A stretch of DNA of 64,000 nt. It comes from Brevibacterium senegalense. Its GTDB lineage: Bacteria; Actinomycetota; Actinomycetes; Actinomycetales; Brevibacteriaceae. This document shows, piece by piece, positions 1 through 64,000 of the stretch; the first letter of the stretch is position 1; each line of letters opens with the position of its first letter. The notes beneath the pieces are model-generated. The model ran no database searches, was not told where the DNA came from, and saw nothing but the letters and a program-made list of their open reading frames with translations. A program made the position numbers and the translations under genes. The DNA is taken from positions 100,327-164,326 of the forward strand of contig NZ_HE978603.1 in NCBI RefSeq assembly GCF_000285835.1. The letters are read 5' to 3'.

Positions 1-56
1 GTCGGCAGGGGTGCGTCGCCGGGGGCACCGGCGGTGACGGGACCGGACACGTGCGC

Positions 57-614
57 TCAGACCTCGAGCAGTTCCGCTTCCTTGGCGGCGAGGAGGCGGT
101 CGATCTCGTCCGTCTTCGCCTTCGTGACGTCGTCGAGCTCCTTGATGCCGCGGTCGGCCTCGTCCTCGCCCACCTCGCCGTCCTTCGACATGCGCTCGAG
201 CGAATCCTTCGCCTTGCGACGGATGTTGCGGATGGAGACCTTGCCGTCCTCCGCGTTCGTCTTGACGAGCTTCACGTACTCCTTGCGGCGCTCCTCCGTG
301 AGCTGCGGCAGCACGATGCGGATGATGTTGCCGTCATTGGCCGGGTTCGCGCCCAGGTCTGAGTTGCGCAGGGCGCTCTCGATGTCGCCCAGCGACCCCC
401 GGTCGTAAGGGGTGATGAGGATCGTGCGCGCCTCCGGCACCTGGAACGACGCCAGCTGCTGCAGCGGGGTGGGCGCGCCGTAGTAGTCGACCGTCAGGTT
501 CGAGAACAGGGCGGGGTTCGCACGGCCGGTCCGGACGGTGCCGAACTGCTCCTGCGTCACCTCGATCGCCTTGTCCATCTTCTGGCGCGCCTCCGTGAGA
601 GTCTCCTGGATCAC
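57..614 (-). CDS. frr: Ribosome recycling factor
   Basis: Cytosolic factor that, with EF-G, splits the post-termination ribosome and releases mRNA and tRNA. The 185-residue product has the normal family length. Visible family signatures are IQETLTEARQKMDKAI at the N-terminus, VRTGRANP near residue 28, YYGAPTPLQQLA near 44, and a helical C-terminal half with IRRKAKDSLERM. The start is GTG, preceded by GAGGA at 5 nt. It follows pyrH by 119 nt on the same strand and ends the rpsB-tsf-pyrH-frr series. The 56 nt left of it show no gene. Identification is secure. Confidence 0.98.
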   Translation of the reverse strand: MIQETLTEARQKMDKAIEVTQEQFGTVRTGRANPALFSNLTVDYYGAPTPLQQLASFQVPEARTILITPYDRGSLGDIESALRNSDLGANPANDGNIIRIVLPQLTEERRKEYVKLVKTNAEDGKVSIRNIRRKAKDSLERMSKDGEVGEDEADRGIKELDDVTKAKTDEIDRLLAAKEAELLEV

Positions 615-733
615 GATGTCCTCGTTTCGTCGTTCGCGGTCGGATCCCCGCCGGTCGGACCCGAGGGTCCTGCCCAGCGGGGGCCGGCTGGTGGTCTCGT
701 GCTGATTCTACGTGCCCGGCGGGCGCCGGGAGG

Positions 734-1492
734 TCAGGCGGTGACGAGCGTGCCGATCGGCTCGCCCGCGATCGCGCGGCGCAGGCTGCCCTCGTCCTCC
801 ATGCCGAAGACGCGCATGGGCAGTGCGTTGTCCATGCAGAGGGAGAAGGCCGTCGCGTCGACGACCTTGAGGCCGCGCACCAGCGCGTCCTGATAGGTGA
901 GGGTGTCGAGCTTCCGGGCCTGCGGATTGGTGCGGGGATCGTCGTCGTAGACGCCGTCGACGCCGTTCTTCGCGATGAGGACCTCGTCCGCGTCGATTTC
1001 CAGTGCGCGCTGGGCGGCGACCGTGTCCGTGGAGAAGAACGGCATACCGGCACCGGCGCCGAAGATGACGATCCGGTCCTTCTCCATGTGGCGGATGGCG
1101 CGACGGGGGATGTAGGACTCCGCGACCTGGGACATGGGGATGGCGGTCTGCACGCGCGTGTCGACGCCGGCCTGCTCCAGGAAGTCCTGCAGCGCCAGGC
1201 AGTTCATGACGGTGCCCAGCATGCCCATGTAGTCCGCGCGCGTGCGGTCCATGCCGCGCTGGGACAGCTCCGCGCCGCGGAAGAAGTTGCCGCCGCCCAC
1301 GACGATGCTCACCTCGACGGCCGGCACGGCCTGCGCGATCTGCTTCGCGACGTGGGAGACGACGTCCGGGTTGACGCCCACCGACCCTCCGCCGAAGACC
1401 TCGCCGGACAGCTTGAGCATGACCCGACGCCTGCCGGAGCGCTGCGTCGGAACGGACTGTCGGGCTGAGGTGTGGACCGGCGTGTCATTCAT
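734..1492 (-). CDS. pyrH: UMP kinase
   Basis: Phosphorylates UMP to UDP in pyrimidine nucleotide synthesis; an amino-acid-kinase-fold enzyme, usually hexameric and controlled by GTP and UTP. The core shows KLSGE near residue 27, the glycine loop [24 protein letters not shown], and [20 protein letters not shown] for nucleotide binding. The in-frame ATG at 1498 lies only 2 nt after the AGGAG, while the ATG at 1492 has 8 nt spacing, so the shorter 252-residue form is chosen. The residues before KLSGE form a short polar extension. It lies between tsf and frr with its own -10 candidate upstream. Confidence 0.97.
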
Positions 1493-1564
1493 CGTCATGA
1501 CTCCTGCGTGAAAGGGGGCGCGTCAGACCGCCGGGAGCGGGTCGACTCCCGTGGGCCGCGCAAG

Positions 1565-1570
1565 AGTCTA
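1565..1570 (-). promoter_or_regulatory. Candidate -10 element for pyrH-frr
   Basis: TAGACT on the minus strand, about 73 nt upstream of the pyrH start and downstream of the tsf terminator-like hairpin. The same hexamer precedes several other genes here. No convincing -35 is seen. Confidence 0.4.
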
Positions 1571-1596
1571 CCGGGGTTATGCGCGACCGGACGCCA

Positions 1597-1628
1597 GCAG
1601 GGCGGCACCCGTGGGGGTGCCGCCCTGC
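1597..1628 (-). terminator. Stem-loop after tsf
   Basis: Perfect 14-bp inverted repeat (1597-1610 with 1615-1628) with a 4-nt loop, 45 nt downstream of the tsf stop. It is very GC-rich and lacks a clear T-run, as is common for actinobacterial terminators. It would separate tsf from pyrH-frr transcription. Confidence 0.7.
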
Positions 1629-1673
1629 CAGGACGTGACCGACCGCCTGCGCGGCGGTGGGATCAGAGCTCGA

Positions 1674-2501
1674 TCAGGAGCCCACGCGGAACCGGACGAA
1701 GCCGGTCGCGGTGACGCCCGCCTCCTCGAGGATCGAGGCCACGGACTTCTTGGGCTCCTTGGCGAAGCCCTGGTCCAGCAGGACGTTCTCCTTGAAGAAC
1801 CCGTTGACGCGGCCCTCGATGATCTTCGGCAGCGCCTGCTCCGGCTTGCCCTCGTTGCGTGCGGTCTCCTCCGCGATCGCGCGCTCCTTCTCCACGAGCT
1901 CCGCGGGGACGTCCTCGCGGGAGAAGTAGGTGGGGCTCAGCGCGGCGATGTGGACTGCGACGTCGTGCGCCGCCTCCGCGCTGTCGCCCTCGTAGCCCAG
2001 CAGAACGCCGACCTGCGGGGGCAGGTCCTTGTTCGTGCGGTGCAGGTAGGACTCGACCTTGGCGGCCTCCACGCGTGCGACGCGCTTGAGCTCGACCTTC
2101 TCGCCCAGCGATGCGCCGCCCTCCGTGATGAGCTGCGAGACGGGCTTGCCGTCGACGTCCACGGTGAGGAACGACTCCGCGTCCGTGGCGTTGTGCTGAA
2201 CGGCCAGGGCCAGGATCCGGTCGGCCAGCTCGATGAACTTGTCCGACTTGGCGACGAAGTCCGTCTCCGAGTTGAACTCGATCATCGTGCCGACGCCGCC
2301 CTCGACGTGGGTCGCGACGAGACCGTCGGAGGTCGCGCGTCCCTCACGCTTCGTGGCGCCCTTGAGGCCCTTGACGCGCAGGATCTCGATCGCCTTCGCC
2401 TGGTCGCCGTCGGCCTCGTCGAGAGCCTTCTTGACGTCCATCATGCCCGCGCCGGTCCTCTCGCGGAGCTCCTTGATGTCAGCTGCGGTGTAGTTGGCCA
2501 T
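1674..2501 (-). CDS. tsf: Elongation factor Ts
   Basis: Guanine-nucleotide exchange factor for EF-Tu. The N-terminal UBA-like part ANYTAADIKELRERTGAG and the signature GMMDVKKALDEADGD are present; the dimerisation part follows with NSETDFVAKSDKF near residue 80. The length of 275 residues is normal. An in-frame GTG lies 6 nt further upstream, but the ATG at 2501 has AAGGAG at proper spacing and begins with the family-typical MANYTA. It lies 68 nt after rpsB on the same strand. Confidence 0.98.
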   Translation of the reverse strand: MANYTAADIKELRERTGAGMMDVKKALDEADGDQAKAIEILRVKGLKGATKREGRATSDGLVATHVEGGVGTMIEFNSETDFVAKSDKFIELADRILALAVQHNATDAESFLTVDVDGKPVSQLITEGGASLGEKVELKRVARVEAAKVESYLHRTNKDLPPQVGVLLGYEGDSAEAAHDVAVHIAALSPTYFSREDVPAELVEKERAIAEETARNEGKPEQALPKIIEGRVNGFFKENVLLDQGFAKEPKKSVASILEEAGVTATGFVRFRVGS

Positions 2502-2569
2502 ACGCACTCCTTCTTGTGGGAGATGTGCGCCCGCGGCCGGCCGGGTGGGCCGGCCGCCGGCGTGGTCGA

Positions 2570-3478
2570 TCAGGCCTCGGACGACGCGGAGTCGGCCTCG
2601 GCGGCTTCGGTGGCGGCGGGCGCCTCGGCGGCCTCTGCGGCGGGTGCCTCAGCGGCCGGTGCCTCTGCAGCGGGGGTCTCAGCGGCCTCGGCGGCGGGCG
2701 CCTCGGGCTGGCCCTCGAGGAGCTCGCGCTCCCACTCCGGCAGCGGCTCGACGGCGGAGACGTTCTTCTCGCCGCCCTCGTCGACTCCGTGGCGGGTCAT
2801 GAGGCCCTCGGCCACCGCGTCCGCGATCACGCGGGTCAGCAGGTTGACGGAGCGGATCGAGTCGTCGTTGCCCGGGACCGGGTGCGTGACCTCGTCCGGG
2901 TCGCAGTTGGTGTCGAGGATCGCGATGACCGGGATGCCCAGCTTGCGCGCCTCGTCGACCGCGAGGTGCTCCTTCTTCGTGTCGACGATCCACACGGCAG
3001 ACGGGGTCCGCTGCATGTCGCGGATGCCACCCAGGGTGCGGTCCAGCTTCTCCTTCTCACGGCGGAGGATGAGGAGCTCCTTCTTCGTGTACATCGACGA
3101 TGCGACGTCCTCGAAGTCGATCTCCTCGAGCTCCTTCAGACGCGCGAGGCGACCGGAGATCGTCTGGAAGTTGGTGAGCATGCCGCCCAGCCAGCGCTGG
3201 TTGACGTAGGGCTGGCCCACGCGGGTCGCCTGGTCGGCGATCGCTTCCTGGGCCTGCTTCTTCGTGCCGACGAACAGGATGGAGCCGCCGTGTGCGACGG
3301 TCTCCTTCACGAAGTCGTACGCGGTGTCGATGTAGCCCAGCGTCTGCTGGAGATCGATGATGTAGATGCCGTTGCGCTCCGTGAAGATGAAGCGCTTCAT
3401 CTTGGGGTTCCAACGACGGGTCTGGTGTCCGAAGTGGACGCCGCTGTCGAGCAGCTGGCGCATGGTGACGACGGCCAT
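2570..3478 (-). CDS. rpsB: 30S ribosomal protein S2
   Basis: Small-subunit protein S2. Signatures include [20 protein letters not shown] at the N-terminus, [22 protein letters not shown] and [14 protein letters not shown]. The ATG at 3478 is preceded by GGAAGGAG at 8 nt; the open frame runs about 90 codons further upstream but with no S2 similarity. The last ~40 residues are an Ala/Glu/Pro-rich acidic tail with repeated PAAEA units, longer than in most phyla but familiar in actinobacteria. It is first in the operon with tsf. Confidence 0.98.
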
Positions 3479-3760
3479 GCCGACGACTCCTTCCACGTGC
3501 GTCCCGCATCCGCGGGCCTGCGCACGTCTGTCAGGCTGGGGACGGCCCCTGTGCGCGCACGCCCGTCCGCGCGAGGCGGGGAGCAGGTGCGAGCGGGAGG
3601 GATCCGTTTCAGCGTTTCCGGTTTCTGCCTGGCACCCGCATCCCCCACCGGCGAGCACGTGCTCGCACCGTCGGCCGGGAATGGTTGATCGGATGCGCGA
3701 AGTCAGCGTGCGCCCGGTGCGGACTGGGCCCGTCGGTCCGGACACACTGCTGCTGGGAGC
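3479..3760 (-). promoter_or_regulatory. Long rpsB 5' leader
   Basis: About 275 nt lie between the predicted transcription start near 3754 and the rpsB ATG, with no supported gene. The leader holds a perfect 16-bp palindrome at 3651-3666 (GCGAGCACGTGCTCGC). A leader of this length before a ribosomal protein gene could host feedback control by S2, but no known leader motif is recognised. The remaining intergenic sequence up to the peptidase gene at 3950 shows nothing further beyond the promoter. Confidence 0.35.
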
Positions 3761-3790
3761 ATCCTACTGCCCCGGGCCACCGCGATCCAA
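3761..3790 (-). promoter_or_regulatory. Predicted sigma-70-type promoter of rpsB-tsf
   Basis: On the minus strand a -35 TTGGAT (3790-3785) and a -10 TAGGAT (3766-3761) are separated by 18 nt. It is the best match in the gap upstream of rpsB. Confidence 0.55.
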
Positions 3791-3949
3791 TCGATGCCCC
3801 CCCGGGCTGCGCACACCTGCGCGCCGACAGAGGGCCCGTCGTGCGCACGCGCAACTGGGGAGGTTCGCGGAGTCCTCCACAGGCCGAGCCCCATGACCCT
3901 CCTTCCCCGCGTTCTCCGCTTGCCTGGTCCCATGGACGCACAGGTGGGG

Positions 3950-4945
3950 ATGACAGGGCGGCTGAGACGGCGGCTGGCGGTGCTGGCGGCGGTGGCACTC
4001 GTGTGGACCGGCGGGTCCGTCGCGCATGTTTCCGCCGCACACGCCTCTGTCGCCGCTGCGGACCACCCGACCGACTGGGTGTCGCCGGTGCCGCTGCCCA
4101 GCGTCGTGCGGGCCTTCGACCCACCGGAGCAGGACTGGCACGCGGGGCATCGCGGCGTCGACCTGTCCGCGCTGCCCGGGGAGCCGTTGCGCGCGCCGGC
4201 GCACGCGACCGTGCGCTTCGCGGGATCAGTGGCCGGGAAGCCGGTCGTGAGCCTGGAGATCGACGGCTGGGTCATGAGCATGGAGAACGTCGACGCCGCG
4301 GTGGCGACGGGGGACGAGGTCTTCGCGGGCCACACGGTGGGGCACGTCGCCACGCCGGCGCACTGCGCGGAGGGCTGCGTCCACGTGGGGGTGCGACCCG
4401 TGGACCAGCAGACGGACTACCACGATCCGCTGCCGTTCTTCAGTCGTGGTGATGTCGTCCTCCTGCCGCAGTCGCAGGCACCGGACGAGCTGCCGCCGCC
4501 ATCGGAGGACGACGGCCGCAGCGGTGCCGGGGCGTGGGGCGGGCACAGCAACGGCCGTATCCCCGCCGTCGCTCTCTGCCCCCTGCAGTCGGCACCCGGT
4601 CAGCTGCTGCGATGCGATGCCGCCCGTGCGTTCGAGGAGCTGAATGCCGCGTTCCGACAGCGGTTCGGTCATCCGGTCTCTGTGACGGACGCGTACCGCG
4701 ACTACGAGACCCAGGTGATCCTCAAGCGCCGGAAGGGGCGGATGGCGGCGACGCCCGGCACCTCGACGCACGGGTGGGGCCTGGCGGTGGATCTGGGCAG
4801 CGGGATCAACCGCTTCGGCACCCCCGCGCACACGTGGATGCGGGAGAACGCGCCGCGCTTCGGCTGGGTGCACCCGGCCTGGGCCCGCCAGTCGGGGTCA
4901 CTGCCGGAGGCCTGGCACTGGGAGTACGCGGGGGGCTCCGGCTGA
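3950..4945 (+). CDS. Secreted M23/M15 two-domain peptidoglycan peptidase
   Basis: Predicted exported cell-wall hydrolase. A basic N-terminus (TGRLRRRL) and hydrophobic core (AVLAAVALVW) form a signal peptide. The first domain resembles M23/LytM endopeptidases, with HRGVDLS for metal binding and GCVHVGVRP in place of the usual HxH. The second resembles M15B D-Ala-D-Ala carboxypeptidases (VanY type), with the metal motifs STHGWGLAVDL and EAWHWEY near the C-terminus. A proline/acid-rich linker joins them. The start is uncertain: upstream in-frame ATGs at 3893 and 3932 are possible, but 3950 gives the best signal peptide. It diverges from rpsB and converges with the kinase-like gene 7 nt downstream. 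Confidence 0.85.
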   Translation: MTGRLRRRLAVLAAVALVWTGGSVAHVSAAHASVAAADHPTDWVSPVPLPSVVRAFDPPEQDWHAGHRGVDLSALPGEPLRAPAHATVRFAGSVAGKPVVSLEIDGWVMSMENVDAAVATGDEVFAGHTVGHVATPAHCAEGCVHVGVRPVDQQTDYHDPLPFFSRGDVVLLPQSQAPDELPPPSEDDGRSGAGAWGGHSNGRIPAVALCPLQSAPGQLLRCDAARAFEELNAAFRQRFGHPVSVTDAYRDYETQVILKRRKGRMAATPGTSTHGWGLAVDLGSGINRFGTPAHTWMRENAPRFGWVHPAWARQSGSLPEAWHWEYAGGSG

Positions 4946-4952
4946 CGAGCAG

Positions 4953-5993
4953 TCATCCCTCGACCCTGACGTACCGTGCGGAGGAATCGCCGTCGACCAG
5001 CCGTCGATGGAAATCGTTCATCCTGGCGGCAGTGGGCGCGTGTCGTGAGAGGATCCCCACCGCGGGCGTCGGCACGTCCGGTGGGAGGTCGCCGTCTGCG
5101 CAGCGCTGCACGTACGCATCACGCGCGAGAAGGCCCGCCGACGTCGCGGCGAAGTCCCCGCACACGGACGTGACCAACCAGTTCACCAGGCGCATCGCCG
5201 CGTAGTCGGCGTCGTGGCCTCGATGGTGGTCGAAGAACACGCGCTCCGTGTCGGAGAGTTCGAAATGGGTCGAGGTCGCCAACCCGAAGTCGACGAGATA
5301 CAGCTGCTCGCCATCGGACCGAAGGTTCCCGAAGTGTCCATCCATGTGCAGGATCCCCAGCTCACGCAACGACGCGACGACGTCGAGAAGCTGCCGCTCT
5401 AGCGAATCCGCCATTCGCAAGGGGTCCGTCAGCGTGTCGAGCAGCGGCACAGGTGCATGTTCGAGGACGAGCACCACGCTCGCAGGTGCCGCAGCCAGTT
5501 CCTCCAGCCGGACCCGCACTGCCTGATCACCGCCGAACTGCGCCACGACCGCGTCGACATCCTCGTGCTCTGCGGTAGGCGGAGGGCGCCCGGGAAGGAC
5601 CCGCCAATGGTGCAGCAGGGCGAAGGTCGCCGTCCTACCGGCGAGGACGGCATCAGATGCAGCGCGGTTCGCTGCCAGTTCGCGCCACGCGCTGAAGCCG
5701 GGACTGCCCAGGGGGTGCATTCCGTAGTGGCAGGTGACCGGCAGACCGAACAGGTTCGCTGTGCTGAGCGGATGCGCCAGCTCCAGAGAGGTGACGGGGA
5801 GCCGCTTGACGAAGACACGGTCACCGTCGACCGAGACAGTCGAGGAAGCGCCTCCGACGCCCACCGCCCCGGTCTGCTCAGCATCATCGAGCAGTGCATG
5901 GAGCTCATCGTCCTCCAAGCGGGCCAGCACAGCGGCTGCGCGCTCATGACGGGCGCGTCTCGCGGAGAGCATCGCTCGGTCGTGCCGATCCAC
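4953..5993 (-). CDS. Kinase-fold protein of unknown substrate
   Basis: A 346-residue protein with landmarks of the protein-kinase/aminoglycoside-phosphotransferase fold: VFVKRLPV as a candidate beta-3 lysine, a catalytic-loop sequence HMDGHFGN (H-x-D with the downstream Asn) and DFG a little further on. The N-lobe is unusually long, with conserved-looking WRELAANRA and LLHHWRVLPG. No export signal or membrane segment is seen. The GTG at 5993 follows the xerC stop by 7 nt, with GAGG at 5 nt, so it is probably co-translated with xerC. I recall similar proteins in other actinobacteria annotated as kinase or phosphatase without a known role. The substrate is unknown. Confidence 0.75.
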   Translation of the reverse strand: MDRHDRAMLSARRARHERAAAVLARLEDDELHALLDDAEQTGAVGVGGASSTVSVDGDRVFVKRLPVTSLELAHPLSTANLFGLPVTCHYGMHPLGSPGFSAWRELAANRAASDAVLAGRTATFALLHHWRVLPGRPPPTAEHEDVDAVVAQFGGDQAVRVRLEELAAAPASVVLVLEHAPVPLLDTLTDPLRMADSLERQLLDVVASLRELGILHMDGHFGNLRSDGEQLYLVDFGLATSTHFELSDTERVFFDHHRGHDADYAAMRLVNWLVTSVCGDFAATSAGLLARDAYVQRCADGDLPPDVPTPAVGILSRHAPTAARMNDFHRRLVDGDSSARYVRVEG

Positions 5994-6000
5994 AGTCACC

Positions 6001-7044
6001 TCACGCGCGCGGGTGCGCCTGCTGGTAGACAGCGGCGAGACGGCCACGGGACACGTGGGTGTAGATCTGCGTCGAGCTGAGCGCGGCGTGTCCCAGATAC
6101 TCCTGCACCTGCCGGATGTCCGCGCCGTTCTCCACCATGTGCGTGGCGGCCGAATGCCGGAACCCGTGCGGGGAGAGCGCCGGAGCTCCGGGCACCGCAC
6201 GGGTCGCGGCCTGCACGATGCGGCGCACCTGCCGCACGTCCAGGCGTCCTCCGCGCACCCCCAGCAGCAGGGCCGGACCGGAGGACTCCGTCGCGAGGAC
6301 GGGTCTCCCCTCCCCCAGCCACGCGTCCAGTGCCCGTCCCGCGGGTGCGCCGAACGGGACCCGGCGCATCCTCCCGCCCTTGCCCACGACGGTCACGAGG
6401 CGGGAGCCGCGGTCCACGTCGTCGACGTCGAGGCTCACGAGCTCGGCCACGCGCAGCCCCGTCGCATAGAGCAGCTCGAGGACGGCGGCATCCCGCAGCG
6501 CCACGGCCGTCGGGTCTCCCGTCCCTCCACCCGCACTGTCCGGGGTCGCTCGGTCCGCACCGACGGCTTCTGCGGCCCCGGTGGTCGACCGGGCCCGGCC
6601 CTGCGTCGCCTCGTGGGCATCCGTCAGCATCGTCTGCGCGTGCTCCTGCTGGAGGACCGCGGGCAGGCGCGAGGGCTTCTTGGGCGAGCGCAGGCGGGTC
6701 GACGGATCCGATGCGATCCGTCCGGTGCGCGCGCACAGGGCGAAGAAGCGGCGCACGGCGGCGATCCGTCGTGCGATCGTCGTGGGCGCGGCGCCGTCGC
6801 GGGACATCCCCAGCACCCAGGCGCGCAGGTTGCCCGCCTCGATGTCCGCGAGCGGCAGACCCCGGCCGTCCGGACCCTCGAGCGGAGCGAGCAGACCGCA
6901 GACATCGGTGAGGTAGGCCCGCCGCGTGTGCACAGACGCGCCGCGCTCCAGGCGCAGGTGCTCGTCGAACTCCTGGACTGCATCGATGTAGGCGGGATCG
7001 TGCAGGTGCCGCGCGATCAGGTCGCCCGTGGGGGAAGCAGGCAT
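6001..7044 (-). CDS. xerC: Tyrosine recombinase XerC
   Basis: Site-specific recombinase resolving chromosome dimers at dif with XerD. The C-terminal catalytic domain shows the complete set: Arg in ATGLRVAEL, Lys in GKGGRMRRV, His and Arg in SPHGFRHSAATH, His in LGHAALSS and the nucleophilic Tyr in TQIYTHVS. The N-terminal SAM-like domain begins around residue 20 (VQEFDEHLRLERGAS). Between the domains lies an Ala/Thr/Gly-rich insertion of about 40 residues not usual in XerC. It is downstream of dprA (15-nt gap). A -10-like TACCCT lies 6 nt before the ATG. Confidence 0.94.
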   Translation of the reverse strand: MPASPTGDLIARHLHDPAYIDAVQEFDEHLRLERGASVHTRRAYLTDVCGLLAPLEGPDGRGLPLADIEAGNLRAWVLGMSRDGAAPTTIARRIAAVRRFFALCARTGRIASDPSTRLRSPKKPSRLPAVLQQEHAQTMLTDAHEATQGRARSTTGAAEAVGADRATPDSAGGGTGDPTAVALRDAAVLELLYATGLRVAELVSLDVDDVDRGSRLVTVVGKGGRMRRVPFGAPAGRALDAWLGEGRPVLATESSGPALLLGVRGGRLDVRQVRRIVQAATRAVPGAPALSPHGFRHSAATHMVENGADIRQVQEYLGHAALSSTQIYTHVSRGRLAAVYQQAHPRA

Positions 7045-7059
7045 GCCTCCAGGGTACGC

Positions 7060-8271
7060 TCAGCCGCTCGCGGTGTCCTTCGTCCAGCCGTGCGGCGTCC
7101 GCCGGGCGTGTCCGGCCAGTTCGAGCATGCCCAGAGCGGACATCGCGGCCGGGATGCTGAGCCCCGCCCGCGCGGCGAGGGTGGGCACGTCGATTCCGCG
7201 GCGCACGGGCAGCGCGGAATACATCTGGAGCTGTTCCGGGTTCATCGCGTCCGTGATGCGCAGCGTCGCCTGTTCCTCACCGGCCTCCTCCGGCAGATCG
7301 GTGAGCGGACCGGCGAGTGCGAGGACATCGTGCGCGTCCGTCACGAGCACGGCCGCCCCCTCGTGCACGAGCCGGTGGCAGCCGGCGGCGTGGTCGCTCA
7401 GGACGGAACCGGGGACCGCACCCACGGGTCTCAGCAGCTCGGCCGCGCGGTTCGCGGTGTGCAGCGCCCCTGACCTGTGCCCCGCCGCCGTCACGATCGT
7501 CGTCGAGGCGGCGGCCGCGATGAGCCGGTTGCGCAGCAGGAAGCGGTGCCGCATCGCCGACTGCCCCGGTGCGCACTCGGAGACGAGCGCGCCCTCCTGC
7601 GCGATCTGCGTCAGCAGCGAGTCGTTGCCCCGCGGGTAGTGGACGTCGACACCGCAGGCCAGGAAGGCGATCGTCGCGCCACCGGCGGACAGCGCTGTGC
7701 GGTGCGCTGCCGCGTCCACGCCGTAGGCCCCGCCGGAGACGATCGTGAGCCCCGCGGCGACCAGGTCCCATGCGAGCGTCTTCGTGACGGCGAGTCCGTA
7801 CGGTTCCGCCGCGCGCGACCCCACGATCGCCGCGGAGCTCTCCAGTGCGCGGTCCAGCCGGGCCGGCCCCCGCACCCACAGGGCGAAGGGCGCCTGGACG
7901 CCCAGGTCGTACATCCGGCCGGGCCACTCCTCGTCGCCGGGCAGGACGATCCGGGCCTGCATCCGCTCCATGATCCTGAGATCGCGGGCGCCGTCCAGCG
8001 ACTCGATGCGCAGCTGCCACCGCCGGAACGCGTCGCTCACCCGCATTCCGTGCGCGGTCGTGCTCTCCCCCGCGTCGTCCACGCCCAGCTCCTCCGTGAT
8101 CGCCCGCGTGGCGCGGCGCCGGTCGCCGTCCTGCCCGCTGACGGTGAGCGCCCGGGCCTCCCGGTGCCCCACCGCGCGGATCAGGGCGGCCAGCCGGATG
8201 TCGCCGGGTTCGGCCAGCCGCACCAGATCGGCGGCCGCCTCCCGGTCCGTGCGGTCAGGCGTCTCACTCAT
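7060..8271 (-). CDS. dprA: DNA-processing protein DprA
   Basis: Rossmann-fold protein that binds incoming single-stranded DNA and loads RecA during transformation. Motifs include IVGSRAAEPYG, IVSGGAYGVDAAAHR, RNRLIAAAA, AGHRSGALHTA and AVPGS, in the expected order. An N-terminal ~100-residue helical extension precedes the core, and a C-terminal winged-helix-like region follows. The start lies 3 nt after the comM stop, with AGGAGGG within the comM end, so translation is coupled. Its pairing with comM and yraN is the standard actinobacterial arrangement; it does not by itself show competence. Confidence 0.94.
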   Translation of the reverse strand: MSETPDRTDREAAADLVRLAEPGDIRLAALIRAVGHREARALTVSGQDGDRRRATRAITEELGVDDAGESTTAHGMRVSDAFRRWQLRIESLDGARDLRIMERMQARIVLPGDEEWPGRMYDLGVQAPFALWVRGPARLDRALESSAAIVGSRAAEPYGLAVTKTLAWDLVAAGLTIVSGGAYGVDAAAHRTALSAGGATIAFLACGVDVHYPRGNDSLLTQIAQEGALVSECAPGQSAMRHRFLLRNRLIAAAASTTIVTAAGHRSGALHTANRAAELLRPVGAVPGSVLSDHAAGCHRLVHEGAAVLVTDAHDVLALAGPLTDLPEEAGEEQATLRITDAMNPEQLQMYSALPVRRGIDVPTLAARAGLSIPAAMSALGMLELAGHARRTPHGWTKDTASG

Positions 8272-8274
8272 CGC

Positions 8275-9828
8275 TCATCCCTCCTGGGTCCGCATGAGCA
8301 GGGCCGCGCCCAGTTCGTCCGCGCCGGGCCGGTCCGCGCCCTGGAGGTCCGCGATCGTCGTCGCGACGCGCAGCACACGGTCGTAGCCCCGCATCGTGAG
8401 CGCTCCGATCTCCAGGCTCCGGTCCAGCAGGCGGGTCTCGCGGGCCGCGAACCGGAAGTGGCGTCTCAGCCATCCGCCCGGAGTCTGCCCGTTCGTCTCC
8501 CACGCGCAGTCCGCGTACCGCTCCGCCTGGATCCGCCGGGCTTCGACCACGCGGGCGCGCACCTGGGCAGACGACTCCCGCTCCACCCCCGCATGCACGT
8601 CCGCGGGCGTGACCGGCAGCATGTCGAGGCGCAGATCGATCCGGTCGAGCAGGGGCCCCGACAGCCGACCGCGGTACCGCCGGCGGTCGTGCGGGGTGCA
8701 CGTGCAGCCGGCGCGTCCCGTCCCGCCGGCTCCGCACGGGCACGGGTTCGCCGCCATGACGAGCTGGAACCGGCTGGGCAGGTCGACGGACCCCCAGCTG
8801 CGGGACACCCGGCACCAGCCGGACTCCAACGGTTCGCGCAGCGCCTCCAGCACGTCACGTGAGAACTCCGGTGCCTCGTCCATGAAGAGGACGCCGTGGT
8901 GCGCGCGGGACAGCACGCCCACGCTGTTGGGTCGCGAGCTGCCCAGCATCGCCGCCGTCGTCGTCCGATGGTGCGGCGTCTCGTACGGCGGCAGCGGCGG
9001 CACGTCCTGGGCGGAGAAGGTGCCCGCCAGTGAGGCGAGTGCCAGCACCTCGACCGCGGCGCGTTCGTCCAGCGGGGGCGGGAGGCCCGGCAGGCACCCG
9101 GCCAGGAGCGTCTTGCCCGCCCCGGGTGCACCGGTCATGAGGAGGTGGTGCGCGCCGGCCGCGGCGATCTCCAGTGCGAAGCGCGCGTCGTCCTGCCCCT
9201 GGACCACCGCCAGGTCGTGCACTTGCGGTCGCTGGCCGTGGGTCCCCGTCCGCTCACGGACCACCTCGACCGGCGGCGCCGCCATCGTCGCGCCGCAGCG
9301 GACTGCGCACTCCGCGACGCTGGCGACCGACAGCACCTGCGCGCCCGGCACCAGCTGCGCCTCCTCGGCACAACCGGCGGGCACCGCGAAGCGCGTGAAG
9401 CCCGCGCGCAGTCCGGACACGATCGTGGGGAGCACACCCGGCACCGGCACGATGCGTCCGTCCAGGCCCAGTTCCCCGCAGAAGACGACCCCGCGGGTGA
9501 GCTCCGGGTCGACGACCCGCTCCGCCCCCAGGATCGCCATCGCGATCGCCAGGTCGAAGCCGCTGCCCACCTTCCGCACACTGCCCGGAGCCAGCGACAC
9601 CGTGTACCGCATCGCCTTGAGGCGGACCCCCAGGTTGCTGAGGGCCGCACGGATCCGCTTCCGGGACTCGTTGACGGAGGCGTCCGGCAGTCCCACGACC
9701 TCGATTCCGGGGATCCCGGGGTTCACGCTCGCCTCGACCGCCACGGCGGTGCCGTCCAGCCCGGACAGCGCGATCGCCTCCGCGCGCCCCAGCTCGACGG
9801 GACGGATCTCCGTCGCCGCCGCACTCAT
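8275..9828 (-). CDS. comM: YifB/ComM family Mg-chelatase-like AAA+ ATPase
   Basis: AAA+ helicase-type protein; the Haemophilus/Vibrio ComM promotes branch migration during natural transformation. The N-terminal lon-like ChlI domain contains GIPGIEVVGLPDASVNESRKR. The ATPase core has Walker A GAPGAGKTL near residue 235, Walker B GVLFMDEAPEF, and the Cys-rich NPCPCGAGGTGRAGC. The length of 517 residues is normal. The ATG overlaps the yraN stop by 4 nt (ATGA), and dprA follows directly, forming a yraN-comM-dprA-xerC unit. Confidence 0.94.
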   Translation of the reverse strand: MSAAATEIRPVELGRAEAIALSGLDGTAVAVEASVNPGIPGIEVVGLPDASVNESRKRIRAALSNLGVRLKAMRYTVSLAPGSVRKVGSGFDLAIAMAILGAERVVDPELTRGVVFCGELGLDGRIVPVPGVLPTIVSGLRAGFTRFAVPAGCAEEAQLVPGAQVLSVASVAECAVRCGATMAAPPVEVVRERTGTHGQRPQVHDLAVVQGQDDARFALEIAAAGAHHLLMTGAPGAGKTLLAGCLPGLPPPLDERAAVEVLALASLAGTFSAQDVPPLPPYETPHHRTTTAAMLGSSRPNSVGVLSRAHHGVLFMDEAPEFSRDVLEALREPLESGWCRVSRSWGSVDLPSRFQLVMAANPCPCGAGGTGRAGCTCTPHDRRRYRGRLSGPLLDRIDLRLDMLPVTPADVHAGVERESSAQVRARVVEARRIQAERYADCAWETNGQTPGGWLRRHFRFAARETRLLDRSLEIGALTMRGYDRVLRVATTIADLQGADRPGADELGAALLMRTQEG

Positions 9829-10181
9829 TCCAACCCCTCGAGGTGGGTGAGCAGGGGCTCAGCACCCGCCCACACGAGCCCGATCACGTCGATGCGGAAC
9901 GACGGGACGAAGTGCGGCTGCTGCGAGAGCCAGGCCCCGGCCGTCCGCCGCATCCGCGCGGCCTTGCGCGTGCCGATCGATTCGAGCGGGTGGCCCGCAT
10001 TCGTCGTCGACCGGGTGCGCACCTCGACGAACACGACGGTGCCCGTGTCCGGCGTGCTCGCGATGATGTCGATCTCGCCGTGCTCGCACCGCCAGTTTCG
10101 CTGGAGGATCGTCCATCCGCGCGCTTCCAGATGGTCGGCGGCGAAGTCCTCGCCGCGTCTGCCCAGGGTCTGTCGTCTCAT
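9825..10181 (-). CDS. yraN: UPF0102 (YraN) family endonuclease-fold protein
   Basis: A 118-residue protein with the restriction-endonuclease-like fold of UPF0102. The signatures LGRRGEDFAADHLEARGW and EIDIIA...VVFVEVRTR are visible; the spaced D and ExR are the putative metal-binding residues. The family has no firm biochemical role. It overlaps comM by 4 nt and leads the yraN-comM-dprA group. The 153 nt between it and the DUF2469 gene show no gene. Confidence 0.92.
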   Translation of the reverse strand: MRRQTLGRRGEDFAADHLEARGWTILQRNWRCEHGEIDIIASTPDTGTVVFVEVRTRSTTNAGHPLESIGTRKAARMRRTAGAWLSQQPHFVPSFRIDVIGLVWAGAEPLLTHLEGLE

Positions 10182-10334
10182 GCACCCAGGACAGGCGGTC
10201 GCCCGGCAGGATGTGAGGCCTCCGCTTCACCTGTGGATCGGCGAGACCTCGTGCACAGGCCGCGGTGCGGATCGACGTCGGCAGCGCCACCGGCCCTGTG
10301 ACGCAGACTCAGCGATGCTGGTTCAGCCGTGCGC

Positions 10335-10652
10335 TCAACGGCGCAGGGAGGTGGGCGGCTCCAGGTCCGACTTCGCGATCTCCTCGATGTTCACGTCCTT
10401 GAACGTGAGGACGTGGACGTGCTTGACGAAGCGGGCGGAGCGGAAGGTGTCCCACACCCACGCGTCCTTGAGCGTCAGCTCGAAGTAGACGTCCGTCCCC
10501 GCCTCGTGCGCCTTGAGATCGACCGTGTTGGCCAGGTAGAACCGCCGATCCGTCTCCACGACATACGTGAAGAGTCCCACGACGTCCCGGTACTCCCGGT
10601 AGAGCTGGAGCTCCTGATCCGCTTCGTAGTTCTCAAGCTCATCTGTGCTCAT
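10335..10652 (-). CDS. DUF2469 family protein
   Basis: Small conserved actinobacterial protein, here 105 residues. It begins STDELENYEADQELQLYREYRDVV and carries FYLANTVDLKAH and KDAWVWDTFR. Its place directly downstream of rnhB and lepB is the usual one for this family. The ATG at 10652 has AGGA at 8 nt; an ATG three codons upstream is also possible. Function is not known. The open frame continues for hundreds of codons upstream, but that part is antisense to lepB and rnhB. Confidence 0.92.
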   Translation of the reverse strand: MSTDELENYEADQELQLYREYRDVVGLFTYVVETDRRFYLANTVDLKAHEAGTDVYFELTLKDAWVWDTFRSARFVKHVHVLTFKDVNIEEIAKSDLEPPTSLRR

Positions 10653-10675
10653 AGGCGTCATCCTAACCATGCGGC

Positions 10676-11368
10676 TCAGAGGGACCAGGACCGCCGGTGG
10701 TGCGGCGTGATCCCTCGGGTGCGGATCGCCTCCCGGTGGGCGGCGGACCCGTAACCGGCGTTGGTGGCCCAGCCGTAGCCGGGCGTCTGCGCGTCCAGCT
10801 CGAGCAGGAGCGCATCGCGGTGGACCTTGGCGAGCACACTGGCGGCCGCGATCGTCGCCACGCACGCATCGCCCTTGACGATCGTCGTGACGGGCGGGAT
10901 CTCCACGTCCGCAGCCTCCCCGAACACGAGGGCGGCGTCGAGCGTCAGCGGTGCGGACAGCCAGTCGTGGACACCGTCCAGCAGCACCCCTTCGACCGGT
11001 CCGTGCCCGGCCAGCGCCGCGAGCGCCCGTCGCCCTGCCAGGTTGAGGGCCAGGGTGATGCCCACCGCGTCGATCTCCTGCGGACTCGCGTACGCGACCG
11101 CGTGCTGGGGACGCCACTGCGCGATCTCCTCCGCCAGTGCGGCCCGACGCGTGAGCGGCACCTGCTTCGAATCGCGCAGACCCGCGGGGATCGGGTCCTC
11201 GCCCGAGGCCGCCGTCACCGCCTGCGCGTCGATGCGGACCGCGCCCACGCCCACGGGACCGGCCAGTGCTCCCCGGCCCACCTCGTCCATTCCCACGAGC
11301 CAGCGGAGACCGGACGACTGAGCCCAGCGGGCCTCGGTGTCGTGCGTGGTGATGTCGTGGACGGCCAC
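10676..11368 (-). CDS. rnhB: Ribonuclease HII
   Basis: Endonuclease that cuts RNA in RNA-DNA hybrids and at single ribonucleotides. The DEDD metal site is recognisable in GMDEVGRGALAGPV near residue 26, VLLDG, and the later KGDACVATIAAASVLAKVHRD. GLRDSKQV is also typical. The length is 230 residues. It starts with GTG abutting the lepB stop at 11369, so it is probably translationally coupled. Confidence 0.96.
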   Translation of the reverse strand: MAVHDITTHDTEARWAQSSGLRWLVGMDEVGRGALAGPVGVGAVRIDAQAVTAASGEDPIPAGLRDSKQVPLTRRAALAEEIAQWRPQHAVAYASPQEIDAVGITLALNLAGRRALAALAGHGPVEGVLLDGVHDWLSAPLTLDAALVFGEAADVEIPPVTTIVKGDACVATIAAASVLAKVHRDALLLELDAQTPGYGWATNAGYGSAAHREAIRTRGITPHHRRSWSL

Positions 11369-12061
11369 TCAGCCCGCCGGCGTATCCGGGACGGTCTCGA
11401 ACGCGGGGTCCGCGCCGCCCATCCAGCGCAGTCGCTCCAGCGGCCAGTTGATGACGAACACCTCGCCCACGATCCCGGCCTCCGGGATGTACGGCCCGCC
11501 GGCGGAGTCCATGTTGTAGCGCGAGTCCAGCGAGTTGCTGCGGTTGTCGCCCATGACCCAGTAGTGGCCCTCCGGCACCTCGACGGAGAACGGCACGTCC
11601 GAGGGCGCGACGTCCGGGTGCAGGTAAGCGGACTCGTCGACCGGCTCGCCGTTGACCAGCAGGTGCCCCTCGTCGTCGCAGCACTCGACGGTGTCGCCGC
11701 CCACGCCGATGACCCGCTTGATGAGCTGGGTGCCTGCATCCGCCGGCTGCAGGCCCAGGAACACGAGGACGGGGTTGGGCTTGTACTGCTCGCTGATGCC
11801 CGGTGCCAGCCAGCCGCCGGGATCGTCGAAGACGACGATGTCGCCGCGCTGGATCTCGTTGAAGAACAGCTGGTTCACCATGACCCTGTCGCCCACCTCG
11901 AGCGTCTGCTCCATCGAGGCGGACGGGATGTGGAAGCTGCGGATCACGAACGTCTTGAGCGTCCAGGAGACCAGGAGGGCGATGACGATGATGATCGCGA
12001 ACTCGCGGACCATGCCCCACAGGGACTTCTTCTCACCCTGCACGCCGTCTTCTCCGCTCAC
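11369..12061 (-). CDS. lepB: Signal peptidase I (second of two)
   Basis: Membrane-anchored serine protease that removes Sec and Tat signal peptides. One N-terminal membrane segment (FAIIIVIALLVSW, about residues 20-35) is followed by the catalytic Ser motif SFHIPSASMEQTL, the Lys motif LIKRVIGVGGDTV and the box GDNRSNSLDSR. The length of 230 residues is typical for a Gram-positive type I enzyme. The start is GTG, with -10-like TAGACT 8 nt upstream, which fits a leaderless mRNA. It lies next to a paralogue (12092-12745), a tandem pair found in several actinobacteria. Confidence 0.94.
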   Translation of the reverse strand: MSGEDGVQGEKKSLWGMVREFAIIIVIALLVSWTLKTFVIRSFHIPSASMEQTLEVGDRVMVNQLFFNEIQRGDIVVFDDPGGWLAPGISEQYKPNPVLVFLGLQPADAGTQLIKRVIGVGGDTVECCDDEGHLLVNGEPVDESAYLHPDVAPSDVPFSVEVPEGHYWVMGDNRSNSLDSRYNMDSAGGPYIPEAGIVGEVFVINWPLERLRWMGGADPAFETVPDTPAG

Positions 12062-12069
12062 GATCGCCC

Positions 12070-12075
12070 AGTCTA
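12070..12075 (-). promoter_or_regulatory. Candidate -10 for lepB-rnhB-DUF2469
   Basis: TAGACT on the minus strand, ending 8 nt before the GTG of the second lepB. Transcription would start at or within two bases of the start codon. Confidence 0.45.
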
Positions 12076-12091
12076 GCCGTGCCGGACATGG

Positions 12092-12745
12092 TCACGATCC
12101 GTCCGCGCCCGGGACGGTGCCGATGAGGCGCTCCTCACGGATCATCCCGCCGCCGGGCCGTCCCAGCAGGTCCCGGGAATCCGTCGAGTCGTACCGGTTG
12201 TCCCCCAGCACCCAGACGCGGCCCTCCGGCACCTGGACGGCGAAGTCCACGCCCGAGGCCGGCTCATCCGGATCGTGCAGGTACGGCTCGTCGAGGGGCT
12301 CGCCGTTGACCAGCAGCCGGCCGTCGGCATCGCAGCACTGCACGGTGTCGCCGCCGGTGCCGATGACCCGTTTGACGTAGTAGACGTCGCGCGGGCCGAT
12401 GCCGAACCACGCGCCGGCCTGTTCCAGGGCGTCCGGCGGCAGACCGCCCACGAACGAGCCGCGTCCGTCCAGGACGACGACGTCGCCGCGCTCCACCTGC
12501 CCCAGCAGCGCGGGGGCGCGGACGGCGAGGATGCGGTCACCCGGTTCCAGCGCGGGCGCCATCGACGCGCTGGGCACGAGGAACGACTGCACGCCCAGTC
12601 CGCGGATCAGGCCCGCCAGCAGCAGTGCCGCGACGATGAGGATGCCGCCCAGCCGCAGCCACGCACGCGCGCCGCCTGCGAACACACGAGGGCGCGACCC
12701 GGTCGACCGGGTCGCGCCCTCGTGGACAGCGTGCGCGTCCTGCAC
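12092..12745 (-). CDS. lepB: Signal peptidase I (first of two)
   Basis: Paralogue of the neighbouring lepB, with the complete catalytic set: Ser in FLVPSASMAPAL, Lys in YYVKRVIGTGGDTV and the box GDNRYDSTDSR. One membrane segment (ILIVAALLLAGLI) starts about residue 35. The 5' end is doubtful. The GTG at 12745 lacks an SD sequence, and codons 8-20 lie inside a 40-bp perfect palindrome that looks like the rplS terminator. A GTG at 12685, just after the palindrome, would give a 197-residue protein with the membrane segment intact. The two enzymes may divide substrates, which is inference. Confidence 0.88.
   Translation of the reverse strand: MQDAHAVHEGATRSTGSRPRVFAGGARAWLRLGGILIVAALLLAGLIRGLGVQSFLVPSASMAPALEPGDRILAVRAPALLGQVERGDVVVLDGRGSFVGGLPPDALEQAGAWFGIGPRDVYYVKRVIGTGGDTVQCCDADGRLLVNGEPLDEPYLHDPDEPASGVDFAVQVPEGRVWVLGDNRYDSTDSRDLLGRPGGGMIREERLIGTVPGADGS
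12685..12724 (-). terminator. 40-bp perfect palindrome after rplS
   Basis: Perfect inverted repeat with no unpaired centre in DNA (core GACCCGGTCGACCGGGTC), 40 nt downstream of the rplS stop. As RNA it would form an extremely stable hairpin. It overlaps the 5' end of the lepB open frame, so it acts either as the rplS terminator or as an attenuator in front of lepB. Confidence 0.7.
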
Positions 12746-12763
12746 TGCGGGGCAGCGCTGGGA

Positions 12764-13105
12764 TCAGCGGCGCTCGCGGATGCGAGCGGCCTTGCCGCGC
12801 AGGTTGCGCAGGTAGTAGAGCTTGGCGCGGCGGACGTCACCGCGGACGTTCACCTCGATCTTCTCGATGATGGGCGAGTGCACCGGGAAGGTGCGCTCGA
12901 CGCCCACGCCGAAGCTGATCTTGCGGACCGTGAAGGTCTCGCGGATGCCGGCGCCCTGGCGGCGGATGACGACGCCCTTGAACACCTGGATACGGGAGCG
13001 GCTGCCCTCGATGACGCGCACGTCGACGGACACGGTGTCACCCGCGCGGAACTCCGGCACGTCGGTCTTCATCGACTTCTGGTCGACGAAATCAAGCTTC
13101 TGCAT
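12764..13105 (-). CDS. rplS: 50S ribosomal protein L19
   Basis: Large-subunit protein at the subunit interface. The 113-residue product has [48 protein letters not shown] and [19 protein letters not shown] spread along its length, all family hallmarks. The ATG at 13105 has AGGAG at 8 nt; the frame runs on upstream without similarity. It stands between trmD and the lepB pair. The 163 nt upstream to trmD show no gene. Confidence 0.97.
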
Positions 13106-13268
13106 GATGTCTCTCCTGATCATTCGCCCCGGGACGCGTGATCGTGGTTCAGTCCCGCGGGTGCACCGCGAGGATGATGGTCTCGTCCGTCCGACCGGGC
13201 CCGCAGGGCGGGCGCGGTCGCGGGCGCCGTCTCCCCCGAGGCAGAGCGGCCGCAACGAACGCAAGCGC

Positions 13269-14102
13269 CTATTCTGCCAGATCCGGCCCTGCCGCCTCAA
13301 CTCCGGCGGTGGGCTCCTGATCCGCGGCGGCCTGGGCCAGGGTCGCCCGGTCGTGGGCGTCCAGCGCGTCCTGCGGCAGGGCCACCAGGAGGTCGGGGCG
13401 GACGCGCGCGGTCCGGCGCAGACGCTCGTCCCGCCGCCAGCGGGCGACCTTCCCGTGGTCCCCGGACAGGAGGACGGGCGGGACGGCGTGGTCCCTCCAG
13501 ACGGCGGGCTTCGTGTAGACCGGGTATTCGAGGAGTCCGTCCTCGTGGCTCTCCTCGTCCAGCGACTCCGGGTTGCCGATGACGCCGGGCAGCAGGCGGG
13601 CGATCGCCTCGACCATGACGAGCACCGCGACCTCGCCCCCGTTGAGGACGTAGTCGCCGATGCTCATGGGCCGGACCTCCATGCGGGTGGTCGCCCAGTC
13701 GCTCACCCGCTGGTCGATGCCCTCGTACCGGCCGCACGCGAAGACGAGGTGGCGCCGCTCCGCCAGCTCCCGTGCCGTCGCCTGTGTGAAGACCTCACCG
13801 GCGGGGCTGGGGACGATGAGGACGGGGGCCGTCCCGTCCTCCGGGGCCGGTGCCTCCTCCGCCGAGGCCGCACCGGCTCCCAGCAGCGCGTCCAGTGCTT
13901 CGCCCCACGGCTGGGGCTTCATGACCATGCCGGCGCCGCCGCCGTACGGGGTGTCGTCCACCGTCCGGTGGCGGTCGTGCGTCCAGTCCCGGAGGTCGTG
14001 GACCGTCAGGTCCAGCAGACCCTTCTCCCGCGCCCGCCCGATGAGGCTCAGCTCCAGGGGTGCCAGGTAGTCGGGGAAGATGCTGAGGACGTCCAGCCGC
14101 AT
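13269..14102 (-). CDS. trmD: tRNA (guanine-N1)-methyltransferase
   Basis: Methylates G37 of tRNAs using S-adenosylmethionine, preventing +1 frameshifting. The trefoil-knot SPOUT domain is shown by [13 protein letters not shown] at the start, [28 protein letters not shown], and [17 protein letters not shown]. The C-terminal half continues with [20 protein letters not shown] short acidic/Ala-rich insertion ([13 protein letters not shown]) sits near residue 80. The ATG shares one base with the rimM stop (TGATG), so translation is coupled. Confidence 0.97.
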
Positions 14103-14614
14103 CAGGCGTCCTCGCCGTCCTCGATCAGTCCGGACGGAGGGGTGAGGAGGACGCGACCGGTCTCCAGGTCGACCTCCGGCACGATCTCCTCGACGAACGG
14201 GATGAGCACCTCGCGGCCGTCGACGGTGCGCACGTGCAGCAGGTCCTGCACCGCACCCACCGTCAGGTCCGTCACCTCACCCACGAGACCGCCGGCCTCC
14301 AGGTGCGCCTCGAGACCCACGAGCTCGTCGACGGTCCACGCATCGTCCTCGTCCTCATCGTCCGCCGCATCGACCAGCAGCAGCGTGTTCCGGACCTCCT
14401 CCGCCCGCGTGCGGTCGGAGATCTGGGCGAAGGTCAGCAGCAGGCGGTCGCGGTGCCAGCGGGCGCGTTCGAGGGTGAGCTCCCCGATGTCCGGGTCCGT
14501 CTCGAAGACCGCGCCCGGGACGAAACGGGCGTCCGGATCGTCGGTGCGCACCTCGACGGTGACCTCACCGCGGATGCCGTGCGGCTTGCCCAGACGGGCC
14601 GCGACCTGACTCAT
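14102..14614 (-). CDS. rimM: 16S rRNA processing protein RimM
   Basis: Assembly factor for the 30S head that binds S19. The N-terminal RimM barrel begins [19 protein letters not shown], and the PRC-barrel part has [19 protein letters not shown] and [15 protein letters not shown]. The length is 170 residues, with an acidic Asp/Glu stretch (DDEDEDD) near residue 90. The ATG at 14614 has AGGAG at about 4 nt. It leads the rimM-trmD pair. Confidence 0.96.
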
Positions 14615-14795
14615 GGTTCTCCTGGAGGGGGGTGTCTGCTGGTGAGGCAATCGTGCCACATGGGGCCGTGCGGGCCGCACGCACGCGGTGCCGACCGCCG
14701 GATGGACGTCGCCGGTGGGTCGACCGATTCCCTGCTATTTTCGCACTGCGGGCGTGCGGGTGGCGCGCCCCTGACCGTGACCATCAGGAGCGTCC

Positions 14796-16295
14796 ATGCC
14801 CTTCCGTCCCCCAGCTCTCCTCCTCACCTGCGCTCTCGCCCTCACCGCCTGTTCGTCCCCGACGCCCACGGTGGAATCGGCTGAGACCCCCGCGGCGCAG
14901 ACCCCTGCCGCCACCGCGGAGGGCGTCCAGTGGTCCGAGTGGGCCCACCTGGACGTCGCGGCCTCGCCGGTCGCCGCGCACGGGGACCGCGTCGTGCTCC
15001 ACGACCACGACGCGCAGACCCTCTCCGTGCACGACTCCACGGGCGCCGAGGTCTTCGCGCTGCCGAGCGTCCGGTTGACCGGCACGTATGAACCGGCCGT
15101 CCGCGGCGACGACGAGCATCTCTACGTCCAGCTCGACGAGCCGGGGCTCCCCATCGTCGCCGTCGACTGGGAGGACGGTGCGGAGGTGTGGCGGTTCGAG
15201 CCGGCCGCGGTGGATGCATGCGCCCCGCCGGAGGCCTTCGAGATGCGGCTGGGCAACGAAGCGGGCGGCGGCCCTGCGAACGACGTGCTGCTGCTGACCG
15301 CCGACCACGGCGCGGACGCGTCGCTGTACCCCGACGACTGCTGGGGCGAGTCGAACGCGGACATGCCCTCCGTCCCCGTGGCCATCGGTGTCGACACGGC
15401 GACCGGGCGGCAGGCGTGGGAGCCGGTCACAGACGTCATCGGCACCTCCCTCACCGCCGCGAACGGCGTGACGAACGAGTACGTCTACCAGGTCATCCGC
15501 TCGTCGTACCAGCCCACGCTCAACCGGATCGAGGTCGCGACGGGAGCGGTCGACGCCGTCGCCTTCGACGGTCTCACCGCGGCCTACGACCCCTCCACCT
15601 ACGAGTCTCCGGTCCACCTGTCGGACATGGGCGGGGACATGTTCTACCTCTCGACGGAGGCGGCCGAACCGGAGTTCCTGACAGTGGACGCGTGGACCGA
15701 CGGCGCGCAACTCATCGCGGACCCACTGCCCCACGATGTACCCTGCGAGGCGTTCGTGCGGAGGTCCGCCGTGGGCTTCGCCTACTGCGTGCAGTCCCCG
15801 GACATGTCGTTCGACGGGCAGTACTGGGCGGGTGCGGTCGCCTCACCCGACGGCGAGGACCTCACGGGCGGCTCTGCCGCCACCGGCTCACGCCGCGACC
15901 TCTGGACCGCCGCCGGCCCCGCCGGACTGGACGAGGGCTGGGGGTACGAGCTGGACGGCTACCTGGGCAACGACCCGGTCTCCCCCGGGTCCGACGGCCG
16001 GGGAGCCATCGCTCTGCCCGGCGCGGACGCGGTGCTCACCGCGCACCGGCTGGACGACGGTGAGGAGCTGTGGTCCTACGACGGTGCCGACTCCGTCATC
16101 TCCACGACGTACGTCCCCGGACTGGACGAGTACGTCGCGCTGGCGGACGACCGTCTGGTCGCGCTCGCGGCCGACACCGGCGAAGAGGTCTGGACGGAGG
16201 AGACGGCGGACGAGGCGCTGTTCGCGGCACCGGGAGTGATCGCGCTCGTGTCCAACGCATCGGGCACCACGCGCCTGCGCATGGCGGTCTCCTGA
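14796..16295 (+). CDS. PQQ-like beta-propeller lipoprotein
   Basis: Predicted secreted lipoprotein of 499 residues. A short signal ends in the lipobox LTAC at residues 16-19, followed by a Ser/Pro/Thr-rich tether. The body holds repeats of the kind DxxTGxxxW (DTATGRQAWEP, LDDGEELWSYDG, ADTGEEVWTEE), typical of PQQ/BamB-like propellers that bind no cofactor in many lineages. AGGAG at 5 nt supports the ATG. It is the only plus-strand gene between rimM and khpA and could be a surface or envelope-sensor protein. The specific function is not known. Confidence 0.85.
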   Translation: MPFRPPALLLTCALALTACSSPTPTVESAETPAAQTPAATAEGVQWSEWAHLDVAASPVAAHGDRVVLHDHDAQTLSVHDSTGAEVFALPSVRLTGTYEPAVRGDDEHLYVQLDEPGLPIVAVDWEDGAEVWRFEPAAVDACAPPEAFEMRLGNEAGGGPANDVLLLTADHGADASLYPDDCWGESNADMPSVPVAIGVDTATGRQAWEPVTDVIGTSLTAANGVTNEYVYQVIRSSYQPTLNRIEVATGAVDAVAFDGLTAAYDPSTYESPVHLSDMGGDMFYLSTEAAEPEFLTVDAWTDGAQLIADPLPHDVPCEAFVRRSAVGFAYCVQSPDMSFDGQYWAGAVASPDGEDLTGGSAATGSRRDLWTAAGPAGLDEGWGYELDGYLGNDPVSPGSDGRGAIALPGADAVLTAHRLDDGEELWSYDGADSVISTTYVPGLDEYVALADDRLVALAADTGEEVWTEETADEALFAAPGVIALVSNASGTTRLRMAVS

Positions 16296-16317
16296 CGGCG
16301 GGCCACCGGACGACGAA

Positions 16318-16349
16318 GGCCCCGCATCTCCGTGAGGAGATGCGGGGCC
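16318..16349. terminator. Bidirectional stem-loop terminator
   Basis: Perfect 14-bp stem (16318-16331 with 16336-16349) and GTGA loop, between the convergent lipoprotein gene (ends 16295) and khpA (ends 16367). Its position suits termination from both sides. Confidence 0.8.
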
Positions 16350-16366
16350 CAGTCCGTTGACGGCGC

Positions 16367-16597
16367 TCAGCCGTCGACGAGGTCGATCCGGACGCGATCG
16401 CGGCCGGCCAGCGCGCCGATGACGGTCCGCAGCGCCTTCGCGGTGCGGCCAGCGCGCCCGATCACGCGCCCCAGGTCGTCGGGGTGGACCCGGACCTCGA
16501 GGGTCGTCCCGCGTCCGCCGCCGCGCGAGCGCACGGAGACGTCGTCGGGATGGTCCACGATGCCGCGGACCAGGTGGTCGAGTGCGTCGGCGAGCAT
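16367..16597 (-). CDS. khpA: KH-domain RNA-binding protein KhpA
   Basis: A 76-residue single KH domain. The GxxG loop occurs in GRVIGRAGRTAKALR, followed by DRVRIDLVDG. In firmicutes KhpA partners with KhpB to bind RNA and influence cell elongation. Lying 2 nt after rpsP on the same strand is the conserved arrangement for this family. Confidence 0.94.
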   Translation of the reverse strand: MLADALDHLVRGIVDHPDDVSVRSRGGGRGTTLEVRVHPDDLGRVIGRAGRTAKALRTVIGALAGRDRVRIDLVDG

Positions 16598-16599
16598 GA

Positions 16600-17037
16600 T
16601 CAGGCCTCGGTCTGCTCGGCGTCGTCGGCCGGAGCCTCAGCGGCCTCGTCGGAAGCGGCCTCGTCGGAAGCGGCCTCGGCCGGAGCCTCGTCCTTCTTCT
16701 CGACGATGACGGAAGCCGCGGCCGGAGCCTCGAACGACTCCTTCGCCTTCGCGCCCTTGACGGTGTTGACGGCCTCGCCCTCGCCGGTGAACTTCTGCCA
16801 GTCGCCGGTGAGCTTGAGGAGCGCCTTCACCTGATCCGTGGGCTGCGCGCCCACGGACAGCCAGTACTGCGCGCGATCCGAGTCGATCTCGACGACCGAG
16901 GGCTCCTCGGTGGGGTGGTACTTGCCGATCTGCTCGATCGCACGGCCGTCCCGGCGGGTGCGGGAGTCGGCGACGACGACGCGGTAGAACGGTGCACGGA
17001 TCTTGCCCATGCGGGTGAGGCGGATCTTGACTGCCAC
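16600..17037 (-). CDS. rpsP: 30S ribosomal protein S16
   Basis: Small-subunit assembly protein. The core [24 protein letters not shown] and [12 protein letters not shown] is followed by the family's [16 protein letters not shown]. At 145 residues it is longer than the usual ~80-90 because of a C-terminal acidic Ala/Glu tail with repeated EAASD units, resembling the tail on S2 in this window. The start is GTG with AAGGAG about 12 nt upstream. It leads rpsP-khpA. Confidence 0.97.
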
Positions 17038-17177
17038 GAGAGTGGTGTCTCCTTCTGATGAGGTGTGAGAGGACGGACCCGGCCGTGGGGACAGCCGGTA
17101 TGCGGACTCTGCGTGTAGTCGAGCGCTCGCGGTTGAGAGGGTCCGCGCACGCTCGGGTACAGCGACCGATTATGCCA

Positions 17178-17218
17178 GATCCGGGTGGCCGGGACGAAAC
17201 CGGCGCCCCGCCCGGATC
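17178..17218 (-). terminator. Probable ffh terminator hairpin
   Basis: Stem GATCCGGG (17178-17185) pairs with CCCGGATC (17211-17218), and an inner GCCGG/CCGGC stem extends it. It starts 10 nt after the ffh stop, upstream of rpsP. Confidence 0.5.
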
Positions 17219-17227
17219 CGCGGCGGC

Positions 17228-18832
17228 TCAGAAGCCGCCGAAGCCCTTGGGCAACTTCGACAGATCGATGTCGTCCTCGCCCAGGTCGATGCCGCCGAAC
17301 GCGGCGCCCTTCTGCTGCGGTTCCTTGCCCTGGCGGCGCAGCTCTGCCAGCCGCGCCTCCTCCGCCCGCTTCGCCGGGTTGCCGGACTTGCCGGCGGGCT
17401 TCTTCTTGCCCTTCTTGCGCTTGGACGCACCGCCGGGTCCGCCCATCCCCGGCATCTGCGGCATGGCGGGCATGCCCGGTGCGGCCTGGGGGCCTCGGGA
17501 ACGGCCGCCGCCCATGCCGGGCATCCCCCCGCCGCCGCGCATCTGCTTCATCATCTTCTGCGCCTGCGCGAACCGCTCCATGAGCTGATTCACCTGGGTC
17601 ACGGTCGTGCCGGAGCCCTTCGCGATGCGCAGTCGGCGCGAGCCGTTCAGCAGCCTGGGGTTGGTCCGCTCCAGCGGGGTCATGGACCGCACGATCGCCT
17701 CGATCCGGTCGATCTCGTGATCGTCGAACTGCTCGAGCGCGGCCTTGTGCTCGCTCATGCCCGGCATCATGCTGAAGAGCTTCTTGACCGAGCCCATCTT
17801 CTTGAGCGCGGCCATCTGCGTGAGGAAGTCGTTGAGGTCGAAGTCCTCGCCGGCCTGGACCTTCTTGGCGAGCTTCTCCGTCTCCTTCTCGTCGAACGTG
17901 CGCTCCGCCTGCTCGATGAGCGTCATGATGTCGCCCATGTCGAGGATGCGGTCGGCCATCCGATCCGGGTGGAAGAGCTCGAAGTCCGTCATCTGCTCGC
18001 CGGTCGAGGCGAACATGATGGGCTTGCCCGTCACCTGCGCGACGGACAGTGCTGCACCGCCGCGCGAGTCGCCGTCCAGCTTCGAGAGGACGACGCCGGT
18101 GAAGTCGACGCCCTCGTCGAACGCCTGCGCGGTCGCGACCGCGTCCTGGCCGATCATCGCATCGATGACGAAGAGGATCTCGTCCGGGCTCACCGCGTCG
18201 CGGATGTCCCGCGCCTGCTGCATGAGCTCCTCGTCGATGCCCAGTCGTCCGGCGGTGTCGACGATGACGACGTCGTGGAGCTTGGACTTCGCGACCTCCA
18301 TCGCGTCCGTGGCGACCTTGACGGGGTCGCCCACACCGTTGCCGGGCTCCGGCGCGTAGACGAAGGCGCCGGCGCGCTCACCGACGATCTGCAGCTGGTT
18401 GACCGCGTTGGGCCGCTGGAGGTCCGCCGCCACCAGCATGGGGCGGTGGCCCTCCTGCTTGAGCCAGTGCGACAGCTTGCCCGCGAGCGTCGTCTTGCCC
18501 GCACCCTGGAGGCCGGCGAGCATGATGACGGTGGGCGGCCGCTTCGCGAACTGGATGCGACGGGTCTGCCCGCCCAGGATCTCGACCAGCTCCGCGTTCA
18601 CGATCTTGACGATCTGCTGACCCGGGTTGAGGGCCTGCGACACCTCTTCCGACAGCGCCCGCTCGCGCACGCTGCCGGTGAAGGCGCGCACGACGGGCAG
18701 CGCGACGTCCGCGTCCAGCAGGGCGCGGCGGATCTCGCGGATGGTCTGGTCGACGTCGGCTTCGCTCAGGCGGCCCTTGCCGCGCAGATTCTTGAAGGTC
18801 GACGTCAGCCTGTCGGACAGTGAGTTGAACAC
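17228..18832 (-). CDS. ffh: Signal recognition particle protein
   Basis: GTPase of the SRP that binds signal peptides on ribosomes and delivers them to FtsY. The N domain precedes a G domain with GLQGAGKTT near residue 107, DLQRPNAVNQL, VDTAGRLGID and SKLDGDSRGGAALS. The M domain is Met-rich (KKLFSMMPGM, FAQAQKMMKQM). The tail has a Gly/Met/Pro stretch and a Lys-rich segment (KRKKGKKK), seen in actinobacterial Ffh. The start is GTG with AGGAG at 4 nt. It lies 100 nt downstream of ftsY. Confidence 0.97.
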   Translation of the reverse strand: MFNSLSDRLTSTFKNLRGKGRLSEADVDQTIREIRRALLDADVALPVVRAFTGSVRERALSEEVSQALNPGQQIVKIVNAELVEILGGQTRRIQFAKRPPTVIMLAGLQGAGKTTLAGKLSHWLKQEGHRPMLVAADLQRPNAVNQLQIVGERAGAFVYAPEPGNGVGDPVKVATDAMEVAKSKLHDVVIVDTAGRLGIDEELMQQARDIRDAVSPDEILFVIDAMIGQDAVATAQAFDEGVDFTGVVLSKLDGDSRGGAALSVAQVTGKPIMFASTGEQMTDFELFHPDRMADRILDMGDIMTLIEQAERTFDEKETEKLAKKVQAGEDFDLNDFLTQMAALKKMGSVKKLFSMMPGMSEHKAALEQFDDHEIDRIEAIVRSMTPLERTNPRLLNGSRRLRIAKGSGTTVTQVNQLMERFAQAQKMMKQMRGGGGMPGMGGGRSRGPQAAPGMPAMPQMPGMGGPGGASKRKKGKKKPAGKSGNPAKRAEEARLAELRRQGKEPQQKGAAFGGIDLGEDDIDLSKLPKGFGGF

Positions 18833-18932
18833 AGCACTCCTCGCAGGATGGATTCAGTGGCCCCGCAGGGTCAGCTCACCAGGGTACCAATCGCGGCTGG
18901 GGCCGCCGCACACATGAGCCCCGCCGCACTCG

Positions 18933-20075
18933 TCACGCGTCGACGATCGCGTCGACGAAGCCGTGCGCGTCGAACGGCGCCAGGTCGTCCGCGCCCTCCC
19001 CCAGGCCGATGAGCTTGACCGGGACGCCCAGCGCGCGCTGGACGGCCACGACGATGCCGCCCTTCGCGGTGCCGTCCAGTTTGGTGAGGACGATGCCGGT
19101 GATGTCGACGGCCTCGGAGAACACCTTCGCCTGCTGCAGCCCGTTCTGGCCGGTCGTCGCGTCGAGGACCAGCAGGACCTCGTCGATCGCGCGGTCCTCG
19201 CCCAGCGGACGGGCGGCGACGCGCTTGACCTTGCCCAGCTCGTCCATGAGGCCCTTCTTGTTCTGGAGCCTGCCGGCGGTGTCGACGAGCACCACGTCCG
19301 TGCCCTCGTCGATGCCCCGCTGCACCGCGGTGTAGGCGACGGACGCGGGGTCCGCGCCCTCCTCACCGCGGACGGTCTCGACGCCCACGCGCGCACCCCA
19401 CGTGCTCAGCTGCTCCGCCGCCGCGGCGCGGAAGGTGTCCGCCGCACCCAGCAGGACGCTGCGGTCCTGCGCGACCAGGACGCGGGCGATCTTGCCCACC
19501 GTCGTCGTCTTGCCGGCGCCGTTGACGCCCACGACCAGGACGACGCGCGGTGAGCCGTCCAGGGGCTCCACGTTCAGCTCGCGGTCCATCGTCGGGTCGA
19601 CGGCGCGCACCAGCTCCTCGCGCAGCAGGCCGCGCAGCACCTCGGGCTCTCGGGTCCCCAGGACGCGGACCCGCTCGCGCAGGGCGTCGACGATCTCCGT
19701 CGTGGGGTCGACGCCGATGTCCGCCATGATGAGGAGGTCCTCGATCTCCTCCCATGTCTCCTCGTCGAGGGCGTCGCGGGACAGGAGGGTCAGCAGGCCG
19801 CGGCCCAGCGTCGTGTTCGACTTGGCCAGGCGGTCGCGCAGGCGGGCGAGCCGGGTCGTGGGCTCCGTGGGCTGCTCGAGGGCCGGCGCCGAGGTCGTGG
19901 CCGGCTCGCCGTCCTCGTCACCCGGTCCGGCCTCGCCCGGGGTGCTGGGCACCCCCGGGGCCGTCTCCGTGTCGAGGGTCCGGCGGCGGCGCTTCGACGG
20001 GGCGAGCAGGAATGCTCCCCCGACGATGATGAGGAGGATCAGCAGGCCGATGCCTGCGTAGATGACGGGATCCAC
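18933..20075 (-). CDS. ftsY: Signal recognition particle receptor FtsY
   Basis: SRP receptor GTPase. An N-terminal membrane segment (IGLLILLIIVGGAFLL, about residues 8-24) and an acidic linker (the A region) precede the NG core. The core has GVNGAGKTTTVGKIA, ADTFRAAAAEQL, LVDTAGRLQNK and TKLDGTAKGG. The true membrane segment is an actinobacterial trait absent from E. coli FtsY. The start is GTG with AGGAG at 7 nt. It pairs with ffh downstream and smc further upstream. Confidence 0.97.
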   Translation of the reverse strand: MDPVIYAGIGLLILLIIVGGAFLLAPSKRRRRTLDTETAPGVPSTPGEAGPGDEDGEPATTSAPALEQPTEPTTRLARLRDRLAKSNTTLGRGLLTLLSRDALDEETWEEIEDLLIMADIGVDPTTEIVDALRERVRVLGTREPEVLRGLLREELVRAVDPTMDRELNVEPLDGSPRVVLVVGVNGAGKTTTVGKIARVLVAQDRSVLLGAADTFRAAAAEQLSTWGARVGVETVRGEEGADPASVAYTAVQRGIDEGTDVVLVDTAGRLQNKKGLMDELGKVKRVAARPLGEDRAIDEVLLVLDATTGQNGLQQAKVFSEAVDITGIVLTKLDGTAKGGIVVAVQRALGVPVKLIGLGEGADDLAPFDAHGFVDAIVDA

Positions 20076-20105
20076 GTGTCAGCTCCTGTCGGATCGTCGC
20101 GGTGG

Positions 20106-20129
20106 GCGGCCGATCGACCGATCGGCCGC
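20106..20129 (-). terminator. Stem-loop between the small membrane gene and ftsY
   Basis: 11-bp inverted repeat GCGGCCGATCG / CGATCGGCCGC separated by 2 nt, between the stop of the 20151 gene and the ftsY start. It could terminate or attenuate transcription entering ftsY. Confidence 0.5.
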
Positions 20130-20150
20130 GGGTGGGCACGGCCTTGGGAC

Positions 20151-20552
20151 TCAGCGGGTGCGCGAGCCGAACAGCAGTGCGAAGGTCGTGGCGGGTCCGG
20201 TCCCGGACTCCGGGATCTTCCAGTGGCGGGTCCGCGGGCGCAGTGAAGCCAGGGGCGGTGCGGCGTGTCGGGCAGGCTGGGGGCGCAGCACGTAGGCGTG
20301 CTCGCGCATCGCGGTGACCGCGGCCTGCTCCCGTGTGGCCAGCGACGCGGTCTCGTCGTCGCCGAAGTAGCCCACGACCTCGTCGTCGTAGCCGGTCCAC
20401 CCCTGCGGGAGCCGGAACCGGTCGCCCTCCGGTGATCCGAAGCGGCCCTCCCGCCGCATGCCGGGCAGTGCCACGAGCAGGACGATGACGAGGCCGACCG
20501 CGAAGGTGATCGCCAGCCCGACGATGACAGCGAGGAAGCCGCCCGTACTCAT
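20151..20552 (-). CDS. Small single-pass membrane protein, unknown function
   Basis: A 133-residue product with one N-terminal membrane segment (FLAVIVGLAITFAVGLVIVLLVAL, most of residues 6-29) and a cytosolic, Arg/Pro-rich remainder containing GWTGYDDEVVGYFGDDE. I do not recognise a family. It lies between smc and ftsY on the same strand, so it probably belongs to that group. Codon use and GC look like the neighbours, which supports a real gene. Confidence 0.65.
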   Translation of the reverse strand: MSTGGFLAVIVGLAITFAVGLVIVLLVALPGMRREGRFGSPEGDRFRLPQGWTGYDDEVVGYFGDDETASLATREQAAVTAMREHAYVLRPQPARHAAPPLASLRPRTRHWKIPESGTGPATTFALLFGSRTR

Positions 20553-20755
20553 CGGGCGGCTCCGTGCATCTGGGGGCCGGTCATGGGGAAGGGGCGCTCC
20601 TCGCGGTCGTGCGGGTCCCTGTGCCCGTTACACGACGGGCGGGACCGATGGTCGCGGCCAGTCTATACGTGCGCCTCCCGCCTGCGGGCGGTCCGCCGCG
20701 GCAGTCGACCCAGATCACAGTCATCTCTGAGGGTTCGACCCGGACACGCGGGTGC

Positions 20756-23700
20756 CTACCGCGCAGCGGCCGACTGCGCGGCGGGAGCCGCAGTGGCCTC
20801 GGGCTCGTGCTCCAGCCGCTGGGAGATGACGCGCGAGATCCCGTCGCCATGCATCGTGACCCCGTAGAGCGCGTCCGCGATCTCCATCGTGCGCTTCTGG
20901 TGGGTGATGACGATGAGCTGGCTGGACTCCTGCAGCTCCCGGAAGATCGTGAGGAGGCGGGACAGGTTCGCGTCGTCCAGGGCGGCCTCGACCTCGTCCA
21001 TGACGTAGAACGGGCTGGGCCGGGCCTTGAAGATCGCGACGAGCATCGCGACGGCGACCAGCGATCGCTCGCCGCCGGACAGGAGGGAGAGCCGCTTGAC
21101 GCGCTTGCCGGCCGGCCGCGCGCTCACCTCAACCCCGGTCGTGAGCATGTCGTCCGGGTCCGTGAGGTCCAGCGAGCCCTCACCGCCGGGGAACACGCGG
21201 GAGAAGATGTCCGCGAACTCCCGCTGCGTGTCGCGGAACGCGTCTTCGAACACCTGCTGGACGTGCGCGTCGACGTCCTTGACGAGGCCCATGAGCTCCG
21301 ACCGCGTCTGCTCGACGTCCGTGATCTGGCGCTCCAGGTAGTCGTGCCTCTCCTGCAGGGCCGCGAACTCCTCGAGGGCCAACGGGTTCACCTGTCCGAT
21401 CGAGGACAGTTCCTTCTTCGCCTTCGTGAGCGCCCGCTCGACGTCCGCCCGGACGTACGGGGTCGTCTCGACCTGAGGCTCTTCCTGCGCGTCGTACGTC
21501 TCCCGGTCCTGTCCGTCCTCCGGTCCCGAACTCTGATCAGCCCCCCGCTGCGCGGTCGGGACAGCTCCGCGCTTCGACTGCGGCGGGTCGAGGACGGGCA
21601 CGGGCAGGTGCGGGCCGAACTGCTCGACGAGGTTCTCCGCGCTCAGGCCCGCCTCTTCGACTGCGCGCCGCTCCAGTTCCTCCAGCTGCACGAGGTGGCG
21701 CTCGCGCTCCAGCCGGGCCGCGTGCTCCTTGTCCGCCGCCTGCGTCAAGCGGGTCGAGGCGTCCGCCCGCGCGGTGCGCAGCCGGGAGACCTCGCCCTCG
21801 AGGCGTGCCCGCTCGCCGGAGCGCAGGGCCAGGGCCTCCTCCGCCTCCCGCTGCCAGGCACCGGCGCGCTCGGCCACACCGGCGGCGATGCGGGCGATGT
21901 GCTCCGCACCTTCCGCCTGCCGTCTGCGCGTCTGCGCCACGCGCGCGGCCTGTGCCCGGGCGGCCTCCTCCTGGTCGGCCTGCCGCCGGAGTGCGCGGAC
22001 GCGGTCGGCTAGGAAGCCCACCTGGTCCTCGGCGGACTTGAGGCCCACGCGGGCGTCGACGGTCCGTTCACTCAGGGCCGATCGCGCGTCCGCCAGCCGG
22101 TCCCGCTCCTGGGTGTCCGGCTCCTCGCTGCGGTCCTCGGTGCTGTCGGCCTCCGCGAGTGCGCGACGTGCGCCCTCGAGTTCTGCTGCGGCCCGGTCCC
22201 GACGCTGGCGGGCCTGCGTGATCGAGTCCGCCGTCGCCGAGGCCCGGGACCGCAGCCGTTCGAGCTCACCGGCCGTGCGGGCCAGTTCCTCGCCGGCGGC
22301 CACGATGGACGCGTCGGAGTCGTGGAGGGCGGCGAGCGCGTGAGACTCCGCCTGCCGGGCCGGCGCCAGGCGCGCGTCGACATCCGCGATCTGCTCGTCG
22401 AGCCGGGCCAGCCGTGGTTCCAGTTCTGCCAGTTCCGCGAGTGTCTCGTCGAGGGCCGCGCGGGCGGCGATCTGCCCGGCCTCCGGGGTGCCCGCCCGTG
22501 CGGTGCGGCCGTGTGCCAGGACGGTCCCGTCGAGGGTGATGACCGTGTCCCCCGCGTGCGTGGCCAGGTGGGCGAGCGCGGCGTCGCGGTCGCCTGCGAT
22601 GTGGACGCCCGTGAGTGCCCGGGCCAGCGCGGCGGCCAGGTCGGGGGCCTCGGCGGTGACGACGGCCGCGGCGGGGGTCGTCTCCCCCGGTCCCGGTGCC
22701 GTGGTCGGGGTGGGTGCCGTGGGTGCGGGCCGGGACGCGTCCGGGGCCTCCGGGTGGACGACGTCGAGGAGGCCGTCGTCGCCCACGTGGTCGAGTGCGG
22801 CCAGGGCCGCGTCCCGGTCCGTCGCGAGGATCGCACCGGAGAGGGTGCCCAGAGCGGCGGTGGCGGCCACCTCGCAGCCGGGGACGATCATGAGCTCCTG
22901 CGCGACGGCGCCGCGCAGGCCGGGCAGCCCTGCCTCCAGCAGGTCCTCCAGACCGGCCGTCAGGCGGCTGCTGGCGCGCTGCCCCTCCGCCTGCGCCTCG
23001 AGCCGGGAGCAGGCGGTGCGGGCGGTCGTGCGTTCCTCGATGAGCTGGGCGCGCTGGTCGGTCAGTTCCCGGACCGCGGCCTCGGCCTGTGCGTGGGCCT
23101 CGTCCAAGCGGGTCTCCCCCGCCTCGCACTGGGCAAGCGTCTGCTGCGCGGCCTCGACGGCCGTCTGGGCGCGGGCGATCGCCTGGTCGGAGCCCGCGTC
23201 CTCCGTCTCCAGGGAGGACAGGGCTGATTCCGCATGCTCCAGCGAGCGGGCGGCGACCGCGATGCCGGACTCCAGCTCCGCGCGCTTGCGCAGGCGGGCG
23301 GCGATGCGGGCGCGCTCGGCGGCCAGTTCCTGCTCGGCGGCGGTGAGGCGGGATTCGATGTCCGCCTTCTGGTCCGTGATCTCCTTAAGCGATGCGGACC
23401 GCTGCTGGGCGTCCTCCTGGGCCTCGGCGTGCTCGGCTTCGAAGCGCTGCGCTCGCTCGCGCAGGGCGTCCGGGGATTCGCCGGCGCTGCGCTGCTGCTG
23501 GGCTGCGGAGCGCAGCATCCCGACCCGGTCGCCGGCGCGCTGGGACAGCGCCGTGGCGCGCGCGTGCGCGGCGGCGATCTGCGCGCGGCGCTCGTGGGCG
23601 GCGTCCGTCTGGGCGTCGAAGGATGTGCGAGCGGCCTCGGCGGTCTCGATCTCCGCATCCAGCCGCCGCACCTCCTCCTCGAGGGCGCGGCGCTGCTGGG

Positions 23701-24451
23701 CGGGGTCGGTCTCCGGGGTCGTCGCGGCGATGCGGGCCTGCAGACGCACGACGTCGTCGGCCAGCAGGCGGGCGGAGGCATCGCGGACGACGGCCTGGAC
23801 GACCTGGGCGCGCTGCGCGGCGCGGGCCTGCCGCCCCAAGGGACCCAGCTGCCGGGCGAGCTCCGCGCGCAGGTCCGCGAGCCGGTCGAGGTTGGTCTGC
23901 AGACCCGTGAGCTTGCGGAGCGCCTTCTCCTTGCGCTTGCGGTGCTTGAGGACGCCGGCGGCCTCCTCGATGAAGCCGCGGCGCTCGAACGGGTCCGCGT
24001 GCAGGATCGCGTCGAGGCGCCCCTGGCCCACGATGACGTGCATCTCCTTGCCCAGTCCGGAGTCGCTCAGCAGCTCCTGGATGTCCAGCAGCCGGGCGGG
24101 CTCCCCGTTGACCCGGTATTCGCTGCCGCCGGAGCGGAAGAGGGTGCGGGAGATCGTCACCTCGGTGTAGTCGATGGGCAGGGCGCCGTCCGTGTTGTCG
24201 ATCGTCAGGGCGACCTCCGCGCGACCCAGCGCCTGCTTCTTGGCGGTGCCGGCGAAGATGACGTCCTCCATCTTGCCGCCGCGCAGGTTCTTCGCACCCT
24301 GCTCCCCCATGACCCACGCCAGGGCGTCGACGACGTTCGACTTGCCGGAACCGTTGGGACCCACGACGCACGTGATGCCGGGCTCGAACTCGAGCTTCGT
24401 GGCCGACGCGAAGGACTTGAATCCGCGCAGCGTGAGGGTCTTGAGATGCAT
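20756..24451 (-). CDS. smc: Chromosome segregation protein SMC
   Basis: ATPase that compacts and aligns chromosomes with ScpA and ScpB. The N-terminal head has KSFASATKLEFEPGITCVVG and Walker A GPNGSGKSN at residue 31, then VVGQGRLDAILHADPFERR. Two long coiled-coil arms flank a hinge near residues 510-660, which carries a Pro/Thr/Ala-rich insertion (APTAPTPTTAPGPG). The C-terminal head has the ABC signature LLSGGERSLVAVA and Walker B VMDEVEAALDD. The length is 1,231 residues. -10-like TAGACT lies 9 nt before the ATG. Normally mutM is next to smc; here 4.6 kb of accessory genes intervene. Confidence 0.97.
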   Translation of the reverse strand: MHLKTLTLRGFKSFASATKLEFEPGITCVVGPNGSGKSNVVDALAWVMGEQGAKNLRGGKMEDVIFAGTAKKQALGRAEVALTIDNTDGALPIDYTEVTISRTLFRSGGSEYRVNGEPARLLDIQELLSDSGLGKEMHVIVGQGRLDAILHADPFERRGFIEEAAGVLKHRKRKEKALRKLTGLQTNLDRLADLRAELARQLGPLGRQARAAQRAQVVQAVVRDASARLLADDVVRLQARIAATTPETDPAQQRRALEEEVRRLDAEIETAEAARTSFDAQTDAAHERRAQIAAAHARATALSQRAGDRVGMLRSAAQQQRSAGESPDALRERAQRFEAEHAEAQEDAQQRSASLKEITDQKADIESRLTAAEQELAAERARIAARLRKRAELESGIAVAARSLEHAESALSSLETEDAGSDQAIARAQTAVEAAQQTLAQCEAGETRLDEAHAQAEAAVRELTDQRAQLIEERTTARTACSRLEAQAEGQRASSRLTAGLEDLLEAGLPGLRGAVAQELMIVPGCEVAATAALGTLSGAILATDRDAALAALDHVGDDGLLDVVHPEAPDASRPAPTAPTPTTAPGPGETTPAAAVVTAEAPDLAAALARALTGVHIAGDRDAALAHLATHAGDTVITLDGTVLAHGRTARAGTPEAGQIAARAALDETLAELAELEPRLARLDEQIADVDARLAPARQAESHALAALHDSDASIVAAGEELARTAGELERLRSRASATADSITQARQRRDRAAAELEGARRALAEADSTEDRSEEPDTQERDRLADARSALSERTVDARVGLKSAEDQVGFLADRVRALRRQADQEEAARAQAARVAQTRRRQAEGAEHIARIAAGVAERAGAWQREAEEALALRSGERARLEGEVSRLRTARADASTRLTQAADKEHAARLERERHLVQLEELERRAVEEAGLSAENLVEQFGPHLPVPVLDPPQSKRGAVPTAQRGADQSSGPEDGQDRETYDAQEEPQVETTPYVRADVERALTKAKKELSSIGQVNPLALEEFAALQERHDYLERQITDVEQTRSELMGLVKDVDAHVQQVFEDAFRDTQREFADIFSRVFPGGEGSLDLTDPDDMLTTGVEVSARPAGKRVKRLSLLSGGERSLVAVAMLVAIFKARPSPFYVMDEVEAALDDANLSRLLTIFRELQESSQLIVITHQKRTMEIADALYGVTMHGDGISRVISQRLEHEPEATAAPAAQSAAAR

Positions 24452-24460
24452 GGTGGGTGA

Positions 24461-24466
24461 AGTCTA
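24461..24466 (-). promoter_or_regulatory. Candidate -10 for smc
   Basis: TAGACT on the minus strand, 9 nt before the smc ATG, implying a near-leaderless transcript. No SD sequence precedes the ATG. Confidence 0.4.
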
Positions 24467-24582
24467 TCCAGCCGCGGGTTCCCGGGGCTCCGTGCACGTG
24501 TGCGGAGCTCGGGTGCACGGGTGCGGGAGCAGAGGGGTGGTGGCCGTTGCGGGGAAGCGGATCTCGCGCGCACAGCCCGCAC

Positions 24583-24873
24583 TCACAGGTGCCGTGCCGG
24601 ATCCATCATCTGGTGCAGGATCCGAATCACGTCCACGCCGTCCGACCCCGCCATGTAGAACAGCAGGTGCCTGCCGACGCTGTACTGACGGTATCCGTCA
24701 CGGAGTTCGTCGCACGCCCGCCCACGTCGCGGATCATCAGCGATGCGTTCGATGGCCGCCCTGATGTCCATCACATAGATCTCAGCCTGACCGACGTCCC
24801 AGCGCTCCGCGGTGTAGTCCCAGATCGAGGAGAGATCCAGGCGCGCGGCCGGTGTCAGGCGATAGCGGGTCAC
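24583..24873 (-). CDS. parE: RelE/ParE-family toxin
   Basis: A 96-residue protein with the ParE pattern: RYRLTPAARLDLSSIWDYTAERW at the start, AIERIADDPRRGRACDEL in the middle and HLLFYMAGSDGVDVIRILHQ before the Met-rich end. ParE toxins poison DNA gyrase, while RelE relatives cut mRNA; the sequence fits ParE better. Its start overlaps the antitoxin stop by 4 nt (ATGA), the normal coupled order with antitoxin first. Confidence 0.9.
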   Translation of the reverse strand: MTRYRLTPAARLDLSSIWDYTAERWDVGQAEIYVMDIRAAIERIADDPRRGRACDELRDGYRQYSVGRHLLFYMAGSDGVDVIRILHQMMDPARHL

Positions 24874-25103
24874 GACTTCTTCGCGGCGATGAAAGCGTCG
24901 AAGTCGAAGGGCTCGGCAGCACCGCTCTCCTCACCCGCGACGAGGGCCGCTCGCAATGCGGCGACGCGTGTCTCCTGGTCCTCCAACAACCGGAGGCCGG
25001 CTCGGACGACCTCGCTCGCAGAGCGATAGCGCCCCGAAGATACTTCTCGTGACAAGAACTCCGCGAAGTGATCGTCCAAGCTGATTGATGTGTTCTGCGC
25101 CAT
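24870..25103 (-). CDS. parD: ParD-family antitoxin
   Basis: A 77-residue partner of ParE. The N-terminal ribbon-helix-helix (NTSISLDDHFAEFLSREVSSG) is followed by YRSASEVVRAGLRLLEDQE, the core ParD signature, and an acidic C-terminal toxin-binding tail. The ATG at 25103 has no SD; a TATTAT box 6 nt upstream suggests a leaderless transcript. An inverted repeat overlapping that box is a probable site for autorepression by the ParD-ParE complex. Confidence 0.9.
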   Translation of the reverse strand: MAQNTSISLDDHFAEFLSREVSSGRYRSASEVVRAGLRLLEDQETRVAALRAALVAGEESGAAEPFDFDAFIAAKKS

Positions 25104-25109
25104 GACCCG

Positions 25110-25128
25110 ATAATACCAATAATTGGTA
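25110..25128 (-). promoter_or_regulatory. parDE promoter/operator
   Basis: Perfect inverted repeat TACCAAT-A-ATTGGTA at 25114-25128 abuts and overlaps the -10 candidate TATTAT (25115-25110), 6 nt before the parD ATG. This AT-rich patch stands out from the GC-rich surroundings. Confidence 0.6.
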
Positions 25129-25150
25129 CAGGCGCGGTAGCAGGCTTCCG

Positions 25151-26806
25151 TCAATCGTTCAGCTGGATCACTCCGCCGTCGTCGACGGTGAAGGCGCCCG
25201 CCTCCAACCGCCGAGCCAGGTCCGAGAGCCACACGCGGTACGACGAGTACGCTGGCGGCGGAGTGGGCCCGTCGACGGGCAGGTGGATGATCTGGCCCGT
25301 CTCGCCCGCCGGCAGCGGAGCGAGGTCGATCGCGTGGCCCTCGCCCTCTGCGGAAGTGAACTGCAGCCAGCCGCGGCAGTTCACGATCGCCCGGACCCTG
25401 TCCGGTTCCATCCAGTCGATCGTCTCGTCCACGTCATCGCCCACGGCATCGGCCACGGCATCGGCCAGCAGATCCGACTGCTCGATCATCGCCCGCGCGC
25501 TCAGAAGGGTGTGGTGGTCGACGAGGTCCAGCAGCTGCGTCGGGTTGTCCTGACCATCATGGCGCAGGAGGCTCGCGACCAGGTCCTCCGGCAGTGGGTG
25601 CCCCACGGTGCGGGTCAGCTCATCGAGGTCATCCTGAGAGGCCGGGCCGCGCAGCGTCGCGAAGGCCGCAGGGCTCCGCTCCTCCAGCACGCGTTCGATG
25701 ATCGTCCACGATTCATCGATGGTGAGGGGCTCAGCCACGGCGGACAGCCACGCGGCGAACCTCTCGTCGTCCGTGACGGACCAGGACTCGGGCACCTCGA
25801 CGTCGAACTCCTCCTCGACCCAGGCGCGAAATGGTGCATGCGCGGCCGCCGTGTCCTCATCGTCCTCATCGACAGAGACGGGCTCGTCCCAGACCCACGG
25901 GGTCAGTTCGTCGTATCCGATCGCGATGAGGCGCAGGAAGTCGACGGGGTCATCCGCCAGGCGCTGCGGCGCGCCGCCCTCCGAGCTGAGCAGGACGGAG
26001 CGGGAGTCACCGGAAGGCGCGAACCAGAGTGCTGCGAAGCCGCCGGATCCGTCGGTCTCCGCGAGCGGGAGGAGTCTCCACGCATCCGGGGCGGCCGGGT
26101 CGAGCCAGCCGTCCGTCGACCGCGTCCCGGAGAACACCGCGCCCAGTCGGAACTCTCCCTCATACGGGGTGACGAACGGATCGTCGTCAGCATCGGTGCC
26201 GCCCCAGCGCTGGGCCTCCATGACCGACAGGGCCCGCCGCAGAGGCGCGGGCAGCTCGGTGCCCGGCGCCAGCCTCTCGACGAGACGCTCCTCGACGGAG
26301 GAGACACCCGGCATCGAGTAATCGTGGTCCTCCACCACGTGAGCGGAGGCGACCAGCAGGAGGACCGCATACTCGGACCCCATCTGGTCGCAGACGAGGA
26401 TCCACCGGTCGCCGGCAGGCCATGCCCGCACCGTCACGAGGCCCAGGGAGTCCATGAGGACCTGAAGCATCGTGCACGCGTGCGCGTCGTCGGAACCGGG
26501 CAGCATCGTGCTCTCGCCCCATTCCGCGGTGAGGGCGGCCACGGCCCCCTCCACCACCGGTGCGGAGTGCTCGCGCACCACGGCCTCGCGCGTGCCGTCG
26601 TCGTCTTCGAGGCTGGTGCTGCGGCTGAGCTCCACGATGCGGAGGTCAATGGTGTCCGAGGACATGACCTCGACTCCGTCGATGATCTCTTCGGCATCGC
26701 TGTCCGCACCCGTCTGCCAGGGCAGCGCGAGCATCTCCCGGACCACACCGATGAGGCCAGCAGGCGGCGCGCTGACGAAGGTCGTGAACAGGTCCTGGTC
26801 GGACAT
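25151..26806 (-). CDS. SUKH (SMI1/KNR4)-domain immunity-type protein
   Basis: A 551-residue protein. The C-terminal ~160 residues read as a SUKH domain: LRGPASQDDLDELTRTVGHPLPEDLVASLL, RHDGQ, then WLQF, DLAPLPAGETGQIIHLP and a final WLSDLARRLEAG. SUKH proteins are common immunity proteins against polymorphic toxins. The central region (about 245-360), with GWLDPAAPDAWRLLPLAE, IAIGYDELTPW and FRAWVEEEFDVEVPESW, is shared with the protein at 28093-29085. The N-terminal part is unrecognised. The ATG at 26806 has AGGAG at 5 nt. No toxin gene is seen nearby. Confidence 0.8.
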   Translation of the reverse strand: MSDQDLFTTFVSAPPAGLIGVVREMLALPWQTGADSDAEEIIDGVEVMSSDTIDLRIVELSRSTSLEDDDGTREAVVREHSAPVVEGAVAALTAEWGESTMLPGSDDAHACTMLQVLMDSLGLVTVRAWPAGDRWILVCDQMGSEYAVLLLVASAHVVEDHDYSMPGVSSVEERLVERLAPGTELPAPLRRALSVMEAQRWGGTDADDDPFVTPYEGEFRLGAVFSGTRSTDGWLDPAAPDAWRLLPLAETDGSGGFAALWFAPSGDSRSVLLSSEGGAPQRLADDPVDFLRLIAIGYDELTPWVWDEPVSVDEDDEDTAAAHAPFRAWVEEEFDVEVPESWSVTDDERFAAWLSAVAEPLTIDESWTIIERVLEERSPAAFATLRGPASQDDLDELTRTVGHPLPEDLVASLLRHDGQDNPTQLLDLVDHHTLLSARAMIEQSDLLADAVADAVGDDVDETIDWMEPDRVRAIVNCRGWLQFTSAEGEGHAIDLAPLPAGETGQIIHLPVDGPTPPPAYSSYRVWLSDLARRLEAGAFTVDDGGVIQLND

Positions 26807-26954
26807 GGTGCTCCTGATCAGCGAGGGGCGAGTCTCTCGCGACAGTCTGCCAGTCCTCCTCACACCATCACGGATCACGTCACTGAAAGTTGCCGGTGAT
26901 CATCGCGCTCCACGCTCGCCCTGTGGGCATCAGCAGCCTGCGGGTGGTTCAGGA

Positions 26955-27494
26955 TCATCCCGCAGAGGGATAGATGACGCCGCGATCGGATCCGACGACC
27001 GCGCCGCGGCTCAGCTGCGCGGGATCGACATGGTCGGGCCCGAGGATGTGGTGCACCGTCTCCCCACGTGCCAGGAGGTGGTCGGCGATGATCCGTCGGT
27101 GGCACCGCCACCAGACCGCCTCAGAGCACAGAAACGCCGTGCGCTCGGCCCTCCCCCGCTCACGCAGGTGATCGAGCGTCCGCGAGAACTCCTGGGACTG
27201 CGCGTGGTCGGCGTAGTTGTGGAAGCTGCGGTTCTCCCACCAGGCGTTGACCTCGAACGGCACATCCCGGCTGACAGGACGCCGACCGGTCAGGTCTTTC
27301 GCGTGCTCGTAGCCGATCCCAGCCGCCTCGAGCGAGGCCGCGAGCGCATCCTGGTCGAACTGCGGGTACCGCGTCGATCCCGGCAGCTTCCGGACATCGA
27401 CAACCCGAACGATTCCGCTGGCATGCAGGAGCCCCAGGAACTCGTCGAGGGTCCGGGTCGAGTGCCCAATCGTGAAGAACGGCTCACTCATCAT
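26955..27494 (-). CDS. DUF488 family protein
   Basis: A 179-residue protein with clear DUF488 marks: FFTIGHSTRTLDEFLGLL, VVDVRKLPGS, FHNYADH, and FLCSEAVWWRCHRRIIADHL with a Cys and His pair near the C-terminal third. The family is widespread and has been linked with DNA-modification contexts, but has no settled reaction. Two ATGs stand side by side at 27494 and 27491; neither has a good SD. A tandem 15-bp near-repeat lies immediately upstream. Confidence 0.9.
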   Translation of the reverse strand: MMSEPFFTIGHSTRTLDEFLGLLHASGIVRVVDVRKLPGSTRYPQFDQDALAASLEAAGIGYEHAKDLTGRRPVSRDVPFEVNAWWENRSFHNYADHAQSQEFSRTLDHLRERGRAERTAFLCSEAVWWRCHRRIIADHLLARGETVHHILGPDHVDPAQLSRGAVVGSDRGVIYPSAG

Positions 27495-27524
27495 CGAGTA
27501 CCCGGACGTCGAGTATCCGGACGC
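27495..27524. repeat. Tandem 15-bp near-repeat upstream of DUF488
   Basis: CGAGTACCCGGACGT is followed directly by CGAGTATCCGGACGC, two mismatches over 15 bp, directly before the DUF488 start codons. It may be a regulatory site or chance. The rest of the 212-nt gap up to 27706 shows nothing else definite. Confidence 0.45.
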
Positions 27525-27706
27525 TGCCCGCGTGCTCCGAACCCTGCTGGCCGGAGGTCATGAGGAATCTCCGCCACCGTGCACCTCCATCTGCAAGCAG
27601 TGTAGGAGGTCAGAGATCCGGGATCGCCCGAGTATGCGAGTCGACGGGCCTATGCCTGCGACGAACAGACAGGGTGAACAGATCGCGCACCGTGAGAGGG
27701 AGAACC

Positions 27707-28063
27707 GTGGGGCTCTTCAAACGCAAGCAGAGGTCCGAACCGACTGATGCCGAGACTGACCCGCGATACGCTCCGCCCACGCAGATCGAGATGATGGAGC
27801 ACGCGCGCATTCCGGTCTTCCTCTCGAAGATGCACGCCGAGCATCCGCCCCGCTGGGTGACGGTCCACGCGGACCGCCTCGAATCGTTCGTCGGCCTCGA
27901 ATCCGACGAATACATGGACGATTCCAACCATCTGGCGATCTGGTCAGTCGATCACTTCATCAGCGACTTCCCCTTCGTGACCGACTTCCTGAATGCGGCC
28001 CGTCCGGGTCAGACAGCGCTCTTCGCCGACCAGTCGGGTGCCTTCACTCTCGAAGACGACTGA
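27707..28063 (+). CDS. Small DUF2185/Imm33-like protein
   Basis: A 118-residue protein on the opposite strand to its neighbours. GTG at 27707 has AGGGAG at 6 nt; the open frame runs further upstream without features. The second half, WVTVHADRLESFVGLESD, EYMDDSNHLAIWSVDHFI and VTDFLNAARPGQTALF, resembles DUF2185 (Imm33) proteins, which share a gap-rich pattern of DEYxxDxxN, a Trp/Tyr-Ser-Val stretch and a final FL-A--G-A-F. The match is from memory of the family and is moderate. Immunity function would fit its neighbours. Confidence 0.6.
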   Translation: MGLFKRKQRSEPTDAETDPRYAPPTQIEMMEHARIPVFLSKMHAEHPPRWVTVHADRLESFVGLESDEYMDDSNHLAIWSVDHFISDFPFVTDFLNAARPGQTALFADQSGAFTLEDD

Positions 28064-28092
28064 CGGGGCGCCCACCCCCCGGGCCAGGTCGA

Positions 28093-29085
28093 CTACTGCG
28101 CGTCGACCATCAGCGTGATCATGGTGAGACGATCGTCGAACTCGACGTGCACGTATCGCCCACCGACGACGTACCGCAGCCACGTCTCCCCGGCGAGTTC
28201 CGGCTCACCCAGGAATGACAGCACCTGCTCGCGGGTGGGGTCTTCGACCAGACCGGAGATGAGCTCTGCCGACCGCGGGTAGTCACTCATCGTGATCCAG
28301 ATGGTCTCGACTCCCTTGCGAGTGCTATCGACTTCCACACCCACCTTCGCCAGAGCCTTCGTCGACGATCGCAGAGTATCGCCCGTGCGGATGTCGAGGA
28401 GGGACGCGACGACGTGCGCAGCACTGTGATCGTCCGGTTCACCCAACAGTGCCATGAAGCGCTTGAGCTCGCCGTCGATCTGAGCCCCCGAGTAGTCCGG
28501 CGGTGGCAGCGTCGCCTCACGCGGCTCCTCACCCAGCTGCGCTGCCATCCACGAGTCGAAGTCGTCCGGATGGCCGCTCAGTGCTGGCCAGGCGCCAGGC
28601 ACCGTGACCCCGAACGTCCCCTCGAGCCATGCGCGGAACCGGCCCGTGTCGACAGGCTCTTCTGGCTCAGCCCCCAGCGTGAGGTCGGAGAGCTCGTCGT
28701 AACCGATCGCGAGGAGCGTGAGCAGCTCCTGCGCATCCTGCGCCAGGATTCCACGCGCTCCGTCAGAACCGAGGAGCACCACACGCACGGCGTCCCCGTC
28801 TCGCCACAGCGCGATGATCGATCCGGAGCCGTCAGCGTCTGCGATCGGAAGCAGGTCCGCGTGGCCGGGCTCATCGGGCTCCAGCCATCCGTCCAATGTC
28901 CCGTCGGCGATGAACACGATGGATGATTCGTCTCCCTCGGAGACCGTCAGGCAGTATCCAGCAGGTGCGTCGACCGCGTAGCCGTGGTCCTCCAACCAGA
29001 CCCATGCTCGCTCGAGGTCGTCAGGCAGCACGGGCCAATCGGAACGGTGTGCTGTGATGAGCTCAGCAAGTCTCGACATGGTCAT
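28093..29085 (-). CDS. Paralogue of the SUKH protein's central region
   Basis: A 330-residue protein. Residues about 60-200 align with the central region of the protein at 25151-26806 (GWLEPDEPGHADLLPIAD, LLAIGYDELSDL, FRAWLEGTFGVTVPGAW, then DDFDSWMAAQLGEEP). The C-terminal part (SFLGEPELAGETWLRYVVGGRYVHVEFDDRLTMITLM, read as separate short blocks) recalls domains often found beside SMI1/KNR4 immunity genes. No SD precedes the ATGs at 29085 and 29079; an AT-rich ATAAAAT lies just upstream. Function is inferred as immunity-like only from context. Confidence 0.7.
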   Translation of the reverse strand: MTMSRLAELITAHRSDWPVLPDDLERAWVWLEDHGYAVDAPAGYCLTVSEGDESSIVFIADGTLDGWLEPDEPGHADLLPIADADGSGSIIALWRDGDAVRVVLLGSDGARGILAQDAQELLTLLAIGYDELSDLTLGAEPEEPVDTGRFRAWLEGTFGVTVPGAWPALSGHPDDFDSWMAAQLGEEPREATLPPPDYSGAQIDGELKRFMALLGEPDDHSAAHVVASLLDIRTGDTLRSSTKALAKVGVEVDSTRKGVETIWITMSDYPRSAELISGLVEDPTREQVLSFLGEPELAGETWLRYVVGGRYVHVEFDDRLTMITLMVDAQ

Positions 29086-29140
29086 GATTTTATGTGACTT
29101 GAGTCCACGTGTCACCGAAGGCTTCTGGGCTCACGTCCGA

Positions 29141-30019
29141 TCACCGCTTCCGCTGGCAGGTGGGGCACACGTGGGTGCCGCGCCCTCCCACGACAAGACG
29201 CCGAATGGGTGTGCCGCAGACCCCGCACGGCTGGCCGGTCCGCCCGTATACGGTGAGCGACCGGTCGAAGTAGCCGGAATCGCCATTCACGTGCACATAG
29301 AGCGAGTCGAAGCTGGTCCCGCCCTGGGCCAGGGCGGCCTCCATGACCGCATGCGCCGCCTCGAGCACCGCCCGCAGACGGGAGACCCGCGTGCGCGCGG
29401 GTACCGCGAGCGGATGCACCCGGGCGCGGAAGAGCGCTTCGTCCGCATAGATGTTGCCGATCCCGCTCACGATCGTCTGATCCATGAGCACCGACTTGAG
29501 CGCAGACGTCGATCGCTGGATCCGCCGGGCCGTGGTCTCGAGGTCCCAGTGCGGGTCCAGCGGATCGCGTGCGATGTGCGCGCTGGCGCGCGGCACCGCA
29601 TCCGGGCCGTCCGCGATGAGGTCATCGACCCCGATGTGACCGAAGATCCGCTGGTCGATGAAGCGCAGCTGGACCGGGCGCGGCCCGCGCTGCAGGTCGA
29701 GGATCGCCCGCGTGTGGCGGTGCACCGGCTCGCCCGCGGTATGAATGCGCAACTGTCCGCTCATGCCCAGGTGGAGGGTGAGGGCTGCGGGACTACCGGC
29801 GAACGGGACCCATAGGAACTTGCCCCGTCGCTGCGGGGTCGCGAGCACCCGACCGGCCACGGCCTCGGCGAAGGTGTCCGCGGCCTCCGGCGGCAGGCGG
29901 CGCTGGGAGGTGGTGCCGAGGATCCGCGGATCCAGCACCCGCACCCCGGTGATCGCAGCGGATTCGACCCAGCCGAGAAGGCCCCTGCGGACGGACTCGA
30001 CCTCCGGCAGTTCAGGCAC
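29141..30019 (-). CDS. mutM: Formamidopyrimidine-DNA glycosylase
   Basis: Excises oxidised purines such as 8-oxoguanine and nicks at the abasic site. The catalytic N-terminus PELPEVESVRRGL gives the active Pro2 and Glu3; Lys in RRGKFLWV near residue 58 is also present. The H2TH region has VLMDQTIVSGIGNIYADEALFR, and the C-terminal zinc finger has CGVCGTPI and CPTCQRKR. The start is GTG at 30019, with GAGG in the rnc end. Length is 292 residues. Confidence 0.96.
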   Translation of the reverse strand: MPELPEVESVRRGLLGWVESAAITGVRVLDPRILGTTSQRRLPPEAADTFAEAVAGRVLATPQRRGKFLWVPFAGSPAALTLHLGMSGQLRIHTAGEPVHRHTRAILDLQRGPRPVQLRFIDQRIFGHIGVDDLIADGPDAVPRASAHIARDPLDPHWDLETTARRIQRSTSALKSVLMDQTIVSGIGNIYADEALFRARVHPLAVPARTRVSRLRAVLEAAHAVMEAALAQGGTSFDSLYVHVNGDSGYFDRSLTVYGRTGQPCGVCGTPIRRLVVGGRGTHVCPTCQRKR

Positions 30020-30026
30020 TGCGGCC

Positions 30027-30737
30027 TCAGCTGCGGCGGTTGTAGTGAGGATGAGCCTCCGAGATGGCGCGCACGGCGGCCTCGGCGGCCACGGCCTCGG
30101 CAGCCTTCTTCGACGTGTCCTGCCCCTCGCCCCACCGGGTGTCGCCGGCCCAGGCGATCGCGGTGAAGACGCGCGCGTGCGCGGGCCCCTCGCCTTCGAC
30201 CTCGTAGCGCACGGTGCCCAGGGACAGGTCGGAGGCGGCCTCCTGGAGGGTCGTCTTGAAGTCGACGCCCGCACCCAGGGCGACCGCGTCGATGAGCATG
30301 TCGTCGATGAGGCGGTGGACCAGCGCGAACGCCTCCTCCCGGCCCCGGCTCACGTAGCAGGCGCCGATGAGCGCCTCGACGGTGTCCGCGAGGATCGAGT
30401 CCTTGTCGCGACCGCCCGTCGCGTCCTCGCCCTTGCCCAGCAGCAGGTGCGCGCCGACGTCGTAGCGGCGGGCGATTCCTGCGAGGGCGCGCGCGTTCAC
30501 GACCGCGGCGCGCATCTTGGCCAGACGGCCCTCGGGCAGCTCCGGGTTGTCGTCGTAGAGCGACTCGGTCGCCACGAGCTGCAGGACGGAGTCGCCCAGG
30601 AACTCGAGGCGCTCGTTCGTGGGGATGCCCCCGTTCTCGAACGCATACGACCGGTGCGTGAGGGCAAGACGAAGCGTCTCGGGGTCGATGTCGACCCCGA
30701 GACGCTCCGTGAGGCCCGTGCGGTCCTCGTCAGTCAT
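30027..30737 (-). CDS. rnc: Ribonuclease III
   Basis: Double-strand-specific RNase for rRNA and mRNA processing. The signature NERLEFLGDSVLQL lies near residue 41, with DTVEALIGACYV supplying the second set of metal ligands. The C-terminal double-stranded RNA-binding domain has DFKTTLQEAASD and SKKAAEAVAAEAAVRA. The length of 236 residues is normal. It sits 8 nt after rpmF and 7 nt before mutM, in one operon. Confidence 0.97.
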   Translation of the reverse strand: MTDEDRTGLTERLGVDIDPETLRLALTHRSYAFENGGIPTNERLEFLGDSVLQLVATESLYDDNPELPEGRLAKMRAAVVNARALAGIARRYDVGAHLLLGKGEDATGGRDKDSILADTVEALIGACYVSRGREEAFALVHRLIDDMLIDAVALGAGVDFKTTLQEAASDLSLGTVRYEVEGEGPAHARVFTAIAWAGDTRWGEGQDTSKKAAEAVAAEAAVRAISEAHPHYNRRS

Positions 30738-30745
30738 GTTCGCTG

Positions 30746-30949
30746 TCAGACGTCAGCGATCTTGCGACCCTTGTACTCGAGGAACAGCGGCGTACCGGCC
30801 GAATCCTCGACGACCTTGGCCTGGTGGGGGCGCGAGTACACGACGCGTCCGTTCTCGACGGTCTTGACCAGTGCCGGAGCCTGTGCCTTCCACGCCGAGC
30901 GACGATGGCGCGTGTTGCTGCGCGACAGCTTCCGCTTGGGAACAGCCAT
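30746..30949 (-). CDS. rpmF: 50S ribosomal protein L32, Cys-free form
   Basis: A 67-residue protein beginning [21 protein letters not shown], the L32 signature. No Cys is present anywhere, so the Cys4 zinc ribbon found in many L32 proteins is absent; this is a zinc-independent type. The ATG at 30949 follows the DUF177 stop by 2 nt, with AAGGAG inside the DUF177 end. This pairing is conserved in bacteria. Confidence 0.95.
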
Positions 30950-30951
30950 GA

Positions 30952-31473
30952 TCAGCTCTCCTTCTTCTCGTTCAGAACACTCTTGAGTGCCGCCCACCGA
31001 GGATCCTCCTCGGGCTCGTCCTCGGTGATGTCCTCACCCAGCGTGTAGTGGAACTCTCCCTCGTCCCCGTCCTTGAGGGGACGGAACGGCAGAGACATCA
31101 CCACGGCGTCTCGGACGGCGGGCTCGAGGTCCAGCAGACCGGCCTGCACCAGCTGCGATTCCTCGTCCTGCGGGTCCGCCTCGTAGACGAAGAGCTCGTC
31201 GATGCGCACATCGATGGGGAGCTCCAGGTCCTCGAGTGTCCGGGCGTCCTGTCCCCTGGCCGTGGCACGCACGGAACCGGAGACGAAGATCCCCTCGACA
31301 ACGCTCTCGAAGCGGAGATCGAGCTCGACCGGATCGCCTGCCGGCACCCCGATGAGTTCGATCCGCAGGTCCTCAGGAGCTCTGACAGTCTTCGCGATGG
31401 ACTCCCAAGAGCCCGGCGCACTGGTCAGGCCCAGCCGGCGGACGTCGATGACGAATTCCGACGCACGATCCAC
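30952..31473 (-). CDS. DUF177 (YceD) family protein
   Basis: Conserved partner of rpmF, linked in other bacteria with 23S rRNA accumulation. It starts [15 protein letters not shown], has acidic segments and ends with the family's [15 protein letters not shown]. The GTG at 31473 has GGGAGG at 7-8 nt. A GTG at 31524, close to a -10 candidate, would add 17 residues with no similarity. Length is 173 residues in the chosen form. It heads the DUF177-rpmF-rnc-mutM operon. Confidence 0.93.
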
Positions 31474-31534
31474 TGGAGCACCTCCCGCACCCTCGTTCAG
31501 ACACAGCGCACCCTGAGATGACACGCGATGGACC

Positions 31535-31540
31535 AGTCTA
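31535..31540 (-). promoter_or_regulatory. Candidate -10 for DUF177-rpmF-rnc-mutM
   Basis: TAGACT on the minus strand, 61 nt before the chosen DUF177 start. It is the same hexamer as before lepB, smc and the FAH gene. Confidence 0.45.
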
Positions 31541-31589
31541 GCCGCGAGGCCCGGTCCACGCCAATCGGCGGTGACCGCCGCGGCCGGTC

Positions 31590-32090
31590 TCAGCCCCGCC
31601 GCGCGCCCAGGGCCTCGAGCACCGCGGTGGGGACGAGCCCCTCCACGTTGCCGCCCAGCGAGTGGACCTCGCGGATGAGCGAGGACGAGACGTGCTCGAA
31701 CCGCGGGTCGCCCGCGATGAAGACCGTCTCCAGCTCCGTCAGGTGGCGGTTCATGTGGGCCATCGGCAGCTCGTAGGCGAAGTCCGTCGACGACCGCAGC
31801 CCCTTGAGCACCGCGGTCGCACCGATCCGTGCGCAGTAGTCGACCAGCAGACCGCCGGCCACATCGTCGATGATGATCCGCCCCTCCTCCAGCGCCTGCG
31901 CCGTGCGCGAGTCCTCCAGGAGGCCCGCGCGGATGAGCTCGACGCGCTGGGCGACGGGGAACGTGCCGGTCTTGTTGGGATTGTGGACGACCGCCGCGAC
32001 CACCTGGTCCGCGAACGTGAGGCCGCGGGCGAACACATCGATGTGGCCGCTGGTGACAGGGTCGTACGAGCCGGGGCAGACGATCTTCAT
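31590..32090 (-). CDS. coaD: Phosphopantetheine adenylyltransferase
   Basis: Fourth step of coenzyme A synthesis, joining 4'-phosphopantetheine and ATP. The nucleotidyltransferase marks are IVCPGSYDPVTSGHIDVFAR with the HxGH-like TSGH, NPNKTGTF, LKGLRSSTDFAYELPMAHMN and SSSLIREVHSLGG. The length of 166 residues is normal. TACGAT lies 7 nt before the ATG and no strong SD is seen, so the mRNA may be leaderless. In related genomes coaD lies next to rsmD; here an importer separates them. Confidence 0.97.
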   Translation of the reverse strand: MKIVCPGSYDPVTSGHIDVFARGLTFADQVVAAVVHNPNKTGTFPVAQRVELIRAGLLEDSRTAQALEEGRIIIDDVAGGLLVDYCARIGATAVLKGLRSSTDFAYELPMAHMNRHLTELETVFIAGDPRFEHVSSSLIREVHSLGGNVEGLVPTAVLEALGARRG

Positions 32091-32097
32091 GGCCCCG

Positions 32098-32103
32098 ATC
32101 GTA
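32098..32103 (-). promoter_or_regulatory. Candidate -10 for coaD
   Basis: TACGAT on the minus strand, ending 7 nt before the coaD ATG. Confidence 0.4.
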
Positions 32104-32234
32104 ACCAACGGGCCGGCCGTCCCGTGACCCCGGACACGGCCGGCGGGCATGTCACGAAGCTGTAACCATCCCGGGACCGCTCACAGAATGGTAAGCGGAT
32201 TCACATAGCGTGACAGGTGTTCGACCAGCAGAAA

Positions 32235-32252
32235 CCGCCTTTTCGAAGGCGG
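32235..32252 (+). promoter_or_regulatory. UUCG-tetraloop hairpin in the ehuB leader
   Basis: Stem CCGCCTT (32235-32241) and AAGGCGG (32246-32252) close a TTCG loop, 9 nt before the GGAGG that serves ehuB. It could stabilise the 5' end of the transcript or affect initiation. I see no full riboswitch structure. Confidence 0.55.
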
Positions 32253-32273
32253 CGAGAGACGGAGGAACACCGT

Positions 32274-33188
32274 ATGACCAGGACACGCATCACACGCCTC
32301 GCCGGCTCGGCGATCGCGGTCACAGCACTGGCGTTGACCGCCGGTTGCGGCGGCGGTGGGTCGGAGGGCGACGGGGGCGGCGACGGCGGGGACTCGACCC
32401 TGCAGAGCGCGATCGACGCGGGCACCATCACGGTGGGCTTCGCCGGAGAGGCCCCCTACAGCTTCGAGGAGGGCGGCGAACTCACGGGAGCGACCGTGGC
32501 GCTGCACCGTGAGATCTTCTCCGAACTGGGCATCGACGAGGTCGACGGTGTCAATGCCGACTTCGGCGCGCTGATCCCCGGTCTCAACGCGGACCGCTTC
32601 GACGTCGTCTCCGCTGGCATGTCGATCCTGCCGGAGCGCTGCGAGCAGGCGCTCTTCTCCGAGCCGGAGTTCATGTACACGACCGCGCTCATGGTGCCCG
32701 AGGGCAACCCCGAGGGCCTCGAGACGATGGACGACCTGGTCGACTCCGGCCTGTCGTCCGTCACCATGACCGGTGCGATCGAGTCCGACTACGCCGCGAG
32801 CCTGGGACTGAGCGACAACAGCGAGGTGTCGACGCCGCAGGACGGCATGGACGCCGTCACGACCGGTCGCGCGGACGCGTTCGCACTCACCGGCATCTCC
32901 CTCAACTGGATGGCCGACAACTCGCCGGACTCGGGCGTCGAGGTGACGGAGTCGTTCGTCCAGGAGATCGACGGCGTGCCCCAGGTGGGCGCCGGCGGCA
33001 CCGTCTTCCGCACGGACGACGAGGAGCTCCAGCAGGCCTACAACGAGAAGCTCGAGGAGATCGTGTCCGACGAGGACCGCTACCTGGAGATCGTGGGCGA
33101 CTACGGCTTCACCGCGGAGGAGCGTCCCGACGGATCGCTCACCGCGCAGATGCTGTGCGAGGGCGACCTGCCCACCGGCGAGGAGTGA
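32274..33188 (+). CDS. ehuB: Ectoine-type ABC transporter solute-binding lipoprotein
   Basis: Extracellular binding protein of the polar amino-acid/ectoine family (SBP type 3). Signal peptide with lipobox LTAGC near residue 25, then a Gly/Asp-rich tether. The body begins GTITVGFAGEAPYSFEE and contains VDGVNADFGALIPGLNADRF, followed by SAGMSILPERCEQALFSEP, a set I associate with EhuB of Sinorhizobium. ATG at 32274 has GGAGG at 7-8 nt. With the three genes downstream it matches the ehuB-C-D-A order. The ligand (ectoine/hydroxyectoine against another amino acid) is inferred. Confidence 0.8.
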   Translation: MTRTRITRLAGSAIAVTALALTAGCGGGGSEGDGGGDGGDSTLQSAIDAGTITVGFAGEAPYSFEEGGELTGATVALHREIFSELGIDEVDGVNADFGALIPGLNADRFDVVSAGMSILPERCEQALFSEPEFMYTTALMVPEGNPEGLETMDDLVDSGLSSVTMTGAIESDYAASLGLSDNSEVSTPQDGMDAVTTGRADAFALTGISLNWMADNSPDSGVEVTESFVQEIDGVPQVGAGGTVFRTDDEELQQAYNEKLEEIVSDEDRYLEIVGDYGFTAEERPDGSLTAQMLCEGDLPTGEE

Positions 33189-33227
33189 CAGGCCTCGCAC
33201 CGGAGTCCGTCCACGGGATGACGTCCC

Positions 33228-34013
33228 ATGGATGAGAAGGTCTCCGTCCTCGTCGAATTCCTCCCCCAGCTGTGGGACGGCCTCCTCGTCACCCTGCAGC
33301 TGACCCTGGGCGGCGCTGTGGGGACGATCGTCCTGGCGGTCGTCCTGGGGCTGGGCATGCTCGCGCCCACCGGCTGGGTCTCCGTCCCCAGCCGGGTGGT
33401 CGTCGAGTTCTTCCGCGGCACCTCGCTGCTGGTCCAGCTGTTCTGGTTCTTCTACGTCCTGCCCATCGTGCTGGACGTGAACCTGGACCCGCTCACGTGC
33501 GGCGTCCTCGCGCTGTCCCTCAACTACGGCGCGTACTCCGCCGAGGTCGTCCGCTCGTCGATCGCCCACGTCCCCAAGGGACAGTGGGAGGCGGCGATGG
33601 CGCTGAGCCTGTCGCCGGCCCGTCGGATGTTCCGGGTCATCTTCCCCCAGGGCTGGGCCCTCATGATTCCGTCGCTGGCGACGCTGCAGATCCAGCTGCT
33701 CAAGGGCACCGCGGTCGCCTCGTTCATCACGCTGCAGGACCTGAATGAGCGGGTGGGCGTGCTGCGGCAGCAGACCGGCGACACCCTCTTCTCCTACACC
33801 GTGGGGCTGCTCATCTACTTCGTCCTCGCCTGGCTCATCCAGGTGGGCATGGACGCGCTGGAGCGACAGGCCAAGCGCCGGCTGGGCCGGGGCGGTCCCG
33901 GGCTGCTCACGCGGGTGCGCACGCGTCTGCGGGGCAACGGGTCCGCCTCATCCACCACTGCGTCCCCGACTTCCGGGTCCGGCTCGACCTCGTCGACGGA
34001 GGTGGCCTCATGA
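33228..34013 (+). CDS. ehuC: ABC transporter permease, EhuC type
   Basis: Inner-membrane subunit of 261 residues with several membrane segments and the coupling-loop signature of the His/Glu/Gln family: EVVRSSIAHVPKGQWEAAMAL, then SPARRMFRVIFPQGW. A Ser/Thr/Gly-rich cytoplasmic tail of ~30 residues ends the protein. The gene starts 39 nt after ehuB and overlaps the next permease by 4 nt, so the two are made together, presumably as a heterodimer. Confidence 0.82.
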   Translation: MDEKVSVLVEFLPQLWDGLLVTLQLTLGGAVGTIVLAVVLGLGMLAPTGWVSVPSRVVVEFFRGTSLLVQLFWFFYVLPIVLDVNLDPLTCGVLALSLNYGAYSAEVVRSSIAHVPKGQWEAAMALSLSPARRMFRVIFPQGWALMIPSLATLQIQLLKGTAVASFITLQDLNERVGVLRQQTGDTLFSYTVGLLIYFVLAWLIQVGMDALERQAKRRLGRGGPGLLTRVRTRLRGNGSASSTTASPTSGSGSTSSTEVAS

Positions 34014-34678
34014 ATCCGTCCTGGTGGAACTGGCAGGCCGCCGCGGATGCGCTCCCGCTCCTGCTCGAGGGCTTCCTCACGACCCTCATCGCCACGGTGG
34101 GCGGCACGATCATCGCCGTCATCCTGGGGCTGTTCATCGCAGTCCTGCTGCGCGGCCTGCCGGCCTGGGCGGCCTGGCTGCCCCGGCTGCTGGTCGCGTT
34201 CGTCCGGAACACCCCGCTCATCGTCCAGCTGGTGTTCGTCTACACCCTCTTCTCGATGAACGAGGCCCTCATCGAGGTGTCCGCCCTGACGGTGGGCATC
34301 GCCGTCATCGGCGTCCACTACTCGACGTACATGTCGGAGAGCTACCGCGCCGGCATCGACGCGGTGCCGCAGGGGCAGTGGGAGGCGATCAGTGCCCTGT
34401 CGCTGCCGCCGGTCCGGTCGTTCCGGTCGGTCATCCTGCCCCAGGCGCTGCGCGCCACCGTCCCCTCCCTGGGCAACTACGCCGTCGCGATGTTCAAGGA
34501 CACGCCGTTCCTCATGGCGATCTTCGTGACGGAGCTGGTGCGCACGGCGGAGCAGGTGGGCGGTCGCACGTTCGCCTACACGGAGGCGTTCACCCTGGCC
34601 GGCCTCATCTTCCTGGCGGCGAGCTATCCGACCTCGCTCCTGATCCGACGATTGGAGAAGTCCCTTGCCACCTACTGA
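34010..34678 (+). CDS. ehuD: ABC transporter permease, EhuD type
   Basis: Second permease subunit, 222 residues. It starts with NPSWWNWQAAADALPLLLEGF and has the family loop SYRAGIDAVPQGQWEAISALSL and VILPQALRATVPSLGN. About five membrane segments are apparent. Its 3' end overlaps the ATPase start by 14 nt. Placement after ehuC supports the EhuD assignment. Confidence 0.82.
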   Translation: MNPSWWNWQAAADALPLLLEGFLTTLIATVGGTIIAVILGLFIAVLLRGLPAWAAWLPRLLVAFVRNTPLIVQLVFVYTLFSMNEALIEVSALTVGIAVIGVHYSTYMSESYRAGIDAVPQGQWEAISALSLPPVRSFRSVILPQALRATVPSLGNYAVAMFKDTPFLMAIFVTELVRTAEQVGGRTFAYTEAFTLAGLIFLAASYPTSLLIRRLEKSLATY

Positions 34679-35453
34679 GAACGGCACCGCCCCGGCCATC
34701 GAGTTCCGCGGCGTCGAGAAGCGGTTCGGCGATCACACGGTGCTCAAGGGGCTGGACTTCACCGTGAGTCCGGGCGAGCGCGTCACCCTCATCGGGCCCA
34801 GCGGGTCCGGCAAGACGACGATCCTGCGCCTCATCATGACACTCGAGTCGCTGACGGACGGCTACATCTTCGTGCACGGCGACCCGCTCACCCACGAGGA
34901 GCGCGGCGGCAAGCGGGTCGCGCTGCCGGGCAAGCAGGTGCGGGCGAACACGAAGCGCATCGGCATGGTGTTCCAGCACTTCAACCTGTTCCCCAACATG
35001 ACGGTCATCGAGAACCTCGTGGAGGCCCCCATCCACGTGCTGGGGCTCAGCCGTGCGGAGGCGACGGAGAAGGCCCGCGGACTCCTGGCGAAGGTGGGGC
35101 TCTCCGACAAGGAGACGGAGCACCCTTCGCGCCTGTCCGGCGGGCAGCAGCAGCGCGTCGCGATCGCCCGCGCCCTGGCGATGGATCCGGACATCCTGCT
35201 GCTGGACGAGGTGACGAGCGCGCTGGACCCGGAACTGGTGGACGACGTCCTCCAGGTGCTGCGCGACATCGCGCGGGAGACGGACATCACGATGCTCATC
35301 GTCACGCACGAGATGCAGTTCGCCCGCGACGTGTCCCAGCGGGTCATGATGTTCGACGGCGGCGTCATCCTCGAGGAGGGGCATCCGGAGGACATCTTCA
35401 CCCACCCCACGCAGGAGCGGACGCGGAAGTTCCTCTCCGCGGTCCTCGACTGA
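34665..35453 (+). CDS. ehuA: ABC transporter ATPase, EhuA type
   Basis: Cytosolic ATPase powering the importer. Walker A GPSGSGKTTILR near residue 44, Q-loop MVFQHFNLFPNM, signature LSGGQQQRVAIARAL, Walker B ILLLDEVTSALDPE and the switch His in IVTHEMQFARDV are all present. The start is TTG with GGAG at about 7 nt, inside the ehuD end. The length of 262 residues is normal. It ends the ehuBCDA operon; rsmD converges from the other side. Confidence 0.88.
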   Translation: MPPTENGTAPAIEFRGVEKRFGDHTVLKGLDFTVSPGERVTLIGPSGSGKTTILRLIMTLESLTDGYIFVHGDPLTHEERGGKRVALPGKQVRANTKRIGMVFQHFNLFPNMTVIENLVEAPIHVLGLSRAEATEKARGLLAKVGLSDKETEHPSRLSGGQQQRVAIARALAMDPDILLLDEVTSALDPELVDDVLQVLRDIARETDITMLIVTHEMQFARDVSQRVMMFDGGVILEEGHPEDIFTHPTQERTRKFLSAVLD

Positions 35454-35478
35454 GGGTTGAGGGTCGGTCCGGACCGGT

Positions 35479-36078
35479 TCAGTCCGCGGTGCCGTCCTGT
35501 GTCGCGGCACCGTCCTGGTCGATGAGCTGGAGCAGCCACATGCGGGTCTCCCCGTACGTCTTCTCCCGGTACACCTCGAGGCGGTCCGGCAGGTCCGGCT
35601 GCGGAGAACGCACCGACCGCTCGACGACCAGGAGGGCGGACAGGCCGTCCAGCAGATCCTCGAGGGACGCCAGCAGGCGCGCCAGCTCGTCCTCCCCCAG
35701 CAGGTAGGGCGGGTCCGCGAACACGAGGTCGAAGGACTCCCCGTCCTCGCGCAGCCGCTCGACGGCGGTCTGCGCCCGCTGTCCCAGCACGCGGGTGCGG
35801 GTCTCCTCCCCCAGGTCCGCGATGCTGCGGGCGATCGCCGCCTGCGGCCCGGACCCCTGGTCGACGAGGGTCACGTGCGCGGCGCCGCGGCTCAGTGCCT
35901 CGAGCCCCAGGGAGCCGGAACCGGCGAACAGGTCGAGGACCCGGGCACCGGCGCAGGCATCCATGCCGTCGAGCATCGCGAAGAGCGATTCGCGCACCCG
36001 GTCCGGTGTGGGGCGGGTGTCCCGGCCTCGAGGTGCATGGAGAGGGCGGCCCCGGTGGCGGCCCGCGATGATCCGCAT
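35479..36078 (-). CDS. rsmD: 16S rRNA (guanine966-N2)-methyltransferase
   Basis: SAM-dependent enzyme modifying G966 of 16S rRNA. The start RIIAGRHRGRPLHAPRGRDTRP and TPDRVRESLFAML are family-specific. Motif I LDLFAGSGSLGLEALSRGA and the catalytic DPPY (FADPPYLLG) are present. Length is 199 residues. It starts 1 nt after the recG stop, so it is coupled with recG. Confidence 0.95.
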   Translation of the reverse strand: MRIIAGRHRGRPLHAPRGRDTRPTPDRVRESLFAMLDGMDACAGARVLDLFAGSGSLGLEALSRGAAHVTLVDQGSGPQAAIARSIADLGEETRTRVLGQRAQTAVERLREDGESFDLVFADPPYLLGEDELARLLASLEDLLDGLSALLVVERSVRSPQPDLPDRLEVYREKTYGETRMWLLQLIDQDGAATQDGTAD

Positions 36079-36079
36079 G

Positions 36080-38257
36080 TCAGCCCGCCTCGATGAGGTC
36101 TTCGTCCGTGTCCGCGAAGATGAGCGCGATGAGGCGGGTCAGCGCGGGCACGCTCCGCAGCGCGGGGTCCTGCTCCAGCAGCTGAGCCGCGTCGGCCTTG
36201 GCGCCCCGGATGATCTCCTCATCGCGCAGCACGGAGAGGTGGCGCAGGCTCGAGCGCCCGCCCCACTGGGCGCGACCCAGCACATCGCCCTCGCGCCGGC
36301 TGCGGATGTCGTACTCCGCCAGCGCGAAGCCGTCCAGCGTCCCCGCGACGGTCGTGAGCCGCTCCATCGCCTCCGACTCCGGGTCCGCCTGCGTGAGGAG
36401 GAAGCAGAGGGACTCGTCGCCGGCGCGCCCTACGCGTCCGCGCAGCTGGTGCAGCTGGGCGACGCCGAACCGGTCCGCATCGAGGATCACCATGACCCGC
36501 GCGTTGGGCACGTCGATGCCCACCTCGATGACCGTCGTGGACACGAGCACGTCGATCTGACCGGCGGCGAAGGACCGCATCGTGTCGTCCTTCTCGTCCG
36601 CCGGCAGCTGTCCGTGCAGCACCCCGATGTGCGCACCGGCCAGGGCGGGGGTCTCCCGCAGGATCTGCGCTACGTCCTCCACGCCCGGCCGTGCCGCACC
36701 GGTCTCCGGGTCCGGCGCGGTCGCCTCGATGCGGGGCAGCACGACGAACGACTGCTGGCCGCGGTCCGCATGCTCGCCCACGACCTCCAGCACGCGGTCG
36801 ACCCAGTGCGGGTGCTGCGCCAGCGACACGAGGTGGGTCGTGATCTGCTTCCGCCCCGTGGGCATGTGCGTGAGCGTCGAGACGTCGAGGTCGCCGAAGA
36901 CGGTCATCGCCGCCGTGCGCGGGATGGGTGTCGCGGTCATGACGAGCGTGTGGGGCGTGCGCCCGCCGGCCTTCTGCCGCAGCGCTTCCCGCTGTTCGAC
37001 GCCGAACCGGTGCTGCTCGTCGACGACGACCATGCCCAGGTCGTGGAAGATCGTTGTGTCCGACAGGAGCGCGTGCGTGCCCACGACGATGTCGACGTCC
37101 CCGATCGACAGGTCCAGCAGCGTGCGCCGCCGCTCCTGCGTCGACAGGGATCCGGTCAACAGGGCGATGACGACGCCGTTCTCCTGGCGCAGCAGCGCGG
37201 ACTCCGCCGCGAAGTCGCCCAGCGCCTGCGCGAAGGAGCGGAAGTGCTGGGCCGCCAGCACCTCCGTGGGCGCCAGCAGCGCCGCCTGGGCACCGGAGTC
37301 GACCGTCTGGAGCATCGCCCGCAGGGCCACGAGCGTCTTGCCGGAGCCCACATCGCCCTGCAGCAGCCGGTTCATGGGCACCGCCCCGGCCAGCTCCTTC
37401 TCGATCTCCTCGCCCGCCTGCTGCTGGGACGGCGTCAGCGCGAACGGGAGCGCGGCGTCGAAGGCCGCGAGCGTCCCGTCCGAGCGGCCGGGCAGGGCCG
37501 CCGCGTGCAGCGCCGCGTGCTCGCGGCGGCGCTGGTGCAGCACCGTCTGGAGCGCCAGCGCCTCCTCGTACCGCCACCGCTGGGTCGCATTCCCCGCCTC
37601 CTCCATCGTCCGCGGCCGGTGCATGCCCCAGTAGGCGGTCCGCAGGTCCTGGATCCCGTGCTTCTCCCGCAGGAAATCCGGAATCGGGTCCTCGTACGCG
37701 GAGGCAGGAGCGGCGTCCAGCGCGGCCCGGATGATGCGCCGGAAGGCGGCCGCTTTGACCCCCTTGACGAACCGGTAGACGGGGACCGGCGCGGTGGGGG
37801 CGAACGCCTGCTCGGCCTCGGTGCCCTTCGCGACCTCGCCGTCCGCGGTGAGGACGGTGGGGTTGCCCAGCTGCAGGCGGCCCCGGTAGTGCTGGATCCG
37901 GGCGGTCATGAGCAGCCGGCTGCCGGCTTCGAACGACTTGACCAGCCACTGCTGGTTGAAGAAGACCGCGTCCGTCGTGCGGTCGTTGTCCGTGACGGTG
38001 ACCGTCGTGAGCTGCCCCTTGCGGTTCTGCATGCGGCGCGAACTGATGTCGACGACCGTCACGTGGAGGACGACGTCCTCGCCGTCCGGCAGCTGCTCCA
38101 GCCCGCGGATGTCCGTGAAGGTGCCCGGGTCGATCCACCGGTGCGGCAGGTGCCGCAGCAGTCCGTCGAGGTCGCGGATCCCCGCCGTGACGAGCGCCTT
38201 CCGACTGCGCCCTGCGGCCTCCGCGAAGACCTGCTCCTCCGGTGTCGCGTCACTCAA
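36080..38257 (-). CDS. recG: ATP-dependent DNA helicase RecG
   Basis: Branch-migration helicase that regresses stalled forks. The N-terminal wedge (OB-type) domain includes VTVTDNDRTTDAVFFNQQWL; the helicase core has LTPSQQQAGEEI, Walker A GDVGSGKT, VVDEQHRFGVEQR, MTATPIPRT, and VLVSTTVIEVGIDVPNA with QLRGRVGRAG. The start is most likely the TTG at 38257, overlapping the DAK2 gene stop by 8 nt; about 40 further upstream codons are antisense-like. Length is 725 residues. It sits in the DAK2-recG-rsmD unit. Confidence 0.95.
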   Translation of the reverse strand: MSDATPEEQVFAEAAGRSRKALVTAGIRDLDGLLRHLPHRWIDPGTFTDIRGLEQLPDGEDVVLHVTVVDISSRRMQNRKGQLTTVTVTDNDRTTDAVFFNQQWLVKSFEAGSRLLMTARIQHYRGRLQLGNPTVLTADGEVAKGTEAEQAFAPTAPVPVYRFVKGVKAAAFRRIIRAALDAAPASAYEDPIPDFLREKHGIQDLRTAYWGMHRPRTMEEAGNATQRWRYEEALALQTVLHQRRREHAALHAAALPGRSDGTLAAFDAALPFALTPSQQQAGEEIEKELAGAVPMNRLLQGDVGSGKTLVALRAMLQTVDSGAQAALLAPTEVLAAQHFRSFAQALGDFAAESALLRQENGVVIALLTGSLSTQERRRTLLDLSIGDVDIVVGTHALLSDTTIFHDLGMVVVDEQHRFGVEQREALRQKAGGRTPHTLVMTATPIPRTAAMTVFGDLDVSTLTHMPTGRKQITTHLVSLAQHPHWVDRVLEVVGEHADRGQQSFVVLPRIEATAPDPETGAARPGVEDVAQILRETPALAGAHIGVLHGQLPADEKDDTMRSFAAGQIDVLVSTTVIEVGIDVPNARVMVILDADRFGVAQLHQLRGRVGRAGDESLCFLLTQADPESEAMERLTTVAGTLDGFALAEYDIRSRREGDVLGRAQWGGRSSLRHLSVLRDEEIIRGAKADAAQLLEQDPALRSVPALTRLIALIFADTDEDLIEAG

Positions 38258-39887
38258 CGCCGACCACCAGCCACGAGCTGGACTGCCCGCCGTCGATGAC
38301 CACGGCCTCGGCGTCCGTGTGCTCCGCATCGATCCGGATGTGCAGGCGGGCGACCGCGGCCTCGGGCATCTCGGCACCCACGAGCAGGGTCACGAGGTCG
38401 CCGCCGGCCCCCAGCAGGCGGTCGACGAGGTCGCCGGCGGCGGCCTCCGGATCCGCGCCCACCGCGCGGATCCGGCCGTCGACGAGGGTGAGGGCGTCGC
38501 CCTGCGAGTACAGGAGCGGACCCTGCCCGTGGTCCTCCGGCGCCAGGACGACGGCGCCCACCCGGGTGCCCGCGGCCGCCGCGACCATGTCCGTGAGCAC
38601 GTCGTCCGCGTTCCCGGACGGATCGAAGACGGCGGCGGCCGCCGCGACCGAGGCCGCGTCCCGGGTCCGCAGGACCTTGGCCGTTCCCAGCCCGGCCAGG
38701 GCCTCGGCCGCGGTCACAGAGTCCGGCAGGACGAAGGCGGCGGACTCAGCCAGCTGCGCGGCGAAGTCGACCGCCTCGCGCAGGTCGGGGCGGTCGGAGC
38801 GGACCGCGAACGCACCCGTGAGCGCCAGGGACAGGAGGAGGCCCGGGCCGTCGGCCAGGGCGATGAGGGTGGCGGGGTCGTCCGCCGGGCGGGTGCTGGA
38901 GAGGTCCTCGACGCGCAGGTCGACGACGCGGTGGACGTCCATGACCTCGAGGAGACGGCGCGCCTCGTCGACTCCCCCGCCGTGGGCGGTGTGGACGTGG
39001 ACCTGCGGCCAGTCGACGACGATGCTGGTGCCGCCGGCGCGGGTGAGCGCACGCTTGAGCGGGCGGGTGCGGTCGCGGGTCTCGCCCAGGTGCGCGACCA
39101 GTTCGAAGCCGATCTCGCCGCCGTGGGCGCCCAGGTCCGGCAGATCGGGCAGAGCTGAACGGTCCGTCGTCCCGGCCGGGGTCTCCGGGGCGGTCGTCGC
39201 TGCGGAGTCTCCCGGCACGGCCGCCACGGCGTCCTCACCGGCGACCGTGACGCAGAGGAGGTCGAAGAGCTCGACGATGCCGGAGGAACCGGCGTCGACG
39301 ACGCGGTTCTCGCGCAGGACGGGCAGCTGGCCGGTCGTCTCGCGCAGGGCCGCGCGCGAGCGCTCCCGCACCGCCAACACCAGCTGCAGGAGGTCGTCGC
39401 CGGCCTCCGCGCGCTCGCGGGCCTCGTCCGCCATCGCGTCGAGCACCGTCACCATCGTGCCGTCGACCGGGTCCGCCAGCGCGTCGCGGGCGCGGGCCGC
39501 GGCCAGGCCCAGGGCGGCGGCGAACGACTGCGCATCCGGGACCTCCACCCCTGCCAGTGCGTCCGCGACCCCGCGCAGGGCGACGGAGAGGATGAGGCCG
39601 GAGTTGCCGCGTGCGCCGCGCTGCGCGCCGGTCGCCATCGCCTCGACGACCTGCGGCAGGGTGACCGCGCCGTCCAGAGATTCGACCGCGCGGTAGGCGG
39701 AGCGGACGGTCAGGTAGAGATTGGTGCCCGTGTCGCCGTCCGGGACGGGGAACACGTTGATCGCGTTGATGCCGCTGCGCTCACGGCGCAGCCGGTCGAC
39801 GGTGCGCTTGGCCCACCGGGCCGCCAGGTGGCCGCTGATGCGGGCGTCGGGACCGGGATCCGCCCCTGAACCGATGCGCTTGCCCAC
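38250..39887 (-). CDS. DAK2-domain (FakA-like) kinase-family protein
   Basis: A 545-residue protein with a DAK2 nucleotide-binding domain: RSGINAINVFPVPDGDTGTN near residue 40 and ARGNSGLILSVALRG near 93. The middle and C-terminal regions resemble FakA, the ATP-binding subunit that phosphorylates fatty acids held by FakB. No FakB (DegV) gene is in the window. The GTG start touches the thiL stop (TGAGTG). Location between thiL and recG is the common actinobacterial one. Confidence 0.88.
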   Translation of the reverse strand: MGKRIGSGADPGPDARISGHLAARWAKRTVDRLRRERSGINAINVFPVPDGDTGTNLYLTVRSAYRAVESLDGAVTLPQVVEAMATGAQRGARGNSGLILSVALRGVADALAGVEVPDAQSFAAALGLAAARARDALADPVDGTMVTVLDAMADEARERAEAGDDLLQLVLAVRERSRAALRETTGQLPVLRENRVVDAGSSGIVELFDLLCVTVAGEDAVAAVPGDSAATTAPETPAGTTDRSALPDLPDLGAHGGEIGFELVAHLGETRDRTRPLKRALTRAGGTSIVVDWPQVHVHTAHGGGVDEARRLLEVMDVHRVVDLRVEDLSSTRPADDPATLIALADGPGLLLSLALTGAFAVRSDRPDLREAVDFAAQLAESAAFVLPDSVTAAEALAGLGTAKVLRTRDAASVAAAAAVFDPSGNADDVLTDMVAAAAGTRVGAVVLAPEDHGQGPLLYSQGDALTLVDGRIRAVGADPEAAAGDLVDRLLGAGGDLVTLLVGAEMPEAAVARLHIRIDAEHTDAEAVVIDGGQSSSWLVVGVE

Positions 39888-41090
39888 TCACTCCCCCGAG
39901 CCGCTGAAATGCCTGAAACCGCCGTCCGAGTCGACGGCGGCGAACCCGGAATCCCCCACGGGCACCCCGTCGATCAGCACGGATGGGGCGGCGCTGACCG
40001 GACGCACGCGCCCGACCAGTCTCCACCCTAGCGGATGGACCCCGTCCGGCACCGTCGCGAGGAACCCGTGGTCCTCCCCGCCGGTCAGCACCCACCGGCG
40101 CGCGCGGGCGCGGGCGGAGGGCTCATCCGGGGACGCGTCGACTGCAACGGGCTCGCCCGGGTCCGCACGGGCCGCGTCCTCGAGGGCGCGGACCCGGTGC
40201 GCGACGGGCACGAGGTCGTCCGCCAGCGCGTCCAGTGCCGCGGAGTCCAGGTCGAGGTCGACGCCCGAGGCCCGGGCCAGTCTCCCCGCGTCGGACCCCA
40301 GTCCGTCGGACAGGTCGATGAGTGCGCCCGGCTGTCCGTCCAGCGCCTCCCGCAGCGCGTCGACGGCCTCGTAGTCCGGTCGTGGTGCGCGCTGCGCCTC
40401 GATCGCGACGGCGAGCAGGGTGTCGGAGTCCGTCGCGGGATCGGAGCCCGGCTCCGCGGGCGGGGAGCCGGCGTCCGCGGTCTCCACGGCCTCGGCGGCG
40501 GTGGCCGTCGGGACATCGGCAGCGGACGTCTCCACGGCCTCGGCACCGGCGAAGAGCGCGTCCAGGCCGGCGGCGGCCCAGCCGGTGCGTCCGCCCAGCC
40601 ACACGGTGTGGCCCGGGCGGGCTGCGTTCCGGGTCAGGGGCGCGGTCTGCGCCGGGAGGCTGCCCAGCGCGGTGACGGCGATGACGATCTGCCGGGCGTC
40701 GGACAGGTCGCCGCCCAGCACGACGGCTCCGGCGCGGCCGGCCTCCTCGACGAGCCCGTCGATCAGGCCGTCCACGAAGGAGGCGGGGGTGTCCCCGGGT
40801 GCGGCCAGCGACAGGAGCAGACCGGTGGGTCGGGCTCCCATCGCACGCACATCGGCCAGGTTCTGCGCGGCCGCTTTGACCCCCAGCCGGCGCGCGTCCA
40901 ACCAGCCGTCCAGGAAGTCCTCGCCTTCGACGAGCATGTCCGCGGAGCTCACGAGCCTGCCCGGTGCCTCCGTGACCGCGGCATCGTCACCGGGCCCCAC
41001 GACCACGGTGCCGTCCCGGGGGATGCGGGCGAGGATCCGGGCGATGAGGGCGTCCTCGCCCAGCTGGGCGAACGTGGGAGCAGACGTCAT
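39888..41090 (-). CDS. thiL: Thiamine-monophosphate kinase
   Basis: Last step of thiamine diphosphate synthesis, phosphorylating thiamine monophosphate. Signatures: GEDALIARIL, VVGPGDDAAVTE, SSADMLVEGEDF, GVKAAAQNLADVRAMGARP, LGGDLSDA and ALIDLSDGLGSDAGRLARAS. At 400 residues it is longer than usual (~320-340) because of an Ala/Glu/Thr-rich insert of about 40 residues after GRTGWAAAG. The ATG is preceded by GGTGGG and a CATACT box at 6 nt. It is divergent from the DUF3515 gene. Confidence 0.93.
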   Translation of the reverse strand: MTSAPTFAQLGEDALIARILARIPRDGTVVVGPGDDAAVTEAPGRLVSSADMLVEGEDFLDGWLDARRLGVKAAAQNLADVRAMGARPTGLLLSLAAPGDTPASFVDGLIDGLVEEAGRAGAVVLGGDLSDARQIVIAVTALGSLPAQTAPLTRNAARPGHTVWLGGRTGWAAAGLDALFAGAEAVETSAADVPTATAAEAVETADAGSPPAEPGSDPATDSDTLLAVAIEAQRAPRPDYEAVDALREALDGQPGALIDLSDGLGSDAGRLARASGVDLDLDSAALDALADDLVPVAHRVRALEDAARADPGEPVAVDASPDEPSARARARRWVLTGGEDHGFLATVPDGVHPLGWRLVGRVRPVSAAPSVLIDGVPVGDSGFAAVDSDGGFRHFSGSGE

Positions 41091-41120
41091 CCCACCAGTA
41101 TGCCCGCAGGCGGCGACCGG

Positions 41121-41126
41121 TAGCCT
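41121..41126 (+). promoter_or_regulatory. Candidate -10 for the DUF3515 gene
   Basis: TAGCCT ends 7 nt before the ATG. A CATACT at 41102-41097 on the minus strand lies 6 nt before the divergent thiL ATG. Both genes share a 43-nt intergenic region. Confidence 0.4.
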
Positions 41127-41133
41127 GGAGGGC

Positions 41134-41634
41134 ATGCGCCACCGTCCTCTCCGCCGTTCCCTCGCCGCCGTCCTCGCGGTCGGCACCCTCGTCCTCACGG
41201 GGTGCTCCGGCGCCCTCGTCGTCGATGCGGCGGAGGACGCGGCGAACCCCGACTGCGCCCTGCCGATCCTGCTCATGCCGGATCAGATCGGGGATCTGGA
41301 GCAGCGCACGACCTCGTCCCAGGGGACGACGGCGTGGGGCGAGCCGGCCAGCGTCATCGTCCGCTGCGGCGTGCCGGAGCCCGCCCCCACGACGGATCCG
41401 TGCGTGACCGTCGACGGGGTCGACTGGGTGCAGGTGCGCGGAGACGAGGACACGTGGCAGTTCGTCACCTACGGCCGCTCCCCCGCCGTCGAGGTCCTCG
41501 TGACCCCCACGGTCGTGTCCGGTGCGACGGCGCTGGCGTCCGTGTCCTCCAGCGTGTCGGAGATCGAGCAGACGGCGCAGTGCGTCGACGCTCAGGACGC
41601 CCAGCAGGTCGAGGGCGAGGTCCCCGCCGGGTGA
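41134..41634 (+). CDS. DUF3515 family lipoprotein
   Basis: A 166-residue secreted protein. Basic start RHRPLRRSL, hydrophobic core and lipobox LTGC near residue 24. Paired Cys are seen (NPDCALP, VRCGVPEP, DPCVTVDG, AQCVDAQ). The gene between ddl and thiL in actinobacteria is usually DUF3515, and this fits. The ATG has GGAGGG at 1 nt, while TAGCCT lies 7 nt before it, so a leaderless transcript is plausible. Function unknown. Confidence 0.85.
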   Translation: MRHRPLRRSLAAVLAVGTLVLTGCSGALVVDAAEDAANPDCALPILLMPDQIGDLEQRTTSSQGTTAWGEPASVIVRCGVPEPAPTTDPCVTVDGVDWVQVRGDEDTWQFVTYGRSPAVEVLVTPTVVSGATALASVSSSVSEIEQTAQCVDAQDAQQVEGEVPAG

Positions 41635-41686
41635 ACCGGCGGGGCGTGCTTCGTGGACGGGTCGGCGGGCGGCGCGTCCTGCGGTG

Positions 41687-42808
41687 TCAGCCGGCGGCGC
41701 GGTGGTCGCGCAGCGCGATGTCGACGAGGGTGTCGACCAGTTCGTCGTAGCGCACGCCGGAGCGGTCCCACACGACGGGGAACATCGAGCTGGGGGTGAA
41801 GCCCGGCATCGTGTTGATCTCGTTGATGAGGACGTCGCCGTCCGGCGTCACGAACGCGTCGACGCGGGCCAGCCCGCTGCAGTCGAAGGCGTCGAACACC
41901 TGCCGGGCCAGTTCCTGCACCCGAGCGGTGGACTCCGGGGAGATGTCCGCCGGGCACGTGATCCGCACGGCGTCCGCGTTCAGGTACTTCGTCTCGAAGT
42001 CGTAGAAGTCTGCGCCCGTCACTTCGATCTCGCCGGGGACGCTGGCGCGGGGTCCCTCGTGGAAGCGGGTGCCCAGCACGCCGCACTCGATCTCGCGACC
42101 GGTCACCATCGGCTCGACGATCGCGGCGGAGTCGTGGGCGAACGCCTCTGTCAGCGCGGCGTCCAGCTGCTGTGCGTCCTGCGCGTCCGACACCTTGGAC
42201 ACGCCCATCGACGACCCCGCGTTGGCCGGCTTGACGAAGACGACGTCGCCCAGGGCGCGCAGACGGGCGAGGACGGCGTCCGGGTCCGTGCGGTACTGGC
42301 GGACCGTCACCGGCTCCCACGGGCTCGTGGGGATCCCCGCGTCGCGCAGCACCGCCTTCATGTACCGCTTGTCCATGCCGGCGGCGGACCCCAGCACGCC
42401 GCAGCCCACGTACGGGACGTCCATGAGCTCGAAGAGTCCCTGGATCGTGCCGTCCTCACCGTACGGACCGTGCAGCACGGGGAAGTACACATCGACCGTC
42501 GCGATGTCCTCGACACTGCCGTCCCGCTGGACGACGCGCAGCGGGGCGCGGCGCGTGTCCAGCGGGAAGACGATCTCCGTCCCGTCGTCGACGACCTCCG
42601 GCATCGCCTCCGTGTCGAAGCGGAAGTCCTTCGCGTCGTCGACGATCCGGCAGACGCCCTCGCGGGTCATGCCGATCGGCAGGACACGGTAGCGCTCCTC
42701 GTCGAGTGCGCTGAGGACGCCGGCTGCGGTCACGCAGCTGACGGAGTGCTCCGAGGAGCGGCCGCCGAAGAGGACGGCGACGACGGGACGGGTGTCGGCA
42801 GGGTTCAT
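41687..42808 (-). CDS. ddl: D-alanine-D-alanine ligase
   Basis: ATP-grasp ligase making D-Ala-D-Ala for peptidoglycan. Signatures: VLFGGRSSEHSVSCVTA at the start, VYFPVLHGPYGEDGTIQG, MDKRYMKAVLRDAGI, VKPANAGSSMGVSKV, and the C-terminal metal-binding INEINTMPGFTPSSMFP. The Tyr after MDKR and the Tyr/Ser loop suggest the normal D-Ala specificity, though this is inference. Length is 373 residues. It starts 10 nt after the PEBP stop; SD is weak. Confidence 0.95.
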   Translation of the reverse strand: MNPADTRPVVAVLFGGRSSEHSVSCVTAAGVLSALDEERYRVLPIGMTREGVCRIVDDAKDFRFDTEAMPEVVDDGTEIVFPLDTRRAPLRVVQRDGSVEDIATVDVYFPVLHGPYGEDGTIQGLFELMDVPYVGCGVLGSAAGMDKRYMKAVLRDAGIPTSPWEPVTVRQYRTDPDAVLARLRALGDVVFVKPANAGSSMGVSKVSDAQDAQQLDAALTEAFAHDSAAIVEPMVTGREIECGVLGTRFHEGPRASVPGEIEVTGADFYDFETKYLNADAVRITCPADISPESTARVQELARQVFDAFDCSGLARVDAFVTPDGDVLINEINTMPGFTPSSMFPVVWDRSGVRYDELVDTLVDIALRDHRAAG

Positions 42809-42818
42809 GCGATGGGTG

Positions 42819-43346
42819 TCACTTCGCTTCGTAGGTGGTCTCGATCCAGGCGCGCCCGATCGAGTGGAAGAACAGGTTGAAGCCCACGAAGGCGGGAGTC
42901 GCGGATTCGTCGACCTCCAGCGGGGCGTCCAGGGCGTGCACGATGAAGAAGTAGCGGTGCGGACCGTGGCCGGCCGGCGGGGCGGCGCCCACGAACTCCG
43001 GGGCGCCGGCGTCGTTGCGGACGGTGATCGCGTCCTGGGGCAGCAGTCCCTTGTCCGGGGTGCCGGCACCGGCCGGCAGCTCCGTCACGTCCGCCGGGAG
43101 GTTCGTGACCGTCCAGTGCCAGAAGCCCGAGCCGGTGGGCGCGTCCGGGTCGTAGCAGGTGACGGCGAATGCCTTCGTCTCCTCCGGGAAGCCGGACCAG
43201 GACAGCTGCGGGGACACGTCCTCGCCTCCGGGCACGCCCATCTTCCCCGAGGTCTGGGGAGCGGACAGCTCCCGGCCCTCGGCGATGTCCGTGCTGGTGA
43301 GGTCGAAGCGAGGCAGATCGTTGAGCTTGTGGAAGGGGGTGTTCAC
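42819..43346 (-). CDS. YbhB/YbcL-type PEBP protein
   Basis: Phosphatidylethanolamine-binding/Raf-kinase-inhibitor-like protein of 175 residues. The family pair [13 protein letters not shown] and [13 protein letters not shown] is present, forming the anion-binding pocket. No signal peptide, so cytosolic. The GTG at 43346 has AGAGGA at 4 nt; an ATG five codons upstream lacks an SD. Its ligand in bacteria is unknown. It lies between gpsA and ddl on the same strand. Confidence 0.9.
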
Positions 43347-43381
43347 ACTCAGTCCTCTCATAGGTGACGGAGCCGGGCCGA

Positions 43382-44386
43382 TCAGTCGGCCGGACCCTCG
43401 TGCTTGCGCTTTCGAGCCAACAGGAGCGCCCCCAATTCGTCAACCCGCAGGTGGCCGGAGATGACCGCGGCGACCGCCTGGGTGATGGGCAGCTCGACGT
43501 CGTGCGCCTGCCCCAGGGCGAGGACCGCGCTGGCGGACTTGACGCCCTCGGCGACCTGGCGGGTCTCCTCCACCGCTTCGTCGACCGTCATCCCGGTGCC
43601 CAGCAGGCGTCCGAACGAGCGGTTGCGGGACAGGGGCGAGGCGCAGGTGGCGACGAGGTCGCCCAGCCCGGCCAGGCCGGACAGCGTGTGCGTCTGCGCG
43701 CCCATGGCCAGCGCCAGCCGCGTCGTCTCCGCCAGGCCTCGGGTGATGATCGAGGCCTTCGAGTTGTCGCCCAGGCCCTGCCCGTCGCACATGCCCACGG
43801 CCAGTGCGATGACGTTCTTGACGGCGCCACCCAGCTCCACTCCCACGACGTCCGTGTTCGTGTAGGGCCGGAAGTACGAGGTCGCGGACAGCTCGCCCAC
43901 GGCCTCCGCGGTCCGCACGTCCGGCGCCGCGACGACGGTGGCGGTGGGCTGCTCCTGGGCGATCTCCTTCGCCAGGTTGGGGCCGGAGACGACGGCGATG
44001 AGGTCCGGATCGTGACCGGTCACCTCTGAGATGACCTCGCTCATCCGCTTGCCGCTGCTGCGCTCGATGCCCTTCATGAGGCTCACGAGGATCCCGTCCG
44101 CGGGCAGGAGGTCGCGGAGGGCCCCGAGGTTGTCCCGCAACGACTGGGCGGGGACGGCCAGGATGACGGCCTGCGCGCCCGCGAGTGCCTCCTGCGCATC
44201 CGTCGTCGCCGTCACGTTGTGGCCCAGGGCGATATCACCCAGGTAGGCGGAGTTCGTCCGGTGCTCGCGGATCTCCGCGGCGACCTCGTCACGGCGCGCG
44301 AGGACGGTGACGGGGTGTCCCGCATCGCCCACGACCTTCGCGAATGTGGTCCCCCAGGATCCGGCACCCAGCACTGCGGTCCTCAT
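43382..44386 (-). CDS. gpsA: Glycerol-3-phosphate dehydrogenase [NAD(P)+]
   Basis: Makes sn-glycerol-3-phosphate for phospholipids from dihydroxyacetone phosphate. Rossmann motif [13 protein letters not shown] at the start; [23 protein letters not shown], and the catalytic Lys region [16 protein letters not shown] are visible, then GLGDLVATC. The length of 334 residues is normal. It overlaps the plsC stop by 4 nt, which links glycerol-3-phosphate synthesis with its acylation. Confidence 0.97.
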
Positions 44387-45207
44387 CGTGCCTCCTCATC
44401 ATGGGTCGTGGACGGGTGCTCCGCGTCCCACTCCCTGATCGCGGTCCGGAAGCGCTCCGGCAGCTCGACCCCGCGCAGGTGGGCGACCTCCGCCGCGATC
44501 CCGGCGGTCACCCGATCGGAGAAGCGGCGGGCCAGCTGCGAGGACGCGGTCCCGTGCGCATCCGGTGCGGGCGGGACGATGGGGTCGCCGAACCGGACCC
44601 GCACCGTCCCGAACGGTCGCGGTCGGATCCGGCTGCTGTGCACCGGCATGACCGCCTCGAGGCCCCAGTGGCCCACGGGGATGACGGGGATGCCCGTCTC
44701 GACCGCCAGACGGGCCACGCCGGTCTTCGCGACCTGCGGCCACAGCTCCGGGTCCTTCGTGAGCGTCCCCTGCGGGTAGATGACGACGGCCTGGCCCGCG
44801 GCTAGTGCATTCTTCGCGTGGATGAGGGAGTCACCGGCCTTCGTCGAGGCCCGGAGCACCGGGATCTGGCCCATCGTCACGAGTCCCCGGCCCACGAATC
44901 CCTTGAAGATCGAGGACTTCGCGAGGAAGTGCGGCAGGACGCCGCGCTTCCACACGGCCATCGCGATGACGAGGGGGTCGATCTTGCTGGCGTGGTACGG
45001 CGCGAGGATGACGGGGCCGTGGCCCAGCTGCTGGTCCCCGGTCGACTCGATGCGCGTGAGCGTGCGGATGAACACGCGGATCGCATTCGCCGTGGGCGTC
45101 GCCCAGAACAGGCTGCGCTTGAGGGCGGCCGGCTCGAACCGCGGATAGGCGACCTCGGAGTCCGCCGCGGCGCGGCCGTCGGCCGCCGGCGGCTGCGCGC
45201 CGGTCAC
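44383..45207 (-). CDS. plsC: 1-acyl-sn-glycerol-3-phosphate acyltransferase (PlsC family)
   Basis: Membrane-associated acyltransferase for phosphatidic acid. HX4D motif in APYHASKIDPLVIA, then FVGRGLVTMGQIPVLR, the substrate-binding YPQGTLTKDPELW (in place of EGTRS) and IPVIPVGHWGLE. Length is 274 residues. The GTG start overlaps the murA stop by 4 nt (GTGA). With murA and gpsA it forms a tight overlapping set. Confidence 0.93.
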   Translation of the reverse strand: MTGAQPPAADGRAAADSEVAYPRFEPAALKRSLFWATPTANAIRVFIRTLTRIESTGDQQLGHGPVILAPYHASKIDPLVIAMAVWKRGVLPHFLAKSSIFKGFVGRGLVTMGQIPVLRASTKAGDSLIHAKNALAAGQAVVIYPQGTLTKDPELWPQVAKTGVARLAVETGIPVIPVGHWGLEAVMPVHSSRIRPRPFGTVRVRFGDPIVPPAPDAHGTASSQLARRFSDRVTAGIAAEVAHLRGVELPERFRTAIREWDAEHPSTTHDEEAR

Positions 45208-46532
45208 GCGGCGGCCTTCGCGTCGAAGCGGGCGCCCAGGCCGTGCAGCTTGTCGAGGAAGTGCTCGTAGCCGCGGTTGATGACGTCGATGCCCGAGACC
45301 TGCGAGGTGCCCTCGGCCGCGAGTGCCGCGACGATGTGCGAGAAGCCGCCGCGCAGGTCCGGGACGGTGAAGTCCGCGGCCCGCAGAGGTGTGGGGCCGG
45401 CGACGACGGCGGAGTGGAGGTAGTTCTGCCGGCCGAAGCGGCAGGGCGTTCCGCCCAGGCACTCGCGGTAGAGCTGGATGGTCGCTCCCATCCGTCGCAG
45501 CGCGTCCGTGAACCCGAACCGGTTCTCGTAGACCGTCTCGTGGATGATCGACACGCCGGAGGCCCGGGTGAGGGCGACGACGAGCGGCTGCTGCCAGTCT
45601 GTCATGAAGCCGGGGTGGACGTCCGTCTCCAGCACCGTCGAGGTGAGGTCGCCGCCGGGATGGCGGAAGCGGATCCCGTCCTCCAGGACGTCGAAGCGGC
45701 CGCCGATCTTCCGGAAGATGTTGAGGAAGGTGACCATGTCCTGCTGGCGCGCGCCCTCGACCATGATGTCGCCGCCGGTCGCCAGCGCAGCCGAGGCCCA
45801 CGACGCGGCCTCGTTGCGGTCCGGCAGGCTGCGGTGGAAGTAGCCGTCCAGGCGGTCGACGCCCTCGATCCGCAGCACGCGGGCCGGGTCGACGGTGATC
45901 GAGGCGCCCATCTTCTGCAGGACCATGACGAGGTCCATGATCTCCGGCTCGATCGCGGCGTTGCGCAGCTCTGTGACGCCCTCCGCGCGGACGGCGGTCA
46001 GCAGCACCTGCTCCGTCGCGCCCACGGACGGGTACGGCAGACCCACCTTCGTGCCGCGCAGCCGCTGCGGCGCGGTGAGTCGGATGCCGCCGGGGGTCTT
46101 GTCCACGACGGCGCCGAACTTGCGCAGCACGTCGAGGTGGAAGTCGATGGGGCGGTCCCCGATCCGGCAGCCGCCCAGATCCGGGATGAACGCCTGACCC
46201 AGCCGGTGCAGCAGCGGACCGCACAGGAGGATGGGGATGCGGGACGACCCCGCGTGCGCGTCGATGTCGACGATCGAGCCCTGCTCGACCGCGGCCGGAT
46301 CGAGCACCAGCTCGCCGTCCGCGTCACCGCGGTCCGGCCCGGGGGTCACGCGGACGCCGTGCAGCTCCAGCAGACCCGTCACGATCTCCACATCGCGGAT
46401 CGCGGGCACCCCGCGCAGCACGGAGGGCGTGTCCCCCAGCAGCGCGGCGACCATGGCCTTGGGAACGAGGTTCTTCGCTCCCCGGACCCGCACGGTCCCC
46501 TTCAGCGGCACTCCGCCGTGGACATCGAGCAT
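45204..46532 (-). CDS. murA: UDP-N-acetylglucosamine 1-carboxyvinyltransferase
   Basis: First committed step of peptidoglycan synthesis, moving enolpyruvate to UDP-GlcNAc. The fosfomycin-sensitive Cys is kept in LGGCRIGDRPIDFHLD. KGTVRVRGAKNLVPKAMVAALL and the later RNEAASWASAALATGG, DVHPGFMTDWQQP and RFGFTDALRRMGA are all family marks. The ATG at 46532 has GAGGGAG at 6 nt. Length is 442 residues. Confidence 0.96.
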   Translation of the reverse strand: MLDVHGGVPLKGTVRVRGAKNLVPKAMVAALLGDTPSVLRGVPAIRDVEIVTGLLELHGVRVTPGPDRGDADGELVLDPAAVEQGSIVDIDAHAGSSRIPILLCGPLLHRLGQAFIPDLGGCRIGDRPIDFHLDVLRKFGAVVDKTPGGIRLTAPQRLRGTKVGLPYPSVGATEQVLLTAVRAEGVTELRNAAIEPEIMDLVMVLQKMGASITVDPARVLRIEGVDRLDGYFHRSLPDRNEAASWASAALATGGDIMVEGARQQDMVTFLNIFRKIGGRFDVLEDGIRFRHPGGDLTSTVLETDVHPGFMTDWQQPLVVALTRASGVSIIHETVYENRFGFTDALRRMGATIQLYRECLGGTPCRFGRQNYLHSAVVAGPTPLRAADFTVPDLRGGFSHIVAALAAEGTSQVSGIDVINRGYEHFLDKLHGLGARFDAKAAA

Positions 46533-46578
46533 TCGGGCTCCCTCTGCTGTCGGTCGCTGCGCGCACAGCGTGAATACG

Positions 46579-46607
46579 CACACGGCCGCCCGGCGGGCGA
46601 CCGTGTG
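46579..46607 (-). terminator. Stem-loop after leuD
   Basis: 14-bp inverted repeat with one mismatch and a one-base centre (CACACGGCCGCCCG / CGGGCGACCGTGTG), 50 nt downstream of the leuD stop and upstream of murA. Confidence 0.55.
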
Positions 46608-46657
46608 AATGGTATCGGATTCCCCACTGCGAGGCGGTCAGGCCGAGAGTGATGCCG

Positions 46658-47254
46658 TCAGAGGACGGGCAGGGTCTTCGGCTTGTGCGCGGGTCGCGTC
46701 TGCTCGAACGCCTCGATCGACTCCTCGTGCTGCAGGGTCAGCCCGATGTCGTCGAGCCCCTCGAGCAGGCGCCAGCGGGTGTAGTCGTCGATCTGGAACG
46801 GGACCGTCAGCGTGTCTGCGCTGACCGTCCGCTGCACGAGGTCGACCGTCACCTCCGTGCCCGGGTGGTTCTCGAGGATCTTCCAGATGAGCTCGATGTC
46901 CGACTGCTCCACCTGCGCGGCCAGCAGTCCACCCTTGCCCGCGTTCCCGCGGAAGATGTCGCCGAAGCGGCTGGCGAGCACGGCGCGGAAGCCGTAGTCG
47001 TGCAGCGCCCACACCGCGTGCTCGCGCGACGAACCCGTGCCGAAGTCCGGTCCGGCGACCAGGACGGAGCCGTTCGTGTACGCCTCGTGGTTGAGGACGA
47101 AGTCCGGCTCCGAGCGCCAGCGGGCGAACAGCGCGTCCTCGAAGCCCGTGCGGGTCACGCGCTTGAGGTAGACGGCCGGGATGATCTGGTCGGTGTCGAT
47201 GTTCGATCGGCGCAGCGGCACCCCGACACCCGTGTGGACGGACAGCTTCTCCAT
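46658..47254 (-). CDS. leuD: 3-isopropylmalate dehydratase small subunit
   Basis: Small subunit of isopropylmalate isomerase in leucine synthesis. [50 protein letters not shown] and VTVDLVQ are the expected marks. Length is 198 residues. The ATG at 47254 has AAGGAGG in the leuC end and lies 2 nt after the leuC stop, so the subunits are co-translated. Confidence 0.97.
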
Positions 47255-47256
47255 GC

Positions 47257-48816
47257 TCACGCCTCCTTGTGCGCGGTTGCGGCGGCGGACCCGCCCGTGG
47301 CGCGGACGGCGCCCGGGGTCACGGCCAACGGGATGAGAGCGGGACGGGCCTGGGCCTCTGCGGCGGCAGCGGCCTCGGCCTCGCGGGAGACGGCCACGGC
47401 CCGGGGATCCGCCTCCGGCAGATCGGAGGGGGACGACAGCGTGCCTCGGACCGCGGTCGCGGCGGCGACCAGGGGGCTGACCAGGTGCGTGCGACCGCCC
47501 TTGCCCTGACGGCCCTCGAAGTTGCGATTCGAGGTGGAGGCGCATCGCTCCCCCTCCGCCAGCTGGTCCGGGTTCATGCCCAGGCACATCGAGCAGCCGG
47601 CGAAGCGCCAGTCCGCACCAGCGGCCTTGAAGACCTGGTCGAGACCCTCCTCCTCCGCCTGCAGGCGGACGCGCGCAGAGCCGGGCACCACCATGAAGCG
47701 GATGTTCTCCGCCTTCTGCCGTCCGCGCAGCACGTCCGCGGCGGCACGCAGGTCCTCGATGCGGGAGTTCGTGCACGAGCCCAGGAAGACCGTGTCGATC
47801 CGGATGTCCCGCAGGGGCGTCCCCGGCGTCAGACCCATGTAGGCCAGCGCGTTCTCCGCGGCCTCGCGGTCCGTCTCGTCCGGGAAGTCCGCCGGGTCCG
47901 GGACGTCCGCGGACAGCGGCAGGCCCTGACCGGGGTTGGTGCCCCACGTGACGAACGGCTCCAGATCGGAGGCGTCCAGGACGACCTCCTCGTCGAACTG
48001 TGCGTCGTCGTCCGTGCGCAGCGACGTCCAGTACTCGACCGCCGCCTCCCAGTCCTCGCCCTGCGGCGCGTGATCGCGGCCCTGCAGGTAGTCGAACGTC
48101 GTCTGGTCCGGGGCGATCATGCCGGCGCGGGCACCGGCCTCGATCGACATGTTGCAGATCGTCATCCGGGCTTCCATCGACAGCTTCCGGATCGCCTCGC
48201 CCCGGTACTCCAGGACGTAGCCCTGGCCGCCTCCGGTGCCGATCTTCGCGATGACCGCGAGGATGATGTCCTTCGCCGTCGAGCCCGCCGGCAGCTCGCC
48301 CTCGACCGTGATCGCCATCGTCTTGAACGGCTTGAGGCTGAGCGTCTGCGTGGCCAGGACGTGCTCGACCTCGCTGGTGCCGATGCCGAAGGCCAGGGCG
48401 CCGAACGCGCCGTGCGTCGACGTGTGCGAGTCGCCGCAGACGACCGTGGTGCCGGGCTGGGTCAGGCCCAGCTGCGGTCCCACCACGTGGACGATGCCCT
48501 GCTCCGCGTCGCCCAGGGAGTGGAGGCGGATGCCGAACTCCTCCGCGTTCGATCGCAGGGTGTCGATCTGCTTCGCGGACGTGGGGTCCGCGATCGGCTT
48601 GTCGATGTCCTGCGTGGGGGTGTTGTGGTCCTCCGTCGCGACGGTGAGGTCCGGCCGGCGCACCGGACGGCCGGCCAGCCGGAGGCCCTCGAACGCCTGC
48701 GGGCTGGTCACCTCGTGGACCAGATGGAGGTCGATGTAGATGAGGTCCGGCGCGCCATCCTCTCCCTTCCGGACGACGTGGTCCGCCCACACCTTCTCCG
48801 CCAGTGTTCTGCCCAC
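47257..48816 (-). CDS. leuC: 3-isopropylmalate dehydratase large subunit
   Basis: Large, iron-sulfur-bearing subunit. The [4Fe-4S] Cys lie in FLGSCTNSR and [34 protein letters not shown] is also typical. The C-terminal ~45 residues are an Ala-rich extension beyond the usual end. Of two nearby GTGs, the one at 48816 is spaced 8 nt from AAGGAG and begins [14 protein letters not shown], the family start. Divergent from the IclR gene, whose product probably controls it. Confidence 0.96.
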
Positions 48817-48889
48817 CGTCACGTCTCCTTCCACGAGCCCTCCAGGGTCTAGGCCCACGACAGTACCCCCGAAATTCTGAATGGTGGAC

Positions 48890-48919
48890 TTGCATCTCAT
48901 ATGACGGACTGTCTAGATT
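48890..48919 (+). promoter_or_regulatory. Predicted iclR promoter in the leuC-iclR control region
   Basis: -35 TTGCAT (48890-48895) and -10 TAGATT (48914-48919) are separated by 18 nt; the ATG is 7 nt downstream, so the transcript should be leaderless. TCTCA (48895-48899) and TGAGA (48921-48925) flank the -10 and may belong to an operator. The whole leuC-iclR gap is 110 nt. Confidence 0.6.
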
Positions 48920-48926
48920 GTGAGAC

Positions 48927-49649
48927 ATGACATCCACGAACAGCAGCAGCGGTGTCGGCGTCATCGACAAGGCCGCACTCGTCCTCTCCGCCCTGGAGGC
49001 GGGTCCCGCGTCCCTCGCGGAGCTTGTCTCGCTGACCGGACTCGCGCGCCCCACGGCCCATCGCCTGGCGGTCGCACTGGAGTACCACCGATTCGTGAAC
49101 CGGGACCTGCAGGGTCGCTTCGTCCTGGGGCCGCGACTGGCCGAGCTGTCGTCCGCCGCCGGTGAGGATCGGCTGCTGGCCGCGGCCGGTCCCGTCCTGG
49201 CGCACCTGCGCGATCGCACGGGCGAGTCCGCGCAGCTGTTCCGCCGGCAGGGCGACCTGCGCCTGTGCGTCGCCGCGGCCGAGCGCCCGGTGGGCCTGCG
49301 CGACTCCGTCCCGGTGGGCGCGACCCTGAGCATGCGCGCCGGGTCCGCCGCCCAGGTGCTGCTGGCGTGGGAGGAGCCGGACCGCCTGCACACGGGCCTG
49401 CGCGGCGCCCGCTTCTCCGCCACGATGCTGTCCGGCGTCCGGCGACGCGGCTGGGCGCAGTCGATCGCGGAGCGCGAGCGCGGCGTCGCGTCCGTCTCCG
49501 CGCCCGTGCGCGGCCCCAGCAACCGCGTCGTCGCATCCGTGTCGATCAGCGGACCCGTCGAGCGCCTCACCCGGCAGCCGGGCCGCCTCCACGCGGAATC
49601 CGTCATCGAGGCCGCACGCGTCCTGACGGAGGCCCTGACCCGCGGGTGA
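48927..49649 (+). CDS. IclR-family regulator of leuCD
   Basis: A 240-residue regulator with an N-terminal winged helix ([38 protein letters not shown]) and a C-terminal IclR effector domain ([26 protein letters not shown]). The gene divergent from leuCD in actinobacteria is LtbR of Corynebacterium or NdgR of Streptomyces, which represses leucine (and tryptophan) genes. By position and length this is its counterpart. The effector is not certain. Confidence 0.92.
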
Positions 49650-49725
49650 GGCAGCTCCGCGGGTGCGGCCCGGCTGTGGGGCGCTCGCACGGCTCCCCAC
49701 CCGTCCGGCACCACCTGCTCGACGA

Positions 49726-49774
49726 CTGAGGTTGCGTTTCACAGACCGATTCGGTCTGCAGAACGCAACCTCAG
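49726..49774. repeat. Two-part long inverted repeat
   Basis: Outer 13-bp perfect stem (CTGAGGTTGCGTT with AACGCAACCTCAG), a 3x3 internal loop, then an inner 7-bp stem CAGACCG/CGGTCTG with an ATT loop. It lies 77 nt after the iclR stop. It may serve as a terminator for iclR, but the size and two-part form recall REP-like elements. The region 49650-49945 has no gene; it also holds a 12-bp direct repeat CTGCCTGGCGGG (49827 and 49858) and CGTCGTGTG/CACACGACG arms at 49848 and 49896. Confidence 0.7.
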
Positions 49775-49903
49775 TTTCCATGTCGTGGGGGCCCGTTGCG
49801 CTGCGGGCTGGAGGCTCGCTCCGTCACTGCCTGGCGGGCTGGACGCACGTCGTGTGGCTGCCTGGCGGGGTGCGGGGCCACCGTGCCCCGCCTCGCACAC
49901 GAC

Positions 49904-49938
49904 GAAGCCCGATCCTTCGCGTTGAAGGATCGGGCTTC
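49904..49938 (-). terminator. tRNA transcript terminator
   Basis: Perfect 15-bp stem GAAGCCCGATCCTTC/GAAGGATCGGGCTTC with a 5-nt loop, 8 nt past the tRNA-Glu 3' end. It marks the end of the tRNA-Gln/tRNA-Glu transcript. Confidence 0.8.
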
Positions 49939-49945
49939 CGATCTG

Positions 49946-50018
49946 TACCCCCGAGCAGGTTCGAACTGCCGTTTCCGCCTTGAGAGGGCGGCGTCCTAGG
50001 CCACTAGACGACGGGGGC
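49946..50018 (-). tRNA. tRNA-Glu (CUC)
   Basis: 73-nt cloverleaf without encoded CCA. The acceptor GCCCCCG pairs with CGGGGGT, discriminator A. D-arm region GTCTAGTGGCCTAGGAC, anticodon arm CCGCC-CTCTCAA-GGCGG giving CUC, and TTCGAAC in the T loop. It lies 47 nt after tRNA-Gln. Confidence 0.95.
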
Positions 50019-50065
50019 CTCTATGAGTGAGGATCACTCAGTTGAGATGACCTGGCGGTCATCCG

Positions 50066-50137
50066 CTGGGGTACCAGGACTCGAACCTAGACTAAATGAA
50101 CCAGAATCACTCGTGCTGCCAATTACACCATACCCCA
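50066..50137 (-). tRNA. tRNA-Gln (CUG)
   Basis: 72-nt cloverleaf. The acceptor TGGGGTA pairs with TACCCCA, discriminator G. Anticodon arm AGTGA-TTCTGGT-TCATT gives CUG, and the T loop has TTCGAGT. It is read first in the tRNA unit. Confidence 0.94.
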
Positions 50138-50178
50138 CTGCTGAGGAGCTCCGGAGAACTCCCTGGCAACGAGAGATA

Positions 50179-50207
50179 ACATTACACCGGCCCAGAACGC
50201 AGTGCAA
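50179..50207 (-). promoter_or_regulatory. Predicted promoter of the tRNA-Gln/tRNA-Glu unit
   Basis: -35 TTGCAC (50207-50202) and -10 TAATGT (50184-50179) with a 17-nt spacer, minus strand. The -35 overlaps the TTTT run that follows the gltX hairpin, so terminator and promoter share bases. Confidence 0.6.
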
Positions 50208-50215
50208 AACGAGAA

Positions 50216-50257
50216 GGGCCCCTGGGCGGGTGACGTCCGTCACCTGCACAGGGGCCC
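50216..50257 (-). terminator. gltX terminator
   Basis: Long hairpin: 9-bp GGGCCCCTG/CAGGGGCCC, a 1x1 mismatch, then a 10-bp stem (one G-U) with a 2-nt centre. It is followed on the minus strand by TTCTCGTTTT. It lies 51 nt past the gltX stop. Confidence 0.85.
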
Positions 50258-50308
50258 GCTCGCGGCGCTCACCGCACGTCGGTTCTCACGCCCGCTCCAC
50301 GGCCGCGC

Positions 50309-51790
50309 TCACGCCGCGGCGAGGTGCTCCTGCAGCGCCCGCAGCCGGGTCAGCGTCGAGTCCCTGCCCAGGATCTCCATCGACTCGAAGAGCGGTGGCG
50401 AGACCCGTCGGCCGGAGACGGCGACGCGCAGGGGGCCGTACGCGAAGCGGGGCTTGATCTCGAGGCGGTCGACGAGTTCGGCCTTGAGCACCTCCTCCAG
50501 ACGGTCGGTCTTCCACGCGTCCGCGTCCACGGACTCGAGCTGGGAGATCGAGGCGGCCAGGACCTCGGGAGCGGTGTCCTTGAGGGTCTTCAGACCGTCC
50601 TCGGTCAGCTCGAGGTCAGCATCTGCCGTGAAGAGGAAGGACACGAGGTCCGGGGCCTCCCCCAGCAGATTCATGCGGGTCTGGATGAGTGGTGCGGCCT
50701 CCTTGAGGATGTGCGCTTCCTCGTCCGTGACCGGGTCGGACACGACGCCGGCCTGCTGCAGGTACGGGACCAGGCGCGCACTGAAGTCCGCCTCGTCCAG
50801 AAGGCGGATCTGGTCCGCGTTGATCGCGGTGGCCTTCTTGACGTCGAAGCGGGCCGGGTTGGGGTTCACATCCGCGATGTCGAACGCCTCGATGAACTCG
50901 TCGACGCTGAAGACGTCGCGGTCTGGACCGATCGACCAGCCCAGCAGCGCGAGGTAGTTGATGAGGCCCTCGCGAATGAACCCGCGCTCCCGGTGGTGGA
51001 AGAGGTTCGACTCCGGGTCGCGCTTCGACAGCTTCTTGTTGCCCTCGCCCATGACGTACGGGAGGTGGCCGAACTGCGGCGTCAGCTGCGCGACGCCCAC
51101 GGCCTCGAGCGCCCGGTACAGGACGATCTGGCGGGGCGTCGACGACAGGATGTCCTCGCCGCGCAGCACGTGGGTGATGCCCATGAGCGCGTCATCGACC
51201 GGGTTGACGAGCGTGTAGAGCGGCTGGCCGTTGGCGCGGACGACGACGAAGTCCGGCACGGTGCCCGCGCGGAAGGTGATCTCCCCGCGGACCAGGTCCG
51301 TGAACGTGATGTCCTCATCCGGCATGCGCACGCGCAGGACGGGCTCGCGGCCCTGCGCGCGAAAGGCTGCCTTCTGCTCGTCCGTGAGGTCGCGGTCGAA
51401 GTTGTCGTAGCCCAGCTTGGGGTCGCGGCCGGCGGCGCGGTGGCGCTCCTCGACCTCCTCGTTCGTGGAGAACGACTCGTAGAGGTGGCCGCCATCGACC
51501 AGCTTCGCGATGACGTCCTGGTAGATGTCGCCGCGCTCCGACTGGCGGTAGGGGCCGTCTGGGCCGCCCACCTCGATGCCCTCGTCCCAGTCGAGGCCCA
51601 GCCAGCGCATCGCGTCCAGCAACTGCTCGAAGCTCTCCTCCGAATCGCGCTGGGCATCCGTGTCCTCGATGCGGAAGACGAACGTGCCGCCGGTGTGGCG
51701 GGCGTAGGCCCAGTTGAAGAGGGCCGTGCGGATCATGCCCACGTGCGGGGTGCCGGTGGGCGAGGGGCAGAAGCGAACCTTGGTGGTCAC
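50309..51790 (-). CDS. gltX: Glutamyl-tRNA synthetase
   Basis: Class I aminoacyl-tRNA synthetase charging tRNA-Glu. The HIGH-like motif is [11 protein letters not shown] near residue 9; the KMSKS-like motif is KKLSKRD near 255. [14 protein letters not shown] and [16 protein letters not shown] are also standard. Length is 493 residues. Since no tRNA-Gln synthetase is seen here and actinobacteria usually use GatCAB, it may be non-discriminating (inference). The start is GTG. Its two potential substrates' tRNA genes lie directly downstream. Confidence 0.97.
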
Positions 51791-51856
51791 GAGGACGGGG
51801 TTCCTTTCGGAGGGTGGTGCTGGGAAGTGGAACGGTGTGTGTGAGGGCGTGGACGC

Positions 51857-52666
51857 TCAGGCGTCGAGGACGGGGTTCTCGAGGACGCCCAGGCCGTCGA
51901 TCGAGACGACCATCGTGTCGCCGGCGACGACCTTGCCCACACCCGCCGGGGTGCCGGTGATGATGACATCGCCGGGCAGCAGCGTGATCGTCTCGGAGAT
52001 GTGCTCGATGAGGGTGGGGATGTCGAAGATGAAGTCCTCGGTCGTCCCGTCCTGCCGGGGCTCTCCGTTGACCCAGCTGCGCAGGCGCACGGACTCCGGG
52101 TCGAACTCGGTCTCGATCCAGGGGCCCAGCGGGCACGAGGTGTCGAAGCCCTTGGCGCGCGACCACTGCGGGTCGGACTTCTGCAGGTCGCGCAGCGTCA
52201 CGTCATTCGCCGCGACGTAGCCCAGCACGTGGTCGTACGCGTTCTCCGCAGACACGCCCTTGGCGACGCGGCCGATGACGACGCCCAGCTCGACCTCGTA
52301 GGACACGTGCTCGCTGACGGCGGGCAGGCGGACGGGGTCGCCGGGACCCACGACGGCGGTGTTGGGCTTGAAGAACGTGAGCGGGCTGACCGGGACGTCA
52401 TTGCCCAGCTCTGCCGCGTGGTCGGCGAAGTTGCGGCCCACGCCCACCACCTTGGAACGGGGGATGATGGGCGCCAGCAGGCGGACCTCGTCATACGTGA
52501 GCCGCTCCCCCGTCGACTGGGCGGGTGAGAAGAACGGGTCCGAGTCGAGGACGGCGATCTCGAGGCCGGAGGTGTCGACGCGGCCGTCGTCCCCCACCTC
52601 CGGAAGGTCTCCCTCGACGACTCCGTACGTGGGCGTGTCCTTGTGGACGAATCGAACGATGCGCAT
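51857..52666 (-). CDS. Fumarylacetoacetate hydrolase family protein
   Basis: A 269-residue FAH-fold enzyme. Metal ligands and fold marks: GVGRNFADHAAELGN, FFKPNTAVVGPGDPV, YEVELGVVIGRVAKGV, VTLRDLQKSD, GFDTSCPLGPW and ITGTPAGVG. Family members hydrolyse or decarboxylate dioxo acids in aromatic catabolism or act on oxaloacetate; the substrate cannot be read. The ATG has TAGACT 6 nt upstream and no SD, so leaderless. It stands 66 nt upstream of gltX. Confidence 0.88.
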   Translation of the reverse strand: MRIVRFVHKDTPTYGVVEGDLPEVGDDGRVDTSGLEIAVLDSDPFFSPAQSTGERLTYDEVRLLAPIIPRSKVVGVGRNFADHAAELGNDVPVSPLTFFKPNTAVVGPGDPVRLPAVSEHVSYEVELGVVIGRVAKGVSAENAYDHVLGYVAANDVTLRDLQKSDPQWSRAKGFDTSCPLGPWIETEFDPESVRLRSWVNGEPRQDGTTEDFIFDIPTLIEHISETITLLPGDVIITGTPAGVGKVVAGDTMVVSIDGLGVLENPVLDA

Positions 52667-52672
52667 GCGGAC

Positions 52673-52678
52673 AGTCTA
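52673..52678 (-). promoter_or_regulatory. Candidate -10 for the FAH-family gene
   Basis: TAGACT on the minus strand, 6 nt before the ATG. The divergent hrpB has CAGACT at 52744-52749, also 6 nt before its ATG. Confidence 0.45.
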
Positions 52679-52755
52679 GGACGCGCGCACCCGCCCGGGC
52701 ATCCGCGCGGGCGCAGGCATCCGTCCACCCGCACACCGGATGGCAGACTGGCCGC

Positions 52756-55569
52756 ATGCCCCAGGCCACTCCCTTCGACCCGGACCGCATCGGTGCCGGA
52801 CTGCCCGCCGCCGCGCTCATCGGGGACATCCGGCGTCTGGCCGCTGCCGGTCCCGGACTCCGCGCGGTCGTCGAGGCACCGCCGGGCACCGGCAAGACGA
52901 CGGTGATCCCGCCCGCCCTCCAGCAGGCACTCACCTCCGCTGCAGGATCGCTCCCTGCCGCCGAGGCCGCCACCCGTCCCGCTCGCGTGCTCGTCTCCCA
53001 GCCGCGCCGGGTCGCGGCCCGCGCGGCCGCCGCCCGCCTCGCCTCCCTGTCGGGACATCAGGTGGGCGAGGAGGTCGGCCACACGGTCCGCGGTGACCGG
53101 CTGGTGAGTGCGCGCACCGTCGTCGAGTTCGCGACGACCGGTGTCGTGCTGCGCCGCCTGCTGGCCGATCCGGAGCTCACCGGCATCGACGCGGTCATCC
53201 TCGACGAGGTCCACGAGCGCAGCCTCGAGTCCGATCTGGCGTTCGCGATGCTGCGCGAGCTCCTCGACCTGCGCGACGACCTCGCCCTCATCGTCATGTC
53301 CGCGACCCTCGACGCCGGCGATTGGGCACAGCTCCTGGGCACGCGAGAGAATCCCGCGCCCATCCTCCGCGTCGATGCGGCCACCCACCCGCTCACCGTC
53401 CACTGGGCACCTCCGGCGCAGCGCGGCCTGGACGCGCGCGGGGTGCGGCCGGACTTCCTCACGCACATCGCTGCCACCGTCGACCGAGCGCTGGACGAGG
53501 ACGACGGGGATGTCCTCGTCTTCGCACCAGGCCACCGGGAGGTCGACCGCGTCGCCGCGCAGGTGCGCGACCGCCGTGCGGATGTTGAGGTCCTCACACT
53601 CACGGGATCGACCCCGCGCGCACAGCAGGACGCGGTCCTGCGCGGCGGCGAGCGGACAGGTGGGGCCTCGTCGGGAGCCGGTGCGGCCTCGGCCCGCCGT
53701 CGGGTCGTCGTCGCGACCTCGGTCGCGGAATCCGCCCTCACCGTCCCCGGCGTCCGCATCGTCGTCGACTCCTGCCTGTCCCGCGTCCCCCACTTCGACT
53801 CCGGCCGCGGCGCGGGCGGCCTCACGACGGTGCGCGAGTCGAAGGCCGCGGGCGACCAGCGGGCCGGCCGTGCAGCGCGCGAGGCACCCGGCACGGTCTG
53901 GCGCTGCTGCGCGGAGGCGGACTGGGCGGCCTTCCCCGCGCACACCCCGCCCGAGGTTCTCACGGCCGACCTCACCGGCGCGGCCCTCGACCTGGCGGTC
54001 TGGGGGTCGCCGGGCGGTGCGGGCCTCCCGCTGCCCACTCCCCTGCCCGCCCTGCCTCTGGTCGCCGCGACCCGCATCCTGCACGGCTTGGGAGCACTCG
54101 AGTCTCCCGTTCCCGAGGCCCGGGCGACTCAGTTGGGCCGCTCACTGGCCGCTGTGCCCGCCGACCCGCGGACTGCGCGTGGGCTCCTGCTTGCCGCCTC
54201 GGCCATCGGAGCGCGGGCAGCCGCGGAGTGCGCTGCCCTTCTGACCCTCGACGTGCGTGCGTCCGACGGGGACCTCGCTCAGGCGCTGCGGGCGGCGCGC
54301 TCCGGCGGCGAGCGCGCGCCTCACGGTTGGCGGACGGAGGTGCGCAGGCTCGAGCGGCTGGCGAGCTCGGAGCACGATACGGGCGTCGCGTCACATGGGC
54401 CACGCAGCGCGACGCCACCTGCCGGCTCTGCGCGACCCGATGCTGCGCGAGAGCTGGGCATCGTCCTCGCGCTGTCCCGTCCGGACATGATCGCCCGGCT
54501 GCGCGAGGGTTCGGCGGACGAGTACCTGCTGGCCTCTGGCACCGGCGGGCAGCTGCCGCGCGGCTCCGCGCTGGCGGGCTCCCCGTGGATCGCGGTCGGG
54601 GACCTGAGCGTCGTGGGCGAGCGCACGCTCATTCGCGCCGCCGTCGCGATCGACGAGGACATCGCGCTGTGGGCCGGATCAGCTCTGCGCACGCAGCGGG
54701 AGGACACGGACTGGATCGACGGCCGCATTCGTGCCCGCCGCGTCGAGGCGCTGGGCGCCATCACACTGACGTCCACCCCGGTGGGCGTGTCCGAGGACGG
54801 TGCCCGCGAAGCCCTGCGTGCCGCGGTCGGCCGGGCACTGACCGCACTGGCGCAGGGGGATGCGCCGGAGGCCGCGTTCGCGGGCCTGGCGACCGCCGGT
54901 GAAGCACAGTCCTTCTCCGATCTGCGCGACCGCCTGGGCCTGCTGCACGCAGTGATCGGCGTGCCGTGGCCGGATGTGCGCGCGGCCCACCTGGCAGAGA
55001 CGGCAGAGGAATGGCTGGGGCTCGAGCTTGATCGCACCGCTCGTGCCCTGGCTGCAGGCTCCGGTCGCAGCGCCGGGCTGCGCCTCCACGAGGCGCTCCA
55101 GGGCCTTCTCCCCTGGCCCGAGGCCGCCGACCTCGACCGGTTGGCGCCCACCCGCGTGGACGTCCCGTCCGGTTCGAGCGTCCGGCTCGCGTACCCGCTC
55201 GTGGAGCACCACGGCGCCGGGGCCACAGGCGCCGGCTCGGCACCGCCGGACGGAACCGTGCACGATGCGCCCGAGGCGGCACACCCCGACCCGGTCGCCG
55301 CACCGGTCCTGCCCGTCAAGCTGCAGGAGATGTTCGGCGCGGACACGGGTCCCGCAGTCGTCGACGGGCGGGTCCCGGTCCTCCTGCACCTGCTGTCACC
55401 AGCCAGGCGCCCGCTGGCGGTCACTGCGGATCTGGCAAGTTTCTGGGCGGGTGCTTACGCTCACGTGCGAGCAGAGAACCGCGGTCGCTACCCCAAGCAC
55501 CCGTGGCCGGAGGATCCGACTACGGCGCAGCCCACGAAGTTCACGACGAAGCGCGCCGCACGCGGCTGA
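52756..55569 (+). CDS. hrpB: HrpB-type ATP-dependent helicase
   Basis: DEAH-box RNA-helicase-like protein of 937 residues. N-terminal core: APPGTGKTTVIPPAL, SQPRRVAARAAAAR, ILDEVHERSLESDLAF, MSATLDAGDW. Second core: ATSVAESALTVPGVRIVVDS and QRAGRAAREAPG, where the last Gly of the usual QRxGRxGR is Ala. The C-terminal HrpB region (LPVKLQEMFGADTGPAVVDG and HLLSPARRPLAVTADLASFW) is present, so this is HrpB and not HrpA. No SD at the ATG. HrpB has no essential role known in most bacteria. Confidence 0.92.
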   Translation: MPQATPFDPDRIGAGLPAAALIGDIRRLAAAGPGLRAVVEAPPGTGKTTVIPPALQQALTSAAGSLPAAEAATRPARVLVSQPRRVAARAAAARLASLSGHQVGEEVGHTVRGDRLVSARTVVEFATTGVVLRRLLADPELTGIDAVILDEVHERSLESDLAFAMLRELLDLRDDLALIVMSATLDAGDWAQLLGTRENPAPILRVDAATHPLTVHWAPPAQRGLDARGVRPDFLTHIAATVDRALDEDDGDVLVFAPGHREVDRVAAQVRDRRADVEVLTLTGSTPRAQQDAVLRGGERTGGASSGAGAASARRRVVVATSVAESALTVPGVRIVVDSCLSRVPHFDSGRGAGGLTTVRESKAAGDQRAGRAAREAPGTVWRCCAEADWAAFPAHTPPEVLTADLTGAALDLAVWGSPGGAGLPLPTPLPALPLVAATRILHGLGALESPVPEARATQLGRSLAAVPADPRTARGLLLAASAIGARAAAECAALLTLDVRASDGDLAQALRAARSGGERAPHGWRTEVRRLERLASSEHDTGVASHGPRSATPPAGSARPDAARELGIVLALSRPDMIARLREGSADEYLLASGTGGQLPRGSALAGSPWIAVGDLSVVGERTLIRAAVAIDEDIALWAGSALRTQREDTDWIDGRIRARRVEALGAITLTSTPVGVSEDGAREALRAAVGRALTALAQGDAPEAAFAGLATAGEAQSFSDLRDRLGLLHAVIGVPWPDVRAAHLAETAEEWLGLELDRTARALAAGSGRSAGLRLHEALQGLLPWPEAADLDRLAPTRVDVPSGSSVRLAYPLVEHHGAGATGAGSAPPDGTVHDAPEAAHPDPVAAPVLPVKLQEMFGADTGPAVVDGRVPVLLHLLSPARRPLAVTADLASFWAGAYAHVRAENRGRYPKHPWPEDPTTAQPTKFTTKRAARG

Positions 55570-55596
55570 GTGAGCCGTCCGCGGCTGAGCAAGCCG
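55563..55596. repeat. Tandem short stem-loops after hrpB
   Basis: Two copies of CGGCT-N5-AGCCG start at 55563 and 55582, the first overlapping the hrpB stop. They lie between the convergent hrpB and TetR genes and may act as a weak terminator. Confidence 0.45.
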
Positions 55597-55622
55597 TTCG
55601 CTTCAGAGCGCACCCCCGGCAC

Positions 55623-56225
55623 CTAGTCCCGCGGCACTCCCGCGGAGGCCGCGAGCAGTCGGCTGAGACGCAGGGCGAACGCGCTCGTCACCTCGTGATC
55701 GTCGCTGCGCATCCAGCGCTCAGTCCGCCACAGCGCGGCGGCACTGAGGAAGCGCGCACGCTCGCGCACATCCTCGTCCGTCGACTCCTCGTCGCGCATG
55801 TGCGCACCCAGTGCGGTCATGTCCGTGATCCGGGCGGCGAGGAACTCGATGATGTCATCGCGCACCGCGTCGCCGGCGGGCGAGTCGAGGACGGTGAGGT
55901 AGAAGCCGCGCCGGGAGTCGAGCTCCGCCAGCAGGGCGCCCAGCGCCTCGGCCGCGGACTCCCTCCAGTGGTCGCGCGGGTCCGCAGGCGGTGCTGGCAC
56001 CGTATCGAAGAGAGCGATGAGGCGGCGCATCGCGGACGCGCGGACCAGGGACGGCAGATCGCCGAAGTGCTGGTAGAGGGTGGGTCTGCTCACACCGGCG
56101 GAGCGGGCGATCATCGCAACGTTCAGCGCAGCGTCGCCCTCTCCTTCGTCCAGAGCCCGCGTCATCGCCTCGAGGAGCGCGATCCGCGACCGCTCCGCCC
56201 GCGGGTTCTCCGCCGCCGTCTCCAC
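55623..56225 (-). CDS. TetR-family regulator
   Basis: A 200-residue regulator. N-terminal helix-turn-helix: VAMIARSAGVSRPTLYQHFGDLPSLV. The ligand domain is helical and unspecific. The frame is open to 56315, but that longer form would cover the divergent gene's promoter; GTG at 56225 has GGAAGGGG at 6 nt and is preferred. It probably represses the divergent YhgE-type gene, by the usual logic of such pairs. The ligand is unknown. Confidence 0.88.
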   Translation of the reverse strand: METAAENPRAERSRIALLEAMTRALDEGEGDAALNVAMIARSAGVSRPTLYQHFGDLPSLVRASAMRRLIALFDTVPAPPADPRDHWRESAAEALGALLAELDSRRGFYLTVLDSPAGDAVRDDIIEFLAARITDMTALGAHMRDEESTDEDVRERARFLSAAALWRTERWMRSDDHEVTSAFALRLSRLLAASAGVPRD

Positions 56226-56256
56226 ATCGACCCCTTCCACCCACGCTTCGTGCGTC

Positions 56257-56285
56257 TTGACAGAGACACCATAGCGGAATACTTT
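56257..56285 (+). promoter_or_regulatory. Promoter of the YhgE-type gene
   Basis: TTGACA (56257-56262) and TACTTT (56280-56285) with a 17-nt spacer, the best sigma-70-type promoter in the window. The expected start is near 56292. Confidence 0.7.
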
Positions 56286-56312
56286 TACACCTGTCAGTTT
56301 TACAGTTGTAAA
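56283..56312. promoter_or_regulatory. TetR operator candidate
   Basis: TTTTACA occurs twice in the same orientation (56283-56289 and 56298-56304), and the second is part of the inverted repeat TTTACA-GT-TGTAAA (56299-56312). The repeats overlap the -10 and the expected transcription start, ideal for repression. Confidence 0.6.
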
Positions 56313-56344
56313 CATTCTGTTCCCGTACAGCAGAAGGGCCGCAC

Positions 56345-58723
56345 ATGCTGTCCCGCTTCAGCCCCCGCGTCCAGCGGATCATCATCCTCACCGCACTCTC
56401 GCTGATCCCGCTCATCTATGCGGGACTGCTCGTGTGGTCAGTCAAGGACCCCACCGGCGACCTCTCGACGATGGAGGCCGCGATCGTGAACGAGGACTCC
56501 CCCACGACGGACTCGGACGGCGAGGAGCTGGCGCTGGGTCAGGACCTGACGGACGAGCTGCTCGACTCCGATGATTCGTTCACGTGGACGACGATGGGCG
56601 CGGACGAGGCGACGGACGCGCTGGAGGACGGCGAGGTGCGTGCAGTCCTCACGATTCCCGAGGATTTCTCCTCCGCCGCCGCTTCCCTGGGCGACGACGA
56701 TCCGATGGCTGCGACGGCCTCGCGGCTGACCATTCAGACTGATGACGCGTCGAACATCGTCATCGGCAACATCGGATCGAAGGTGGGCGAGGCGGTGCGG
56801 GCCTCCGTCGCCCAGCAGGTGAGCGAGGAGTTCCTCGCGCAGGTGACGGTCGGCTTCAACGAGATCGGGGACAACCTCGCCGAGGCCGCCGACGGGGCGC
56901 ATGATCTCTCCGACGGCACCGGTTCCGCGAAGGACGGCGCGGACGACCTGGTCGTGGGACTCGACACCCTCACCGACGGGGCGTACGACCTGTCCGACGG
57001 CGCCTCGCAGCTGGCGGCCGGAGCCTCGACCGCCTCGACCGGAGCCTCGCAGCTGGCCGACGGCCTGGGCGAGCTCGACGAGCAGACCTCGTCCCTGCCG
57101 GACGCCGCGCGGACGCTGGACGACGGGGCGAACAAGCTGGTCGATGGTGCCAAGGACCTGCGCGACGGTGCCGGTGACCTCTCCGACGGTGTCGGGGCCG
57201 CGGCCTCGGGCGCGGATGACCTGGCCACCGGCGCGGACGACGCGCTGTCGGGCGCGCAGGAGTTGGAGCAGGGCGCCGGCGACCTCGCGGACTCGACGGG
57301 ACCGCTGGCTGACGGCGCGGCCAAGGTCGCAGCCGGCGGCGACACGCTGCTGGAGAACTGGGACGTCCTCTCCGACGACCAGAAGCGGGCGGCCGTCGAG
57401 TCGATGACGACGGGCGCCGGCGACGTGAGCGACGGGGCGAGCGCACTGGACGACGGCGCGCAGAGCCTGGCGGACGGCGCGTCGGCCCTCGTCGGCACCG
57501 CACCGGAGAACGGCACGCCCACCGGACTCAACGCGCTGCCCGTCGGCGCGGATGACCTGGCAAGCGGACTGGAGGATGCGCGCGACGGCGCGGACTCCCT
57601 GGCCGACGGCGGAGATCTGCTGCACGAGGGGGCGGAGGCTCTGACGGACGGCACCGGCCGCCTCGTCGATGCGGCCGACCAGCTGTCGGAGGCGACCGGC
57701 AGTGCCGCGACCGCGTCTGCGGACCTGAGTGATGGCGTCTCCGCGCTGTCCCGCGGTGCCGACGACCTGAGCGAGGGGACCGACCGGCTGGCCTCGGGAA
57801 CCGGGGATGCGGCCTCGGGCGCCGGCGACCTCCGCAGCGGCCTGGGCGACTTGGACGACGGCGCTGGGGAGCTGGCGACCGGCCTGGACGACGGCCGCGA
57901 CGAGGTGCCCACGTACACGGACGAGGAGGGCGATCACCTGTCCTCGACTGCCGCGGACCCCGTCGAACTGAACGAGGAGCGGCTGCACGAGGTGCCCGGT
58001 TATGGCTGGGGCCTGGCTCCCTACTTCGCGAGTCTGGCCCTGTGGGTGGGTGCGATCGGATACTTCCTCATGATGCCGGCGCTCAACGTGCGAGCGATCA
58101 TCGAGTCGCGGTCGCGCGTGCGCGCCGTCGCCGTCAGCCTGCTGCCAGCCGTCCTCATGAGCCTCGTCCAGAGCGTCCTCATGGTGACCGTCGTGCGCTT
58201 CTGGGTGGACATCGACATGAGCAGCACAGCGGGCATGTACGGACTCAGCTTCATCGTGAGCCTGTGCTTCTTCCTGCTCAACCAGCTGCTCATCGCGGGC
58301 TTCGGTCCTCCCGGTCGATTCCTGGCTCTCATCCTCATGGTCGTGCAGCTGTCCGCCGCGGGCGGCACCTACCCGATCGAGACGGCCCCGCGCTTCCTGC
58401 AGGCACTGCACGCGTGGCTGCCGATCACGCACTCCGTTGACGGCATGCGCTCGCTCATCGCGGGTGGACCGTTCGACGTGAATGGTGTGCTTCTGCCGCT
58501 GGCGATCTGGACGCTCGTGGCATTCGCGGGCCTCGTGGTGGTCGTCCTCGTGACCTGGCGGAAGGTGCACGGGACACGGCCGCGGAGCCGCGGGGCGCAT
58601 GATGCGCGGTCGGGTGCGGGCGACGAGGGCGAGGCTGCCGGGCGCGCAGACTCTGCTGCGAGCACCGAGCCGGCTGCGATCACAGAGCCCGTCGAGACCG
58701 TCGCGGTAGAGTCGCGCGAGTGA
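56345..58723 (+). CDS. YhgE/Pip-type multi-pass membrane protein
   Basis: A 792-residue protein with the YhgE/Pip layout: one N-terminal membrane segment (IIILTALSLIPLIYAGLLVW), a long extracellular region and about five C-terminal membrane segments. The extracellular part, residues ~175-530, is a run of DGAxxLxxG-type 7-residue units (DLSDGASQLAAGA and alike) that predicts a long helical stalk. The membrane part resembles ABC-2 permeases, but no ATPase is adjacent. Relatives include phage-infection protein Pip and EsaA of type VII secretion. Here TetR-controlled expression suggests an efflux or envelope-stress role (inference). ATG at 56345. Confidence 0.85.
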   Translation: MLSRFSPRVQRIIILTALSLIPLIYAGLLVWSVKDPTGDLSTMEAAIVNEDSPTTDSDGEELALGQDLTDELLDSDDSFTWTTMGADEATDALEDGEVRAVLTIPEDFSSAAASLGDDDPMAATASRLTIQTDDASNIVIGNIGSKVGEAVRASVAQQVSEEFLAQVTVGFNEIGDNLAEAADGAHDLSDGTGSAKDGADDLVVGLDTLTDGAYDLSDGASQLAAGASTASTGASQLADGLGELDEQTSSLPDAARTLDDGANKLVDGAKDLRDGAGDLSDGVGAAASGADDLATGADDALSGAQELEQGAGDLADSTGPLADGAAKVAAGGDTLLENWDVLSDDQKRAAVESMTTGAGDVSDGASALDDGAQSLADGASALVGTAPENGTPTGLNALPVGADDLASGLEDARDGADSLADGGDLLHEGAEALTDGTGRLVDAADQLSEATGSAATASADLSDGVSALSRGADDLSEGTDRLASGTGDAASGAGDLRSGLGDLDDGAGELATGLDDGRDEVPTYTDEEGDHLSSTAADPVELNEERLHEVPGYGWGLAPYFASLALWVGAIGYFLMMPALNVRAIIESRSRVRAVAVSLLPAVLMSLVQSVLMVTVVRFWVDIDMSSTAGMYGLSFIVSLCFFLLNQLLIAGFGPPGRFLALILMVVQLSAAGGTYPIETAPRFLQALHAWLPITHSVDGMRSLIAGGPFDVNGVLLPLAIWTLVAFAGLVVVVLVTWRKVHGTRPRSRGAHDARSGAGDEGEAAGRADSAASTEPAAITEPVETVAVESRE

Positions 58724-58941
58724 AGAACTGCCTCTCCTTCGTCGTCGGCGCGCTCATGGTCCTGTCCCACTTCTGGACGCTCTTCATGGTCATCGTCGTG
58801 ATCATCGACGTCTCTGACGCGTTCCGCTGGGGCATGCTGGGCGTCTCGCTCGTCGTCGCGGTGGTCCTGACCGTGCTCCTCCGGCTTCTGGGACACCGCG
58901 TCGCTGACGCCTACGATGTGCTCTCGTTCTTCAACTGGTGA
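58720..58941 (+). CDS. Small two-segment membrane protein
   Basis: A 73-residue product with two hydrophobic stretches (LSFVVGALMVLSHFWTLFMV and MLGVSLVVAVVLTVLLRLL) and a short polar tail. The GTG start overlaps the YhgE-type stop by 4 nt (GTGA), so it is co-translated and likely a partner. I do not recognise a family. Confidence 0.7.
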   Translation: MKNCLSFVVGALMVLSHFWTLFMVIVVIIDVSDAFRWGMLGVSLVVAVVLTVLLRLLGHRVADAYDVLSFFNW

Positions 58942-58967
58942 GCACTGGCCTGTCGGCAGTCGCGGGG

Positions 58968-59915
58968 TCAGTCCCGCGCAGTCCTGTCCGGCAGAGGGCG
59001 CGCGTGCGCGTCCCACTCATCGCGCCAGTCCTGCAGACGACCCCGGTCGATCGGGGCGTGGGTCGCGGGGCTGCCGGGTGGTTCTGACCCGGTGAGTGCG
59101 TCGCCTGCCGAGCCTCGTCCTGACATGCGCCACTCGGAGACAGCACGGATCCCGTGCAGGGCGTTCGTGAGCCAGACCTCGTGCGTCTCGAGCTCCGCCC
59201 GCGTGATCCGGCGACTGCGCACCGTGATCCCGCGCCGCTGGGCGATCTCCGCCACGAGGCTCGCGGTCACCCCCTCGAGGGGCACCACCGCCGAGGCCGG
59301 GGTCCAGAGGGCACCGTCCTCCCACCAGAAGACGGAGGAGTTCGCGGCCTCGATGACGTAGCCGGCCTCATCGGTCAGGATCACCTCCTGCGCGCCGAGG
59401 GCGAGCGCCTTCGTCCGCAGCTCCCCCAGCTGGTCGAGGTCCGGTCCCTTGATCTGCGGGTGCACGCGTGAGTCGGGGACCTGCGGGTCCCACACGATGA
59501 CGGTCATCCCGCGGGCCGGCGCGGGGCGCACGCGGAGGCGGAGGCGGACGGCATCCTCGGTCTGTGACGGCCCGCCGTCCACCAGCTCGACCCGAGGGAA
59601 CCAGTCCCCCGTGCGCGGCAGGAGCGCGACGAGCGCGTCCCGGAAGCGATCGGATGCGGCCTCGGCGGCGGCCGCAGGAGCCGCGGTGACCACGGCCTCG
59701 GCGGCATCGATCGAATGGGTGCGCACCCGGCACGACCGTTCGAACCTCCGGTGGTGCGCGTCGAATGCACGGACGCGGCCGTCGGTCACAAGCCACGAGT
59801 CAGCGACGAGCAGGCGCTCGGACTGAGCCGCGGGCGCAGCCGAACCCGAGCCCTCGTCCTCCCGGATGAAGATCCCGGCGGCGGAGTCCCACTCCCACAC
59901 ACCGGCGCCGGTCAT
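58968..59915 (-). CDS. pabC: Aminodeoxychorismate lyase (class IV aminotransferase)
   Basis: PLP enzyme converting aminodeoxychorismate to p-aminobenzoate for folate. The PLP Lys lies in HPQIKGPDLDQL; the class IV marks EVILTDEAGYVIEAANSSVFW and ETHEVWLTNALHGI follow. The length of 315 residues is a little long, with an Ala-rich N-terminal part. It overlaps pabAB by 4 nt (ATGA), which fixes the pathway against branched-chain aminotransferase. Confidence 0.9.
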   Translation of the reverse strand: MTGAGVWEWDSAAGIFIREDEGSGSAAPAAQSERLLVADSWLVTDGRVRAFDAHHRRFERSCRVRTHSIDAAEAVVTAAPAAAAEAASDRFRDALVALLPRTGDWFPRVELVDGGPSQTEDAVRLRLRVRPAPARGMTVIVWDPQVPDSRVHPQIKGPDLDQLGELRTKALALGAQEVILTDEAGYVIEAANSSVFWWEDGALWTPASAVVPLEGVTASLVAEIAQRRGITVRSRRITRAELETHEVWLTNALHGIRAVSEWRMSGRGSAGDALTGSEPPGSPATHAPIDRGRLQDWRDEWDAHARPLPDRTARD

Positions 59916-62314
59916 CGGTCGATCAGCCGCAGGAGCGGGCGGGCCTTCACGAGGGTCTCGTCGTGCTCGGCGGCGGGGTCGGACAGGGCGACGATCGCGC
60001 CGCCCACGCCGTAGGACAGCCGGTCGCCCGTCACGACGAGAGTGCGGATGACGACACTCAGGTCGACGGCTCCCGTGAGCGAGAACCAGCCGATCGCCCC
60101 GCTGTAGACCCCGCGAGGGCCCTGCTCCAGCGCGTCGAGGATCTGGAGGGTGCGCCGCTTGGGCGCGCCCGTCATCGAACCGGGCGGGAACGCCGCCCGC
60201 ACGCACGCGACGGGGCTGGCGTCCGGGTGCAGTTGCGCGGTCACGGTGCTCACCAGCTGGTGGACGCTCGCGTAGGTCTCGACGCCGAAGAGCGTGGGCA
60301 CGCGGACGGATCCCGTCACCGCGGTGCGACCCAGGTCGTGGCGGACGAGGTCGACGATCATGAGGTTCTCCGACCGGTCCTTCTCCGAGGTCGCGAGGTC
60401 CTCGATGAGTGCCGCGTCCTCCTCCGGCGTCGCACCCCGGGGCCGAGTCCCCTTGATGGGCGAGGACTCGACGCGGCCGGTCGCATCGATGCGCAGGAAC
60501 CGCTCCGGGGACACGCTCAGCACGGTCGCGCCCGGCAGCCGCAGGTAGGCGCCGAACGGGGCCGGGTTGTCCCGCCGCATCCGCAGGTAGACGTCCCAGA
60601 GCGGGTCGGCGCTGATGAGGTCCGCGGCTACGTCGGTGCTGGCCGTGGGCGCGTCGATTCCCAGTGCCGTGACAGGTCCCTCGTACTGCGTCGTGAGGCA
60701 GGCCTCGTATGTCTCGCCGTCACGGATGAGGTCCTGCGCGGTCCGGATCTGGTCGAGGTACTCCTCCCGCGTGACGCGCGCGACGACGCCTGCCTGGGCT
60801 GCGCGCTCCGCGGCTCGGCCGCGGTCGGCAGGGCTGGATTCTGCGGGTACTCCTTCATGCCGGGGAACCGGCGCGTCTTCCGGGGGGCTGACGCACGCTG
60901 GCGGACTGCTCGGTTCTCGGGCCGCGTCCGACTGAACTGCTCGGGTGCCGGCTTCCGTCACCGCCGCCGAGGCCGCCTCCAGCCACGCGGTCGCCTCACC
61001 GGGCTCCTCGGGCCAGTCGAGGGCGAGCAGGTGCGCCGTACCCTCTTGCGCATCCACGAGTATGGCGCGGTCGAGGAACACGAGTGTCACCTCCGGCGGT
61101 GTGTCGGAGGACGCTGTCGCCGAGTCGTCGCTGCCGGAGCCTGCAGCGATCCGGGGCGCTGGCCCGCCGCATTCGGCCGCGAGCTCGTATCCCAGGTTCC
61201 CCACCCAGCCCAGGCCGAAGCCGCTGGGCAGGCCGTCGAGATCGGCCGGGTCGACACGGAATCGGCGCAGCTCCGCCTCGAGCCAATCGAAGAGCCCCGA
61301 GCGCACGACGGTCGACTCAGGCGTCCCCCCTGACTCGGACGTCCCCGCGGGGACGTTTTCGGTGGCACCCCGCGTCCCCGCGGGGACGTCCGTGATCGTG
61401 ACGGTGCCCGCCGCGACGCGGGCCTCGGCGATGCGGCCGTGCGGACCGGTGGGTGCGCCCAGGATCGAGACGCGGCCACGTGGATCGCCGGGCAGGTTGC
61501 CATCGAGTAGAACCGCGCACGGGTCCGCGCCGTGCAGCGCGTCGAACAGGTGGGCTGTGTCTCCCGTGTACGGAACGGTCGCCCGGACGACCGGGATCAC
61601 ACGGGTGGGCTCGGCCTGCGGGGAGGCCTGGGACTCGAATCCAGTCCCTGCTGCCGAGCGGTCACCAGCGGCGGCTGGCTCCCCCGCACCGGCCTCGGCA
61701 CCCCGCGCTGCGTGCCACTCGCGTGTGAGCGTCGCGAAGTTATCCAGGAGCGTCTCGCCGTGCTCCGTGAGGATCGACTCCGGGTGGAACTGGACGCCCC
61801 ACAGGGGCAGGGTGCTGTGCTCGATGCCCTGGACGACGCCGTCCTCGGATCGAGCGGTGATGCGCAGGGGCTCCACGACCTCGGTCGCGGCCAGCGAATG
61901 ATAGCGGACGGTGCTGAACGGTGCGGGGATCCCCGCGAACAGACCGGTCCCGTCGTGCTGGATAGCTGAGACCCGCCCGTGCCGAGGCTCCGGCGCGTGC
62001 CCCACGTGCGCTCCGTGCAGGTGCGCGATGAGCTGGTGACCCAGGCAGATGCCCAGGACGGGGACGCGGGCGGCGGCCACGGCCTCGGCGCAGATGCCCA
62101 CGTCCTCTGGACGCAACGGGGTGCCGGGACCCGGGGACAGGACCACGCTGTCGACCGTCTCCAGCACCTGCGGATCCCAGCCGTCCCAGTCGTTGGGGAC
62201 CAGCAGCGGCTCGCGGCCGTTCACCCGTGCCAGCGAGTGGAAGAGGTTGAGTGTGAACGAGTCGTGATTGTCGATGAGGAGCGTGCGAAGCGGCGGCCGG
62301 GTCCCCTCATGCAT
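59912..62314 (-). CDS. pabAB: Fused aminodeoxychorismate synthase PabA-PabB
   Basis: An 800-residue fusion. The N-terminal glutaminase has LLIDNHDSFTLNL, VLSPGPGTP, the Cys nucleophile in GICLGHQLIAH and VQFHPES. The C-terminal chorismate-binding part has FGAYLRLPG, LSVSPERFLRID, SSPIKGTRPRGATPEED, RSENLMIVDLVRHDLGR, and PPGSMTGAPKRRTLQILD. The linker region is Ala/Pro-rich and holds VPAGT twice, encoded by two copies of a 16-bp palindrome. The ATG lacks a good SD; CACAAT lies 6 nt upstream. PabB type is favoured over TrpE by the PabC neighbour. Confidence 0.94.
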   Translation of the reverse strand: MHEGTRPPLRTLLIDNHDSFTLNLFHSLARVNGREPLLVPNDWDGWDPQVLETVDSVVLSPGPGTPLRPEDVGICAEAVAAARVPVLGICLGHQLIAHLHGAHVGHAPEPRHGRVSAIQHDGTGLFAGIPAPFSTVRYHSLAATEVVEPLRITARSEDGVVQGIEHSTLPLWGVQFHPESILTEHGETLLDNFATLTREWHAARGAEAGAGEPAAAGDRSAAGTGFESQASPQAEPTRVIPVVRATVPYTGDTAHLFDALHGADPCAVLLDGNLPGDPRGRVSILGAPTGPHGRIAEARVAAGTVTITDVPAGTRGATENVPAGTSESGGTPESTVVRSGLFDWLEAELRRFRVDPADLDGLPSGFGLGWVGNLGYELAAECGGPAPRIAAGSGSDDSATASSDTPPEVTLVFLDRAILVDAQEGTAHLLALDWPEEPGEATAWLEAASAAVTEAGTRAVQSDAAREPSSPPACVSPPEDAPVPRHEGVPAESSPADRGRAAERAAQAGVVARVTREEYLDQIRTAQDLIRDGETYEACLTTQYEGPVTALGIDAPTASTDVAADLISADPLWDVYLRMRRDNPAPFGAYLRLPGATVLSVSPERFLRIDATGRVESSPIKGTRPRGATPEEDAALIEDLATSEKDRSENLMIVDLVRHDLGRTAVTGSVRVPTLFGVETYASVHQLVSTVTAQLHPDASPVACVRAAFPPGSMTGAPKRRTLQILDALEQGPRGVYSGAIGWFSLTGAVDLSVVIRTLVVTGDRLSYGVGGAIVALSDPAAEHDETLVKARPLLRLIDR
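61340..61388. repeat. Duplicate 16-bp palindrome within pabAB
   Basis: CGTCCCCGCGGGGACG occurs at 61340-61355 and 61373-61388, in the linker of pabAB, 33 bp apart start to start (11 codons), giving two VPAGT units. Confidence 0.75.
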
Positions 62315-62398
62315 GAAGCGATTGTGCCCGCACGAACGGGCCTGCGCCAACCGTCCGCACACCGCCATGCACCACCGGCTCGCGCCAGAGTGCCCGCC

Positions 62399-62404
62399 TA
62401 CACT
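62399..62404 (+). promoter_or_regulatory. Candidate -10 for the gene at 62411
   Basis: TACACT, ending 6 nt before the GTG start. The intervening GGTGGG could also serve as a close SD if a leader were present. Confidence 0.4.
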
Positions 62405-62410
62405 GGTGGG

Positions 62411-63334
62411 GTGCTCTCCCCGACCGTCCTCACCGCAGCCCAGGCCGCCCGCCGGGCGGAGGCCCACTCTGCCGCTGTGGCTGCGCGGACACAGGCGCAT
62501 CTGGACCGCCGGTCCCGCGGCGAGGCCCATCCGGTCGAGGACTTCCTCTACACGTACTACCCGTTCACGCCGGGCCAGCTCTCCACCTGGCATCCCGGCG
62601 CGGGCGTAGCAGTGGAGGCGGATGCGACCGGGTCTGAAGCAGCAGAGTCCTACGTCCGCACCTTGGCTCAGCGCAAGTGGTACCGCACCCGTGATGGCCT
62701 CACCGAGATCGACCTGGACCGCTGGCACGAGGCACGCGGCAGCGGCGCACTCTTCATCCGCGACCTCCTGGAGCGGACCCTGTCCCGCGAGGGGACGTTC
62801 GGCTGCTTCGGCCTGCACGAGTGGGCGATGGTCTATCGGCAGGACCCGGACGAGGTCCGCCACGACCAGGTGCCGCTGCGCCTCACACACGCGCAGACCG
62901 ACCGGGTCGTGGAGAACCACCGCGTCCGCTGCTCGCACTTCGACGCGTTCCGCTTCTTCACCCCGGAGGCGCGCCCGCTCAACGAGCATCAGCCCACCCG
63001 CGAGTCGATGCGCGAGATGGAGCAGCCCGGTTGCCTGCACGGCGGCATGGACCTCTACAAGTGGTCGATGAAACTCATCCCGATCGTCCCGTCCGAGGTG
63101 GTCCTCGACGCGTTCGATCTGGCCCGCGACATCCGGACCCTCGACATGGAGGCCAGCCCCTACGACGTGCGCGACTGGGGCTACGGCGTCGTCGCGATCG
63201 AGACCCCGGAGGGCAAGGCGGAGTACGTCCGCCGTCAGCGCGCGTTCGCGGCCCGTGGCAACGAGATCCGCCGCCGTCTCGTCACGGCGATCGACGCGGC
63301 CGGGATTCCAGCTGCTGCTGGAGCAGGTCGCTGA
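62411..63334 (+). CDS. Conserved actinobacterial protein often labelled 3-methyladenine DNA glycosylase
   Basis: A 307-residue protein. HPVEDFLYTYYPFTPGQL, FGCFGLHEWAMVYRQ, CSHFDAFRFFTP, QPGCLHGGMDLYKWSMKL and DLARDIRTLDMEASPYD are strongly patterned, with several His, Cys and Trp. I recall close relatives in other actinobacteria carrying the glycosylase name, but I see no helix-hairpin-helix or AAG motif to justify it, so the function is open. Divergent from pabAB; its 3' end overlaps the LysR gene tail by 53 nt. Confidence 0.75.
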   Translation: MLSPTVLTAAQAARRAEAHSAAVAARTQAHLDRRSRGEAHPVEDFLYTYYPFTPGQLSTWHPGAGVAVEADATGSEAAESYVRTLAQRKWYRTRDGLTEIDLDRWHEARGSGALFIRDLLERTLSREGTFGCFGLHEWAMVYRQDPDEVRHDQVPLRLTHAQTDRVVENHRVRCSHFDAFRFFTPEARPLNEHQPTRESMREMEQPGCLHGGMDLYKWSMKLIPIVPSEVVLDAFDLARDIRTLDMEASPYDVRDWGYGVVAIETPEGKAEYVRRQRAFAARGNEIRRRLVTAIDAAGIPAAAGAGR

Positions 63335-64000
63335 GTCGTTCTGTCGCCGGTGACACCGGCAGCGGGCTGCGAACGAGAGCGATGTCCCGCCGGTAGTCCA
63401 TGTCGCGACCGTCGTGGCCCGTGCCTGACAGCGGCACCTCGACCACGCTCGCGTCGGGCTCGTGACGCGACGGCAGGAGCGCGATGCCCAGGCCGCGTGC
63501 CACCAGCTCGCGGATCGTCGCGAACTCCGTGATCTCCAGCGGGATCGACGGGACGAACCCGCTCTCGCGGCACCAGTGCTCGGTGCGCTGCCGGAGGTGG
63601 AAGCTGGGCGGGTTCGCGATGAAGGTCTCCTCGGCCAGCTCCTCCAAACGCAGCTGCGCCCGGCCGGCGAGCGGGTGATCACGCGGAAGGGCGGCGACGA
63701 TCGGCTGCGTGCCCAGGACGCTGTGCGGCAGATCGTCAGGCGGTGGGATCGTGAGGGCCAGGTCGAGGTCGCCTGACCTCAGCGCGGCTGTCAGCGCGGA
63801 CCCGTGCGCCTGCGTCAGGTGCAGCCGGATGCCGGGATGCCGACGACGGAACTCCGCGAGCAGATCCGGCACCTGCCCCGCTCCCATCGTCAGGGGGAAC
63901 CCGAATCGCACGGTGCCGTGCTCCGCATCCATCGTCCCCGTCGCCTCACCCACCGCCAGCTCCAACGCGTGCAGCGGGCCCTGCACGCGGGCGATGAGAG
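63282..64000 (-). CDS. LysR-family regulator, 5' end outside the window
   Basis: The visible 239 residues are the substrate-binding domain of a LysR regulator: GTVRFGFPLTMGAGQVPDLL, EFRRRHPGIRLHL, LDLALTIPP, LPRDHPLAGRAQLRLEEL and RELVARGLGIALLP. The frame is open to the edge, and the N-terminal winged helix must lie beyond 64000. Its last 53 nt overlap the convergent plus-strand gene. Target and ligand unknown. Confidence 0.9.
   Translation of the reverse strand, partial: LIARVQGPLHALELAVGEATGTMDAEHGTVRFGFPLTMGAGQVPDLLAEFRRRHPGIRLHLTQAHGSALTAALRSGDLDLALTIPPPDDLPHSVLGTQPIVAALPRDHPLAGRAQLRLEELAEETFIANPPSFHLRQRTEHWCRESGFVPSIPLEITEFATIRELVARGLGIALLPSRHEPDASVVEVPLSGTGHDGRDMDYRRDIALVRSPLPVSPATERLSDLLQQQLESRPRRSP

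Follow-up and report, generated by a model that had tools for sequence, protein, structure and literature searches.

Polyimmunity loci and polyimmunity proteins (Zhang et al. 2012; PMC3482391) are the closest described counterparts of the genes considered here. Such loci group several genes of immunity type with no effector beside them, SUKH and Imm33 families are among their members, and content differs between close relatives; multi-immunity-domain proteins are also described, including polyimmunity proteins in which Imm33 is fused to SuFu and SUKH domains. A second point of reference is TsiN, the immunity protein against the DNase TseN in Acidovorax citrulli (structure 9J9W), which is reported (PMC12574953) to bind the TseN toxin domain and to cover its active site. 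Immunity genes beyond own-toxin pairs also feature in reports on orphan immunity and acquired interbacterial defense in Bacteroidales and on firmicute T7SS arrays (PMC10470768, PMC12247911, and PMC9484751), but these systems belong to another phylum and partly to another secretion system.

The window (the whole 64,000-nucleotide stretch of Brevibacterium senegalense DNA that was analyzed) carries genes of this type between smc and mutM. Reading of the open reading frames fills the gap with six genes, namely, parE, parD, a gene for a 551-aa SUKH protein, a DUF488 gene, and genes for a 118-aa Imm33-like protein and a 328-aa protein, here called XY after its two domains (Table 1). The original prediction of a six-gene accessory block in an otherwise standard rnc-mutM-smc-ftsY order was borne out, as the order rnc-mutM-block-smc-ftsY was seen, with the flanking genes named by reading them. 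All six frames are open in this strain (G000); five lie on one strand, and the Imm33-like gene lies on the other.

Table 1. Features of the smc-mutM interval and its borders (positions in the window)
Feature	Position	Strand	Evidence or remark
smc	20756..24451	-	ORF of 1231 aa; left border of variable interval
Variable interval, smc to mutM	24452..29140		4689 bp in this strain
ParE-type toxin, 96 aa	24583..24873	-	PF05016 ParE_toxin, E 9.2e-21
ParD-type antitoxin, 77 aa	24870..25103	-	PF03693 ParD_antitoxin, E 1.4e-35
Palindrome TACCAATAATTGGTA, 15 nt	25114..25128		7-bp perfect arms; sequence reading; just upstream of parD
551-aa protein	25151..26806	-	N domain ~1-168; X domain ~170-360 (SUKH-like fold); SUKH-1 388-526
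DUF488 protein, 179 aa	26955..27494	-	PF04343, E 8.1e-31
Imm33-like protein, 118 aa	27707..28063	+	PF09951, E 0.004, below cutoff
XY, 328 aa	28093..29079	-	X 1-190 (SUKH-like fold); Y 197-328 (fold like 9J9W chain); alternative start 29085
Promoter-like site GTGACA-17-TAAAAT	29087..29115	-	10/12 consensus matches
mutM	29141..30019	-	ORF; right border of variable interval

The block has the lowest GC content of any 4.5-kb stretch in the window (66.3%, compared with 71.3% elsewhere; none of 238 sliding windows was lower). Third-position GC in five of its six genes is 1.8 to 4.1 standard deviations under the mean of 56 other called genes, in a run that placed the parD start 51 bases too far upstream and counted the 328-aa gene from 29031; that of the 551-aa gene is nearly ordinary (-0.9 standard deviations). 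The low GC and mixed strands agree with the piecemeal make-up suggested earlier, and the block genes would have been gained horizontally, probably from several sources. Movement as a single mobile element was rejected because there is no integrase among the six genes, none of the repeats listed joins the block edges, and gene order differs between this strain and the other carrier of its SUKH-type genes, G037.

The site itself is a hotspot. The N-terminal 200 aa of Smc and MutM each have a match in 56 of 57 genomes of the genus, and 52 genomes carry mutM and smc on one contig; G013, G039, G042, G049, and G051 were left out because one match was missing or the two lay on different contigs. Between the matched parts lie 30 bp to 36,572 bp (median, 3,787; under 300 bp in 6 of the 52). 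The one control interval, adjoining smc (N-terminal part)-ftsY, spans 3451 to 3903 bp in 55 of 56 genomes (the two parts are on different contigs in G033), and the standard deviations are 5690 bp for smc-mutM (52 genomes) versus 95 bp for this control (55 genomes). Among the nearest relatives in the marker tree are both genomes with a full interval (G000, G037, G034, and G054) and genomes in which it is almost empty (G055, G015, and G001). In other genera, the gap was 98 to 9624 bp in 15 of 24 actinobacterial loci (24 kept among 80 matches listed; smc was not found in the retrieved DNA of the other 9), and the site may therefore be variable beyond the genus. Among the matches listed in the literature, no title concerned an smc-mutM hotspot or any hotspot in this genus.

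Interval genes were called by a codon-usage script trained on the window and then clustered; calls were poor in the low-GC intervals of G022 and G025. These two mutM-smc stretches (L133 and L131, respectively) have 53% GC, and a 78-aa frame is repeated in G022. Part of the interval content is inherited, since a BCCT transporter (HMM check in one genome) is common to many genomes within one large section of the tree; on top of this, the interval clusters show abundant scattered cargo. Cargo with HMM support, in one genome each, comprises BCCT, CorA, AbiD/Abi_2, YoeB, HipA, a type IIG enzyme, ApeA, T5orf172, PAP2, and HNH; the HMM scan covered part of the cargo, HipA and AbiD relatives were extended beyond one genome by clustering, and metal resistance cargo was assigned by eye.

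Conflict-type genes occur in at least 8 of the 52 intervals, including ParDE, SUKH, and Imm33-like genes in this strain, SUKH and HipA genes in G037, a YoeB-type toxin with partner in G010 and G020, and AbiD-type genes in G033, G035, and G045. They were HMM-checked in G000, G037, G020, G030 (except HipA), and G035 and assigned by cluster similarity in the others. The interval of G030 (L139) forms a small defense island, with an MmeI-like type IIG restriction enzyme, a PbeA-like helicase, a T5orf172 protein, an ApeA-type HEPN protein, and a HipA relative. The AbiD/Abi_2-type gene of G045 (L119:1036-2021) is seemingly split over two frames; those of G033 and G035 are single 328-aa frames.

Two parts of the block in this strain stand apart from the immunity-type genes. 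The predicted ParE/ParD pair was recovered in full: the genes are adjacent, parD overlaps parE by 4 bp, and both products exceed their Pfam cutoffs, ParD being the only block protein to pass an NCBIfam cutoff. With the palindrome before parD, which is likely an autoregulatory operator, the pair resembles type II toxin-antitoxin systems without notable difference. This ParE occurs in three of the 57 genomes of the genus; G034 and G055 have it on contigs different from those of their mutM-smc. The pair would stabilize the segment against loss. The DUF488 protein is also present as predicted, and its gene is absent from the called genes of every other smc-mutM interval. Its relatives occur in 39 of 57 genomes of the genus (own included), so that a foreign origin is not required and the reading as necessarily foreign DNA is ruled out; transfer from within the genus is therefore possible, and DUF488 may have moved to the site in this way.

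The 551-aa product is a SUKH protein, as originally proposed: its C-terminal domain matches SMI1_KNR4 (SUKH-1, PF09346) with an E value of 3.6e-12 and 47.4 bits against a curated cutoff of 25.4. SUKH-1 matches occur in 3 of 57 genomes of the genus. The predicted model of the whole protein is too weak (mean pLDDT, 64) for reading of the N and SUKH-1 parts, and at this quality the N domain gave low-Z fold matches only, including DUF4309, Mog1, CyanoP, and Eag/SciW chaperones. The N domain is also the most diverged part between G000 and G037 (57% identity, compared with 79% for X and 84% for SUKH-1).

The 328-aa protein is a paralogue of the center of the 551-aa protein, in keeping with the earlier claim. 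Its residues 15 to 180 are 40% identical to this center (E 3.9e-17), and a search of the genome at E 0.001 turned up no third copy. Relatives of XY are present in 6 of 57 genomes of the genus, two of them as weak partial matches only. No Pfam family was found for XY itself, and neither Pfam nor NCBIfam nor PADLOC contains a model of its family; a Pfam search of 35 homologues gave a best E value of 0.042 and no family in more than three of them. A precomputed PF19929 label on P0024 and P0026 was not reproduced with the current Pfam library and was dropped. The predicted structure of XY has a mean pLDDT of 91. By fold, the predicted X domains match Knr4 and, more weakly, FBXO3, but unlike members of the SUKH superfamily, XY and its 35 homologues match no SUKH sequence model at an E value of 1 or better. 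Comparison of the X profile with the SUKH-1 part of the block was empty, and the X, Y, N, and SUKH profiles showed no match to one another except between X and X. The Y domain shares, as predicted structure, the fold of the 9J9W chain, i.e., it is TsiN-like; it differs from TsiN (PMC12574953) in having 17% identity, with no credible sequence match to a PDB chain, in being fused to a SUKH-like domain, and in that TseN-TsiN belongs to type VI secretion delivery, which has no known bearing on this host.

The Imm33 assignment of the 118-aa protein was weakened. Strict membership in Imm33 (DUF2185, PF09951) is lacking (17.4 bits against a cutoff of 25.4), and alignment of its profile end to end with two true Imm33 proteins gave a probability near zero and no support. 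We nevertheless use the label Imm33-like on the basis of weak Imm33 matches in homologues, SUFU fusions, the published fusions of Imm33 with SuFu and SUKH domains, and the neighborhood in G287. A weak Imm33 match was seen in 21 of 29 homologues (best E, 0.004), and any other family was seen in at most 2. In longer relatives from other genera, the Imm33-like domain stands at the protein end, and all five that were tested (of eight) have a SUFU match in the first part (E 2.9e-6 to 8.1e-4, one over the cutoff), an arrangement of the SuFu type published for Imm33; Imm33 itself was visible in two of these five (E 0.15 and 0.26). In G287, the gene for a long SUFU/Imm33-like protein and a lone SUKH gene are separated by 1.9 kb that include a transposase gene, and the product of the lone gene is 65% identical to the SUKH part of the block. 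The Imm33-like gene is found in 9 of 396 genomes of the order. In G068, a 596-aa protein with a weak bacterial SH3 match (L176:2942-4732) adjoins a SUFU-Imm33-like gene and is possibly its toxin partner, as a candidate; a WXG-like small gene, recognized by eye, lies ∼3 kb beyond it.

The system is of a kind already known, polyimmunity-type genes at a variable site. The interval holds three immunity-type genes and no effector, although two of the three rest on fold or subthreshold matches and the ParE beside them is an intracellular toxin. The view that the immunity genes are orphaned holds for the block only, because the genome-wide toxin search was a WXG100 search alone, in which one gene exceeded the cutoff. 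A single chain may carry more than one immunity domain, SUKH-1 being certain and X and Y recognized by fold only, and G000 and G037 differ in order and cargo. Compared with the polyimmunity loci of PMC3482391, the block has only three immunity-type genes, which do not share one orientation (the Imm33-like gene is on the plus strand and the other two are on the minus strand), has ParDE and DUF488 mixed in, and has N, X, and Y parts that Pfam does not recognize, with X SUKH-like by fold only. We consider it fairly probable that the cargo in this strain is ParDE plus a small effector-less cluster of immunity-type genes with multidomain proteins of the polyimmunity type. The observations behind the original prediction thus stand, and so does most of its interpretation, with Imm33 downgraded, DUF488 explained differently, and the variable site itself joining them as a broader result.

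Several steps can be proposed for how such a cluster might act. The 551-aa protein would join the SUKH-like X domain to SUKH-1 and to a fast-evolving N domain, and XY would join it to the TsiN-like Y domain. These proteins would remain cytoplasmic, and when a neighbor delivers a nuclease-type toxin, one domain would bind the delivered toxin domain and cover its active site, in the way TsiN blocks the DNase TseN. Passive protection, with each domain binding and blocking a particular neighbor-delivered toxin domain, would be the most likely mode of action; an immunity function of the SUKH-type and Imm33-like proteins, and nucleases as their targets, are likewise proposed. A bolder view is offered tentatively and may well not hold: smc-mutM would be a standing conflict-gene hotspot of the genus and perhaps of many Actinobacteria, and XY would represent an undescribed class of two-headed immunity protein. 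Its SUKH-like and TsiN-like heads would jointly protect Gram-positive cells against nuclease toxins, and some strains would have doubled the second head or lost it.

The SUKH-type and DUF488 genes could instead belong to phage defense or other intracellular systems gathered at the hotspot, rather than acting as toxin shields. PADLOC candidate models match the SUKH part (PDC-M40A, 9.6e-24) and DUF488 (PDC-M45B, 6e-27), and the same interval holds the type IIG enzyme, PbeA-like helicase, and ApeA of G030 and the AbiD of G035. However, PDC-M40A and PDC-M45B are listed without description, the PDC label presumably marking untested candidate systems, and no PADLOC model matches XY. Exchange of parts with SUFU, ankyrin, SUKH, and Imm33-like ones, as well as the Y fold, is better suited to immunity proteins, and we regard this alternative as unlikely.

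The history of the SUKH-type pair bears on the remaining alternatives. Among the called genes of the 52 intervals, the 551-aa gene and XY occur at the site in G000 and G037 only and are absent from the other 50, so that the same genes are not found in all relatives. G037 is the sister of G000 in the marker tree (the N-terminal part of Smc is identical in protein and MutM is 88% identical); counted from mutM, the order is XY, then 551-aa with other genes between, in G000 and 551-aa, then XY in G037. Between the two strains, dN/dS of the SUKH-type genes is ∼0.30 and 0.27 by NG86, against 0.13 for mutM; YN00 gave 0.22 and 0.13, with no value for mutM. By these comparisons, both genes are under constraint, less strict than that on mutM by NG86. 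The promoter-like site of XY is the sole minus-strand site in 24400-29300 (2 sites on both strands versus 0.4 expected), and because it ends 7 bases before the ATG at 29079, the XY mRNA is likely leaderless, as read from the sequence.

Decay of what remains of a local system whose toxin is gone would account for the absence of an effector, which agrees with what had been claimed and extends to all interval genes, and for the XY gene of G037 (L125, upstream of a 300-aa frame), where an early stop follows the usual start and only a shorter frame is open. That gene may be broken, but the stop may also be an assembly error in a genome of ∼320 contigs, and the six open frames of G000, dN/dS values below 0.31, and the promoter-like site before XY make such leftovers improbable. 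SUKH folds also occur in regulators, e.g., yeast Knr4, and both the near-normal composition of the 551-aa gene and the presence of the pair in sister genomes would suit ordinary housekeeping or regulatory proteins inherited vertically and located here by chance, but this is very improbable given SUKH-1 in only 3 and XY-type proteins in only 6 of 57 genomes and the different gene order in the two carriers.

The smc-mutM site offers a long range of natural alternatives from empty to 36 kb, through which it can be asked what shields and defenses a genus collects, and how. The XY family provides a testable link from an uncharacterized actinobacterial family to a toxin-immunity complex of solved structure, and following it could reveal new toxins in use among these bacteria. 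Other arrangements of its domains were also seen. A 485-aa protein in G239 (L186:3778-5235), which has a weak BamE match (0.0042) and, by eye, several Y-like units, adjoins an X-domain gene. Tandem small genes in G144 (L195:5575-6532), near an integrase-like fragment recognized by eye, comprise one Y relative by BLAST and one that is Y-like by eye. Two genomes from a different family (L187:5772-7730 and L188:5498-7621) have X domains fused behind a PRiA4_ORF3 domain.
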